Positions 1-64,000 of a DNA stretch of 64,000 nt are shown piece after piece (within the stretch, counting starts at the first letter, position 1; each line of letters begins with the position of its first letter). Source of the stretch: Branchiostoma floridae (taxonomy: Eukaryota; Chordata; Leptocardii; Amphioxiformes; Branchiostomatidae); the NCBI RefSeq assembly GCF_000003815.2, contig NC_049984.1, positions 3,632,434-3,696,433 on the forward strand, written 5' to 3'. Both the position numbers and the translations under genes were made by a program. Below the pieces are notes generated by a model. That model had not been told where the DNA came from. It did not search any database and saw only the letters and a program-made list of their open reading frames with translations.

Positions 1-1623
1 TGTTGTGTCCTGGTGGTCAGGTTTGATTTTGGGCCTCCTAGTGCTTGAACTTGATACTGTATAGGTTGACCCTGTTTTAGTGTGGTTGGGGCATCCTCCC
101 AATATCTGCTTGGTTTTAAAAACAGATTATGGTTGGGTGTAGAACCATCATCTGGCCTGGGGCAACCTTCAATGTATCAGGTTACTTTGTATCCCCTGTC
201 TTAGTGGCACTGACGGTGTGCCAGATGACGGGAGTGTGCCAGATTATATATCTGTTGGTCAGGTATAATTGGAGTTTGCTTATTACTCTTTGTGGTGTTT
301 CTAGAGCTGTATAGTACTGAGTTTTAAGTTCCGGTACAAGTTCCTTTACCCTGTTGGCAATCATGGTTGAACTTGAACTTAAACAGAAGAAGATGCAATT
401 TTCTAATGTGGAGGAGAACTGTATAGAGTGTGGGCATAAGAGAAAGGTATGTGTATGATTTGTCCTGTGTTTCTTTTTGTTTCTTTGGTAATGCCATTTC
501 CATACTGTATACAGGTAATTTGTTGTTTTGGGCTAGTCATATTCGCTTGGTTTTTGGGCCTGCTTAATCTATGGTACAGGCAGGGTTAAGTGGTGGAGGC
601 TTAGCTTTGTTCTGTTTTAAATTCAGTATCGTTTGTTGCATTTTGTCGCGGCAAATATATGATGAAATTCCCCTTCTAAGCAACTGCTCATTGGTTTGTG
701 GGGATGTTTGCTGGGTGTTTGCTTTGACTACAACAGCTTCTGAACTTTTCAAAGCTTCCATTGCCAGCAGCTTGCCATCTATAAATGGGATTGACAAGGA
801 CATTTTTCATAGTAAATTATGCTGTTAAATTTGGCTTAGATACTACAGGAGATTTAGGTTTGGGTTGGATGGATTGAATGAAAATATCATACCACCCTGG
901 GGACTAACTGTTGCTGCTGCATGGGGGCTACCACTATTCATGTTGTCTAATGTCTATGGAACTACAGATTAAAGTATCATTGGTCAAATTATGCGAGTAA
1001 CATTCCGATGTCAAGTGAATAACACCCCAGAAATAAATCTTTAATGAATATCATTGGAAGAACACAAACCAAGGAGACTTAGCAGCTGCATTAGGTCAGT
1101 ACATTGAAATAGGAAGATATTAGTATATCATGTGACAGAGTAACTACATGTGCATGGGCCATCTGAGACAAAAAAAGGTAGCGTCTCAACAACTTCAAAG
1201 TACTGTGGTTGGTTACATACTTAAGAAATCCAAAATAAGTAATGTTCATCCCTGTCCAAACTTACAAATTCAGAAAATGGAATTTCAGAGTCAGACTTTT
1301 GCATGGTGCACAACCAACACAGTAAAAAGCTCATTTTTCCAACCACGTACCACAGACAAAAAGGCAAAAATACACAATAGGTCTACAGAAACCCAATACA
1401 TTTCATGCAGGCCTGAGGTCTACGAACTCTTGTTCTCTTAGTGTTATGCACCAAGAAATAAGAGTAAGTACAAAAGAAAACTACACAATATTTTCAATTG
1501 ATTAATACCAAACTAATGAAACTATCCAAGGGAAGTACAAAAAACTTAATGTTCACTGTATGTTGAAAGTATTTGTATTTGTAAGTATGAAATACCAGCT
1601 AATTTTCCTTCCGTGTTTTTCAG
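1..1623. other. Region upstream of the first recognised LRRIQ1 exon
   Basis: No exon is firmly recognised here. The one candidate is 363-446 on the plus strand: an ATG followed by 28 codons (beginning MVELELKQKK) and ending at a good GTATGT donor in phase 0, which matches the phase-0 acceptor of the exon at 1624. The peptide does not resemble any LRRIQ1 N-terminus I know, so it may be chance. The rest looks like AT-rich intron or intergenic sequence. The true start of LRRIQ1 probably lies upstream of the window. Confidence 0.35.
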
Positions 1624-4600
1624 GTGCTTGAGGAGATAGAAGCTGAAGAGCGTGATGAGGAGGATGAGATGGGGATGCTGGATGAGAACAGCAATGGTGT
1701 GGAGGAGGAGGAGGATGTGGGAGGGGGGCAGGATGAGGCAGCAACAGCAGGAGCTGATACTGGGGAAACTGCAGGGGATGAATCTGCAGAAAATGTTCAA
1801 ACAGGTAAATACTCCACATACATGTACATGTACCTCTTAGGTACCAGTAATAGTCACTCAAGAAGCATATTACAATGCAAGGATGAAAAGTTTTCTTAAT
1901 CTTTTGAAATATTATGTCAAGGCAACTGAAAGGTATTAAGAAATCAGATATAGAATATCAATGATAAATAATAAACTATAACCTTGAATGCCAGCTTACC
2001 TTGCAGCTGTATTTAGTACCATTACGTCAATGTTACAACAAAGTGTTGACTGAAGAAATCACTAAAATGATGTTTTATTCTACCTAATACCAAAAACTAG
2101 TTGGTATTATGTTGTGTGGTTTGGATGGCATTGAGTGCCAGCAAACTTTGCATTAGTTTCCTTATGTCAGGGTTACAATCAAATGTTAAAACCACTAAAA
2201 GAATGTTGAATGCTACTTCATGCTGCACTCCAGGTGCTGTCGTGCTGTACGGTGTGGATGACCTTGAGCGGCAGCTGACCTTGCAGCTGCGCAGGTTCCG
2301 CCAGGAACAGCAGGCGCAGCAGAGACAGCTGGAGGAACAGCTGCAGCGCAGGCGGCAGGAGGAGGACAGCTGGCGGATGGAACAGGAGCAGCGCAGCAGG
2401 AAGAGGGATGCAGAGTTTCACAAACAACAGGAACAGCTGGAGAAACACAAAGAAGTATGTAAAAGTTCTTTGGCGCATGTATTTGTGTTTAGACAATATA
2501 GAATGGGGAAAGCATAGGAAAAACAATGGGAATGGTAGGTAGGGCAGGAGCAGAAGGGGCACAGCAAGCAGAGAGACACAGAGTTTCACAAACAGCAGGA
2601 ACAGCTGGAGAAACACAAACAAGTACGTAAAAGCCCTTAAATTGGTACTATGTTTGTACTCTCCAAGTAGAGGGTTGGCTCGGAATGTTTTTTGAGGTTT
2701 TTTATCAGACTTTCTATTTTGTACTATTTTCTTTATGTCTGGACAAAAAAAAAGGCTGGGGTGGCAGGTTAACTTTGAACACAGCCGTTTTCCAAGGCCA
2801 GGCAGTCAGACAAAAGTTAAAACCTGAAACCTAAGGCAATTTTCCTTCAAGTTTGTTCCAAAGAGACTCATTTACTAGAAGGTTGTGCAATGTAATTGTT
2901 TGAGACAAAATAGCAGGTAACAAGTCTTGACAGTATTAATGGTGTGCTCTTAATCACTGTAATCAGGAGGAACAAGCCAAGCTCGATGCTCAGCTGCAGG
3001 AGGAGGAGAGGAGGAAAGATGAGTTGCTACGGCAACAGGAACAGCAGATACAGCAGCTGTCCCAACAAACTGCCGAGGAAAAAGCTGCATTCTACAAACA
3101 ACAGGTCGGTTCTGGCAAGGAGCTTTTATATCTGTATAAAAGCTCCTTGGTTCTGGTTTGATAGAAGTAACAGTTACTGTATTTATTTAATGTTTTACTA
3201 TTTTTAAACTATCAATCTGGCTGCAAGATTTTTCACATTCTCAGACATATTTGTAGTCTTGATACATAATAGTATTAATACATATGTATGGTGACTGTTA
3301 ATTTCTGTGTTTTGATAGTGGATTTACGGGAGTGAGTGACTGTGTGTGTGCACGTGTTTGACACTGTGAGCTGCCTCGGCCTATTACATTAGTATTTCTT
3401 TTTTGTCAAACTAAGTTGCGCCAAGCAAAATCAGGTTGCGCTATGTGAGTGCGCAAGTGGGTATTTTGCATGCTGTATATGTGTATCATAATTTAGTGTC
3501 TTACTAATCATTTTGTACTATAAATTCATTTTTTCTCAGGAAGAGGAAAATAAGCGTTTGGAGACACAAAAACAGAAATCTGCAGCAAAGATACAGGCCG
3601 CATTCAAGAGCTACAAGTAAGTGTATTACTTTTTTCTAAATTGTCATCCATTCATTCTTCTTACCTGTGAGTGTATCATACAACTTTGAAAAGGCAATAG
3701 ATTCTTCTCCTTATGTGCTTAGTAATTGTATGATGATAGTGTAGAATTCATCGCCCTGTTGCCTAACCTGTGCACTAAAAAATTAGTGCTAAATACTTAC
3801 CTTAGCCACTTTTATTTTTAGTCATTTAATGGGAAGACCTGACAGAAAATGTACTCAATTTTGTATAGTGAAGCTGTAGTCACACATGTTGTGTAATTTT
3901 TTTATTTTTTTCCATGTATGTTGTGTCCATTAACGACCACTGCGGTCACGGGTCTTGAGAGAGAGATGGAGAGGGAGAGAGTCTATGATATCATTTTGTT
4001 GTCTACTTATCTGATTACAGAGTGAGGAAAATCCATGGTCCAGTCTTGAAGGAAAAACGAGAAAACAGGAAAAAGTCCTGGGCTTTGAACAGGCAACTGG
4101 AGATAGAGAAACACAAAAAGGAAGAAGAGTTGAAACAAAGACTGGATGAACAAGAAAGAAAAAGAAAGGAAGATGAGAAGAGAAAAGAAGAAGAGAGGAA
4201 AAAGCAGGAGGAAGAAGAAAGAAGAAGAAAGGACCAAGAGGAGAAGGAAAGAATAGAGGAAGAAAGAAAAAGACAGGAAGAGGAAAAGAGAAGAATTGAG
4301 GAAGAAGCAAAAAGGAAACAGGAGGAGGAAGAGAGAAGAAAAAAGGAAGAAGAAAGGAAAAAGGAAGAGGAAATAAAGAGAAGGGAAGAAGAGGAAAGGA
4401 AAAGGCAAGAGGAAGAAAAGAAGAAACTGGAAGAGAAGAAAAGAGAAGAGGAAGCAGAAAGGAAGGAAAAAGAGGAACAACTCCGCAGAATACAAGAGGA
4501 AGAAGAAAAAAGGAAATTGGAAGAAGAGCAAGAAAAGAGAAGGCAAGAGGAAGAACAGAAGAGATTGGAAGAAGAAGCAAAGATAAGAAAGGAAGCTGAA

Positions 4601-4930
4601 GAAAAACTAAAGACTATAGAAAATGTGGAAACTAATGATCCTGGACAGCTAAATAATAAATTGAAGGGAAATTCAAAAGACAATTCTCATGTAGAGAGAA
4701 CAGTACTTACACAAGAGGACATGACGGCCATTGCTGACGACCTTGAAAGAAGACGTCTCCAGTGGATGGAGTCGTGTCGGCCGTGGAGTCAGGTTTCCGC
4801 AGAGTTGAAGCGAAGGAAACCCAAGAAAGGTGGGAGGGGGGCGGCCAAACATGCCTCCGCTAAGAACCTACCAGAACTGACGGCTGAACAGTTACTGAAG
4901 GCATCAAAGCCAGGAACACCACTGGACAAG
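1624..4930 (+). CDS. LRRIQ1: LRRIQ1 N-terminal block: acidic start, coiled coil and first IQ motif
   Basis: Five exons. Exon 1624-1804 is acidic (EEIEAEERDEEDE) and matches the ILSEIEKEE region of vertebrate LRRIQ1. Exons 2234-2454 and 2967-3104 are Gln/Glu/Arg-rich heptads. Exon 3540-3616 carries the IQ-type motif AAKIQAAFKSYK, and the motif continues over the splice into VRKIHGPVLKE. The 910-nt exon 4021-4930 is almost unbroken E/K/R coiled coil for about 200 residues, then ends in the conserved box RRRLQWMESCRPWSQ just before the LRRs. The extreme purine bias of 4100-4600 opens long ORFs on the other strand; these are shadows. Confidence 0.93.
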
Positions 4931-7900
4931 GTAAGCACTAGTGACACAGTCACATGCTTAACTTTCTTTTGTTTTGATTTATGTCTAATATCATTGTGAT
5001 TTTTCTGTTGCAGGGCTGTCTCCAGCTTGAAAAATTGTTTCCGCCCCACTCATTTTTTTTTTAAATTTGAGTACCTTTTGTTGATTTTCCTTGTTAGATG
5101 TGTCATTGTAAGGTCATGAATTTCAATGGTTTCATATTTATTTATTTATTTCATACACACAAACCCACACGAGCAGGAGGCCGCAGTCCTCCTAAATTGA
5201 GTGCGATTTGTTACAATATGGTCTCAATAAAAACATGGCATAGACATACAAATGCAGGTTACAATGATCGGCAAGTTAACAACCGGAAGGCCAGCACGAG
5301 ACCCAGTAACATTACTGAGCAGTAGAGTCATTGAACAGTCTGACAGCTGTGTGCACGAAGGACCCTCTCAGTCTTTCAGTTCTTGCTCATGAAGTTGAAT
5401 TTTTTTCCATCCCCCAGATGGGATGTTAAATGGAGGTCCCGTGTTTGAAGAGAACCACCCCTCAAGCACGTTAAAGAACCCACCGCACTTATGAAAAAGA
5501 GTCGTCATAACAGGTGTTACTTATTGTTTCCCATCAGGTTGAGGAGGTGAATATTGCGGGTCTGACAGGGTGCAGCCTGTCCCGCCTGTCGGAGTGTCCA
5601 GGTCTCCTCTCCATCTCTGTTAACCAGTGTGAAGCTCAGGTAATATAAGGCTCTGGGTGCAGTGATTTTCCTTAAAGTTAAATGCTTGCACACAAATGTC
5701 ATGGCTTGCTAGCTGTCTACTAGTTGTCTCATGATCAGTATTAACCCAGGACAGCCATCAAGCCCCCCATCTACATTTGTATGTACAGGCCCATGTAGAA
5801 ATAATATTGCCAACCAACTACTCCTTGAATTTCTACATCTAATTCTGTTATTCATATACATCTATATGTTAGGTTTGAGTTTGTAATTTAACAGAGTCTG
5901 TAAATTTATAGTTGTTCTCTTAAAACACAGTCAAAATTTTGTTGCATCTTGTCAAAGATTTGAGTGCAATGAATAGATGGGAACTTAGCATTTATAAATG
6001 ATAGACCCTAACACATGCAACTACATTAGCCTAATGAGAGTCTGTCCCTTCAGGTAAAATGACCAAGTCTCCAAATCCCAATCTAGATCTGTACCCTAAA
6101 CATATATAATTTTTATAGCCAAGGAAAAAACATGTTGATGCATATTTCTGTCCTCAGGTATTGTATGGTGTTCAGAGGTTCACCAGCTTACAGCACATCA
6201 ACGTGAGCCAGAACCGGTTGACTGTGCTGGTTTGTTCCGGTTGTGCCAGTCTGAACCGCCTTCTGGCAGCACACAACCAGCTGTCCTCCATACAGGGGCT
6301 CGACGGGTGCAACGACCTACAGGTCCTTGACCTCAGCCACAACAAGATCACAAGAATAGGTCAGACTCTGAGAGCCTTTATGCAATTGCGTTTTAGGGTT
6401 GAAGCTTATGTGATTAAAGAAAACTTCAGTAGAGAAGTAAAAAGATGTACAATGTGAAAGAAATATGTGCATTATTTTGTAAAGGCTATTTCAGGAAAGA
6501 TTAGTAAATGGCAAGGAAAAAATTGATACCATCATGGAATGATAGGCGTGTGTCTCTGCAAGCATGATACTGTAGCTCTAGAAGGCCTGGATAAATTGTC
6601 TTGATATTTGATATGTGGGTAGTTCTTAGAATCTCAAAATGATTAGATTTGGGGACCCTAGAGGATTGGTATGGTAATATTATATAAAAGCAGAACATTT
6701 AGTTTTTATATCTTGTACTCTGGACAAGCTATGGTCACGATTTTGGTTGATAGACAGCTCTTGTTGTTCGGAAGAAGTGACACATGTTTGTGCTCTCTAG
6801 TGTTTTTTGTATGTATGACTTTGCAGGGCAGTTGCAGACTTAAAAAGAGGATGAATGAATTTTCATGATTTTTTACCTGTATAGGTGACTATAATGAAGA
6901 CGGGATATATGACGGTATGTTTCTGTAACAGGTGGCCTAGACAGCTGTGTGCACCTGCAGCACCTGGACCTGAATGGAATTTTCATGAATTTTGACAGAA
7001 ATATTTATTGACACGACAAAAGTACAGTGACTTTTGTAAGGTCTATAACAACTACTTACAGCTAAACACTAAAACAGACATATATGGATTTCTACAAGTA
7101 TGAGTGTAATGGTACAGTTTGTATGTTTCTCTGACAGGTGGCCTAGACAGCTGTGTGCACCTGCAGCATCTGGACCTGTCCCACAACCAGCTGATCAGCC
7201 TGCGGGGGCTGCAGCTGGTCCCCACCCTCCTGCACCTGGACGCCTCTCACAACCACCTGTCGGCCGCAGAACACCTGCAGGACTGTGGACTGCTGCAGCA
7301 TCTTAACCTGGCAAGCAATACTCTGACTAAGGTGAGAAGACAATCTCTTTGCTATTTCTTGATGAAGGTGAGAAGACAGATAGTACATGTGTGCCCCCTT
7401 GTGGTTTCTAGAAGTTTTGCAGGACTGCACACTGCTGGCCAGTAACATGCTGACTAAGGTAAGCTTGTGAGAGCCCCCTTGTGATCTTTGAAAGTTTTGC
7501 AGGGCTGTGGGCTACTGCAGCATCTAAACTTGGCCAGCAACACTCTCTAACTTAGGTGAGAAGACAGACAATACATGTGTGCCCCCTTGTGGTCATTAGA
7601 AGTTTTGCAGCACTGTTTGCAGCATTTAAAACTAGCGGAGATGAATGTTGTACAGTATGATGTAACTTTTCCATACAATGTATATGTTTTCAGCCTCCAA
7701 GTCTAAACAACCATGTCCTTCTGCGAAGCCTGGTGCTGGATGACAACAGCATCTCCAGTCTGGATGTGCTGTCTACTGCCTGGCTGCCACTGCTGTCACT
7801 GCTGTCAGTCAAACAGAACAGGTCAGTAGTGGTACATTTTGGTACATGTAGTTACTGTAGAAGTATCCAGTAGCCTGGTGCTGGATGACAACAGCATATC

Positions 7901-10900
7901 CAGTCTGGACAGCCTCTAAAAAGCTATGGATAGTATGGGACTACGGTAAATGAAGTTCACAGAAGTGTCATTTTGTGGTTGTTGCGGTGACCTGTTTACC
8001 ACAAACCGCAAACAGCTGGGAAATTTGTTGTTCTGTATTCTGCCTGCCTACCCTCTTGTCTAAGCACTGCAAAAAGTCATGCAGGACAGTACTATTCATT
8101 GTACAGTAATATGATGTATTGGAAGCACTTGCTCTGTCATTTGTTGTACCCTTGCTAAGTTACTAGTGGTTTTTGACTGGCTGTCTGTAAGGGTACATGA
8201 CTGGTGTTTTCATTACTGTAGCTTTTGTGGCTATACCCTTATCGTGAACTTGAAACCACCATGAGCATTCCATTTCAATACTACGAAATGAAATCACCTC
8301 AAACTCAAATGCATTTACAGTGCCTTTTTCTTACCTGTAGCCTGACTCAGGTGAGTTCCTTGTGCCACCTGATCCTGCTGGAGCACCTGGACGTGAGCTG
8401 CAACCAGCTGGAAGATGTGTCAGGTGTCGCAGGTGGCGTGTCCGCCTGTGGCCGGCTGCACACGCTGAACGTGGCAGGGAACCCTCTGACTGAGGATCAA
8501 AGTTACAGGTAAAACTAAAGTCTTTTTTTTTAATCTATTTTATTCCAAAAGTATCATAAATGATGGTTCAGACAACACAAAACAAACAATGATAATAATT
8601 TCATTGACGTAACTATGTGGCGAGATGGTCTCATGGTTATTGTTCACTGTCAGTAACTTGTTAAGAAATAGATTCTCAAGCTTCTGGGTTCAAATCCCTG
8701 GGTTTAAAAGCCCTCATATTGTGCCCCTAGGAAAGGCACTTGTAATGAGTACCTAGCTTTGGTTAGGGGCATCCTCTCTACCAGGTACTGGAAACTAAGC
8801 AAAAAAAAACCATTATGACACAGTTACTGTAAATATCATTTTGAGGTTTAGAATAAGATACGCTAATACATGTATGCCAATAGTACAATTAAGTCTGCCA
8901 TTTAAATGTTTTGGCACTGTTAATATCCTGCATTTGACAACTTTTTTTTGTTAAACCAGATCTGACCTAGTGGCAGCTATACCGAGCCTGTGTCAGCTGG
9001 ATGGTGAGGAGATACAGCAGAGAAGTAGTGCAGCAAGAGCCACGGAACTCCCATTTGTGAGGATGTGCCTCAACCAAAGAACACAGTTGGACAACATGAG
9101 CCACAGACATGATGCAAAACTCAAGTAAGATATTTTTAAAGATGGGATTATATGTTAGTGGTGTGGTGTTGGCATAACAGTTAGGATGTTTGGGTTCAAA
9201 TTCCCTGATACTTCACCCATGTTGTGCCCTTGGGAAAAGCACAAGTTTGCAAAGAGTATCATCATAACTTTAGATAATGAATGAAAACTTTGCTTTACTG
9301 GATTCATTGCACAATAGTTATCCGACAGGCCAGACACTTTAAATAAAAGTCATTCATTTGTTTACTCATTCAGTTGTTCAATTCATTCACTCACTCACTC
9401 ACTCACTCACTCACTCACTCACTCACTCACTCACTCACTCACTCACTCACTCACTCACTCACTCACTCACTCACTCACTCATATCTTTGCTTTGTTTGTT
9501 GTAACCCTCACAGGGAAGCTGAACAGTCAGGTGATGTGAGGAGCTGCTTGGCAGTTCAGCACGCACATCATGAGGAGTGCTACCAGCTGGCCGTGGAGCA
9601 CAGATATGCTCACGAGTATGGAGAAATGGACTCATCCGGAGAAACGGCCTCATCCAGAGCAGCGCTCTCAGGGAAAGACACAGGGGTACAGGATCTTGGT
9701 CAAACAACAGGCAACAAGAAACCACAGTTAGATAAAGTTCCTCCAGTGGCAAATGTGGTCACTGATAGCAGAACTCAAAGTGCCACATCTGTTGGTAGAA
9801 TTACAGCAAAACATGAAGAAGACTCTACTCAGAGGGTTGCAGGAAAAGTTGTCACTACTTCAGGTGGAAGAACGTCTACAGGTGCTAGCTCCTTGCAGCA
9901 GGACTCTTCAGGGGCTTTGAAAAGGTGAGAAGAGATCAATTAGGTACAAAATGCAAGAAGTATCGTGCTTGGTATTTAGTTATATTTGTCATTGGTCTAC
10001 ATGTTCTTGTGTGACTTAAATACATGACAATTGTATCTGTGTATTTCGTGTCAGTGTTGCAGCTACGAGGATCCAGGCAGTGTGGAGAGGGTACACAGTG
10101 AGGCAGGACATCAGACTAGAGACTAACACTATTCAGGAGGCTGTTTGTGTGACTGATATCTGTGTGTTTCCTCAGTGTTGCAGCTGTAAGGATCCAGTCT
10201 GTGTGGAGAGGGTACAGTGTGAGGCGGGACATCAGACAGCACACCCAGGAATGGCTGGAGGCTAACACCATTCAGGAAGCTGCTACAAAAATCCAGGTAA
10301 CTTAGTAAACAATCTTACAATAGGTCGATGTAGGTTAGACATCCAGGTAATAAGATAAGCCAAAAAATAGTTACTCAAGCAACTGGATATGGTTTTGGAA
10401 ACGGTCAGACGTTTCGGATAGAATCCACTATCCTTCGTCAGTGACAGTGACACAGTGTCACCACAACAAAAAGGCTCATTCTTTGTGTATGCAATATACA
10501 AACTGCAAATGCCTTATGCCAGATACATGTAAGTGATGATGATGACTCTACAAGTTTTGCATAGTAAAGTTTTGTTTTATGTTAGTCCTTTCATGTGAGA
10601 TTCCCATGCACAATTTTACAAAAACTAAAAAGGTAACACCCTCAGTTGTGGTTGTAAGAAATAATAATGTGTACACATGCTGTGATATTATGAATGGAAT
10701 CTAGGAAGAGTAGACTGGATAAGATTAGGTTCAATCTAGTCCACTGGATCTCTCTCTGGATATCTATTAAAACACCAACCATCTCCTGGCTGTGTGGAGA
10801 GGCCACAGTTTTAACATTTACAGTATGCAGTCTTGCACTTAAATGTGAGATTCCTGTGCACAGTTTGGTGGCTGAGACTAAAAGCCCTAACCCCTACCGC

Positions 10901-13900
10901 CCAGGCTGTATGGAGAGGCCACAGACTGAGACTGCGGCTGAAGCGAGCCCTGCAGGCTGCCAGATGGGAGGATGATGATGATATCGATGATGATGATGAT
11001 GAGTTTGGAGAAGTGGACCTGTCCTCGTTTGACCTGCAGGCTGCCGAGCTGGACCAGGCCTGGGCGCCCCCACAAACACCCACCCTGCCTACAAGGTCAC
11101 CCCCACAAACACCCACCCTGCCTACAAGGTCAGCTTCACATTCTGTTGTTATACACCCACAAACACCCACCCTGTCTTCAAGGTCAGTCACACAAACACC
11201 CACCCTGCCTACAAGGTCAGTCATACACCCACCCTGCCTACAAGGTCACCCCCACAAACACCCACCCTACCTACAAGGTCAGTCATACACCCACCCTGCC
11301 TACAAGGTCACCCCCACAAACACCCACCCTGCCTACAAGGTCAGTCATACACCCACCCTGCCTACAAGGTCAGTCGCACAAACACCCACCCTGCCTACAA
11401 GGTCAGCTTCACATTCTGTTGTTATACACCCACAGGGCTTGAAATACTGGGTGCATGTGCACCCTGGTGCACCCAAAATTGGAGCTGTGCACCCAATTAT
11501 TTTCTGTGGGTGCACTAGTGCACCCAAATATTTTCTTAGGTTTATGTATGTAAAGATATCAAAGTATACTAGTATACATCATATTCTTGACATCTAATCA
11601 TTAGAAAGATAATAAGAATGTCTGTCATGGTACATGGTTGATATTAGGTTATTACTTAAATTTAAGTGGTGCACCCAAAAATTAATACATTTACAATGTG
11701 TCTTAAAAGTTTTCAGTGGCCTCGAGTTGCTAGCCTTGCTGATCCCTGGTATTTCTGCCTATAGCTAGGTGTAGGTGTTGTGTCCTTGGGAAAGGCAATT
11801 GGACTCAGGAATACCCTAAGTCCGTTTTTTTGTGTCAACTTAAGCCAACACAGATGGACTTTAAAGTTAATCCTTTAATTTCGCGGGGTTAGCATAGAAA
11901 AGTTGTACATGGATCTCAGAACTGAACATTAAACATGTGCATTATACATGTACGTAATTATGTTGATTGCCACAGAAATGTGTATCTCACAGTCAACAGT
12001 CAAAATGTACAACTGTATTTTCTCCTACCCAGACATGCTGTTCTTGGCTCAGCGTCATCCAAGCATCAGGACAGAGCACAGCCTGTATGGGACACCCGTC
12101 AGGCGTGGCAGGGGGCCCCCAACCCTCCCCCTCCCAGCCCCAAACACCCCCTCCCCCCTGTCAAACCCCCCAGCAGGGCGAGCAGTGCCTCCTCCCAACA
12201 CCACCCAACCCCTCCGACCAGCAGGTAAGAGTCAGAAAACTTAGAGAAAAAAACAGTAGGAAGAATTCATTTATAGGTTTAGGACATCATGTTGAGCTTG
12301 GAGCCCTTTATATCCAGACTTGTCAATGAGTGAATTGCCTTATCCTCTTCACTCCCTTTGGTGGAGCATAAGGCACTGACAAACTTCCTCCAGTCCTTCT
12401 ATATAGTGATTTACATCATTCACCCGGACGAGACCTGGTGCATCCCCGTCTTGTATGCAGCTATTCGAAAGGGTATGTCAGTCCCGTAAGGCGGTATAAC
12501 CCCGTCGTGTGTAAGCATGTCGACCAATGATGATGATGATCATTCATTCATTCATTAAATTGACGAATACAGTAACTGTTACTTTCATGCTTCTGTCCAT
12601 ACTTTCTGCTTGTATATGTCTTGACAATGACCACCATATCATCTTAAAATGTACAAGAACTATGTACATTCATTCTAAATGAATTGGTATGGCCTGATGA
12701 AGTTGTTGCAGACTGGACAGTGTGATCAGTACAAAGAGTGAACAGCTGACAGAGGAGTAATAATTGAATGAAGACCTTTATTGTACATACATACCCACTG
12801 GGTTAATAATGAAGCCCTTGTTGTTTTCCAGACTGGGCAGTGTGATCAGCACGAAGAGTGAACAGCTGACGGAGGAGTGGGGGTTCAAGTCAGGCACCAC
12901 GGCCGAGCTCATGATGAAGAGAGCTCGCAGGATGAAGGCACGCAAGAAGAAAACTTTAGGTCAGTCTTAAGAAGACAACATCATGATGATAGATATAGGA
13001 TACTACACGGTAGAATATAACAGCTCCTATGGTGTTGTCTTCCATAGGAACTATCCAAACTTACTTACTTTGGGGTATTTGTTCATTATGAGTTAGTGAA
13101 TGACTTTGACATTGGCGTAACGGCAACGTGTTTGAACCCAGAGGTTCCGGGTTCAAATCCTGTCACGTCACCAGCCGCGTGCCCAATGGGCAAGGCACTA
13201 ACACAGACGTCGGATCTGAAGAATTTTTTTTTGGAGTGAAGCTTTTTAACACCATTACAATAAAACTATAATTTTTCTCCATTTGCAGACCCCCATCAGA
13301 GGCTGGCCTTGCAGCGTAAGCTGGCAGAGAAGGAAGCCCCGCCTACTGTCCGGGCTCCTCCCAGGAGACAGCCCAACAGGGTCGACTACTTCAGAGGTGA
13401 GAGAATAAGATATCCATTCACCTTAGAGCAGGGCTCTAGCCAGCATCCGTTTTTCCGTCAATTGACGGAAATTTGCTGCGTGTGACAGAAATTTTTTAAA
13501 ACCAATCCGTCAACCTTGATGGACAAAAACTCTTGGTGGAAGCTACAGGCAGCTTGGGGACGCTGTCCACGGTCGGAAAGCCACACACTGTTTGTTTAAT
13601 GCTATTGTTATGGTTGTTGACTTAGTGTGTCTGCGAACTTTCGCATACGATAATCTCATTAAAAAAACGTTTTTCAAGGTCTCAGTTCCATCTTTCTAAC
13701 TTAATTTTTGCTGTTTTCACAACAATGGGAATTGGCTGACGGAAAAAAAATTTCGAGCTGGCTAGAGCCCTGCCTTAGAGTTAGACCTCCAACCTCTGCC
13801 TTCAACCCTTAACGACTTGGCACAGATGCAGGATTTCATGTTTGACAATATGTTGTGCTATGTATACAATATTGTATTGTGTGTATGTACTATTTTGTAT

Positions 13901-16098
13901 GTGTACCCAGGGTAGTGCTTAGTCCCTGATGGGAGCTTACCCTGCTAAAAGAACACAGATGAATAAAATAAATACAATAAAATAAGATAGACAGTATGCA
14001 ACATGAACTGGATGTAACATGATACAAAAAACAACATTGATGGGCATCTCCTTAACTTGTAGAGAACTTAATAAGAGAAAAACAGCTACATGTAGAGAGG
14101 CATAGCAAGATTAGTTCTTATTTCACACAGCATTGAATTTCTTAAAAATTACCTCCATTCCACTAGGATGGCGACCTTGCTGCAACCTTGAGTGATTTGA
14201 CAGAGTGCCCAACAAATTACATACTATTAGATGAGATACAAATCTCTTAACGCTTCTTCTGATTTATTGTCTTTTCAGGGACACTGTTACAATTTGCATA
14301 ATTTTCCAATCATGTATGACGTCAAGGATTGCATAAATCCAAGTTAGGTAACAGCAAGAACACAGTCAAGTGGAATGGCCTTAATTAGGACACGAGCAGG
14401 ATTTCAGCTTGGCAGAATCCTTCTTCTGCTTTTTAGTTCCATAAGTGTTTACAAGGACACAAGATTACAGTAATGAAGGCAAAGAATACATTTTGTCCCT
14501 GAAAAAGTGTAGTTACTCGAAGTTTACGTCAGACTTGGTCCAATTTTCTAATTCTACCCTTCAATTTGTCCAATTGGTTTAGTCCACGCATAATTGCAAC
14601 ACTGATTTGGTACAAAAGTGTTTGTAATGCAGTCAGCAAGACAAAAATTGACTAATACACTGTAAATGACAACTATCTTGTAGTTCTTTCCAAAACTGCA
14701 CGCTTTCCAATTTTCAAATTGTACCCTCAATGTGGTCCGACTGGTTCCAAGCTTGCAAGGTCAGGAAGACGGCTTTGTTCGTTTGTCCCATAGCCTTATG
14801 CTGACTCAACAGGCTTTTAGTCCCCTGGCGGCGCCTATCTCCTCTCCGAGAGGAAGACGGCTATGCCCAGNNNNNNNNNNNNNNNNNNNNNNNNNNNNNN
14901 NNNNNNNNNNNNNNNNNNNNNNNNNNNNNNNNNNNNNNNNNNNNNNNNNNNNNNNNNNNNNNNNNNNNNNCCCCCATTTGATCTCCTGTTGTTCCAAGGT
15001 TCATCAGAAGAACAGGCAGCACGGGAACCCTGCCTCGTCTGGATCCTGACATCATCGCTACTGGGAGGGTACAACTCGTGGTACGTTGTCTTGATAACCT
15101 TTTGAACAAAGCAGAATAGTTTGCAGTGTATTGTCCACCCACTTAGAGAGAGGTATAAAAAGGTTTGTGTGTATGGTGTGTCCATGTTTTTTAATGTGTG
15201 TGTGCAGTAATTGTGTGTGTGTGTGTGTTTGTGTGTGTGTGTGGGGGGTGTATGTTTGTTTGTGTGTGTGTGTGTCTGTATGTATGTATGTGTTTGTGTG
15301 TGAGTGTGTTTGTGTATGTCTGTGTGTTTTAATGTCTGTGTGTGTGCCTCTCTGTGTGTAAGTGTGTCGGTGTTTTAAAATGTGGGTATTTCTGTATGAC
15401 TCAACAAGTTGTAAGGGTATGCATGGGGGTAAAATTTCCCTTGAATTACATGCGACTTCCTTTCATTTATCATGGATACATAATTATACTAATAAGCAAT
15501 ATCTAGAAACCAGACCTACAACAAAACTGTGATTTTCCAGAGAACGCCCCCGGCTGCACAGATGGATGGACTGGAGCTGGAATCTGTGGACGGGACGTCT
15601 GCTTCAGACCTACAGTCCCATAGGGAGAGGAGACACTCCATAGACGGGGACAGTCCAAGGGGTAGGTAATATCTTGGTATTATGGCTCCTGAGGCTCTCT
15701 GTATTTGCTGAGAGGACAGAAGAGACTTGGCAACCAGGCTAGAGGTCACAGTCCCACAGAGAGAGGGCGATTGTCCCAGAGGAAGGTCTAACCTAATTAA
15801 AAAGTTGTAGTTAAAGTTTAACAGGAATGTACATGGAATACATGTACTTTTGTCTTGCAACAATTCAAGAAAAGAAAATTTACTATTTTGCATGTCTGAT
15901 CAATGGAGAATTTTTAAGGTGTTCTCTAAAAACATTTTCCATCCATCCTTTTCAGAGACACAGTTTGAGCCAAGCCCACCCAAGACAAATTCGGCGCCGT
16001 CGCAAAAGTTACGGGAGCGGCTATCGCGTCACAGCGACGCAGACAAGAATGCAGCATGGGGCTCCGGGCGACGCAGAATACAGCTCTTCAAAATGTAG
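1624..16098 (+). CDS. LRRIQ1: LRRIQ1, leucine-rich repeat and IQ domain protein (5' partial, spliced)
   Basis: Exons joined by consistent GT..AG borders and reading phase: 1624-1804, 2234-2454, 2967-3104, 3540-3616, 4021-4930, 5538-5639, 6158-6359, 7138-7331, 7694-7821, 8341-8508, 8960-9124, 9514-9924, 10176-10296, 10905-11095, 12033-12224, 12832-12959, 13289-13396, (one missing), 14999-15080, 15541-15661, 15956-16098. The visible total is about 1,327 codons; the human protein is about 1,720 aa. The order coiled coil, IQ, WMESCRPWS box, LRRs, IQ repeats, VDLSSFD box and LDPDIIATGRVQLV near the end is the LRRIQ1 order. The family is poorly characterised; IQ motifs normally bind calmodulin, and a cilia or testis role is only a guess. 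Exon 13396 ends in phase 1 while 14999 needs phase 2, so at least one exon is missing, probably in the gap at 14871-14970. Confidence 0.95.
2523..2626 (+). pseudogene. Decayed partial copy of LRRIQ1 exon 2234-2454
   Basis: About 100 bp beginning near CAGGAGCAG and ending AAACACAAACAAGTACGT repeats the last third of the exon 70-200 bp upstream, including its splice donor (AAGAAGTATGT in the true exon, ACAAGTACGT here). No acceptor is visible before it and the upstream part has drifted. It looks like a tandem duplication of exon end plus donor that is no longer usable as an exon. Confidence 0.7.
5130..5510. repeat. Dispersed repeat fragment in an LRRIQ1 intron
   Basis: This block is more GC-rich than the surrounding intron. 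It contains the phrase CCCCTCAAGCACGTTAAAGA, which looks like the 3' end of a dispersed element. A second dispersed phrase, GGGCTGTCTCCAGCTT, lies just before it at 5013 and again at 63866. I cannot assign a family. No open reading frame of interest is present. Confidence 0.4.
5538..9124 (+). CDS. LRRIQ1: LRRIQ1 leucine-rich repeat block
   Basis: Six exons (5538-5639, 6158-6359, 7138-7331, 7694-7821, 8341-8508, 8960-9124) encode tandem LRRs of the LxxLxLSxNxI type: VEEVNIAGLTGCSLSRL, LQHINVSQNRLTVL, LQVLDLSHNKITRI, LQHLDLSHNQLISLRGL, LLHLDASHNHLSAAEHL, LVLDDNSISSLDVL, LEHLDVSCNQLEDV and LHTLNVAGNPLTEDQSYR. The last is followed by an LRR cap (LVAAIPSLCQLDGEEI). Exon borders fall within repeats in phases 0, 1 and 2, and all join in frame. 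LRR arrays of this type make curved protein-binding surfaces. Confidence 0.94.
6930..6975 (+). pseudogene. Partial upstream copy of the acceptor and start of LRR exon 7138
   Basis: The stretch GTTTCTGTAACAG followed by GTGGCCTAGACAGCTGTGTG and CACCTGCAGCACCTGGACCTG repeats the acceptor and first 40 nt of the exon at 7138, about 205 bp upstream. It breaks off with no donor, so it is a decoy acceptor with a truncated exon. Confidence 0.75.
7332..7640 (+). repeat. Tandem decayed copies of the end and donor of LRR exon 7138-7331
   Basis: After the true donor (CTGACTAAG/GTGAGA) the same exon-end plus intron-start phrase recurs about every 100 bp: CTGACTAAG/GTAAGC near 7450, and the fuller CTACTGCAGCATCTAAACTT through AACTTAG/GTGAGA near 7510-7560. 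The marker GTGTGCCCCCTTGTGG appears at about 7390 and 7577, with a variant at 7476. The units preserve donor-like sites but have lost the reading frame. Confidence 0.75.
7868..7920 (+). pseudogene. Fragment of LRR exon 7694-7821 duplicated in the next intron
   Basis: AGCCTGGTGCTGGATGACAA and the following AGCATATCCAGTCTGGA repeat the middle of the exon ending 50 bp upstream, almost unchanged. No acceptor or donor accompanies it, and TAA follows within 15 nt. Confidence 0.75.
8615..8790 (+). repeat. tRNA-derived SINE-like element
   Basis: Contains a Pol III B-box-like GGGTTCAAATCCCTGGG near 8686, preceded at tRNA spacing by GATGGTCTCATGG and followed by GTGCCCCTAGGAAAGGCACT. The same TTGTGCCC..GG(G)AAAGGCA tail follows the B box of the copies at 9155 and 43196, and recurs near 11780. 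Intronic in LRRIQ1. Confidence 0.6.
9155..9260 (+). repeat. tRNA-derived SINE-like element
   Basis: GTTGGCATAACAGTTAGGAT acts as an A-box-like start, GGGTTCAAATTCCC near 9192 as a B box, then CATGTTGTGCCCTTGGGAAA, the tail shared with the other copies. It lies in the intron between LRRIQ1 exons 9124 and 9514. Confidence 0.6.
9388..9480. repeat. (CACT)n microsatellite
   Basis: About 23 perfect ACTC units just upstream of the acceptor of exon 9514. Read on the plus strand it gives a Thr-His-Ser repeat continuous with the exon, but the exon has its own acceptor (CCCTCACAG), so the repeat is intronic. Confidence 0.95.
9514..9924 (+). CDS. LRRIQ1: LRRIQ1 linker exon between LRRs and IQ repeats
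   Basis: A 411-nt exon, phase 2 at both ends, joined from AAACTCAA at 9124. It begins KEAEQSGDVRSC and HEECYQLAVEHRYAHEYGE, the basic-acidic linker that follows the LRR cap in LRRIQ1. The remaining 90 residues are Ser/Thr/Gly-rich and probably disordered. Confidence 0.88.
10055..10175 (+). pseudogene. Tandem upstream copy of IQ exon 10176-10296
   Basis: This 121-bp block directly abuts the true IQ exon and repeats acceptor plus coding start: TTTCGTGTCAG then VAATRIQAVWRGYTVRQDI, compared with TTTCCTCAG then VAAVRIQSVWRGYSVRRDI. The middle segment (QHTQEWLE in the true exon) is deleted and no consensus donor follows. The frame is open through the second acceptor but would shift there. It could be a decayed duplicate or an optional longer exon. 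Confidence 0.65.
10176..11095 (+). CDS. LRRIQ1: LRRIQ1 IQ-motif block
   Basis: Exon 10176-10296 encodes VAAVRIQSVWRGYSVRRDI followed by EAATKIQ. Exon 10905-11095 completes the second IQ motif with AVWRGHRLRLRLKRAL. Both match the IQxxxRGxxxR calmodulin-binding consensus. An acidic DDDD run then leads to FGEVDLSSFDLQAAELDQAW, the box that in vertebrate LRRIQ1 reads VDLSAFDFNEAALEKDW. The last exon ends PPQTPTLPTR at a donor (CTACAAG/GTCACC) that is itself part of a minisatellite. Confidence 0.93.
10310..10475. repeat. Copy of the GGTTTTGGAAACGGTCAGAC dispersed family
   Basis: Starts with GGTTAGACATCCAGGTAATA, then TACTCAAGCAACTGGATATG, GGTTTTGGAAACGGTCAGAC and a CGTCAGTGACAGTGACAC core. The same ordered blocks occur at 41012-41290, 43575-43690 and 55065-55280. 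It is probably a non-autonomous mobile element; family unknown. Confidence 0.7.
11070..11434 (+). repeat. Minisatellite built on an LRRIQ1 exon end and its splice donor
   Basis: About ten units of roughly 23-35 bp with core CACCCACCCTGCCTACAAGG. The first unit is the last 25 nt of exon 10905-11095 plus its donor; every later unit carries the same CTACAAG/GTCA donor. Spacers alternate between CCCCCACAAA, AGTCATACA and a longer piece AGCTTCACATTCTGTTGTTA seen twice (11130 and 11404). Using later donors would add PPQTPTLPT-type repeats. Confidence 0.85.
11438..11690. repeat. GTGCACCC palindromic repeat element
   Basis: Clustered direct and inverted copies of GGTGCACCC (11455-11530) plus one at about 11669 (GTGGTGCACCCAAAAATT), in an otherwise AT-rich intron. 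It looks like a small palindromic element between the donor minisatellite and a SINE-like tail near 11780. No coding potential. Confidence 0.5.
12033..12224 (+). CDS. LRRIQ1: LRRIQ1 proline-rich exon
   Basis: Acceptor TCTCCTACCCAG, phase 2 in and out. It encodes RHAVLGSASSKHQDRAQPVW and a low-complexity Pro/Ser stretch ending PTPPTSR. This exon shows no strong domain; its placement rests on phase continuity with both neighbours. Confidence 0.85.
12709..12765 (+). pseudogene. Partial upstream copy of exon 12832 with an in-frame stop
   Basis: TTGCAGACTGGACAGTGTG and AAGAGTGAACAGCTGACAGA duplicate the acceptor and first 46 nt of the exon at 12832, with four substitutions. At the breakpoint the copy runs GAG GAG TAA TAA in the exon frame. 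No donor follows. It is a decoy acceptor leading directly to stop codons. Confidence 0.78.
12832..13396 (+). CDS. LRRIQ1: LRRIQ1 conserved EEWGF exons
   Basis: Exon 12832-12959 (acceptor TTTTCCAG, phase 2 to 1) encodes SEQLTEEWGFKSGTTAELMM and KRARRMKARKKK, matching the ISEEWGFKDISTAQLMLKRA block of vertebrate LRRIQ1. Exon 13289-13396 (phase 1 to 1) encodes HQRLALQRKLAEKEAPP and RPNRVDYF-like basic sequence. Confidence 0.92.
13095..13210 (+). repeat. tRNA-derived SINE-like element
   Basis: CATTGGCGTAACGGCAACGTG resembles an A box and GGTTCCGGGTTCAAATCC at about 13144-13160 contains a good B box. It is followed by GCCCAATGGGCAAGGCAC, the same type of tail as the other copies. It sits in an LRRIQ1 intron. 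Confidence 0.6.
13422..13780. mobile_element. Palindromic MITE in an LRRIQ1 intron
   Basis: Left end TTAGAGCAGGGCTCTAGCC and right end GGCTAGAGCCCTGCCTTAGA are inverted repeats about 360 bp apart, with further pairing inside (CGTCAATTGACGG on the left, CTGACGG on the right). No ORF. This fits a non-autonomous DNA transposon. Confidence 0.75.
13781..14870. other. LRRIQ1 intron sequence before the gap
   Basis: AT-rich and unremarkable. No exon fitting LRRIQ1 was found on the plus strand. The stretch 14732-14870 has a GC-richer open frame (VRLVPSLQGQEDGF) with no family match and no convincing acceptor, so I leave it out of the gene. Confidence 0.5.
14871..14970. other. Assembly gap (100 N) likely hiding an LRRIQ1 exon
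   Basis: Exactly 100 N, so the true size is unknown. The flanking LRRIQ1 exons are out of phase (1 before, 2 after), and the conserved segment that normally precedes LDPD is absent. At least one exon is probably inside. Confidence 0.7.
14999..16098 (+). CDS. LRRIQ1: LRRIQ1 C-terminal exons
   Basis: Exon 14999-15080 encodes FIRRTGSTGTLPRLDPDII and ATGRVQLV, matching the HFLPELDPDVLNGGRVQLV block near the human C-terminus. Exon 15541-15661 encodes MDGLELESVDGTSASDLQ and SHRERRHSIDGDSP. The last exon 15956-16098 ends RRRIQLFKM then TAG at 16096. The start of exon 14999 is the least certain border, because it needs a phase-2 partner that is not visible. A weak copy of the end of exon 15541-15661 (CACAGTCCCACAGAGAGAGG) lies at about 15748. 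Confidence 0.9.
15195..15365. repeat. (GT)n-rich microsatellite
   Basis: Imperfect TG repeat with TATG and TTTG interruptions, intronic in LRRIQ1 between exons 15080 and 15541. Confidence 0.9.
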
Positions 16099-17150
16099 TT
16101 CAGCAAAGTGGATTTGTCTGTGGAACAGAATTCTGTTACATTTTGAAGAACATCTGACAAGAATTCTAAATTTCAACTTTCAATAAAGTTCATCTGAGTC
16201 AGCATAGAAGTCATTCTGTAAAAGATTAAGCTGTAATTTCCAACACAAGAATTAGACCTACCCAAATTGGAGTCACTTCAATTGGTGAAGTAGTTTTCCT
16301 TGACAAAGACTTGAGTTGATCAGTCAAAAACTCTGGTCAGTCCAATTTCATTTCTTGGAAATTTCAGTCTAACCCTTTTCAGAAAAATTCTAATGTCTCT
16401 TAATGTGATTGTGACCGAACATTTGTTACATTGTACATACAAAGAACAACCTATACAGGTTTAGTATGTACATTTATTGTTTACTGACAAATGCTGCTTA
16501 CAGAATTCAGCATTTTGTCTTTTACACACTGCTTGAGGTTAAGGTTAAGTCACTTATTGTGCAAGAGTTTTTAGGAATACTTTTTACTGTATAATTTTGA
16601 GTGAATTCTGAACCAGACATTTCTATGTTGTACATATCTATCTTCTGATGATACTAATTGAATGTATATGTATATTATGGATTGATTTATTCATGACTTA
16701 ACGATATGTGCTTTTTTGATTGACATATCAGGGGTCGATTTGTAATATACATTGTACCAGTTGTTTAATTCATGCACAATATTACTATCAGGCAACCACA
16801 TCACTAATAACTGTAGGTGGTAGTTTTGCCTTGTTGAACAAACTATTATAATAATAATTATCATGATTTTTTACTTGGAAATTGTTGCAAACTTGCCAGT
16901 CTGTCATTTGTGTCTAGTATAAAGGGGCTTAATTAGATATATGTATAGTATTAGTTCAAATTGACTGTGTATGTTTTAATGTGTACGAGCATAAGAGCTG
17001 TTTTATTGGAATTTGGCACTTTTTGGCGTTGTGAATTCTGAACTCTGCTTGCACTATGCTGCTAGATATAAAACCTACATTGTTAACATGCACATGTGTA
17101 AAATGCTTCATGAAAAAGAGTAAATAAACTTTTATTCAATGTTTTACTAG
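16099..17150 (+). other. LRRIQ1 3' UTR and polyadenylation signals
   Basis: AATAAA occurs at 16182-16187, 84 nt after the stop codon, and again at 17123-17128. The sequence between is AT-rich with no ORF. Either signal could end the LRRIQ1 transcript. Confidence 0.6.
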
Positions 17151-17880
17151 GAAAACCAAACATAAGTGGAAATAAAACAGAACCCCTGGACTACACTGAA
17201 TCGATGTTTACAATAGACAACGCCAAGGTATTGTAAGAAAAGCGAATGCCGTCACTCAGAAAACGTTGCAATATTTCACCCCCACATGTGCTTGGCGACA
17301 TCCGAGTCCCTATGATATTTATATGCCCTTTGAATTAGCAGTCAATACACATAATACCATGAGCATTACTTGGGCACCAGAACACGAAATAATCTAACAA
17401 TGACAATATGGTGATATCTACAGCCTTTCTCCCGATGAAAGAACAACCGTTACGATAGAAGGGCAGTCGTTTACCATATGATAAACTATTCTGCGTATTC
17501 GACAGTTACTACAATGCTCGTCGTCACTAATGACCTAATGGTTAACCAGATTGAATACTAGTAGTTGAATAAAGCTCCCATTGGCCATATAACTTGCAAG
17601 AAGACCAGAATGCAATGGAGGAACGAACTCTATTTCAGTGCACTGATTTCAGGCTTTCAAAATATTATCACAGTTTTGGCACGTCGGGGACAAGGTTGTA
17701 TAACTCAGGTCACTGGGACGATTGTAAAGTGAAGTGATTCGACCTTGGATAATGTGTACCACCCGATACAGGTGGTGTTTTTGCCCCGATTCCAAAGTCC
17801 AAATCGCTGAGTTGGCGTAAACAAGTTGGTGACAGAACAGCGGTACAAGCCTCTGGATCGACAACTTCAACACAACATCG
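17151..17880. other. Intergenic sequence
   Basis: No gene or clear repeat recognised. A minus-strand open frame at 17649-17948 (99 codons) has no recognisable motif and overlaps the repeat units described next, so it is not called. Confidence 0.5.
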
Positions 17881-18578
17881 TACGCGATTGTCGTGATGCC
17901 GACGTGATTTTTAAGTGTATCGCCTATTGGAATGTTCAAGACAGCCACTCCGAAGTTTGGAATCTAGGAAGACCACAAAGAGGCCAACGGTTTGTTACCG
18001 GTACATTACTGCTGATGGTTTTACACTGGTTGAGAGTGTATGTTTTTTTCTCTGGACAAAAACAAAGCCACTGTCCTTGATTTGGCGTGACTGTCGAAGT
18101 GATTTGAGAGTCTCGACGTTTGAAAAGTTCGGAATACACAGGGATAATACCGTAAAGAGACAAACGGTTTGTTATCGGTACTTTACTGCTGGCGGTTTTA
18201 CACTGGTTGAGAGTGTTAGCGTATGTTTTTCTCCAGCTCGGTAAACTCTTGAAAAAACAAAGCCGCTGTTGTCGAGAAGCACCTGCCGGTCGTTTGGTGA
18301 CTTTACAGATGGCTTGTTTCACTGTATTCGTGCTGGCACCTTAATTACTGTTGACTGTTTTACATTGCACTGGTAGAAACTGTCCTTTTTTTCTAAAGCC
18401 CAGTAAACTCTGGACAAAACAAAGCCACTGTTATTGAGAGGCACCTGCCGTTCGTTTTGTGTATATATATAGATGGCTGGTATCACCGGCTTTGTGCTGG
18501 TACCTTACTGTTGACACATTTAGAGACTACTTTTGTTGAGAGGCACCTGCTGGTCGTTTGGTGTATAAAATCATATAG
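17881..18578 (+). repeat. Tandem decayed copies of the 5' region of the gene at 18579
   Basis: Three to four units of about 120-200 bp. Shared blocks are ACGGTTTGTTACCGGTAC / GGTTTTACACTGGTTGAGAG (about 17990 and 18165), ACAAAGCC(A/G)CTGTT (18063, 18258, 18419), and GAGAGGCACCTGC(C/T)G(G/T)TCG followed 25-40 bp later by an ATG-containing phrase. That phrase reads ATGGCTTGTTTCACTGTATT (18308), ATGGCTGGTATCACCGGCTT (18473) and, in the intact gene, ATGGCGGGCATCACCGGGTT (18579). So the leader and first ten codons are repeated upstream. Confidence 0.8.
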
Positions 18579-18893
18579 ATGGCGGGCATCACCGGGTTTG
18601 TGCTGGGAATGGTGAGACTCTACGTGTCCCTGCTCGTGTTCGCCACGGTGTGCGTGGTCACGGCGGGAGTTCTCAACCTGGTCCGGCTCTCGGCACACTT
18701 CTTCCGCGTGCCGGAGCACCAGGCCCGCCGGAGGAGGGCTCGGAGGGAGAGCTACCGCGCGCGCCGGAGTCTCAGGCAGAGGCAGGCGTCATCCAGGACC
18801 AACAGCGACGCGTCGACCGGGGTGTCGGAGGCGGTTGAGTTGGACTCGGAGTTTGAGGTGCTGAACCAGCCCGAGGTAGTACCACCCTCGTAA
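18579..18893 (+). CDS. Small single-pass membrane protein, unknown function
   Basis: A 104-codon open frame with much higher GC than its surroundings and no visible intron. Residues 4-36 (for example VRLYVSLLVFATVCVVTAGV) form one hydrophobic helix, possibly a signal anchor. It is followed by an Arg-rich stretch at about 50-70 (RRRRARRESYRARRSLRQRQ) and an acidic, Ser/Thr-rich tail (DASTGVSEAVELDSEFEVL). The positive charge after the helix suggests the tail is cytosolic. I do not recognise a family. The GC-rich third positions and the existence of decayed copies of both ends favour a real gene, but it could be a chance ORF inside a repeat. Confidence 0.5.
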   Translation: MAGITGFVLGMVRLYVSLLVFATVCVVTAGVLNLVRLSAHFFRVPEHQARRRRARRESYRARRSLRQRQASSRTNSDASTGVSEAVELDSEFEVLNQPEVVPPS

Positions 18894-19360
18894 AAATGGT
18901 ATGTTACCTCACAATGACTTTGCTATTAACAATGAAGAGAAATGACTGGAAAAACACGAGTCCGAGGTTGTGTCACCCTCGCAAAATATTGTGACATTTA
19001 CCTGTATCGCCTCACAATAACTGTATTAACAAGGAAGAGAAATGACTGGAATAAACATCAGCTCGAGGTAGTGTCACCATTGTAAAAATGATATGTTACC
19101 TGTATTGTCTCACTGTGACTGCTGGAAGAGAAATAACAGGAAAATTATCTTGGACGAACAGGTGTACAATGACTGACTCAGCCCGAGGTAGTGTCACCCT
19201 CGTAAAAAATGCCACCTTACCTGAGTGTATTGCCTCACAGTGACTGTGCTATTATTAATAAGGAAGAGAATCGACTGGAGAATTATCTCGGAGCAACAGG
19301 TATACAATGACTCAGAGTTTGAGGTGCTAACTCAGCCCAAGGTAGTGCCAACCTCGTAAA
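18840..19360 (+). repeat. Tandem decayed copies of the 3' end of the gene at 18579
   Basis: The last codons and stop region (CAGCCCGAGGTAGTACCACC then CTCGTAAAAATGGTATGTTA) recur about every 110-130 bp, near 18960, 19064, 19180 and 19335. Each has a GAGGTAGTG..ACCCTCGTAAAA-like phrase, then ACCTGTATTGCCTCAC, then GAAGAGAAATGACTGGA. The copy at 19312 also keeps GAGTTTGAGGTGCTAA. The stop codon and the following UTR are therefore reiterated. Confidence 0.8.
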
Positions 19361-22300
19361 AAAGCCATTTTACCTTTATCGCCTATAAGGACTGTGTTAA
19401 CAAGGAGGAAAAATGACCGGAAAAGACATCTTGGAGGAACAGGGGTACAAAAGGCGTGGATGAGTTATTCGTTAATCGAGGCCGTTTGTCAGTTTGGAAG
19501 ACAGTACAGAGATATCTGCCGAAAATGAAAAGCGACTTGCACGATGACTCGGAGAGCGAGGCTAGGAGGTGAAAATGACGATGGGAATGAATATGGCAAT
19601 CTGAAGAGCGAATACAGTGACCTGTTATCCAAACTATTGCGAGGCACCGGCACCAGGTTTTATAAGAAGCACGATCCGAGGAAATGATTTTGCCTCTCAT
19701 CACAAAGAAGGCCATTTAGCAGGCAAAATCACCTAGGCTGGGCTCACCTGGCCTGGGATATGAGGAAGATAAAAGGGGCAAGGACGTTCAGTCTGAATCC
19801 ATGGAAAAGACAGGTGACCAAGTTAAGGGGGGAACACTGACGCATATTCGTTAATTGTGCTTTACGACTATCACTGTGATATGTTGAAGATGTCTTTGAG
19901 TTGGACCAGTTTCCACCAGACTAACTATGCCGGCTACCGGGAGAACAGTTTTGCCTTTGGACTTTATTTTTCCACCGTTGGGAAGTGTGACTGTGACCTC
20001 ATGAGTACTGAATCTCCTAGGCATATAGGCACTTTTTTGTACCGAATTCGACGACTCCGTGCCCCCGTAGGAAGGCCAGGTGGAGGCTAGGTTTGCACCG
20101 GAGCGATGTCAAAACGACCAATAGGACAAACATGCTTTGGTTGCTACGCGTATCCTTGACCTCAGGAGTGCAAAGTCTCCTTCGAGTAGAACTATATCTA
20201 CTGTAGTGAAAATGTAGTCTGTGTAACGCAAACTCCGCTGTCCAGGGCTGTAACAGGCCCTCCTAGAGACCAGCAATGTTGGGCGGGCTGTATAAAAATC
20301 TAGCTTGCTTAAATCAGGCTAAGTGAAAATGGCACTTGGAAACTTCATCACTTTTGAGCCGTATGATATTTATATATTATGTGTAACTAGCATAGGGATT
20401 GCATCATACCCCCGAAAAGTTAACGTTATTGTTACTAACATAAGGAATCACCCTACATGATGAACCGAAGACTACATTTTAAGTTGTACATTATAGCATT
20501 GAAAAATGTGTGCCATAGATCATTGATGCAATACATGTAATAAATCTTGAAAAAAATATATCGCTGCTGATATTAGTTATAACTTATGGGCCAATGTTTA
20601 ATCAAAGCCGTTCGTTTACGCCGTGACTTGGTCACCACAGTGCACATGTAAATCACGCCGAGAGAATCTGTGGCATTACAAACAACCTTTGCCCTACACG
20701 TAGCTGATACAACTAGTCGTACTTATACTAGTCCGGAGCAAAGACCACTTTTACGTTACCATAGGGCCGCACTGCCTTCACCATGTGGATAACGTACGAG
20801 CGCGCACCACTTTTTCACCCGTTTCCAAAGAAACAGTTTATGACCAGGCTGTGAATCGTACAAACTGCCAAACCCGGATATATCCGGCACACATATACAT
20901 GTCCTGTGTGCCGCTTCCGGATATATCCGGGATAACGAATCCCCCCGAAGTAGCAACTTTGCGCGTGCGTAGCGCACGAACCCCGTAAGTTAGGGACTTC
21001 GGCCTTGTTCAGAGGGTTCTTTTTGGAGGTCAGCAGCCAACCCTGGCTCTGATAGCATTTTATAGTGCTGAAAATCTGGCAGTTTAAGGGTTTTAAGAAG
21101 CTGCAAAATGACCAGTACATGACAATAATGGGTGCTTAGCTTCACCTTCCAATACCGTGCCCCAGACACATTGTCATTGGACAACAACCCACTGTCACTA
21201 CGGCCCTAAAAGACTATGGGACAACCTTTACCGTAACCTACACTAGCAACACCGAGAACCGCAGAATTCACGTCCATTAAGGCCTACGTCACATTTCCTA
21301 CCCGGGGCCCGGCCTGGCTGTTTGCGGAAACGAAAAAATTTAGTATATGCCAATAAATATGCACATTGCATGCTGTTAAATTATTTCCGGTCCGTTTTGT
21401 GTTGTTTTTGTCTTTTATATCATACTTATCATTCCTGAAAACTGCCCGGCCGGGCCCCTTTGTGGAAATGTGACCTTAGCCTCAATTCGACACTTTTGAG
21501 TACCGTCCTGACGATTGATCTTAAGCATAGTAGTTTGTTTGAGCCAGCTCAATTCGACCTGCAGGTCCCTTTTCATAGAGGCCATGGGGGAGGTAAGGAT
21601 CAGACAAAATATAACAGAGATACAGATTACACCGAGTCCTAATAAATCCATCAACATATATCAATACATAACATGGTACAACAACATAACAGAGATACAG
21701 ATAACATGGATTCCTAATAGAGTCTATCAACATATATCATTAAGTTACATACACGTGGTACTTAAACATAGAGTAGGGTTCATAGTCCGTTCGTTGTGGA
21801 CATCATTAACTGTTCACTATCGCTGATTTTGTTTACATCCGACCGGGGTGACGACTGGTAGGCAAAATGCCTTTCGCCTATTAGATTATCAATCAATATT
21901 ATTGATTAACATGCAAATTCATCATTTGCCTACGTTTTAACGTTTTGCTTACCACTGCTTCCCTTTGACGTCATCGTATTCCCAGTCGAATGTTTGTAAG
22001 ACCCTTGTAAGGTATATTCGTAAGACGCCGGCCTAGACGTTGACAGCATACTCCGAGTATGAGCGACAGGGACAAATGGGCTGCCATCTCGACTAGAGAC
22101 CAGATGGACTCGACGTGAGGAATTAAGCATTCGTTATAAGTTTGATTAAGGATTATTCTGCGGTTGTTTTTGCTCGGGTTCGAACCTTCTTTTCGATAAT
22201 TTTTTTACCATTTACATGTATAGTCATGCTGTCCTATATTTGTAATTCAAATATTTGCACGTTTTTGCTTTGTGCACGCCCCAAAAAGTTGTTAAACTGC

Positions 22301-23630
22301 TCAGATATGTCAGCGACCGGCCGGGCAGCGATAGAGTGACAGAATTAAATCTGTTCAATATTTCGTAAAAAACAGACTTGCACAGGCAGGAAATACATGT
22401 ACCTGGGCCTTCCTGAATTGTGTATAATATAATAGAGTATGTGGAGAAGGACAACCTCAAGCCAATCGTTCACACTTAGGACATATCGTCAGAATAGACG
22501 CTGGAGCCGCATGTTCCCTGTTTCGACTTTATTCGAACCGACACAGCAAACACTTCCTTAGTGTTATGGGCTCGAAATATCTGACAATAATGATCGCATA
22601 CAAAAAACACCACAGTTAGTCTACAAATTATTTTACAATCGTTTGAATTGGAGATGTCCGCTTATGATCACGAGACGGCCACGCGCGCGACCCAGCTACA
22701 GGGACAAGGGCAGGTGAGGACAACCTCCTGCTGTCCTTCAAAAGTGCGGCAGAGTTGTCTTCTCGGCACCGTGTGACATGTCCTTGCTCATTTAATGGCT
22801 CTTGTATAATTACAATTATGTTCTTTTGTGCTCTGAGAAGACACAACATTCCTCGCAGGTCGCAGAACGAGGCTGGACGTCTGTATTGACCTGAACGAGT
22901 TCGAGGTCACCATTGTGTCCTTACTAAGGTGAACGATTACATCGCTTATCGCTGAACGAAATTAGGTTATCAAAAATGTGCCATGGAGACCTCAATGGAC
23001 ACGTTAAAAAGGTATCATCACAATAAACATCCTTAGAAATAAAATAGATACTCATTCTGAACAAAGTTGTCACTTTATCACTCACAATTCACTAATCTCA
23101 ATTGATAGCCGAAGGTGATATGCTTTGTTTTATTCAAGGACAAGCAACTAAGACGCGCATAACCTAAGGCTTGCCCTTTTCCTCACATAGCTTTTAAGAT
23201 AATTGGAGGCAGCCGTCTGTAACCTCAACATGCTAGGCTACACTGCCTTGATTTTATGGATGTCATCCATCGGTGATTTTCGCCTGTTCTAACTTTTAAA
23301 AATAACCAGACCACGTGGCAACCAATAGCATCCCTGGTCAATCAGAATTTAATGCTTGCGAGAGAATCTGCCCTCCAGGGTAAGGGGGCACATGGTCAGG
23401 GCACGGGCTCACAGTGCCTTCTTTATGAACAAGAATGGCAGTAAAAACATTACTGAAATGACCACGATTGTCTCTTGTAGTCTTACTGGAGATGAACAAG
23501 CCAGGACAAACCAATCCTTTAAAAGAAAGAAGTAGATGTTCAGTCCTGTGGATTAGCAGCATTATTTTGTTGCTGTTCTTTTTTTTTTTGCCCTCGCACA
23601 TTAGTTTTGGAGTCTTTACGCAAAGCAACT
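19361..23630. other. Gene-poor intergenic region
   Basis: No gene recognised. 19480-19690 has short open segments with acidic content (HDDSESEA, ENDDGNEYGNLKSEYSDL) in different frames, possibly relics related to the gene at 18579. 20870-20932 has paired CCGGATATATCCGG palindromes. 21612-21745 is a two-copy tandem repeat of about 80-90 bp (AACAGAGATACAGAT..CATCAACATATATCA). The rest is unremarkable. Confidence 0.5.
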
Positions 23631-23635
23631 TCTGT

Positions 23636-26600
23636 GGTCGTCATTTCTCTTCACATGGCTCTTTATCATACAAACAACTTCTACGATCGTCCTTTTGTTC
23701 TCTCAGCAGGACTCCCTTGGAAATCAGTTGTTGACAACTGATGGGACCACCTTACAAGATTCGGACAAATGAATCGAAGTTCCGTTAAGTCGTTTAATTG
23801 GCTAAAATTTCACGTTAGACGAGTAAGAATGATAAGTCTGTTGTTGGTTATTAAATCCAAGGAGCTCCCGAAGTGGTAAAACTGATTTGACCCTGATAAT
23901 AGAATAGAGCCCTTTTGTTAGGAACCCGAAGCCCCGCCCCTACCCCACGTCAGTACAGCTCTTTTGTCAATTGTTAGCAAACCGGACCGCCTCCTCCCAT
24001 TCTCACCGCGCTCTCGACTTAAAATTTGACAGATCGCTCAACGAATTGTATAGAAAAGAAACGAATCATTTTACACTTTGTGTGTTTTATTGACTTCTCG
24101 GTCACACTTTTACGTTTTGTATGATATACCCAGTGTGAAAGTGAACCCGTCAGTTCAGCGCTTTTGTTTTAAAAAAAATGACCTTTACCTGCCCAAGGCA
24201 GTCGGGTTGGGCGTCGAGTTGGGATCAGAATAGCTACAGACCTTGAATATGATAAGGCGTTGAGACCTAATTGAACATGAAATGTAGAAATATATACAAA
24301 CAACTTCTATGATCGTCATTTCTCTTGGCAGGGCTCGATTGGAAACTTAAGAGACCATCTTACAAGATTGACAAATAAATCGTAAAGGTATCGGAGCTCC
24401 AGTGAGTCGTTTAATTGGCTAACAATTCACGTTAGACGTGACAGAATGATTAATCTGTTAGTTAGTTACACTCATTTGACCCTGATAGTAAGACAGAGCC
24501 ATTTTGTTAGAAACCCGGACCCCCTCACTCCACGTCAGTAGAGCTCTTTTGTTAAAAAAACGGACCTTCACCCTTCAAGGCAGTCGAGTTTAATTTAATA
24601 GAAACCCGGACCGCCTCCCCTCAAGGCAGTCGGGTTGGGCGACTAGGGGCGAGTCGGGACCAGACCGGCCGTAGATCTCTTAGCTGTCACTTCTTCAGAC
24701 GAGACGGGTCTGAAGTTTGCTCTCTAGGAAGGAAGGTGAGCCACATATGTTTCTTCAACTGTAAGTTATCTTTATTTGGTGAAAGTTAGAGCATTTTTCA
24801 CAAGATATGCATCACAAGTGATATTAGTATATATCCATTTGTACTTCTACTTTGAAAACATATTCATTCTGTATCTGTACAGTTGGTATAACCGCTCTAA
24901 TGCAGCAGTCATATGAGCGTGTATATTAAGTCCGTCAGTGAGGTCAACGTTTTCATACGCATTTGTACCTAAAATACTCGCATCTCAATCGTTTTGTGAA
25001 AGTTTTAAGTACGCACGCATACGTACTTTACTGCCCAGCGTGCCTGATAGTTGGGTACATGCAAAAAAGACTACCGTGTGTACGCTCATACGCAAATCAA
25101 ATATTATCAATACAGTGCATTGGTCCGACTTCGGTCGAGTGCGGTACAAGTATGCTATGCATTCGCGCTTCAGACGCGGTAAATACGCTTCTCTTGCGAC
25201 ACGAGCTATGAGCATCATAACGTAAACCATAACGTACTTGTCGACGACATATTGCACGGATTAGTATCGTTCGTCCTGCGATCGGACATCGCCTTGTACT
25301 TACGAGGGGTGATCAATAAGTTCTCGGTCTCACCCAGAAATAATAATCACAACTCAAATTTTATGGCGCAACTTCATAGTATGAAGATATCCTCCAAATC
25401 TTAAATCGTTGCAGTCATTACTTTCCAGGTATTCGTTTGTTGAAAATTAGAAGGTCGAGGTCGACTTCCCCATGCCGTAAACTATTTGTCATTAAAGTAT
25501 GACTTTAATAAGAGTCAACAAAAGACACAAAACGTAAAAACATTCGTTCTTTATCCATTTCGTCATTTCTCTTGGCAGGGCTCGATTGGAAACTGAAGAG
25601 ACCATCTTACAAGATTGACAAATAAATCGTAAAGGTATCGGAGCTCCAGTGAGTCGTTTTATTGGCTAACATTTTACGTTAGACGTGACAGAATGATAAA
25701 TCTGTTGTTAGTTAGTTACATTGATTTGACCCTGATGATTAGACAGAGCTCTTTTGTTAGAAACCCGAAGCCACGCCCCCACTCCACGTCAAAAGAGCTC
25801 TTTTGTTAAAAAAACCGGACCGCCTCCCCCCTTTAAGGCAGTCGGGTTGGACGACTAGGGACGAGTGGAGACCAGACCAGCCGTATATCTCTTAGCTGTC
25901 ACTTCTTCAGAGGTGACGGGACTGAAATTTCTTCTCTTGGAAGGTGAGCCACATATGTTTCCTCAACCGTAAGTTATCACTGTTTGGTGAAAGTTAGAGA
26001 GCATTTTTCAGAAGGTATGCACCATAGCTGATATGAATATATAACAGTTTGTACTTCTACCATAAAAAAAAAATATTTATTCTGTATCTGACAGTATGCC
26101 CTAATGCAGCAGTCACACGAGCGTGTATATCAAGTTCGTATGAGGTCCACGTTGATATTTTTCATACGCAGTTGTACCTAAAAATTACTCGCATCTCGAT
26201 CGTTTTGTGAAAGTTTCAGGTAAGCACGCTTAAAAACGTATTAAGACCAGTGCGCCTCATAGTTTTAGACATGTACAAAACCACCGTGCGTGCGCTGTTA
26301 CGCAAATCAAATCTTATTAATACGCAGTGGCAGTGCATTGCCCCCACGTCAGTTGAGCTATGCATTCGCGCTTCAGACGCGGTAAATACGCTTCTCTTGC
26401 GGCATCAGAACGTTAACCATAACGTACTTGTAGCAAAGATACAGCGTACGTCGCCGACATATTGCTCGGATTAGTATCTTCGTCCTTCAATCGGACATCG
26501 CCTTGTACTTACGAGGGGTTCTCGGCCTCACCCAGAAATAATCAGCACAACTCAAATTTTAAGGCTCAACTTCATAGTATAAAGCCTTTTGGAGACAGTA

Positions 26601-26830
26601 GAGTTGTGGAGTTACTTAGGAATCAGACTAGTAGGCATGCTTTCGGACGCAACGTAGAAGTCATATCTGTCGGCCGGTAAGTCGGATGCCAACCGACACT
26701 CTTCTCTTAAGCTATAAGTTGTCTTTATCTCGTAAAACGCTTTCTTCCCAAGATATGCATTGTAATAGTACCAATTTGGATTTCTGCCACAACTAAAACA
26801 TGTTCATTCTAAAACCTGTATCGGCATTCA
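23636..26830 (+). repeat. Tandem array of about 1.2 kb promoter-like units
   Basis: Four copies: A (23636-about 24260, divergent), B (24314-25560), C (25561-about 26580) and D (partial, 26580-26830). B and C share long near-identical blocks, including CGTCATTTCTCTTGGCAGGG, GGAGCTCCAGTGAGTCGTTT and CTTAGCTGTCACTTCTTCAG. Each of A-C has several CTCTTTTGTTAGAAACCCG motifs, GC-box-like CCCCGCCCC or CACGCCCCC and CCACGTCA. In B and C this is followed by a short segment ending in a consensus donor (GGAAG/GTGAGCC at 24735 and 25943). That order (GC box, ACGTCA site, short segment, 5' splice site) looks like a promoter with a non-coding first exon, but this is inference. Confidence 0.7.
25298..25350 (+). 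mobile_element. Solo mariner-like inverted-repeat end
   Basis: ACGAGGGGTGATCAATAAGT followed by TCTCGG resembles the terminal inverted repeat of mariner-type transposons (ACGAGG.GTGATCAAAAAGTT type). The paralogous site in unit C (26512) keeps TACGAGGGG then TTCTCGGCCTCACCC with GTGATCAATAAG missing. No transposase is seen. Confidence 0.55.
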
Positions 26831-28388
26831 CGGGGTAACCGCACTTCGGTGCAACAAAGCTCTCAGGCACGCGGCGCGCACGCAGCTGGGCACACCTAAT
26901 GCCTTTGCACATCTTCCTGGTAATGCTCTACGATAGTTCTTAGAGAATAATGCATTTTTGAAAACATCAATCCCGGCTTGACAACTCTGGTACATTTCTT
27001 GTTCTTTTCTGAGCTGGTCTGGACATTTTTCGCGGTCTCCCAGTGACATCAACTGCATCTCTGTTTTCATGTTGGTGACACTAGCTTCCCTGCCGTAGCT
27101 CTTCGTACAGTTTGTCCTTACGTTTCTTGGTCAATTTAACGGTTCTTAGGGGATGTCTATGTGCAGATGTTGGCACATTGGCGCACTAAATCCGTAGTGT
27201 GTTTTTGGCACATATTTAGACACATTAGCCGAAGAGTATGGGCGGGCGTCACTCCACCTTAATAAGGGAAAGTTGTGTGAAGTGCCTTTTCCATGGGCAC
27301 AACGTTGGGGGCACGGTGGACATAATGTGATGTATTTAATAGGGTCTGATATACAACAGAGATGTTCAACAGTTGTATGTCCGCGGTCTTACAATCTTTG
27401 GTCGCTCATAAGAGTTGCTGACATTTGACTGGGGTCGTAGGGGAAATTAGAGCAGCTTTTTCTTGGGTTTCGGCGCTCATCCGCGCTTTGGCCAATTCTT
27501 GGTCGCAGCGAGAGTGCCGTCCAATGGAAAGAGGGCATACTGACGATCGCGACAACTTTCTTGAAAGATCAGAGAATCAATAATCATAATGTAACATCGG
27601 CTCGGCCGACATGTTACACAATGGGTAAATCATAACGTTTACAGGTGGCAAAATGTAAGGTTAGTCATGAAAAATTGAATGTTTTAGACGACATTCGTTC
27701 TATTTCAGCAGAACAGTTGTTGAAAAGTATGGTTAAAATCCAGAAATCATGTTGCTGCATTTGAGTTCAAAAACTTTTTATCTTGGCTAATGACTAAACT
27801 TAAGCCCTAGCCTTTTGATGGTTTAGGGTCATATCGCTTTTCGATCTCGTGTTAGAACAAACAAGGGACACGCATGCACCCTCAGACTGAGATCCTGTCG
27901 AACACTATTTCGAACAGTTAGGGCCGATTTACATGAGGCAACAAAAAAAAAATTTCCTACGACGTTCGACGCCTCCCGACAAATTGCACGTACGGCGGGT
28001 TGTGCCCTTAACTTTAGCCGTGAAAAAGATGTGTAGACTGGGTACCATACCATCGAGGCGCTCGAGATACTCTTCCGCGCTTTAGGCGTAGCGAGCCCGT
28101 GCAGTTAATTAGCGCAGGCCGGGGGAGTTCTTACTCGGGGTTGGTTAGGTTTCGTCGCAGGCGGCGTAACTCCAAAGGCCAGCTACAAGCTTTAGGGCGA
28201 AATCTCAAAGGCTAGTCAGATAGGCTGACAGGTGCGGGTCCTTATCTTTAATTGTGATCAGATATGCATGGCCTTGGCAGGGCTCCTGAAAGTTTGACCA
28301 TGACTCAGACATTTCTGCCCATGTTAACATCATGTGTATGAATAATGCATGAAGTGGTCTAGACATCCTTACACTTCAACAATGTCTA
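26831..28388. other. Intergenic sequence
   Basis: No gene recognised. A minus-strand segment at 26828-27150 contains coding-like fragments (QLRKEQEMYQSCQAG, and LTKKRKDKLYEELRQGS in another frame), broken by frameshifts, possibly an old pseudogene. 27245-27315 holds an inverse SINE tail (TGCCTTTTCCATGGGCACAA). Confidence 0.4.
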
Positions 28389-28488
28389 NNNNNNNNNNNN
28401 NNNNNNNNNNNNNNNNNNNNNNNNNNNNNNNNNNNNNNNNNNNNNNNNNNNNNNNNNNNNNNNNNNNNNNNNNNNNNNNNNNNNNNNN
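28389..28488. other. Assembly gap (100 N)
   Basis: 100 N of unknown true length, immediately before a long hairpin element. Palindromes often break assemblies. Confidence 0.9.
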
Positions 28489-28529
28489 ACCCGCATCTTT
28501 TAGCCTGGGTACCATCTCCTCCCTGGTCG

Positions 28530-28775
28530 GCTTTGGAGTGCTTTACCCGGCCCAGTGCTAATACCGCCCTCACATTAGGCGAAAATTGATCGGACAACGA
28601 GTCTACGAGCTCTAAATTACGAGTAGGCATGACCCTGATGCCGACGAAGAAATGCCAGAGTTCCCCCCTTCCCGTCAGGGTCATGCCTCCTCGTAATTTA
28701 GAGCTCGCAGACTCCGATCGATTTTCGCCTAATGTGAGGGGGGTATAAGCACTGGGCTAGGTAAAGCACCATTGT
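28530..28775. mobile_element. Long hairpin MITE
   Basis: Left arm 28538-28642 and right arm 28670-28770 are near-perfect inverted repeats. Examples are AGTGCTTTACC..CAGTGCT against AGCACTGGG..GTAAAGCAC, CCTCACATTAGGCGAAAATT against GATTTTCGCCTAATGTGAGG, and GGCATGACCCTGAT against CAGGGTCATGCC. The loop is about 30 bp. No ORF. It is probably a foldback DNA transposon. Confidence 0.85.
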
Positions 28776-29289
28776 CATTTGAAATCATCCACCATGTGGC
28801 TTTCTTCGGACTGCAACATTAACTCTCATAATTCCGCCAGATGCCACGATACTACCACATGAGAAAATGATCAGATGATGTATTAAGAGATGTACCAATG
28901 CAGCATTAACCCCGAGGTCTATACATGTATGCAGATATTCAGGTGTTGAAGATAATCTTGAAAAGGACCCTTGAACAATGTCTTCGGATGTGGCGGTATC
29001 ATGGCACAGATGAAAAGTAATGTAACGCCTATCGTAAAGGTCACCGCTCTACCGTTCAAAGATGGGTAGATACAAGACTTCTTTTGTCTTGCAGAGCTAG
29101 AGGGACCAACATTCCTGAAAGTTCGGTATTGTTCTCTGGCCCAGTCATTATTTCCACCATTTTGACATGTATTCGACCCTGAAGTGAAGTGTAGGCAGCA
29201 AACTAAAACGCGACTTCATCTGTGCTGTCCTGTAAACTGCACCAAAGTGGAATTTACAGAGATGTGTTCTTCATAATCGACAAGCAGGT

Positions 29290-29545
29290 TTAAAGGTGCC
29301 CTCTTACTACACTTGCATCACGCTTGCGTCACTGCGGGGTTCGTTTACTGCGTCACTGTTTTGCTATTTTCTCCGATTTTTTTTATAATTTAGATATTGC
29401 GTACTACGTAAAGGTATGACTTAGAAAACGAAAAAATACAGGCATAAAAAGTAAGAAAATTCGTTCTTTATCTCTGAAATTCTTGGAGTATTTTTCGAAC
29501 CCCGCAGTGACGCAAGCTTGACGAAAGTGCAGCGAGAGTGCATAT
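29290..29545. mobile_element. Palindromic MITE
   Basis: CTTGCGTCACTGCGGGGTTCG near 29332 pairs with CGAACCCCGCAGTGACGCAAG near 29498. Outer parts GTGCCCTCTTACTACACTTG and GAAAGTGCAGCGAGAGTGC also pair loosely. About 250 bp with no coding capacity. Confidence 0.75.
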
Positions 29546-30626
29546 TTAGTGGGCGAAGTGCTGACGGTTTCTGACAGGCTTCACAATCAGATTTTGGGTC
29601 CCAAACTGCGCGGCGCCCATCCTGCGGCTACACGCAACCTTCACCCGACGGCGTAAGAAGGTAGACTGTCCCTGTCATTTCTCAAGGCGTGTTCACACAT
29701 GCGTGTACACATGCGTAAATAATCAGGTCCATGCGAGGTCCGTGTCGAAGTCCTAGCCCCTATACCAGGCTCCATGGGTCACTGGAAAAATAACAGAAAT
29801 TGGGCCAGGTAACATGCCTGCGGATTTAGCTTGTTGAAAATCATACTCCTCGGACAGCTAACTCCTCCGGCATGTTATGTGTCTATTTTAGATTTGTCCA
29901 TTTTTTTGTGCCACGCGATCACACTGTTATTAAGAGTAAGAACACCTCATACATAATCGTACATCGGAGCAATAAATCACAAGTTGTAGTCCAGTCCAAT
30001 GTACAGAGGGGTCGCTGGCCGTTGGGAAGGTCATCGACTTATCCGGTCGTCTGTTAATAGGGTTGTCAGTTTAAGATAGATTGTGCAAATACTGCGCCAT
30101 GGATGCAGTGGAAGATGAAATACATGTAACTGCCTCCATTATGAGGATGAAGGAAACAACCTATTCGACACAATCAATAAAATATTTCAAACTTTTCACC
30201 AGTTGGTAGGCCTCCAAAAAACTATATTCTTGTTAAATCACAGAACCCAACAATCATTAAAGACGTGGGACTTTTCATCAGCCACTCCAATGAAGAAGTC
30301 AAACCTCCCAGTAAACAATGTAGAATCATGTGTATAGATAGCTGTATAGAATAGACACTTCTCACTTTTTACTGTCTCAGGTACCCTTGCAATTAGCCTT
30401 CGGGCATGAATTTGCAAATAAATAAATAAATATATTGTTAATACATACCTTGAAAGATTCATACGACATATCAAATCATGCACACGTAACAGTGGTGTTC
30501 AAGCGCCGCCAAACTGACCGCACCAAACAATGCTTACACTTTTTGCGTAGTGGTTTATGCTTTGGGTTTGTGAGCTTGCGGCCCGGATTCGAATTCCCGA
30601 AGCATTCTACTCGCCTCTTACACTGG

Positions 30627-30697
30627 TTCCCACACCGGGAATCGAACCCGGGCCTTAGCAGTGAGAGCGCCAAATCCTAACCACTGGACCATATTGG
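30627..30697 (-). pseudogene. tRNA-Glu-like pseudogene
   Basis: Read on the minus strand this gives TGGTCCAGTGGTTAGGAT, the anticodon-loop phrase GGCGCTCTCACTGC (anticodon CTC), CCCGGGTTCGATTCCCGG and the 3' stem TGTGGGAA. D, anticodon and T arms fit tRNA-Glu(CTC). The 5' acceptor strand (ACCAATA) does not pair with the 3' TGTGGGA, so it is probably a pseudogene or a SINE head. Part of the flank (GAGCATTCTACTCGCCTC) is repeated on both sides. Confidence 0.7.
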
Positions 30698-31089
30698 TTC
30701 GAATCCCGGGAGCATTCTACTCGCCTCAAATGCAAGACCAGATCACCCATACATAACTGTGTTGTAATCATTATAATGTTATTGATGAAATTTTGCTGCA
30801 CTGTATCTGTATGTAGTTTATTATCTGTATGTAGTGTAGTAGCCGTTGCCATACGTTGTATCCTGTACAATTGTCGAGCAATAAAGTTCATTATCATATA
30901 GCCAGGCGCCGTGGACCAATATAGGTAAGAAGTTTCAAAAGGTAGGGAGAGCAAGAATCCACCCCGGCCAGCAAGAAAAAGGGCCGGACGAACAAACTTG
31001 ATCTCGTCTATGGGCTAACGTTACTATGTATGTATAATGTAATGCGCTCTCCGGAGTAGTCATGTCTAGATGACAATGTCTATATGATA

Positions 31090-31270
31090 ATAACGTTAAT
31101 GACCCACTTTCCTTCGGTGTATACGGAGCCATAATTCATGGCGGTTCCTATAACCACCTCGTAAACTACTTCGTCTGTTACGCGGACTCGGTCGCTTCAT
31201 TCGGTGGTCATATGAACTGCCATGAATTATGGCACCGTATACACCGAAGGAAAGTGGGTCATTAACCCTA
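31090..31270. mobile_element. Palindromic MITE upstream of the lectin-like gene
   Basis: TTAATGACCCACTTTCCTTC at 31096 pairs exactly with GAAGGAAAGTGGGTCATTAA at 31245. The next parts, GGTGTATACGG..CATAATTCATGGC and GCCATGAATTATGGCACCGTATACACC, also pair. The arms are about 60 bp around a loop of about 55 bp. It lies 75 bp upstream of the first coding exon's acceptor. Confidence 0.85.
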
Positions 31271-31345
31271 TATTCATTCACACGATACTTAAATCTAAAT
31301 ACTAAAATCCACTAAACTTTTGCAGAGCGACTGAAGAGGAGTATC

Positions 31346-34300
31346 ATGAGAAGCGTAGTGCCAGTCCTCCTGCTGGCGGCCCTGGCGGCCCTGGCTGCGG
31401 GAAGCCACTTCCGCGGAACCACCATCTCCTGGAGGCCGGACGAGAACATCCAAGGCCTGGTGAGTGGGGCTGATACAGTAGAAGTCGCTTAATTGCACAG
31501 CCTATCTGCCAGTGAATTTCGTGCAATTATCGGGCTGGTGCGAATGCAATAATGCGAAGTTATGTAGCTGGACCTCTCCGGTTTGGGATTTGGGGATTCC
31601 GTGCAGAAGTCTGCGTCAATCCGTTGTGCAATTGTCTGGCTTCTACTATACCACTGTTGGACTGGCCTCACCAGGCTCCATGGATCGGTGGTACATGGTA
31701 CCCACTAAACATGGTAAATTGGGTGCCTAAACACCTCAAACGACCTCAAAAGGCTCTCTGGATACATTGGTTTATAATTAGCATGTCTAAATTTTAAAAA
31801 ACGCAGCAAATTAAAGTATCTAACGTTATTTGGAGTCAGTCCACCGGCACTAGTAAATTAATGAGTTAAGACCCCTCTAACACATTTCTTCACTAGTAGA
31901 CCACATGTTACCAGGATTTTACCAGGATTTTCTTATTAGTGAATTGAAACCCCTCTAACTCATTTTTTTACTAGTAGACCACTTACAAATTTCTCTTTTT
32001 AGTGGATCAATGAGTTAAGGCCCCAATTGCTGAGCATTCCACGTAATTACATTCGCCAAGAAGGTTATGTTTTGGGTTGCATTTGTATGTTTGTATGTCT
32101 GTATTAGACCATCATAACTCAAGAACACCTGGATGAATTGTATTGATATTCGGTATGTGGGCAGGTCTTGTTAAGACCTAAAAACGAAAATATTTTGGGG
32201 CCCCTAGCGGCCTGTTTCGGTACTGCAGCGGAACTTCCTGGTTTGATATCTCAAGTTCTGGACATGCTTCGGCTATGATTTTTAAGTGGCAGACAGCTCT
32301 TGATACCGAGGGTAACTGTTATAATGTTTGGGCCCCTAGCGGCTTGTTTTGGAACTGCAGGGCAGGTTTAGATTCAGACTTTGAAAGGGAATAACTCAAG
32401 AAGGGTTTGACGTCTTGTCATGATTTTTCTATTTTTCTAGGTGCACTTCGCCTTCCGGATCGCCTGGAGGCACTCCTCAACTAACAACGGGTGCAATCCG
32501 CAGAGGATAGCAGATGGAGTTCTCCACGGGGACACGGGTTCTGATGAACAATGGTATGTAATAGAGCCCGTATTGACAACATCTGTTTAAAATGATTCTT
32601 GGGTGGGTTCTTAGAAATTCACAGATTCTGATAATCACAGATAAACATCTTGTATTTTAGCTGACCGGTAGATGAGATAAGGAAGAACAAAGGGGCGATC
32701 ACAGTTAATTGATGACCTGTCAAGTACATGTGGGAAGAATTTGTTTTGTTTACGTCAGCACCCAGCTAAGAGATAAAAAGAAGGAACACCAGAGTCCCAG
32801 GTCAGTTCGGAGAGGGGAGACACAGAGACAGTCATGATGTGACAGAGGAGAATAAAGATCGTTTCTCGGCCACGGCAGATCCTCTTGTCCGTCTGTGATC
32901 ATTTTCTACGACACCAGTCCACCTCCTTCGTTACAGGTACACCACGCAAGACGGTGCGCTCTCGCCTACCCAGTACTACTGTACTGACTACAGTGAGAGC
33001 GAGAACTGGGCCGCAGGAGGGAACACTTTCAGCTATACTTTTCCTGACCTACAACCCCGGACAGTGTAGTAAGTAATCAGGCACCGATGTCGTGTTACTC
33101 GAGTTCATAGTAGGGTAGAGTAAAGTACAGTAGAGTACAGTAGGGTTAGAGTAGGATAGAGTAGTACCAGGGATAGAGTAGGGTCGAGTGTAGTGTAGTG
33201 TAGTGTAGAGTAGAGTAGAGCAGAGTAGAGTAGAGTATGGTAGGGTAGGGTAAAGTAAAGTAGAGTAGAGTGTAGTGTAGTGTAGTGTAGAGTAGAGTAG
33301 AGCAGAGTAGAGTAGAGTATGGTAGGGTAGGGTAAAGTAAAGTAGAGTAGAGTGTAGTGTAGTGTAGTGTAGTGTAGACTCAGTAAGCAGTGGATCATAT
33401 AGGAAGTTTATTTGCAAGTTCGTGCCCGAGGGCTAATTGCAAGTACATGTACATGGTATACATATAGTGACAATGGACAGCCATAAATAATATTCTAAGT
33501 TGCAGGAAGTCTATGGCGCTCACTGTCTCTATTAAGGAGGCTTCTAAAGCTCTGATATAGATGGCTTCTTTAAGAAGTCTGGCCCGAGTGATTCATAATA
33601 TGTTTATATTTTTCTGTTCCAGCTATGAAAATTGCTGTTGGATCAGTGTGCGAATACACGGGTAGTGCGGACATGGTATGCCACGACTGTAGTGGACCTC
33701 GCAACCAGGGCTGACACTGGCCGGCCAAACTCTTCACCAATCAGTGCAAGTTCACCGGTTGTGAGGTAAGTATAGCGTTAGACTTTAGACTAGAGTAGTC
33801 GCTTGATGATGATGAGTAGCTTACACTGTTTGCCTGTAATTTTTTGTCTGGCTATGGTTCTGCTTATAGAGCCCCCCCAACACCCAACAACAATATCAAT
33901 CGTACGGGTTTGTACAGCAGTGCGACTCCACAGTTCTAAAGACGGTTGTTCCTACAGGTTTGTACAGCAGTGCGACTCCACAGTTCTAAAGACAGTAGTT
34001 CCTACAGGTTTGTACAGCAGTGCGACTCCACAGTTCTAAAGACAGTTGTTCCTACAGGTTCGTACAGCAGTGCGACTCGTCAGTTCTAAAGACGGTTGTT
34101 CCTACAGGTTCGTACAGCAGTGCGACTCCACAGTTCTAAAGACAGTTGTTCCTACAGGTTTGTACAGCAGTGCGACTCCACAGTTCTAAAGACAGTTGTT
34201 CCTACAGGTTTGTACAGCAGTGCGACTCCACAGTTCTAAAGACGGGTGTTCCTACAGGTTTGTACAGCAATGCGACCTCCACAGTTCTAAAAGAGGGTTG

Positions 34301-37300
34301 TTCCTACAGGTTTGTACAGCAGTGCGACTCCACAGTTCTAAAGACGGTTGTTCCTACAGGTTTGTACAGCAGTGCGACTCCACAGTTCTAAAGACGGTTG
34401 TTCCTACAGGTTTGTACAGCAGTGCGACTCCACAGTTCTAAAGTCGGTTGTTCCTACAGGTTTGTACAGCAGTGCGACTCCACAGTTCTAAAGACGGTTG
34501 TTCCTACAGGTTCGTACAGCAGTGCGACTCCACAGTTCTAAAGACGGTTGTTCCTACAGGTTTGTACAGCAGTGGGACTCCACAGTTCTAAAGACAGTTG
34601 TTCCTACAGATTTGTACAGCAGTGCGACTCCACAGTTCTAAAGACAGTTGTTCCTACAGGTTTGTACAGCAGTGCGACTCCACAGTTCTAAAGACGGNNN
34701 NNNNNNNNNNNNNNNNNNNNNNNNNNNNNNNNNNNNNNNNNNNNNNNNNNNNNNNNNNNNNNNNNNNNNNNNNNNNNNNNNNNNNNNNNNNNNNNNNNNN
34801 NNNNNNNNNNNNNNNNNNNNNNNNNNNNNNNNNNNNNNNNNNNNNNNNNNNNNNNNNNNNNNNNNNNNNNNNNNNNNNNNNNNNNNNNNNNNNNNNNNNN
34901 NNNNNNNNNNNNNNNNNNNNNNNNNNNNNNNNNNNNNNNNNNNNNNNNNNNNNNNNNNNNNNNNNNNNNNNNNNNNNNNNNNNNNNNNNNNNNNNNNNNN
35001 NNNNNNNNNNNNNNNNNNNNNNNNNNNNNNNNNNNNNNNNNNNNNNGTTGTTCCTACAGGTTTGTACAGCAGTGCGACTCGTCAGTTCTAAAGACGGTTG
35101 TTCCTACAGGTTTGTACAGCAGTGCGACTCCACAGTTCTAAAGACAGTTGTTCCTACAGGTTCGTACAGCAGTGCGACTCCACAGTTCTAAAGACGGTTG
35201 TTCCTACAGGTTTGTACAGCAGTGCGACTCCACAGTTCTGAAGACGGTTGTTCCTACAGGTTTGTACAGCAGTGCGACTCCACAGTTCTAAAGACGGTTG
35301 TTCCTACAGGTTTGTACAGCAGTGCGACTCCTCAGTTCTAAAGACGGTTGTTCCTACAGGTTTGTACAGCAGTGCGACTCCACAGTTCTAAAGACAGTTG
35401 TTCCTACAGGTTCGTACAGCAGTGCGACTCCACAGTTCTAAAGACGGTTGTTCCTACAGGTTTGTACAGCAGTGCGACTCCTCAGTTCTAAAGACGGTTG
35501 TTCCTACAGGTTTGTACAGCAGTGCGACTCCACAGTTCTAAAGACGGTTGTTCCTACAGGTTCGTACAGCAGTGCGACTCCACAGTTCTAAAGACGGTTG
35601 TTCCTACAGGTTTGTACAGCAGTGGGACTCCACAGTTCTAAAGACAGTTGTTCCTACAGATTTGTACAGCAGTGCGACTCCACAGTTCTAAAGACAGTTG
35701 TTCCTACAGATTTGTACAGCAGTGCGACTCCACAGTTCTAAAGACGGTTGTTCCTACAGGTTTGTGCAGCAGTGCGACTCGTCAGTTCTAAAGACAGTTG
35801 TTCCTACAGATTTGTACAGCAGTGCGACTCCACAGTTCTAAAGACAGTTGTTCCTACAGATTTGTACAGCAGTGCGACTCCACAGTTCTAAAGACGGTTG
35901 TTCCTACAGGTTTGTACAGCAGTGCGACTCCACAGTTCTAAAGACGGTTGTTCCTACAGGTTTGTACAGCAGTGCGACTCCACAGTTCTAAAGACGGTTG
36001 TTCCTACAGGTTCGTACAGCAGTGCGACTCCACAGTTCTAAAGACGGTTGTTCCTACAGATTTGTACAGCAGTGCGACTCCACAGTTCTAAAGACAGTTG
36101 TTCCTACAGGTTCGTACAGCAGTGCGACTCGTCAGTTCTAAAGACGGTTGTTCCTACAGGTTTGTACAGCAGTGCGACTCCACAGTTCTAAAGACAGTTG
36201 TTCCTACAGGTTCGTACAGCAGTGCGACTCCACAGTTCTAAAGACGGTTGTTCCTACAGGTTTGTACAGCAGTGCGACTCCACAGTTCTAAAGACAGTTG
36301 TTCCTACAGGTTTGTACAGCAGTGCGACTCCACAGTTCTAAAGACGGTTGTTCCTACAGGTTTGTACAGCAGTGCGACTCCACAGTTCTAAAGACGGTTG
36401 TTCCTACAGGTTTGTACAGCAGTGCGACTCCACAGTTCTAAAGACGGTTGTTCCTACAGGTTTGTACAGCAGTGCGACTCCTCAGTTCTAAAGACGGTTG
36501 TTCCTACAGGTTTGTACAGCAGTGCGACTCCACAGTTCTAAAGACAGTTGTTCCTACAGGTTCGTACAGCAGTGCGACTCCACAGTTCTAAAGACGGTTG
36601 TTCCTACAGGTTTGTACAGCAGTGCGACTCCACAGTTCTAAAGACAGTTGTTCCTACAGATTTGTACAGCAGTGCGACTCCACAGTTCTAAAGACGGTTG
36701 TTCCTACAGGTTTGTACAGCAGTGCGACTCCACAGTTCTAAAGACGGTTGTTCCTACAGGTTTGTACAGCAGTGCGACTCCACAGTTCTGAAGACGGTTG
36801 TTCCTACAGGTTTGTACAGCAGTGCGACTCCACAGTTCTAAAGACGGTTGTTCCTACAGGTTTGTACAGCAGTGCGACTCCACAGTTCTAAAGACAGTTG
36901 TTCCTACAGGTTTGTACAGCAGTGCGACTCCACAGTTCTAAAGACGGTTGTTCCTACAGGTTTGTACAGCAGTGCGACTCCACAGTTCTAAAGACGGTTG
37001 TTCCTACAGGTTTGTACAGCAGTGCGACTCCACAGTTCTAAAGACGGTTGTTCCTACAGGTTTGTACAGCAGTGCGACTCCTCAGTTCTAAAGACGGTTG
37101 TTCCTACAGGTTTGTACAGCAGTGCGACTCCACAGTTCTAAAGACGGTTGTTCCTACAGGTTTGTACAGCAGTGCGACTCCACAGTTCTAAAGACGGTTG
37201 TTCCTACAGGTTTGTACAGCAGTGCGACTCCACAGTTCTAAAGACGGTTGTTCCTACAGGTTTGTACAGCAGTGCGACTCCACAGTTCTAAAGACAGTTG

Positions 37301-40300
37301 TTCCTACAGGTTTGTACAGCAGTGCGACTCCACAGTTCTAAAGACAGTTGTTCCTACAGGTTCGTACAGCAGTGCGACTCCACAGTTCTAAAGACGGTTG
37401 TTCCTACAGGTTTGTACAGCAGTGCGACTCCTCAGTTCTAAAGACGGTTGTTCCTACAGGTTTGTACAGCAGTGCGACTCCACAGTTCTAAAGACAGTTG
37501 TTCCTACAGGTTCGTACAGCAGTGCGACTCCACAGTTCTAAAGACGGTTGTTCCTNNNNNNNNNNNNNNNNNNNNNNNNNNNNNNNNNNNNNNNNNNNNN
37601 NNNNNNNNNNNNNNNNNNNNNNNNNNNNNNNNNNNNNNNNNNNNNNNNNNNNNNNAGTGCGACTCCACAGTTCTAAAGACGGTTGTTCCTACAGGTTCGT
37701 ACAGCAGTGCGACTCCACAGTTCTAAAGACGGTTGTTCCTACAGGTTCGTACAGCAGTGCGACTCCACAGTTCTAAAGACGGTTGTTCCTACAGGTTTGT
37801 ACAGCAGTGCGACTCCACAGTTCTAAAGACGGTTGTTCCTACAGGTTTGTACAGCAGTGCGACTCCACAGTTCTAAAGTCGGTTGTTCCTACAGGTTTGT
37901 ACAGCAGTGCGACTCCACAGTTCTAAAGACAGTTGTTCCTACAGGTTCGTACAGCAGTGCGACTCGTCAGTTCTAAAGACGGTTGTTCCTACAGGTTTGT
38001 ACAGCAGTGCGACTCCACAGTTCTAAAGACAGTTGTTCCTACAGGTTCGTACAGCAGTGCGACTCCACAGTTCTAAAGACGGTTGTTCCTACAGGTTTGT
38101 ACAGCAGTGCGACTCCACAGTTCTAAAGACAGTTGTTCCTACAGGTTTGTACAGCAGTGCGACTCCACAGTTCTAAAGACGGTTGTTCCTACAGGTTTGT
38201 ACAGCAGTGCGACTCCTCAGTTCTAAAGACAGTTGTTCCTACAGATTTGTACAGCAGTGCGACTCCACAGTTCTAAAGACAGTTGTTCCTACAGATTTGT
38301 ACAGCAGTGCGACTCCACAGTTCTAAAGACGGTTGTTCCTACAGGTTTGTACAGCAGTGCGACTCCACAGTTCTAAAGACGGTTGTTCCTACAGATTTGT
38401 ACAGCAGTGCGACTCCACAGTTCTAAAGACGGTTGTTCCTACAGGTTTGTACAGCAGTGCGACTCGTCAGTTCTAAAGACGGTTGTTCCTACAGATTTGT
38501 ACAGCAGTGCGACTCCACAGTTCTAAAGACGGTTGTTCCTACAGGTTTGTACAGCNNNNNNNNNNNNNNNNNNNNNNNNNNNNNNNNNNNNNNNNNNNNN
38601 NNNNNNNNNNNNNNNNNNNNNNNNNNNNNNNNNNNNNNNNNNNNNNNNNNNNNNNTGTTCCTACACGGTTCGTACAGCAGTGCGACTCCACAGTTCTAAA
38701 GTCGGTTGTTCCTACAGGTTTGTACAGCAGTGCGACTCCACAGTCTAAAGACGGTTGTCCTACAGGTTCGTACAGCAGTGCGACTCCACAGTCCTAAAGA
38801 CGGTTGTTCCTACAGGTTTGTACAGCAGTGCGACTCCACAGTTCTAAAGACAGTTGTTCCTACAGATTTGTACAGCAGTGCGACTCCACAGTTCTAAAGA
38901 CAGTTGTTTCTACAGATTTGTACAGCAGTGCGACTCCACAGTTCTAAAGACGGTTGTTCCTACAGGTTTGTGCAGCAGTGCGACTCGTCAGTTCTAAAGA
39001 CAGTTGTTCCTACAGATTTGTACAGCAGTGCGACTCCACAGTTCTAAAGACAGTTGTTCCTACAGATTTGTACAGCAGTGCGACTCCACAGTTCTAAAGA
39101 CGGTTGTTCCTACAGGTTTGTACAGCAGTGCGACTCCAAAGTTTTAAAGACGGTTGTTCCTACAGGTTCGTACAGCAGTGCGACTCGTCAATTCGTATCC
39201 CGGTGGAGGACCCGGATGGGGATACCGTCAAGTGCAGGTGGGGTGTTGGCCTAGAGGAATGCGGAGAGGTCTGCGGTGCCATGCCTAATGTGACGCTAGA
39301 CGAGGTACGTTGAACCACGAGTGCTGTTTCACGTTGCCGCCTCCTGAAAGTGACTTAGATGGAATAATGCCAAAGGTACATACTGTTAATGGTAAAGTAT
39401 ATCTTTCTTAATGACCTGGTCCAAAACGAAGTAAATGTAGTTTGTTTTTACTCGCACACAATACGAGCGATCACTGTTGTTGTATTCTTATTATCATTAA
39501 ATCCTCCCCCCTCCCATATCAACACACAGGATTCCTGCACCCTGTCTTACGCGGCGGGATTAGAGGACGGCTGGTACGCCATTGCTCTTGTTCTGGAGGA
39601 TTTCTCCCCTGACCCTGCCTGCTCTTCGGGGTGCGGCCCCTACACCGGGATACCGCTCCAGTTCTTAGCTCTTGGTATGTCAATTCAGTCCAGTTTTTCT
39701 GCAACATTCTATAGTCATTTCAGTCCAGTTTTTCTGCAACATTCTATTGTCAATTCAGTCCAGTTTTTCTGCAACATTCTATTGTCAATTCAGTCCAGTT
39801 TCTCTGCAAAATTCTATAGTCATTTCAGTCCAGTTTTTCTGCAACATTCTATTGTCAATTCAGTCCAGTTTTTCTGCAACATTCTATAGTCATTTCAGTC
39901 CAGTTTTTCTGCAACATTCTATTGTCAATTCAGTCCAGTTTTTCTGCAAAATTCTATAGTCATTAATGATATGATGTACAGAGCTCCAAAAATATGGCAC
40001 ATTGCAGTTCAAAGCCTGGGTGAGGTTTCTTCATTTATGAGCGTGGTCTCTAAACAGCTGTTAGCTAATTAGAAAAGTGGCTTAACTTTAAAAATATTTA
40101 TTGTTATTCTTTGATTTGTTGACAACTGGTCGGAAATCTCAGCTCAGTTGGGAAGAACCTTCCCCGGGAATTTTGTATACATGTAGGCCTCAGTCGTGTC
40201 TCCGCATAGGATACTTAACTTAAAGCGAACTTTCGGAATATCATGAAATTTATGTAATTAGCAAGTAGCCTGTTGCAAAATTCTGGATTTGTCTCACATT

Positions 40301-42363
40301 GAACACTGTCTTTCCTCGAATATTGCATAGCTTTAAATCTACATCTATTGTTACCTTATTAGTTTAATTATACCTTATAGCTACTTGTCGTATACAATAT
40401 ACCTAAGTTGTACATTGTACCCGTTTTACAAATGCTGTGCAATAAACTTTGACTTGACTTGAAATTTCTTGCCTCTCTTCACCAGTGGAATCCACCTCTA
40501 CGCCCTGCAACCTCAGTTGTGGCTCCACATACTTAAGTTTAAGCAAACTTTTGGATATTCTTGAAATTTCGTTTCTTTACCAGTGGAATCCACAGTCATG
40601 GCTCCACATTAAGCGAACGTTCGGATGATCCTGAAATTTCTTGCCTCTTTTCACCAGTGGAATCCACCTCTACGCCCTGCAACCTCAGTTGTGGCTCCAC
40701 ATACTTAACTTTAAGCAAACTTTTGGATATTCTTGAAATTTCGTTTCTGTACCAGTGGAATCCACAGTCATGGCTCCACATTAAGCGAACGTTCGGATGA
40801 TCCTGAAATTTCTTGCCTTTCTTCACCAGTGGAATCCACCTCTACGCCCTGCAACCAACGCCCCATGATTGTCGGTGACGAGCCCCGGGACCAGAGCTGT
40901 GTCGGCGTTCCCACTGGCGACACCTACACCGCCGTCATTCAGGCGCAGGCAGAGGGCGCTGGAGTCACGTAAGGACCTTTCAAACAACGGAGTTGATACG
41001 CCAAAAAGTACTAGTACTTACTCAAAAAACCTGATATGGTTTTGGAAACGGTCAGACGTTTCAACTTCCAAGTAGTGTTCGTCAGTGACACTGTGTCACT
41101 GACGCCAGTGTCACTGACAAAAACTACTGGATAGTAGTTGAAACGTCTGACCGTTTCCAAAACCACAGGGTGCTGGAGTCAGGTAAGTACCTACGTAAGC
41201 AACTGAGTTGATACGCCAAAAAGTAGTTACTCGAGCAACTGGATATCGTTTTGGAAACGGTCAGACGTTTCAACTACCATCAAGTAGTTTTCGGCAGTGT
41301 GTTCAACTACAATACTCTTTCCACGTGCAGAGAGCTAGGCAGAGAAAACAACATGTACCAAGTTTTCGGGATGAGTCGGTTTGGATCAAACTCGTGAAAC
41401 AGAAACATGATCAAAACGTGCTTCTGGATCAATAATAGGACACATGTATGATAGATGAATACAATTTTTTCTTCCTGCAGGATTGCTGACATCCTGACGA
41501 CTTCTCCTCTCGGCATGACCAAGTCCAGCCTGGCTGTCGATCCCAACTACGAGCAGCGTGCCTCCGTCACCGTCACCTGGACACCGACGGCGCAGCAGGC
41601 CGGCCAGCACATCTTCTGCTTCCGGGCCGCGGACACAAACAAGTAGGGACTTATCTATCAATTTAATCCATCCATCCATCCATCCATCCATCCATCCATC
41701 CATCCATCCATCCATCCATCCATCCATCCATCCATCCATCCATCCATCCATCCATCNNNNNNNNNNNNNNNNNNNNNNNNNNNNNNNNNNNNNNNNNNNN
41801 NNNNNNNNNNNNNNNNNNNNNNNNNNNNNNNNNNNNNNNNNNNNNNNNNNNNNNNNATGCTAGCAGGATCATATATGGAATGTTCACTGAGAACAAGATT
41901 TGTTTAGGTGCGCATGGATGACATTCGTGCACCAATCGATGTTGTACTGAACAAGAGGGGACCTTCGGATAGGTCTGTTAGTAGTTTGTTGACATCGTAA
42001 CTTTAACAAAATACGAAATGACGTGAAAGGCCATCTTCTGTTTCCGTGCTGTGGACTCAAACGGGTATGGCCTTTGTTTGTTTGTTTGTTTATGTGCACA
42101 TGGATGACATCCGTGTACGTCATTAAACAATTTTTACTTGCCATTTCGGTCATCCAAAGATTCTTTCGGCAACGCTCAGAAATTTGCTGAGATGGGGCTC
42201 CAAGATGTTCAAAGATGCTTATATCATCAATGTAGTTCCTTTTGTCTTGTCATTTGAGTGCCTGAATCATCTGTTTTTGTTTTTTTGTTTGTGATGACCG
42301 TTGTTATCTTTATATCCCAAAGCATCGAGTCCACCCAACGCTGTTTGACAATTTTAGCAGGAG
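31346..42363 (+). CDS. N-terminal extracellular module of the lectin-like gene
   Basis: The first nine exons make one conserved module seen in amphioxus, cnidarian and mollusc secreted proteins: [141 protein letters not shown] and [10 protein letters not shown]. It has many paired Cys, as expected outside the cell. No vertebrate counterpart or biochemical role is known to me. The module is cut by large introns, one of them (33766-39165) almost entirely a minisatellite. Confidence 0.85.
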
Positions 42364-45300
42364 GTAAGAATCTAAATTTTAACCGGAGATGGTAATATTA
42401 TGTTTTTCCTTAGTTATTTAAACGTTAACATTTACCCGCGTAGTTTCTTGTAACCTTTAGACACGTTGGCACAGTTTAGCACAGTATATCAACCAATCTT
42501 TCGCAGCTATCAGTATTGACTGAAACGTATCAGACGTGTACGGTACAAGGCGACAGAAAGAATACTGAATACAGAGTTCTGCATGAAACAATGGCAACAG
42601 AATCCAATACAGTCTTGCTTGCTTGTTTTCTATGACACCAATACTATAGCTGGCGCCTATTCTGACAGCTAATGGTTGCGTTAACTTGCATGGCACTGAT
42701 AACAACTGTGAAGCAACCCTGCTGTTGACTCTGGTCATTATATAAATTGAGTGTTTTGCATATTGCTTTATAGGCTCCATCGGTGCCATTTATGCCACCA
42801 ATGATTAAGCTTTATTGCTTCAAAATGTCATTTCCCGATTTAGCTTTGTCCGATTTGAAATCTGTAAACTGCATTTTATTTTGGGTGACAAGCGCTATGG
42901 TTTAGGTCTAATTTCAATGTGCCATTAATTAAGGAAAAAATTAACTGTGATAGCTTAAGTTAATGAGAAAAATGTTTGATATTGTGGTATATGCCCAGTG
43001 TTAAAGGCAACCTTTGGTATTTCAACAGCGACTCCTCCCGCCGTGGCAACGATGACCCCATCTGGCTCAGTCCTCTCGACTCAGCAGATCACTTGGTCTT
43101 TGACTTTCGACATGGAGGTATTTTTTTATAATATTGTGTTCATAATACAATAATTATGGCATTGTTTATCATGATAATTTACTCAACTCACAGATATGGC
43201 GTCGTGTGTGGCGTAACTGGTAGAGCGTTCGGCTCGAAATCTATAGGTCATGAGTTCGATCCCCGCCGTTCCCCCGACGTTGTGCCCTAGCTTGGGAAAG
43301 ACACTTTACACGACTTTCCTCACTTCACCCAGCTGCAAAAATTGGCACCTGACTTCGGTCAGGGAGGTGAAAGAAAAGACTACCTTTACCTTCTGTCTGC
43401 ACTGTGTATGTGGCAATGTTAATATAAGTTACAAAACTAAGTTACTGCAGTGCCACATTGTCCACCTCTGTCCAAAAGCAAATAAAAAACAAACTGACAG
43501 ATAGTTTGACGTGAATTGCCACGTGTGGAATCACCCCGTTTAGATTTAAATCACATTATCCATCAAATCTGATTGCTGATTTATCCTCATGTAGTCAGAC
43601 GTTTTGACAACGGGTGTTATCTAGAATGTCAGACCGTTTCCAGATCACATCTAGTTGCTTGAGTATCTGCTTTTTGGGGTATCTTATTGCCTGGATGGCT
43701 AACCTTCATCGATGACTTTACTCTTCTACAGCCCATACTGGCAACAACACCCAGGTACATCCGGTTCTTCAACGACGCGGGCACGGAGGTGCACGCTATC
43801 GACACCAGTTCCTCTGACCTCCAGCTGTCCGGAAACACCCTCAGCTTCACCACGGCTCCGAACGTGTTCGCGGCAGGCGGCCACTACATCCTGGTGGACC
43901 AAGGTGTGGTGATGAGCCCGTCATCAGGCTGCGCGACCGGCGGTCCTGCCTTTGCCGGCATCAGCGACAGCAGTACCTGGACATTCAACGCCAGTAAGTT
44001 TTGCCCAGGGCGCCCAAAAATACACCTCTCCTTTCTGACATCACACGCTATCTGTCCCCAAAAAATCAAGACCATAGCATGTCCAGGTCAAAAGATACAA
44101 AAAATTGACGTTCTGTAGCAGTACCAAGGTCACACACCAGGAGGCACAAAACTGACTTTGACCTTCGTCTTCCCTACACCTACCCACATAACAAATATCA
44201 TTACAATCCATTGAGAGGTTCTAAAGTTATGCTGACCACAAATATGCGGAAACACAGACACACCAAAAACTATACCTCCATTTTTCATGGAGGTAACTAC
44301 ACAGAAGAATGCTCACTGAGAACTAGATTCCTTGAACACAAACGCCCAGTTCGCTGTCGTCGAAGGTCTCTCCTCACAGCCACATTAGATACCAGGCCAT
44401 AACGCTTCACTGGACCAAGTCAGAATACTGGACACGGGAAGACATGTACTTTGTAAGAGGAATAAAGTAGGCATCAGTGCATGCCATAGCTAATCAGAGG
44501 CGGTGGGAATGATACATTTTTAGCACGTTTGACCATTTTGCTGATGTCACGTATCTGCAAGGTCACGTGTCTGTAACTCTCGCGAGATTACGTTCTTAAG
44601 TGATTGGCTATCAGCATTCATCCCGAAGAAGGCAACAGTGGTCTTTGATCCGTGTATACCATTGTGATGGAAGAAAGTTCAGCATCTTACGAGTCATGTA
44701 ACCGTGTTTTTCAGGGCCTTGCCCAGAAGGCTATGATTACCAATTCGGCATCCAGAAGTGCCTGCACCTGCACAGACGTCCCATGACGTACCTTGACGCT
44801 AGGGCCTACTGCCAAAGCAGGGGTGGCGGAATCTTTCAGCTCGACGACGCAGCAGACGTGAGCAGGGTGAAGGCCGCCCTGGCAGGTCGCAGGTGACAAT
44901 TTTTTTTTCCATTTCATGAAAAACAATATAGTATGCCTACATTATGTTACAATTCTAAGACCATTTATCCGTGCACAAAATAGAGCGCTTACCAACAAGC
45001 TTTCGATCGGCCGTCTGATCCTTCTCAACTTGAAATGACCCAGAGCTTAAGTAACACATCCGGAACGGCAGTGTGACGTCAGCAAAGGGTCAAAGGTGCT
45101 TGGCAGTCGGTATCGACTTGAATTCTTTGGCGGAAATACTGAGTGCATTCTACTACGCTTTATTCGTGACGTGATGAGCTACTCGTATGTCGTGAGAGAC
45201 ACAAATTAGCTATTTCCACATCACACGGGAACTAAACATAAAAATATCATAAAAATAGACCTAATCTAATACTTAGTATAGTGTCCAAAGTCATAGTCCG

Positions 45301-45604
45301 AATATCTTCGTAAACATTCCAAACTACTGCATCTTTTCTTTCGAAACTCTTCATGTCTGTTGTTATTTCGTCCAATTCTAGGGTGGGTATGTGGGTCGGT
45401 CTGACTGATGAGGTAACCGAAGGGACCTTCGTGTGGGAGGCCGGCACCGCACTGGCCAGCGGGGACTTCACGGACTGGGCCGGTGACGGGTTCGACCATA
45501 ACGGCCGATTCCGCCACTGCGTGCAGATGAAACGGAAGTTCCAGTGGCGATGGGTGGTGCGCAGCTGCAGGAGGGCGAGAAGCCTCTTCTTCTGCCAGCC
45601 CTGA
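31346..45604 (+). CDS. Secreted HFRG-repeat / Ig-like / C-type lectin protein, 13 exons
   Basis: Exons: 31346-31459, 32441-32553, 32937-33068, 33623-33765, 39166-39304, 39530-39674, 40830-40968, 41481-41642, 42323-42363, 43029-43117, 43732-43993, 44715-44892, 45382-45604. All junctions agree in phase. The product is about 626 aa. Signal peptide ([19 protein letters not shown]), then the invertebrate extracellular module with [22 protein letters not shown] and IFCFRAAD, an Ig-like beta domain, and a C-terminal C-type lectin domain ending FFCQP-TGA. It should be secreted; carbohydrate or pathogen recognition is inferred only from the lectin fold. An acceptor (TTTTGCAG) 21 nt before the ATG suggests a 5' UTR exon upstream. 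Exon 33623-33765 is one base short of the frame its neighbours need. Confidence 0.9.
31474..31650. mobile_element. Pogo-like MITE in intron 1 of the lectin-like gene
   Basis: Begins TACAGTAGAAGTCGCTTAAT and ends TGTCTGGCTTCTACTATA, flanked by TA. Related copies are at 49039-49211 and 45634-46114. TA-flanked CAGTA(G)AA..CGCTTAATTGCA ends fit Tc1/pogo-type elements. It lies 15 bp after the exon-1 donor. Confidence 0.75.
33095..33385. repeat. TAGAG-type minisatellite
   Basis: Pentamer-based repeat (GTAGA/GTAGT/GGTAG) with a longer unit of about 107 bp present twice (GTGTAGTGTAGAGTAGAGTA at about 33190 and 33278). Intronic, between exons 33068 and 33623. It produces long but meaningless LLYSTL frames on the minus strand. 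Confidence 0.9.
33623..33765 (+). CDS. Exon 4 of the lectin-like gene, with an apparent frameshift
   Basis: Entering in phase 2, the frame reads [13 protein letters not shown] then TAG. The family sequence resumes one frame over as [17 protein letters not shown] and [14 protein letters not shown], and exits in phase 2 correctly into the exon at 39166. The exon is 143 nt where 144 would keep frame, so one base is missing between about 33648 and 33673. This is either an assembly or allelic error or a disabling mutation. Splice sites are intact. Confidence 0.85.
33907..39187 (+). repeat. 50-bp minisatellite carrying a splice acceptor in every unit (about 105 units)
   Basis: Unit: GGTTTGTACAGCAGTGCGAC, TCCACAGTTCTAAAGACGG, TTGTTCCTACA. 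Each unit contains TTCTAAAG (branch-point-like), a short T-rich tract (TTGTTCCT), ACAG, and then the first 21 nt of the following exon (39166). The array ends exactly in that exon's own acceptor and start. Variants are GTTC/GTTT after the AG, CCACAG/CCTCAG/CGTCAG, and GACGG/GACAG. Units are 95-100% alike, so the expansion is recent or homogenised. N runs at 34698-35046, 37556-37655 and 38556-38655 mean the true length is unknown. 50 is not a multiple of 3, so short ORFs rotate through frames and are not genes. Confidence 0.97.
39679..39965 (+). repeat. 35-bp minisatellite after exon 39530-39674
   Basis: About eight units of CA(T/A)TTCAGTCCAGTTTTTCTG then CAACATTCTAT(A/T)GT, starting six bases after the donor GGTATGT. 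It is intronic. Confidence 0.95.
40470..40829 (+). repeat. Two upstream copies of the acceptor and start of exon 40830
   Basis: A 172-bp unit begins GAAATTTCTTGCCTCT then TTCACCAG, continues with the first 29 nt of the exon (TGGAATCCACCTCTACGCCC) and a TCAGTTGTGGCTCCACAT tail, and occurs twice in tandem (about 40461 and 40633). The third occurrence is the real exon at 40830, which continues into AACGCCCCATGATT instead. A second internal acceptor-like phrase, CTGTACCAGTGGAATCCACA, lies mid-unit. Confidence 0.9.
41012..41295. repeat. Palindromic copies of the GGTTTTGGAAACGGTCAGAC family
   Basis: Three blocks: plus at 41036, inverse at 41135 (GAAACGTCTGACCGTTTCCA) and plus at 41249. The centre, TCAGTGACACTGTGTCACTG, is itself palindromic. 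GTTGATACGCCAAAAAGTA occurs at 40991 and 41208. It lies in the intron after exon 40830-40968. Confidence 0.8.
41667..41856. repeat. (ATCC)n microsatellite running into an assembly gap
   Basis: At least 22 ATCC units, then 100 N (41757-41856). Intron after exon 41481-41642. True length unknown. Confidence 0.95.
42028..42068 (+). pseudogene. Orphan copy of the end of exon 41481-41642
   Basis: CATCTTCTGTTTCCGTGCTG then TGGACTCAAACGG/GTATGG reads [11 protein letters not shown], a diverged copy of [11 protein letters not shown] with its own donor in the same phase. The upstream part of the exon and an acceptor are not visible. The assembly gap and microsatellite lie between it and the intact exon. 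Confidence 0.75.
43029..45604 (+). CDS. Ig-like and C-type lectin exons of the lectin-like gene
   Basis: Exons 43029-43117 and 43732-43993 encode a beta-sandwich ([70 protein letters not shown]) resembling bacterial-type Ig-like domains with SGN.L.F / Y.L.VD. motifs. Exons 44715-44892 and 45382-45604 encode a C-type lectin-like domain: [84 protein letters not shown] and LFFCQP. The Cys pattern and WVGL-type core are present. No EPN or QPD triplet and no WND are visible, so calcium-dependent sugar binding is doubtful. Confidence 0.9.
43196..43345 (+). repeat. tRNA-derived SINE in an intron of the lectin-like gene
   Basis: TGGCGTAACTGGTAGAGCG (A box) and GTCATGAGTTCGATCCCC (B box) are spaced as in a tRNA. 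They are followed by GACGTTGTGCCCTAGCTTGG and GAAAGACACTTTACACGAC. This is the best preserved of the SINE-like elements in the window. Confidence 0.75.
43575..43690 (-). repeat. Inverse copy of the GGTTTTGGAAACGGTCAGAC family
   Basis: GTCAGACCGTTTCCAGATCA, then TAGTTGCTTGAGTATCTGCT, then GGGGTATCTTATTGCCTGGA, in the reverse order of the copy at 10310. It lies just upstream of the acceptor of exon 43732. Confidence 0.7.
44255..44640 (+). mobile_element. Relic of a retroelement C-terminus (GIY-YIG type tail)
   Basis: The frame [18 protein letters not shown] resembles the E...SL..RF.EH.RP motif of GIY-YIG endonuclease tails of Penelope-like retroelements. Downstream frames continue the pattern with shifts ([13 protein letters not shown], then RGIK). 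Next comes a 3' UTR-like stretch with ATCCCGAAGAAGGCAACAGT. It is broken and not coding. It sits in the intron before the lectin exons. Confidence 0.6.
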
Positions 45605-46500
45605 GCCCTGGACTAGAAACTTCTTTTTTTACATACAGTAGAAGCCTGTTAATTGCACAGCGGATTATCGCACACTTCTGTTTATTGCACGGAATCACAA
45701 ATATCCCAAACTAGTGGGGTCCTTATATCCAGGCAGAGCATGCCTGTGCCATTAGATAGTACTGTAAATGCAGAAATGTTCGCTGTGGATTAATGTGATG
45801 ATTTCTATAATGGTATTAGACTGCAGTCTATGATTTTACCGCAAAATTAAAACCACCGCGAATAGTCCTTTTCCCGCTACCGCGAAATTAAATCCCCGCA
45901 TTTACAGTATCAAAGCCCTGGGCAAGGAGTATAGCTGACCAAAGGGAGTCAGATGGGTTAAGCAGGCTCCTTGGCCAGCTTTGATACTATCTTATGATCT
46001 CTTAAGGGCACCGGCAAATCTGCCTGGAGATTATGGGGTCCACTTTGAACCACCCGGATAACTGCACGAAATACACTGGCAAATGGGGCGTGCAATAAAA
46101 CGGCTTCTACTGTAGCTGACAGTCATCAGGTCGGCACATCAATCTTGAAAACATCCTTGCCTTCTTTTGTACTACACCACCGTATTTTTCCGCAATTATA
46201 AAGTAACGTTTCAACTGTCTGACTACTGCTGTCTTCATCACTCACAAACATTTTGTACCTTGCACCAATAGGACAAATTTAATTTGCATTGTTTACTTTG
46301 GGGGCAATAGCACAGGTCTATTTCGTACTAATATGACAACTTCACTTGTTACTGTTAACACAATGTAATTTTACAATGATGAAGACAGCATACAGACTGT
46401 TGAAACTTTTGTATACCAGAAAAATTAAGTTGTGTACTAGCAAAATTATGTTGGTAAAATTCCTTTTATGTATTTCTTCGTTTTGGAGATAATAACGTCA
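45605..46500. mobile_element. Nested pogo-like and TACTGTAAATGC MITEs after the lectin-like gene
   Basis: A larger element runs from TACAGTAGAAGCCTGTTAAT (45634) to CGGCTTCTACTGTA (46114). Inside it is a second element with ends TACTGTAAATGCAG (45760) and CCGCATTTACAGTA (45909). A further hairpin follows: CAACTGTCTGACTACTGCTG (46211) pairs with AGACAGCATACAGACTGTTG (46383). No gene. Confidence 0.7.
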
Positions 46501-47049
46501 TCATCAGATATAAAACTTTAACACGGACTCTATTATACGTTTTTTTCTGCTGCAACTTCACTACTCATCACCCCAATCAACCATTATGAATCATTTGAAT
46601 AAAATCTCTCGATGGTCTCTGTCATGAAACTCAACTTTCAAATGAAAATCCTAATTTTCTCTGACGGTGGCTTGGAAGACACTTAAATTGCTTGGTAATA
46701 GAAATATTTCTTAGCTTTCACCATTTCTTAGGAGACTAGATCTCACAGCTACTTTACCTGGATTCATATTACTCTTAACGACAACAATACACACGAAGCG
46801 TAGAAATTTGCTCTATATATAACAGTTACTATGAAATTTGTTGAGTGCTCTGTCAAAACCAATTGTCACTTTTTATCTTCCGAATGAAAATTTCAAAATT
46901 TATGAGGTCCCTGAAACTCTTGTTGTATATACGCAGGTGAATATATTAAAAGTATTCTATGCATCATATAATATGATATATTATGTGTAACAAAATATAA
47001 TCTCTATGTCTTAATTTCTGTCCTGAACAAATAGTTTGGTGTATAGTTA
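46501..47049. other. Intergenic sequence
   Basis: AT-rich; I see no gene or clear repeat in it. Confidence 0.5.
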
Positions 47050-47415
47050 TACCATTAATGCATGATGACACAGAATTAAAAATTGTTTTTCATTAGGTAT
47101 GGGTTAGTCCATACATGCATGATAATACAGAATTAAACATTGTTTTTCATTAGGTATGGATTATTCCATACATGCATGATAATACAGAATTAGACATTGT
47201 TTTTCATTAGGTATGGGTTATTCCATACATGCATGATAATACAGAATTAGACATTGTTTTTCATTGGTATGGGTTATTCCATACATGCATGATAATACAG
47301 AATAAGACATTGTTTTTCATTAGGTATGGGTTATTCCATACATGCATGATAATACAGAATTTAAACATTGCTTTTCATTGGTATGGGTTATTCCATACAT
47401 GCATGATAATAAAGG
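47050..47415. repeat. 57-bp minisatellite
   Basis: Six to seven units of TATGGGTTATTCCATACATG, CATGATAATACAGAATTA, GACATTGTTTTTCATTAGG. Each unit contains the palindrome CATGCATG. Units are 55-58 bp and very similar. Confidence 0.92.
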
Positions 47416-49610
47416 GTTAAACATCATCATCAAATTCAAATTTTGAAGAAAATCCACATTAAGAGAACAGTTACAGTAAAGACACGCGTACACACGTACG
47501 TACGCAAATGCACGCATACAGTATTACCCATAAAGTATTTGTCAATGATATGGTGGGGAATAAAAAGTGAGGTCACAAAAAAATGTTGTATGTTATTTTT
47601 TTTCTGAGCTTCATTTCTTGCCTTTCTGCTAGGTATTTGTGTGCGTGTGTGTGTGTGTATAAAGATCTGTATACAATTGTATTTTACCAATTTTCACTAT
47701 TTTCCGATGACATGTCATGAGGAGCCTGGTAGAGGCTGGCTACTTTAAAACTGACACCCCCTCTCTACTTCTAATCGAAACCATGTAACTGCTACAGATA
47801 CGGTATGATGCGATGTATAAAAGCAAGTTTATTCATTGGTCAAAGATCAGTAGAAGTATTTGAAGGTTTCACAATCAAGATAAGGGTCTCTTTAGGGAAG
47901 TGACAAAAGCATAGTGTAAGAAACCATACCTTGCAAATGTAAAAAGTCTGTAATAATTATACGCATCCCTTGCCCCACTAAAAGCATTTTATGTGCCATC
48001 CATTGCACACAGTACTTTGGCACAGCAGTACTATTTCCCCAACTTAACTAACAATCATTATGCAATGCACCATATAAAGTGATTGTACAATTGGCTTTTC
48101 CTTATACAAATGCCCACATATTGTAGATATCCTGGTTACAATATTGCACAGAGGATTACATATTCTCCATATAAAAGAGAAAACTACAAGCAGCAAGAGC
48201 ATGATCATCTAAATATTGTGACTGTTCATTGCATCTCAAATAAAGGTTGTAGAAGAATTACTCAATTGAAAACCCTAAGTTGCCTGACTCTTTCTAAATC
48301 TTAAAATTCACTGGAAAATACTATGAGTTTATCTTTGATTATAAGATAATTCCCTTCCAAAGCACAGTTCATTAGTAGAAACTCTGGGGAAACACTGGAG
48401 AAACACACCCTGCAGAAGAGGAGATACTCCCTGTGTGTATCTTCCCTTTTTTCCTAGTCAGAGGGTTCCTAAATGTTTGCTTTGGAGGATATACATCCGA
48501 AAGCTTTCCTTATGGCCAATTAGAGACTGTGATTCCAATGTGTTTATCATGAGTTTCATGGTCAATCACTCCTAGGAGGAGAGCATAGCAGACAGCAGGC
48601 TGGCAGGTCCTTCAGTGTCTGTGGGTGGAGCAATTGGTCATGGATATTAGCTATGTTTCCATTGGGTTTCAAATGTGTGTCCTTCAGTTACACATTAAAC
48701 TCAGAATAGAAAAGTGTCCCAGTATGTGTCTACTGCATGACTGAGCTTTGCGAGATAATTGCTGCAAAACAAGTCCATGCTAACATGCTTGATGTGGACT
48801 TCATATCCTTGTTACAACTGTATTACATTAAGCACCAGCTGTAAGTAACAAAACAAGACATATGAAGCTCTGAGGCTGACGTGTATAGTACGTAGGTGGT
48901 CCTTTTTCAAGTACTATTGTCCATTCGTTTTGTCAACAATATACTGTAAGCCAGTTTTAGAAGGAGTTTATCACAGGTAAACAACTGTCATATGAAGAAA
49001 TTTTGTTCTAATCTTACACGGTACAATTAGATACATTGTACAGTAGAAGCCGCTTAATTGCACGGCCTATTTGCCAGTGAATTTTGTGCAATTATCCGGA
49101 TGGTGCAATAATGCAAAGTTATCCAGCTGGACGCACCGGTTTGGGATTTAGTGCATTAAGCAGAAGAGTGCGATAATCCGTTGAATGTGCAATTAACTGG
49201 CTTCTACTGTATATTGAAGGTTGCAAGTCAAGTATATGACATAGTATGCAAGGTTTCACATTGGTTGTTACAATCACTTAATAAATGTAATTAGATTAAT
49301 GATATTGTAAATATTACGTTGATGAAGGTCAGACATCCAGGTAATAAGATATAGTGTAAAAGCTAACATTGCTGTGGCTGTACATTACAGGACCTGAGTT
49401 AGTGCTAATTTATTGCATTGCAAAATATCCACTTATTCTCATTAACAAAATCTCACCTTCATACCTACATGTAGTCAAGAGTCTTTTGTCTAAATCACTT
49501 CAAATTTGGTTAAAAAATTCACCCATATTTCTACACGATTCCTGCAATTTTTATAGTCTCCCTCAATAGTTATCAATGTGTATGACTTACAAGTATGTGC
49601 TACATTTTTG
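47416..49610. other. Intergenic sequence with a pogo-like MITE
   Basis: No gene recognised. 49039-49211 is a pogo-like MITE copy (TACAGTAGAAGCCGCTTAAT to AACTGGCTTCTACTGTA). 47866-47910 resembles 56278-56325 (GGTTTCACAATCAAG..GGTCTCTTT). 49325-49350 has a solo TCAGACATCCAGGTAATAAG end. Confidence 0.5.
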
Positions 49611-49902
49611 GATATATGAGAATTCTTGTACACAACCAAAATTAAACTTACTTGCTTACGTTTTTCGGTGTCTATCAGACACCTTCCTCAGAGCTTCTGA
49701 CTGGAGTTCTGCTTCTCGTCGCTATATGTAGCCGATGCATAGGTGGCGCTTTTGCGACGAGAAGATTATCCTTTAATCCACCCGAGTGGTCTGTTGTCTT
49801 CCCTGTCTATGACTCCAGTCAGAAGCTCTGAGGAAAGTCTCTGATAGACACCGAAACGTAAGCAAGTTTAATTTTGGTTGTGTACAAGAATTCTCATATA
49901 TC
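49611..49902. mobile_element. Long palindromic MITE
   Basis: Left arm: GATATATGAGAATTCTTGTA, ACCAAAATTAAACTTACTTG, CTCAGAGCTTCTGACTGGAG. Right arm is the reverse complement: CTCCAGTCAGAAGCTCTGAG, CAAGTTTAATTTTGGTTGTG, TACAAGAATTCTCATATATC. The arms are about 95-100 bp around a loop of about 95 bp. Confidence 0.9.
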
Positions 49903-51339
49903 CTATATTCTACCATCCTGATGAAATTATTTTCGTATGTACATTTTTGTTTTACCTAAAAGTTTTGAAACAGCACATACAGCAGTAGCCCTGACCTTGA
50001 GAAATCATGACGTGTGACCTTCATCAGTTGCTGTTTTTGTTGGGCGTTTCCATGAGTTTCAGCAGCAGTATTGAACCCTGACTACAAAGTATTGCAGAAG
50101 AAAGGCACACTTATTATTTATCGAGAACTATATAAAAAAAACGTGTTAACATCCTTATAAATTTCTATGCAAATCTATTTCAGAAGTCTGTTCTTGTTAA
50201 GATCTGTCAGCTCAATTTCATTTCTTCGCTTTTCCGTAAACAAGAAGTTACCTTTTCTTGATAAAGGATGGTCGCATATGCTATATACAGTATATATCAC
50301 ATTCTTGTGTCTGTAACTTTATAGTATTTTTATGCATGACATGATGACAATAAGTATTCAAAGGTTTTCCATCAAATAACCTGTGTTGAAAAGTTCTGTA
50401 TAATACAAAGTATAATATAGAATTTACCAGTCCTACATTTCACCAAGTTTTCAAATTACACAATTTTCTTTTGTCCATTCTCAAATTTCAAAAATTGAAT
50501 GTCAAACTGCAGACCAGGGGAGCACCAATTTAGTCATTTTTTTCATAGAAAACAATTTCATTTACATTTTCAGCATCATTTCACCAATTTGAAAGTTAGG
50601 CCCTACCAATCTCAAATTAACCCCAAGAGAAGAAACAGAAGATCTAGCCTTTACCTATCAAAAGGTATATCCAAAGTCTGGTAGCTTTACAAGGATTTCA
50701 CCCTGAGAAAGTTGTGCGTTAGTTCAAAGATTTCGCCATCAAGGCTACTGCTCTTGTCCTGCTGTCACATCAGATCTGTCAATCATCAGAGATGACACCG
50801 CACTATTGCCATACAAAACGGTACAACATGTAGAAAGGTTGGTAGTATCAAAACTGTTTGTTTCTGTGAATAAAGAGGTACTCTGGGTACTTGAAGACTG
50901 AGATCCGATAACGTTTCTTTCAGGCTTCCTTCACGCTTCCTATTCGGGTTTAAATATGCGAGGAATAGTCACAGCCCCTAACACTAATCGGATGGTACGC
51001 AGGTTACATATTAAACAGTCTCCCTCAAACTACACCTAACCAAAACACCAGTGGAATCAAGTCTTACCTGAAATATCTTCTCGACTTTAACCTGATACCT
51101 TATTATACTTCAATAATCACTATATTATACACACTGATGGAATACAAAACTTTGGTAATGATTTTGAGCATTGAAAATACAGCACAGCAATGTCACAGAG
51201 TGAATCATACACTGAAATTAAAGTATTTTGCAACTATTTTCGAAGTCCAAAAAAAACTTAAAAAAACAAAGTACCAGAATGTGTCAATAAAGATTAGACA
51301 TCCAGTTAATATCAAAGATACTCCCTCTAACAAAGTGCT
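49903..51339. other. Intergenic sequence
   Basis: AT-rich; no gene recognised. A fragment of the ATTAGACATCCAG family lies at 51292. The region ends where the tandem copies of the phosphatase 3' end begin. Confidence 0.5.
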
Positions 51340-52117
51340 TTTTGATTAAATTCCAGGTAACCCCTTTATTCACAGAAATCTGTAACACTAATTTCAACAT
51401 GTTGTTCAGATGTTTTGTCAGGATGGTCCAGAGTCATCTTGCTCTTCTTTTTTCTCCTCCTCCTCCTTTCTTTCTTTTGAGTCAATTCCAGGTAACCCCA
51501 TTATTCACAGAAATCTGTGACACTAATTTGTACTTGTTGTTTTGTCAGGATGGTCCAGAGTCATCTTGCTCTTCTTTTTTCTCTTTGTTCTCCTCTTTCT
51601 CCTCCTCTGTTTTCTTCTCTTTGTGCTTCCCTTTGGAACTGTAGGCATCAGACAATGTCTCTGCTTTTTGAATAACTAATGAACAAGACTTCCAGGTAAC
51701 CTCTTTATTCACAGAAATCTGTAACACTAATTTGTAGTTGTTGTTCAGATGTTTTGTCAGGATGGTCCAGAGTCATCTTGCTCTTCTTTTTTCTCCTCTT
51801 TTTTCTCCTCCCTCTCTTCTGTTTTCTTCTCTTTGTGTTTCCCTTTAAAGCTGTAGGCATTGCTGCCATTAGACAATGTCTCTGCTTTTTGAACAACTAA
51901 ATGAAGAAGACTTCCAGGTAACCTCTTTATTCACAGAAATCTGTAACACTAATTTTTACTTGTTGTTTAGATGCTTTGTCAGGATGGCCAGGAGTCATCT
52001 TCCTCTTCTTTTTTCTCCTGAAGCAGTTCCTCCTTTTTTTTCTTTTTGAGTCAATTCCAGGTAACCCCTTTATTCACAGAATCTGTAACACTAATCTGTA
52101 GTTGCTGAGATGTTTTG
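51340..52117 (-). repeat. Tandem copies of the phosphatase terminal-exon end
   Basis: Read on the plus strand, the phrase TTCCAGGTAACCCCTTTATT, CACAGAAATCTGTAACACTA, TTTTGTCAGGATGGTCCAGA, GTCATCTTGCTCTTC recurs near 51352, 51484, 51690, 51912 and 52055. The last belongs to the functional exon. On the minus strand each unit encodes the K/E-rich tail, QDDSG and the stop codon, plus the UTR. Two units (about 51545-51660 and 51770-51900) extend further into AYSSKGKHKEKKTEE. Units are 130-220 bp. Confidence 0.88.
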
Positions 52118-52366
52118 TCAGGATTGTCCAGAGTCATCTTGCTCTTCCTTTTTCTCTTCCTTTTTCTCCTCCTCCTTCTCTTCTGTTTTCTTCTCTTTGT
52201 GCTTCCCTTTAAAACTGTAGGCGTCGTGAGGGAAGGGGTAAAGGTCATCCTCGCAGTACGGGTTCTTCACGTGAGCCTCCACGTACGTCTGCAGCAGCTG
52301 GCCGATCGCTTCCGCGTCGCTCTGGAACGGGGAGTCGGGGTAGGTGTGCCTCAGCCACGCCCTCTC
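52118..52366 (-). CDS. Distal terminal exon of the DUSP22/15-like gene (long K/E tail)
   Basis: Acceptor TATATCCTTCCGCAG, phase 0, 82 codons then TGA. ERAWLRHTYPDSPFQSDAEA matches human DUSP22 QYRQWLKEEYGESPLQDAEE, directly after the FQRQLQEF helix. It continues NPYCEDDLYPFPHDAYSFKG and a Lys/Glu-rich tail ending EEQDDSGQS. The tail after about residue 30 is not in vertebrate DUSP22. Its coding end is reiterated in the repeat downstream. Confidence 0.92.
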   Translation of the reverse strand, partial: ERAWLRHTYPDSPFQSDAEAIGQLLQTYVEAHVKNPYCEDDLYPFPHDAYSFKGKHKEKKTEEKEEEKKEEKKEEQDDSGQS

Positions 52367-55300
52367 CTGCGGAAGGATATATACAGGGTTAGTCTTCCTG
52401 CTGATGTTAGGGGAGTCGCTCTTTTTAAATGTCCGATAGAATTTATGAGATTAGGGGTGGGTACTGGTACAGAAAATTCAGGTCCAGGTCCGGTTCAGAT
52501 CCAGAGGATCAGACCCGGGTCTGGACCTGAACCTGATTCAGTATTCAAAACAATGCTCCATTTAGCTACAAAGAAATATGTTTTGTGGAGTATTCTACTC
52601 CCACTGGCATTTTAAAATCTTACAAGGCTAACTGCCTATGTCTACTGGTTGTAAACCTTGGTAGAAATGACTATATACTCAACTCTACTCTCAAATAAGC
52701 AAAAACGGTTTTGTATATATACTGGTACACCGTATTGGTACTAGTACCCACCCCTATGTGAGATGTATACATGAAACTGTGCATACATCAGCACCTGGTC
52801 ACACTGCAAAGGAAAGGCGATGTTACATCTACATCAGGACTGTCTCCAGGACCCGTCCTTCCGTCGTGGGACAGAAAATAATTCCATGGTGACCCAATCC
52901 GTCCTAAAAGTTTAAACTCCATGACAAAAACTGATGAAACAACAGATTTAAGAACAAAAATCAACAATATCGGCTCCTAGACTAAACAATTAGTTTCATT
53001 TGTATATTTATATGTTTCGAAATGTATGTCTATTTATTTTCTTTGTGATATGCTTTAAATTTATTTCCTTGTATGTAAATACTGGGCCCTATTGAAAGCC
53101 AGTTTCTCTAAAATGAATAGGCCACCCAGGCGTTTGAAAATAAACAAACAAAAACAAAGACAGAAAGAAATTAAAGCTGCAGACAGCCCTGATTTACATG
53201 ACTGACTATTGTATCTCTCTATGTCAGCTGATCTCTCCTAATTTGTCAAGCTCTGTAGTATCTCTGCACTGATTTGTCATCAGATCGTGCCTCCTTTGTA
53301 GACGTCTTCAAAGCGCTGACGTTTATTTTTGCCGGGAGCGCTGATTTGCCATATTCAATATGAGCAGTTTCTCTGATGCCTGGGCCCCTGGGGTGATCAT
53401 TGATTATGTGCCTTATTGCAAAAAATCATGAATTTGTCTGGGAAATGAGTCTAATTAGATCAGTGCTGTCGCTATAAGCCCATATTACAAGCTTGGTGAA
53501 TGGCAGAAAAACCGTCCAACAGACGTCTTACTTTTTTATAATTAGGCCACACCAATTTAATTTCTTGGTTCACGGATTTGCTCGCCCCTATTTTTTGAAA
53601 AAAATAAAAATAAAAATAAAAATTATCACTCGGCAAATTTTCACCATTAATGAAACCATTCACCAACTTTCTGGTGTAGCAAATTGGCCTTTATATTATA
53701 AGCTCCTTAAAGTGTGGGTACAGGTGCTGTTACTGTATAATAATAGTGTTTTTGTACTTTTTTCAAGCTGAAAACTTTTTTTCTTTATGTTTTGGATTAG
53801 CCGTTACCTTTACCTCAACCATTTTACAATTTTTATTTTTATTTTTATTTCGCCCTCTCGCTCCATATTTTTAATGAAAAAATCCGTGAACCAAGAAATT
53901 AAATTGGTGTGGCCTTAGAAGAAAGTTTTCTCCTAGTAGCTGGTCTTAGAGCAAGATTTCTCTCTGAAAATGTCATCTGCCTCTTAATGTTTAAGTAGTA
54001 AAGCTGATAATTCTGGTCAACAGGGAAACCCTGCTTGTTAAGTTTCAAACATCCATTATTATGGCCCATAGTATTAAAAGTGCAAATTAAGGAACCACAA
54101 GGTCTAAGTTCCTCTTTTGTAACAGTGATACGATGTTGCTGCTCTTTCACAATCAAGTCTTCTCGACCATTGAAATGGCCTAGAGGCATGAAGGCATGAA
54201 GGCTGCAGACACAAAAGTACCTTTCGGCTGGAAGAAAAATGACTTTTGTCCACCCGCATGCTTCTCCATTGCAATCATTGAACTAATCAATCATTCATCA
54301 AGCTTGCCACACTCTTAGATAAGGGACAGATCTGGCAAATACTGCACCACAACAAATATGCAACTTTTTGCATCCTACAAAATGGTATAGTTACTGCATT
54401 ATACCATGGGCATGGCAATCTGTACAGTTGAACTGTCAATACAGAACTGAAAAAGTTTAACCGTCCAAGTGTCAGTACAGGCCAATTATAAAGCTGCAGC
54501 TCAAACTGGCCATGACATTTGGCGGGTTAAAATGCATACGTCTATCATTATTTGTGTGTAAGCAGGCAGGCGACAGCATGCCGCGTTCTGTACAGTGTCC
54601 TTGCACAGGACTCAGCATACATTGTACATGTGCAACATTGTTTCTAATTCAAGGATACTACAGTCAAACCTGATTAATTAGGCATCAACCTGGCACAGAC
54701 AACCACTTCCACAAGCCACATCTTAAAACAGTCATGTCCATTTTAACATACTGTAAATGCATTTAAGTTTGCAGGGGTTCAATGTTGCGTTTGAGAAGGA
54801 GTTATTATAAGCGCTCGGACACTACAGAAAATGCGAACATAAAACTCCAGCAAACATTTAAATGCATTTATAGTAGTTAAGCCCACCCTGTCCTGAGCAA
54901 CAAACCGTCCTCAGCAACCATTTTCCTCAGTCCATTAAGTGGTTACTGAATCTAAGTATGACTGATTACAATATGGAGGGCAAAGCATTTCTTTTGTAGC
55001 AAAATGTCATAGAATTGCATCCAGCCTTTGTCATGACCCTTACAACTATAATATAATAACAACCAACAATATGCCAAAAAGCAGCTACTCAAGCATCTGG
55101 ATATGATTTTGGAAACATTAATTACTACGGCCTGTAATGTTCAAAGTGCAAACCAGGGAACCACAAGGTCTAAGTTCCTCCTATGTAAGAGTTCCTCTTA
55201 TGTTTCCAAAATCATATCCAGTTGCTTGAGTAACTGCTTTTTGACATATCTCATTACCTGGATGTCTAACTGTCATCGACCCAACCAACCAACCAACGAT

Positions 55301-58300
55301 ACATTTCAACTGGAGTATAAAGAAATCAGTCACCCTCAAGCTCATCGGCATTCCTACGTCGTTCCACTTTCGCTTGTCTGCTCAAACGGTTTCCTCTCCT
55401 CTCTTGCCTCTTCGGGAGCCGAGGCAGCCGAGCATCCCAGGCTGCTTCGAAACCTCTGGAAGCAGGTCGGATTCCCGCCGCTGGCTTGGGACGTCAGAGC
55501 CTCCACCTCAACCAGCAGGTCTTCCGCGATTCCCTCGCCGTCTTCATCGTCTTTTTTAGACCCGGTGATCATCCTCATAATGAAGCATTGCCTTTTCTCT
55601 GGGCTTTCTGTAGTAGACTTGTCGTACTTCGGTTTGGGACTACTTCTTGGTTGTGTAGTACAGGCTGCCCCTATGTTATCTGTAGTCTTGGAGGTGCTGG
55701 GTTTTACATTATGCCCTCTCCTTGGACTGCCGTTGTGTTTTGGTCCAGAGCTGTTTTTCGCTTTAGAAGCGTGAACATCCCTTCGTTGAGGATTCTGAGT
55801 CCTCGTGGTGTCTCCTACGACACCTGAAAAAGTCGCGCTGCGCTTTTTTCTGGGACTGCCAACATCTGACGGCACCTTGCCGTACCCTGTCGCATTACTA
55901 GCTATGGAGATCTCCCTCGATAGTCGATGCTGTCTAACCCTTTGAGAGTCCGAATGGCCAGCAGTGGATGCTGCACTTGTCTGTAGAGCCTTCGTTTCAT
56001 CTTTCGAGCTTTGCGAAGAAGATGATTTGCTACTGCTGATCGAAGTTCTTTGCTTTCTCAACGGACTTTCTACACTCGTCCTTTTTGCCAGTGGACTTCT
56101 CGGCTCGCCTATCCCACCCGAAACAGTCGCGCTACGCTTTTGACGAGGGCTGTCGATGGCGCTACCCGTCGTAGAGCGTAGTTTTTGACTTTGGCTGTCC
56201 TTTGCCTTCGCGTTCTTTGCCAACGTTGGGCTGTGCTTTGGCCGTGGACTGTCTTTAGCACTTGACGACGTTTCTGCAGGTTTCACAATCAAGCTCAGGT
56301 CTCTTTGGGAGAGTGACAGAAGAGAAAAGCGGTTAAGAGGCAAACAAGGATGACACAAACCGCAGGGTTCTAGTCAGGATTTTATTTTAGCATAATATAA
56401 TGGCCAGGAAGCAAAACCACCAATCAAGGGGATTGCGTGGAAAGCCGATATTAGTCCTTCCAGGGTAAGGTCTTTTTTTTTTAAATGTAGGGTAAGTACT
56501 CTTAGATCATGGACTTTCAAGTCTGTCAAGATTTGGGGGATGTTTTTGGTCAATTTGGAGGGTCGTATCAACATTTTCATACTTGGTCAGATATTACTCC
56601 ACAAGTCATGTATATACTAGCAAAGTAGCAGTATGCTAATTGAAAATTAGCGTAGTGGTCCGCATTTAGTGTGTTGGTCACAATTAAATATTCTAGCGTG
56701 GTGACCCGTTATGCTAAAATGAACAAGCTAGAACCCTGGTTGAAACCACATTGGCAGGCAGTTCTTCATTACAAACACAACAGTGAGCCACACAGAATGA
56801 TACAAACACGTAAACCAAATCATACAGTTTTGTGTACCTTATATAGTGCATCAATGTGCAAGGTAGAGTGTAGATGTATAGTTAAGTTTTTTTCTGTCAA
56901 ATTTGAGCAGTAGTGGTAGTTATTTGCCAGATCTGTCTCCTGAGGTCTGATACTAGTATGATAACCCTCTAGTAATACCCTGAGTGTAAATGTCTTTGAA
57001 AAGGGAAAAATATAACTATTGAGAAAAAGGATTCAAAGTCAAACACAACAAACATGAGTCTAGCGAGGAAGAAAATCAAGTTCCCAATATATCCATGAAT
57101 TCATGTTAAGCAATCAAGTAGAACTTGTATGTATATATCCAAGGTTTGATGGCTTGGAATTGTTCTGCAAAAGTCCATTGGCATTGCAGGCTTGCCATTG
57201 CAAGTTCTCAGAGTTCATTATTGGGTGGGCCGACTACTCTCTATCTTTGCAGTCCAGGGTTGAATTGCCAGGAGCTAATACAACAGGGTTGTAGCCAGCC
57301 TGAAATCATTTTCAGTCCCCTCGATTTTGAATGGGAATCCTATCGAGCACCGAAGGCATGGCGTGGTGTTGCGCGTCATTTCTAGGGGGTCTGGGTCCCA
57401 GAAAATTTTGAAACCTAGACCCTCTGAAACACTATTTCCTGCATTTTGAGGTGCAAATTTTGCTTGTTCATTAAGCTGTTCAATGTCATCTGTTTTGGTG
57501 AGGAAGAACACATGGGTTTCATTTTTTTATATCTTTACATATCAATTTTTGTCTGTCCCTGGGGACAGAATGGAGAAAACTTTTTTCAGTCCCCAGCTGC
57601 ATAATTCCTTCAAAGGACTGAAGGACAGGTGCTGGCTACAACCCTGGCTTACAATAGGCTGAGCTAAGTTGCAATGGTCTGGAGCGGATGCCATTCGACG
57701 CTAACTTAGGTGACCTCAATATGACATTAACTGCCACAGGTGCAGCCAAAGGACTGAAAGTGCCATGCCATGCCATGTACATCTGCACTTTGTGGCTCTA
57801 TTACAAAGTGTCAGAGCAAAAATCTGAAAGAACAAAGGCGCAACCCACGTATAGTAGTGCAATATAGTCATGTACATGTGATGAGCATGATGAGCAGCCA
57901 TAAGAAAATGTTGCAAAAAACTGCGAGACTGTTGCATAGCCGTACATGTACGTATGTGCATGAGGGTGTCATGGTGATGACAGCAAATAACATGCATCCA
58001 GTGATCTCATACACTCAGGTAATAAATATATATCATATAATTTCAGCACAAGGCAATCTCCAACTCTATCTAGGTATACATAGTTTTTTATCATTGAAAG
58101 CTAGATTTATAACATCTTTGCACACGGTGCCATCTTAGATATTGCAATACATTTACATGTAGCATGCTGGTGGTCAAATATACTCATATCACTCAAACTC
58201 GGCTAAACTTGGCTTGAATGTATGCATATGTGAGCATTGGACAGCCATGCCATATTGAGTGACATCACCCATGCATGCAAAGATGTTCCACAAATGTGCA

Positions 58301-61300
58301 AAAAGGCAAACATGAAACATCAATAGCTTATCACAGATACCTCTTATAACTAATGCATAAGTGCTTTGAAAGCATGTCTGGATAGGGGCAATCCATTGAA
58401 AGCTTTTACCAAGACCTAATATGCAATATAGAAGTCTTCTTAAAAGTCTCAAAAGTTCCCAGAAATCAGAAATCTTGATATCATCTGATTATGTTGTTGT
58501 TTCCAGACCTTTGCCACAATACAGCAAAGGGAACACTACTAGTAGGAGAACAGTCTGGTAATGTCATTAGACTATCAATAGAAGTGTCTTTTTTCTAAAC
58601 CCCCAAATTAGCAGGAGCAACTAAACATACATGTGACACTACGTCATGTACATGTATGTGGGGCACCAGCTGTTGATCTAGATGCCATGACGTCAGTACG
58701 GACATGACTTGTGATATTTCACTTTGACTGTGTGACATCATCTTCTATAGGGCGGGTCAGCCCTTGAAGGGCTGGACAAGTCCTCTGGGCAAGTGAAAGT
58801 CATGATCGGGCAAGCGTATGTCCTACCCACTTGCCCGATCAGGCAAGTCATATTTTTTTGATGAGGGGGTTTTGATGTACCTGTTTTGTCTACTGTCAAA
58901 CAAAAGTCGAGCACACAATTTTTGCAATTCAGCTTCTGATGATGTAGGATTAAACAAAAGTTTGGGGAGTATTTCCTGGCAGATGTTGAAATAATACAAA
59001 GCTGAGCTAAATTCTTATGAAATTCTGTCCCACCAGTTTTCGATTAGCATCTATGGTGATGTGAAACTTTACAAATAACATTGCAAGCAGACATTTTCAG
59101 TGGTGGATTTGGCAAGTGTATGGCTTTGTGACCTATACGTTCATGTAAGGACTAACATTGACAGGTACACAAAATAACAGCTGGGAGGTTCAGCTTTGCA
59201 AGAAAGAGAGAGAGAAGGGAGAAACAAAGACATAGGATGGGTACACATAAAAATGGACAATAGCCCAAAACAGCGAAACGAAAACAGGCGGCTCTCTCTC
59301 TCCCAACACACATGATCTATAAAACACTCAAAAAGTTCAATAAAAACTGGCTAATTACAATAGCTCTTTCACTGCCTCTTCATCTTCTGAGAAAGGTGAG
59401 TGGGGGTACTTTTGGCGCAGCCATTTTCTAAGCTGTATGTGCAAATGGGATAGAGTCAGTGGTTAAAGATTCATCGGACAAAAGGTGTGATCAAATGGAC
59501 GGAAGAAATCGGGATTCGTTAGAATGCGGTGGCGTGAGCTGGGATGGTCAAAAAGACGCAGACATTAGCACATGGTGCGGCATCATAAAAAATGCTGCTT
59601 TTGCTGCAAAGGCATTATCAAAGGTATGATCCAGAATATGCAGCAGCTTTACATTCCATATATGAACAACTCATACTTAGTGGCCGGCAGAATTATCTAT
59701 CTCAATATGTACCTAAAACAATAATGAGTACTATACTGGAGGAACAAAGGCATTTGAATTGAAAATAAATTTGAATGATGGTGACTCTAAAAGTGTAATC
59801 ATCTAGGTGAAGGATAAATACAAATTCCTTGTTGCAACTTTTTGTCTTCTATTTTTTAAAGTATTTTCGAATCTGAAGGCTTTATTTTAGAAATACATTT
59901 TTCAGATTCAAAATTGACGATTGGGATAAATTTAAATGGGATGAAACTTATTGCAGCAACGTATAACTTTGGACAGCTGCACTTGTCAAGTACCCTGCTA
60001 GGAGGAGCATTTGAATCATATTTCATTTCACCTATACTATTTATCGAATGACATGTACTATATTGGAATTAAAAAATCAGCAAATAGCGTCCAATGAATT
60101 GGGTCTTTACTTATAACTCAAAATGACATATTCCCATTTTTACAGGAGCTTTGAAGCAAAGAGGCCAGGTTCTATGATTTATTTTAGCATTCTCATTAAG
60201 GATAGAGAGATTGTACAATCATTAAAATATAGCAGTTTTCCGTGGACCATTGATTTTATTTCCAAAGTCCCAAACATCAAGCTTTCTAGAGGAGCTTTGC
60301 ACTAAAGCAGCCTGGTACTACTGTTTTAAGTTTGTAGCATTCTCACACTACAAGCATGCAGTGTTAAACACAGAAGTTTTATTACAGGGCTGTCTAATTC
60401 ACAATCCAGAAAGAGCATTAGTAAGGCATTGTGTTATGCTTTCAATTAGAAAAAGTTTAGTTCAATACCGCAATGATATGGTAATGATAAAGGAAATTTC
60501 AGAAAAAAAGTAGTTTAAGAGATTGAAATATAAGTCCAGAACCAATGAATGATATAATGGCTGAGAGTACGTTACCTGGTGGATGGCCATCACATGTTGG
60601 GACCCAGGATCAAGCACACAAGAGAGATGGAAGAGAGCAAATACGACAGTAAGGATATACAAAGTTGCTTAGTGACAGGGTTGGACAAGTTTTTTTAAGA
60701 TTCACTTGTCCGAACGGGAAAGTGCTTTTTTCATTTGTCCGAAATTATGACATTCTTCTATGTATTTTCACTTCCAAACCAACTTTTCATTTGTCCGAAA
60801 TTAAAATGACATTTTTCTCTGTATTTTCACTTCCACCAATGGAATTCTTTTATCATTGGCTTTCTTTTTCTGTGTTGAACAATGCTTGATGTCATGACTG
60901 TGAAAAGTAACAAGTATGAAAATCTCACTCATGGAAAAATCTTACTTGTTGATCAGGCAAGTTTGGTACTTTCGCTTGCCCGGGACAGCAGCTAATAGAC
61001 TTGTCCAACCCTGAGTTAAGTAAATCTACTCTTCAAAGAGAAATAAGAACTTTCCAATGACAAAGTATAACATACTGTATAGCCAAAGGTTCAGCACCAA
61101 GGACAGCGTCTATATGTATTTTTACTCTCTGAGTAGAGGTTAGGCTTTAACTTGTTTCAGACATCTTTCGAGACATTTTTATTGGGCTTTCTGTTTTTTT
61201 AGGATTTCCAAGTAGTAGAAAGCCCAATAAAAATGCCTGAACAGACATCCCAAACAAGCTGGAGCCTAACCTCTGCTTGGAGACAAAAGTAAGCCAAGAG

Positions 61301-63613
61301 GGAACTGAAACACAGGCACACACAACCAGCCATCATCAGCCATCTAGGACCTGCGGATGACCACAAGTAACCAGGATTCAGGAAATGGAATTTTTAAGGA
61401 GATCACTGTTCTGGAGCTATAAAAGTCTAGCACACGGTGAATAGATGAAATTTTATAGTTCATGTACAAACGTATATAAATTTTGGAGGTGAAACACTCA
61501 GTCACACACAACCAGTCTTCATCATCCAGTTCTAGAAGATGCAGCAAAGAGGCAAAGAGCAAAGAGGTCAAAGTACAATCTCTCTGTTTAGAATTACTTT
61601 TTCAACTTAAAGTCACTAGTCCACAGTGTATGTTTTACAGCAGCTATAAAAGGTGAGGAATGTAAAACATCATGTTATAGCTTCATACATAACCTATTTT
61701 GGAGAATATAGCACCATGTAAACTTCAGGTAGACATGTTCATCAGCATTGTAATTTGGGGAAATTGTCTTACAATAGACAAATGTTGTTTCAAACTGCTG
61801 TCTTGTTACCTGGACATTTACTGTTTTCTATCTGGAATTATGTTGTAGAAGAGAGTGTAAAGAAAGAAAACTGGCAAGGGATTTACATTCCAAAATTACT
61901 TATAGCAGCATATAAACTTATAACCATAAGCATGGAGGCTAGACCATATATTCACTGACTGAAATCATGTAACAGTTACAAAATCAGTGTGGATGGATCC
62001 TGGTTCAATGAACACACAGTCAAGGATAAGCTGCAAATGAATTGTATTATTGATGATTTGATTTCTTCCTGCTGTCATACTTATATGAAACCAAATATAA
62101 TCTACTGTAACATATGTCAGATTAGGGAAAGGGTTTGCTCGAATACAACTTCACCCAAACAATAGATATCATGGCAAAAATGGCCCCAACATAGCATAAT
62201 ACAAACAACAGTAAGCCATGGAAATCGAAGCTAATCTGCGATTCTACTTCAGAATCTAATCTACACAATACTAGTCTAAGACAAAAACATGCCCTGGGCA
62301 TAGCGTCCAGGAAAGCGGCATAAGGTCTAGTAGCAAGATATATTATATATATATGATATAATACAAAACTGTAAATCAATATACAGTCAAACCTGGATTC
62401 AGCAACTACTTACATGTAAGGGACTGAGGAAAAATGGTTACTGAGGACATGTGGCTGTTCAGGGCAGGGTTAGGATAAACATAGTACCGGTAATTGTAAA
62501 AGGATAATTACTACTAGTAGGTGAATTCTTTTATGCAACCAATTTATACATACTTTTCCAAACTGATTGTATAAAAGAATTCTCCTATATTATATATTCT
62601 ACCAACCTGATCATGATAAAATTAATTTCAAAGCATGTACAATTGTAAAAAATCTGCTTGAGACTGGAGGTCATTGCCTGTACCTGGTGGTTGCCCTACC
62701 AGATATGACCGTTACGGTAATAAATGTTATTTTCTGAATAACTGGCCACACTAATTTGGTTCACAGATTAAAAAAATAAAATGAAAATATGTTTAACTGG
62801 AAAAACATCATGAAAACAAAGCCCGAGGACCAAGTTTATGCATAGTGCACTAAATTTTATGAAGTGAATACTGTCATATTCAAGTTTTCCTCCCTACCCT
62901 CTAGTTTTATGAGGTCCGCTTCCTATATTTTTATTTTTCAAAAACAGTGCACCAAGAAATCAACTTGGTGTGGCCTAATCAATGAAAGTTACCCACCTCG
63001 GATAACCTCATTGCATCAAACTCTTGTAGTTGTCGTTGGAAGCCGAAGTTTGGATTGGCCACGGCGCGGGCCTGCCGTATCGCCTTCAGTGTGTCCCGCC
63101 AGCCGAGATTCGTCACTGTCATCACGTACGCTGCTGCTACGGTTACGCTTCTGGACACACCCGCCAGACTGAAAGGAAGAGACGAGACATACTCTCATTA
63201 AAACAAGGAAGGCTAGGTATATATCATTTTATATCAGACCAAAACATAGCTGTACTCTCTCTCTCTCAAAAGATAAGAAATGAAGCTTTAACAAATAGCA
63301 AATAGAATATTTTACATTTGGACGGTTTCACGAGTTGGTGATAGTTACGCCATTTATTTTCTAATCTAACAATTGACAAATATTATTGACAGAAAAGCAT
63401 TGGCTAACAAATAACTAGTGATAAGAAAGAACCAACTGCAATTTTGTAAAAAAAAAATCTTTTAGTGCCAAACTTGCAGGTGAGCATCTTTATTTGATTA
63501 GTCTTAACCAAAAACAATATCAAAGTCTGACTCTATTACACATAATTCAATTAAACTTGTAGCACCATTGAATGGAAACTTACCAGTGTATTAAACAGGC
63601 ACCACCACCAAGT
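52118..63613 (-). CDS. DUSP22/DUSP15-type dual-specificity phosphatase (5' partial)
   Basis: Minus-strand exons: 63584-63613, 62997-63168, then either 52118-52366 or 59355-59432. The first two encode LGGGACLIHC and LAGVSRSVTVAAAYVMTVTN through FGFQRQLQEFDAM. Together they form the P-loop HCLAGVSRS (HCxxGxxRS; Cys nucleophile, Arg phosphate binding) and the helix typical of DUSP22 and DUSP15 (human CLVHCLAGVSRSVTLVIAY, and NPNVGFQRQLQEFE). The substrate-trapping Asp and the N-terminal myristoylation site lie upstream, outside the window. DUSP22-type enzymes dephosphorylate Tyr/Thr in kinase pathways (JNK, Src-family signalling); the substrate here is unknown. I cannot separate DUSP22 from DUSP15 from this part. 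Confidence 0.92.
52440..52760. repeat. Inverted repeat around GGGGTGGGTACTGG
   Basis: AGGGGTGGGTACTGGTAC at 52454 and GGTACTAGTACCCACCCCTA at 52737 are inverted ends of an element of about 300 bp with a GGTCCAGGTCCGGTTCAGAT core. It is intronic to the phosphatase gene. No ORF of note. Confidence 0.65.
53542..53917. mobile_element. MITE with TTAGGCCACACCAATTT ends, copy 1
   Basis: Left TTAGGCCACACCAATTTAAT..TTCTTGGTTCACGGATTT and right AAATCCGTGAACCAAGAAAT..AAATTGGTGTGGCCTTA are inverted repeats of about 45 bp, with A/T-rich AAAATAAAAATAAAAAT tracts inside both. A second member is at 62751-62979. Confidence 0.88.
53918..55353. other. Phosphatase intron: MITE fragments
   Basis: 54665-54960 has ACAGTCAAACCTGATTAATT and TCAGCAACCATTTTCCTCAG, ends also seen at 62383-62450 (pogo/Tigger-like CAGTCAAACCTG ends). 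54749-54875 is a TACTGTAAATGCATTTAAG MITE related to 45760-45909. 55065-55280 holds an inverted pair of the GGATATGATTTTGGAAAC family and ends CATTACCTGGATGTCTAAC. No exon seen. Confidence 0.55.
55354..56358 (-). CDS. Open exon encoding a Ser/Lys/Arg-rich protein, nested in the phosphatase intron
   Basis: A 335-codon open frame ending ESGTT-TAG. It is GC-richer than the surrounding intron and biased to Ser, Lys, Arg and Pro: SPRQKRSATVSGGIGEPRSP, KRTSVESPLRKQRTSISSS and SPRKKRSATFSGVVGD. The repeated SPR(Q/K)KRSAT(V/F)SG block and many R-x-x-S sites look like a disordered phosphoprotein. The end (CFIMRMITGSKKDDEDGEG, AEDLLVEVEAL, CFQRF) may be structured. There is no ATG in the first 250 codons, so it should be a spliced exon. 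Acceptors at 56302 (CTCTCCCAAAG, phase 2) or 56273 (AACCTGCAG, phase 1) do not fit the phase-0 end of the phosphatase exon. No family recognised. Confidence 0.5.
   Translation of the reverse strand: MCHPCLPLNRFSLLSLSQRDLSLIVKPAETSSSAKDSPRPKHSPTLAKNAKAKDSQSQKLRSTTGSAIDSPRQKRSATVSGGIGEPRSPLAKRTSVESPLRKQRTSISSSKSSSSQSSKDETKALQTSAASTAGHSDSQRVRQHRLSREISIASNATGYGKVPSDVGSPRKKRSATFSGVVGDTTRTQNPQRRDVHASKAKNSSGPKHNGSPRRGHNVKPSTSKTTDNIGAACTTQPRSSPKPKYDKSTTESPEKRQCFIMRMITGSKKDDEDGEGIAEDLLVEVEALTSQASGGNPTCFQRFRSSLGCSAASAPEEAREERKPFEQTSESGTT
56600..59354. other. Phosphatase intron with dispersed repeats
   Basis: 57280-57650 is an inverted-repeat element: ACAGGGTTGTAGCCAGCCTG at 57281 pairs with GTGCTGGCTACAACCCTGGC at 57630, and TTTTCAGTCCC occurs at both ends. 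58755-58860 has paired GGGCAAGT..ACTTGCCCGATC phrases. 58630-58720 is rich in TACATGTA-type words. No exon recognised. Confidence 0.5.
59355..59432 (-). CDS. Proximal alternative terminal exon of the DUSP22/15-like gene
   Basis: Acceptor TTTGCACATACAG, phase 0, 25 codons then TAA: LRKWLRQKYPHSPFSEDEEA then VKELL. It aligns residue for residue with the start of the distal exon (ERAWLRHTYPDSPFQSDAEA) and with human DUSP22 (QWLKEEYGESPLQDAEEAKN). Both exons accept the same phase-0 donor at 62997, so they are mutually exclusive 3' ends giving a short tail or the long K/E tail. It was too short to be found by length alone. Confidence 0.88.
   Translation of the reverse strand, partial: LRKWLRQKYPHSPFSEDEEAVKELL
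59433..62750. other. Phosphatase intron upstream of the proximal terminal exon
   Basis: 60677-61014 is an inverted-repeat element (GGGTTGGACAAGT to ACTTGTCCAACCC) related in words to 58755-58860. 61120-61291 is a hairpin: TAGAGGTTAGGCTTTAACTT pairs with GAGCCTAACCTCTGCTTGG, and TTTTTATTGGGCTTTCT with AGAAAGCCCAATAAAAA. A short frame at 59497-59631 (MDGRNRDSLECGG) is not supported. No exon seen. Confidence 0.5.
62751..62979. mobile_element. MITE with GGCCACACCAATTT-type ends, copy 2
   Basis: Left TGGCCACACTAATTTGGTTC and right CAAGAAATCAACTTGGTGTG then GCCTA are inverted. The ends match copy 1 at 53542-53917. It lies 18 bp downstream (on the minus strand) of the donor of phosphatase exon 62997-63168. 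Confidence 0.82.
62997..63168 (-). CDS. Phosphatase exon with the P-loop arginine and following helix
   Basis: Acceptor TCTTCCTTTCAG, entry phase 2, exit phase 0 at GAG/GTGGGT. It reads (C)LAGVSRSVTVAAAYVMTVT, NLGWRDTLKAIRQARAVANP and NFGFQRQLQEFDAMRLSE. This is the most diagnostic exon of the gene. The GWRDTLKAIRQARAVANPN segment is the signature of the DUSP15/22 group rather than MAP-kinase phosphatases. Confidence 0.96.
63584..63613 (-). CDS. 30-nt phosphatase microexon ending in the split catalytic Cys codon
   Basis: Minus strand: acceptor AAATTTCCTCTGCAG, 30 nt, donor CACTG/GTAAGT. In phase 2 it reads LGGGACLIHC with the Cys codon split TG/T into the next exon. It corresponds to human RGESCLVHC. 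Both borders match consensus and the peptide fits exactly, so I trust it despite its size. The next upstream exon should end in phase 2 and was not found in 63614-64000. Confidence 0.82.
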
Positions 63614-64000
63614 CTGCAGAGGAAATTTAAAAAAAAAAATATTGAAACATACATGTGTTGGACTCAGTGAGGGACAACATTGTGGGACAATGTTCAATGA
63701 GTCGGCATACACTCTAACATAGAGAATCAGCACTCCTGAGGGAAATTTACTTCCCCTGGGCCATGTATAGACACACCCTCTTTAATCCAAACTAATTTCA
63801 ATCAACTCAAAGAAGAAATGAGAGCAGCCTTTCATAAAATATCATACACAAGCAAATATGACCAGGGCTGTCTCCAGCTTTAAGTTTTTTCTGTCTCGCT
63901 CATTGCTTAGGAGCCCAATGGATGTTAATTTTCGTTGTTAAATCTGTCATTTCAAGCTTACAAATTAAATACTTTTTCATCAAGTTCATGTCAAGAAGTT
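63614..64000. other. Phosphatase intron to window end
   Basis: No further phosphatase exon seen on the minus strand. The phrase GGGCTGTCTCCAGCTT at 63866 also occurs at 5013, so part of this is a dispersed repeat. Confidence 0.5.

Follow-up and report, generated by a model that had tools for sequence, protein, structure and literature searches.

A very long mirage minisatellite across an intron-exon boundary of a lancelet C-type lectin gene

The window, a stretch of 64,000 nucleotides of Branchiostoma floridae DNA, contains a gene in which a long tandem array runs through the fourth intron and into exon 5 (Table 1). The model of this gene was drawn by eye. Exon 1 appears, also by eye, to encode a hydrophobic leader, with a putative extracellular part after it, and a C-type lectin domain occupies the last two exons (Pfam PF00059, E 4e-14, 53.7 bits against a cut-off of 22.6). 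From exon 5 to exon 10 the reading frame stays open and the phases agree; exons 11-13 were translated singly, outside any phase check in one join. With Pfam, exons 5 and 6 alone gave no match, and with exons 5-11 or exons 1-3 joined together, all matches fell below the curated cut-off. The best match of exons 1-3 in a PDB search, to a capsid protein (E 0.0069), is not credible. At the gathering threshold, Rfam reported one tRNA in the whole window.

Table 1. Coordinates of the lectin gene and of the features discussed, as positions in the window.
Feature	Position	Strand	Details and basis
Host gene	31346..45604	+	13 exons, model by eye
Exon 4	33623..33765	+	143 nt; donor GTAAGT at 33766; frame broken in assembly
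Intron 4	33766..39165	+	5400 nt, including 549 N
Mirage minisatellite, 50-bp unit	33903..39186	+	Three internal N gaps; Tandem Repeats Finder (TRF) and unit walk
Last intronic unit	39116..39165	+	Two private changes; authentic branch-point candidate, pyrimidine tract, TACAG
Exon 5	39166..39304	+	139 nt; begins in phase 2; GTACGT donor at 39305
35-bp array	39679..39962	+	Begins 4 nt inside the exon-6 donor (GTATGT at 39675); TRF; none in paralogue stretch
Second mirage, 172-bp unit	40460..40856	+	Over the exon-7 acceptor (exon 40830-40968); TRF; single in paralogue

In the assembly, the two halves of exon 4 are out of frame with each other, and the exon is 2 nt longer than the 141 nt of its counterpart in a paralogue (see below). 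Because of this broken frame, the host gene may be a pseudogene or a null allele. It could then be that the gene is decaying, that relaxed selection let the array grow, and that splicing at this place no longer matters. However, the open frame and consistent phases of exons 5-10 speak against decay, as does a lectin domain that scores far above the Pfam cut-off, and the single indel in exon 4 may be an assembly error or belong to one allele. We consider the decay of the gene doubtful, although it has to be reckoned with.

The initial annotation of this DNA had reported about 105 contiguous copies of a 50-bp unit. The array is real, but it is interrupted by three N gaps, and the figure of 105 is its length divided by 50. 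We count 94 readable unit starts, a number that leaves aside units whose first bases are interrupted by a gap; 93 of these lie upstream, and the last is the authentic exon copy at 39166. Eighty-eight units are clean 50-mers, which fall into 20 types with a mean pairwise identity of 96.4% (minimum 88%), and the remaining five array segments are 52 nt long, 48 nt long or broken by a gap. The gaps lie at 34698-35046 (349 bases), 37556-37655 (100) and 38556-38655 (100), 549 bp in total. Across the 349-base gap the 50-bp register is kept (34660 to 35060 is 400 bases), whereas both 100-base gaps break it. Because of the gaps, two of them off register, the true copy number is uncertain. A 24-mer of the unit is found 54 times without mismatch in the 513-Mb assembly (513,431,437 bases), and since all 54 lie inside the array, its presence is not a matter of chance.

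In amphioxus, minisatellites that lie over intron-exon boundaries are known as mirages and have been described for Adh3, BflGb6 and BflGb9 (PMC3087553; this and the other papers are cited here from excerpts). The present array overlaps exon 5 by 21 nt beyond the acceptor at 39166, and thus also spans its boundary. Excerpts of the same paper describe mirage clusters as unstable in length, somatically so at Adh3, and by this precedent the copy number of the lectin array is likely polymorphic. The assembly itself contains the locus once.

The unit combines a branch-point-like motif, TTCTAAAG, with a short pyrimidine tract, with TACAG and with sequence of exon 5. It had been described as a complete 3' splice site with the first 21 nt of the next exon, every copy being a candidate acceptor. 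The motif, the tract and TACAG are borne out, but only 14 of the 88 clean units match the first 21 nt of exon 5 without a difference (three match the first 25); a mismatch to exon 5 is met already at position 4 in 57 of the 88, and at position 1 in 14. Similarly, most units do offer an acceptor, but the first does not, as it is preceded by TACGG and so has no AG. In three units, 28 of the 29 nt at the start of exon 5 are matched, so that the part taken from the exon probably measures 29 nt. Guided by the paralogue, we read the unit as some 29 nt of exon joined to some 21 nt of intron end, and the motif TTCTAAAG would straddle the junction between copies. The unit directly upstream of the authentic AG has two private changes, and its motif is TTTTAAAG instead of TTCTAAAG. 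Altogether, intron 4 holds 511 AG dinucleotides and 88 copies of TTCTAAAG. Among the 91 upstream CCTACAG sites, GT comes next in 77 and AT in 14, so that the AG/GT juxtaposition occurs in many units and not in all, as is the case in mirages.

Three units fold no better as RNA than shuffled sequences do (z +1.55; 191 of 200 shuffles were at least as good). Two further interpretations were rejected. The left flank does not resemble a decayed exon copy, with a local score of 13 against a shuffled mean of 14.3 (394 of 500 shuffles reached this score). A coding VNTR does not agree with a 50-bp unit, and in the ungapped array most frames are closed after 49 codons.

When the boundary and exon 5 were searched against the genomic DNA, 94 matches were listed, 93 of them at the array locus and one elsewhere. 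This single other match (C6:7033256-7033429, minus strand; 79% identical over bases 1-174 of 175) belongs to a paralogue on the same chromosome. The paralogue's exon 5 is likewise 139 nt long, with the same acceptor position and phase, and its protein is 76% identical in an alignment of 47 columns. Its intron 4 measures 359 nt and has one copy of the boundary; its exon-7 acceptor is also single, and its intron 6 measures 262 nt. In the 9,901 bases that include the paralogue, TRF detected no array. Because exon length and phase are shared, 39166 is, by this comparison, the conserved acceptor of exon 5. This agrees with the initial annotation, which had taken 39166 for the authentic acceptor and the last copy, with a GTACGT donor after a 139-nt exon. 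Because the paralogue is array-free, the arrays of the lectin gene are either younger than the gene duplication or have disappeared from the paralogue, which in any event serves as a built-in control.

The 50-bp array is not the only one in this gene. The 172-bp array contains five copies of ACCAG followed by TGGAATCCAC, the authentic one included, so acceptor mirages are present in two introns of the lectin gene. As a control, we analyzed amphioxus globin genes, of which there are fifteen according to an excerpt of PMC3087553; nine matches were found in the assembly. Among these nine loci, in which TRF arrays with periods of at least 15 were considered, an array lies over an exon start in one (L029). 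This array has a 158-bp unit in 4.2 copies, with four copies of the boundary AG followed by GTTACTCC, and fits the published mirage of BflGb6, in keeping with an origin from B. floridae. The same locus also has a 17-bp array; another 17-bp array, at L024, ends about 130 bases before the match, and L026 and L027 have two-copy repeats away from the match start. In the five other globin loci no array with a period of at least 15 was detected by TRF.

These observations bear on the possibility that the assembler inflated a few real units into a long array. The N gaps may be a cover for mis-assembly, and two of the three are runs of 100 N. However, inflation does not readily account for 20 distinct types of clean unit in a non-random block order (see below), and the same assembly also yields the globin array, which is in line with a published mirage. 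An assembly artefact is very unlikely indeed.

The order of the units points to the way in which the array grew. The segments that begin at 35560 and 38766 have rare variants in common, in identical order. As a pair of 5-unit segments they attain a frequency-weighted score of 21.2, against a maximum of 13.2 in 40 shuffles, and a second pair (36110/37945) also exceeds this maximum, with 14.5. It is important to consider that block order goes beyond shuffles only by the frequency-weighted score; by type letters, runs of identical types do not (longest 5; in 500 shuffles, mean 3.4 and maximum 6). Unit types seen only once make up 5 of the 10 units in the last block, versus 5 of the 80 ungapped units elsewhere. 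The array therefore has a homogenised interior and a divergent edge, the right edge being the one examined, and in this respect it is like BflGb6, in which the interior is homogenised and the cluster edge is exempt (PMC3087553, excerpt). We propose that a single duplication brought together some 21 nt from the end of the intron and some 29 nt from the start of the exon, and that unequal exchange and block duplication would then have expanded and homogenised the array. The block duplications and the array-free paralogue uphold the earlier suggestion of expansion with homogenisation. We infer that the array is a neutral product of unequal exchange.

Given so many copies, we investigated how the acceptor might be chosen. 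The authentic site is matched in full by 53 upstream copies from -20 to -1, by six from -20 to +6, and by none from -24 to -1. Of the 91 upstream CCTACAG sites, more than half are thus near-identical to the authentic one in local sequence, apart from a slight difference in the branch-point region, and this small difference could affect acceptor choice. The initial annotation had argued that scanning for the first AG would favour the first copy. By itself, scanning would not do so: it starts at the chosen branch point, with AGs closer than about 12-15 nt being bypassable (human data; PMC1431707, excerpt), and in almost all units a branch-point-like motif of their own lies by the AG. Because most units pair a branch-point-like motif with an AG of their own, acceptor choice amounts to branch-point choice, and local strength would hardly discriminate. 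As had been recognized, the full exon and donor lie downstream of the last copy only; the last branch-point/AG pair is the sole one to precede a full 139-nt exon with a good donor, GAG/GTACGT. Since this is so, we infer exon definition at the predicted acceptor 39166, so that the pre-mRNA would most likely join 33765 to 39166. All 93 upstream acceptors meet an in-frame stop when read through 39304 to the exon-5 donor; in 3 of them an N gap is passed before the stop is reached. If an earlier copy were used by mistake, the transcript would acquire a stop codon, and the mRNA would probably decay.

The same data can be read as evidence of function. The upstream copies might act as decoys whose number sets the diversion of transcripts into stop-containing, decayed products, or the speed of intron-4 removal, the array being a polymorphic rheostat. 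It would be in keeping with this that in 53 upstream copies the final 20 bases of the intron are those of the real site, and that stops would follow from every upstream acceptor. However, published mirages are reported, in excerpts of PMC3087553 and PMC3902484, without disturbance of splicing, and the paralogue does without an array. Functional decoys are therefore improbable in our estimation. The specific proposal that about ninety near-identical decoys compete, and that an unstable unit number, differing even between the cells of one animal, sets the productive share of lectin mRNA, is decidedly improbable. The earlier idea that the array tunes splicing speed finds no support here.

A further possibility is that the units are recursive splice sites or 50-nt cassette exons. 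A recursive splice site is a 3' splice site directly adjoined by a good 5' splice site, and the AG/GT juxtaposition in most units is alike. However, the would-be donors of the units are mostly GTTTGT or GTTCGT, with a T at +3, whereas a purine occupies +3 in all 10 listed donors of the host gene (the model has 12). Moreover, inclusion of a 50-nt exon would shift the frame, 50 not being a multiple of 3. Judged by the +3 base, the array lacks the good donor of a recursive splice site, and both forms of this explanation are scarcely credible.

Our preferred interpretation is that the array is a very long mirage, which derives from the intron-4/exon-5 boundary by unequal exchange and block duplication, and that splicing most likely joins 33765 to 39166 through exon definition. 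We assign this a probability of roughly 80%. The initial annotation missed that the class has a name and is published in amphioxus (PMC3087553, PMC3902484; excerpts). It rightly saw in the locus a valuable natural test of exon definition. About ninety near-identical acceptors, which differ almost solely in position and downstream context, form a natural series. If splicing is clean, then exon definition is very strong, as it beats a transcription head start of about 5 kb. If splicing leaks, junction counts along the array become a read-out of acceptor choice against distance. The interest of the locus thus rests on its length, on the array-free paralogue and on the clean test of exon definition.

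Our literature search on lancelet mirages, with most subscription journals outside its scope, gave PMC3087553 and PMC3902484 as the relevant papers among the matches listed; the comparisons that follow refer to excerpts of the papers named. Units measure 10-72 bp in Adh3 and 150-160 bp in BflGb6, two haplotypes of which carry 6 and 3 units, and RT-PCR data on Adh3 and globins are said to suggest regular splicing (PMC3087553). PGBD5 and TnC are further amphioxus mirages, with splicing reported to be undisturbed (PMC3902484). Tandem AGGT duplication as a route to intron gain (Rogers 1989 via PMC3087553; potato RdRp, PMC4974935) similarly produces extra splice signals, but no new intron is evident in the lectin gene, and the paralogue has intron 4. 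In Caenorhabditis elegans, CeRep25B is also a minisatellite tied to splicing; however, it concerns short motifs over-represented near alternative splicing, rather than a splice site duplicated from within the gene (PMC4039745). The closest likeness is to the mirages of Adh3, BflGb6, BflGb9, TnC and PGBD5, which likewise have boundary-spanning units, many AG/GT, a homogenised interior and a divergent edge. A C-type lectin host is not among the mirage genes named in these excerpts, and the lectin array has about a hundred units, compared with 3-6 in BflGb6 and 2-7 in PGBD5. The array is thus a very long addition to the published mirage class, of a kind that was itself already known.

A second mirage, that is, a minisatellite spanning an exon-intron boundary, is present in the C-type lectin gene (see table). 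Its units carry five copies of the boundary ACCAG|TGGAATCCAC, and the exon-7 acceptor is present as a single copy in the array-free paralogue on the same chromosome. The full donor is absent from the units of the 35-bp array. A diverged second copy of the end of exon 8 occurs at 42032, followed by GGGTATGG, and this copy is perhaps an old donor-side duplication. Exon 4 (33623-33765) is 2 nt longer than exon 4 of the paralogue and is out of frame.

The main 50-bp array at the exon-5 acceptor contains a 349-base N gap (34698-35046), across which the exact register of the array is preserved, unlike across its two 100-base N gaps.

Elsewhere in the window, the 33/62-bp array contains 10 copies resembling CTACAAGGTCA and is perhaps a donor-side mirage; the leucine-rich-repeat and IQ-motif exons near it were assumed to form a single gene. 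Four copies of the 57-bp array contain CATTAG|GTATGG, the AG is lost in two other copies, and no exon adjoining this array was identified. The ~222-bp units contain partial copies of a coding stretch rich in lysine and glutamate, with three exon-like copies and five tail copies.

Positions of arrays and associated features
Feature	Position	Strand	Remarks
33/62-bp array	11057-11410		close to the leucine-rich-repeat and IQ-motif exons
tRNA-Glu (CTC)	30624-30698	minus	a short way upstream of lectin gene
35-bp array, lectin gene	39679-39962		starts 4 nt inside exon-6 donor
Second mirage, lectin gene	40460-40856		172-bp unit over exon-7 acceptor
Exon-8 end and second copy	41610-42063		exon-8 end reads CATCTTCTGCTTCCG...
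57-bp array	47046-47424		
~222-bp-unit array	51409-52210	minus	
158-bp boundary array, globin locus	L029:954-1601		4.2 copies

The boundary array at L029, one of nine globin loci in the same assembly and our positive control, fits the published BflGb6 globin mirage.
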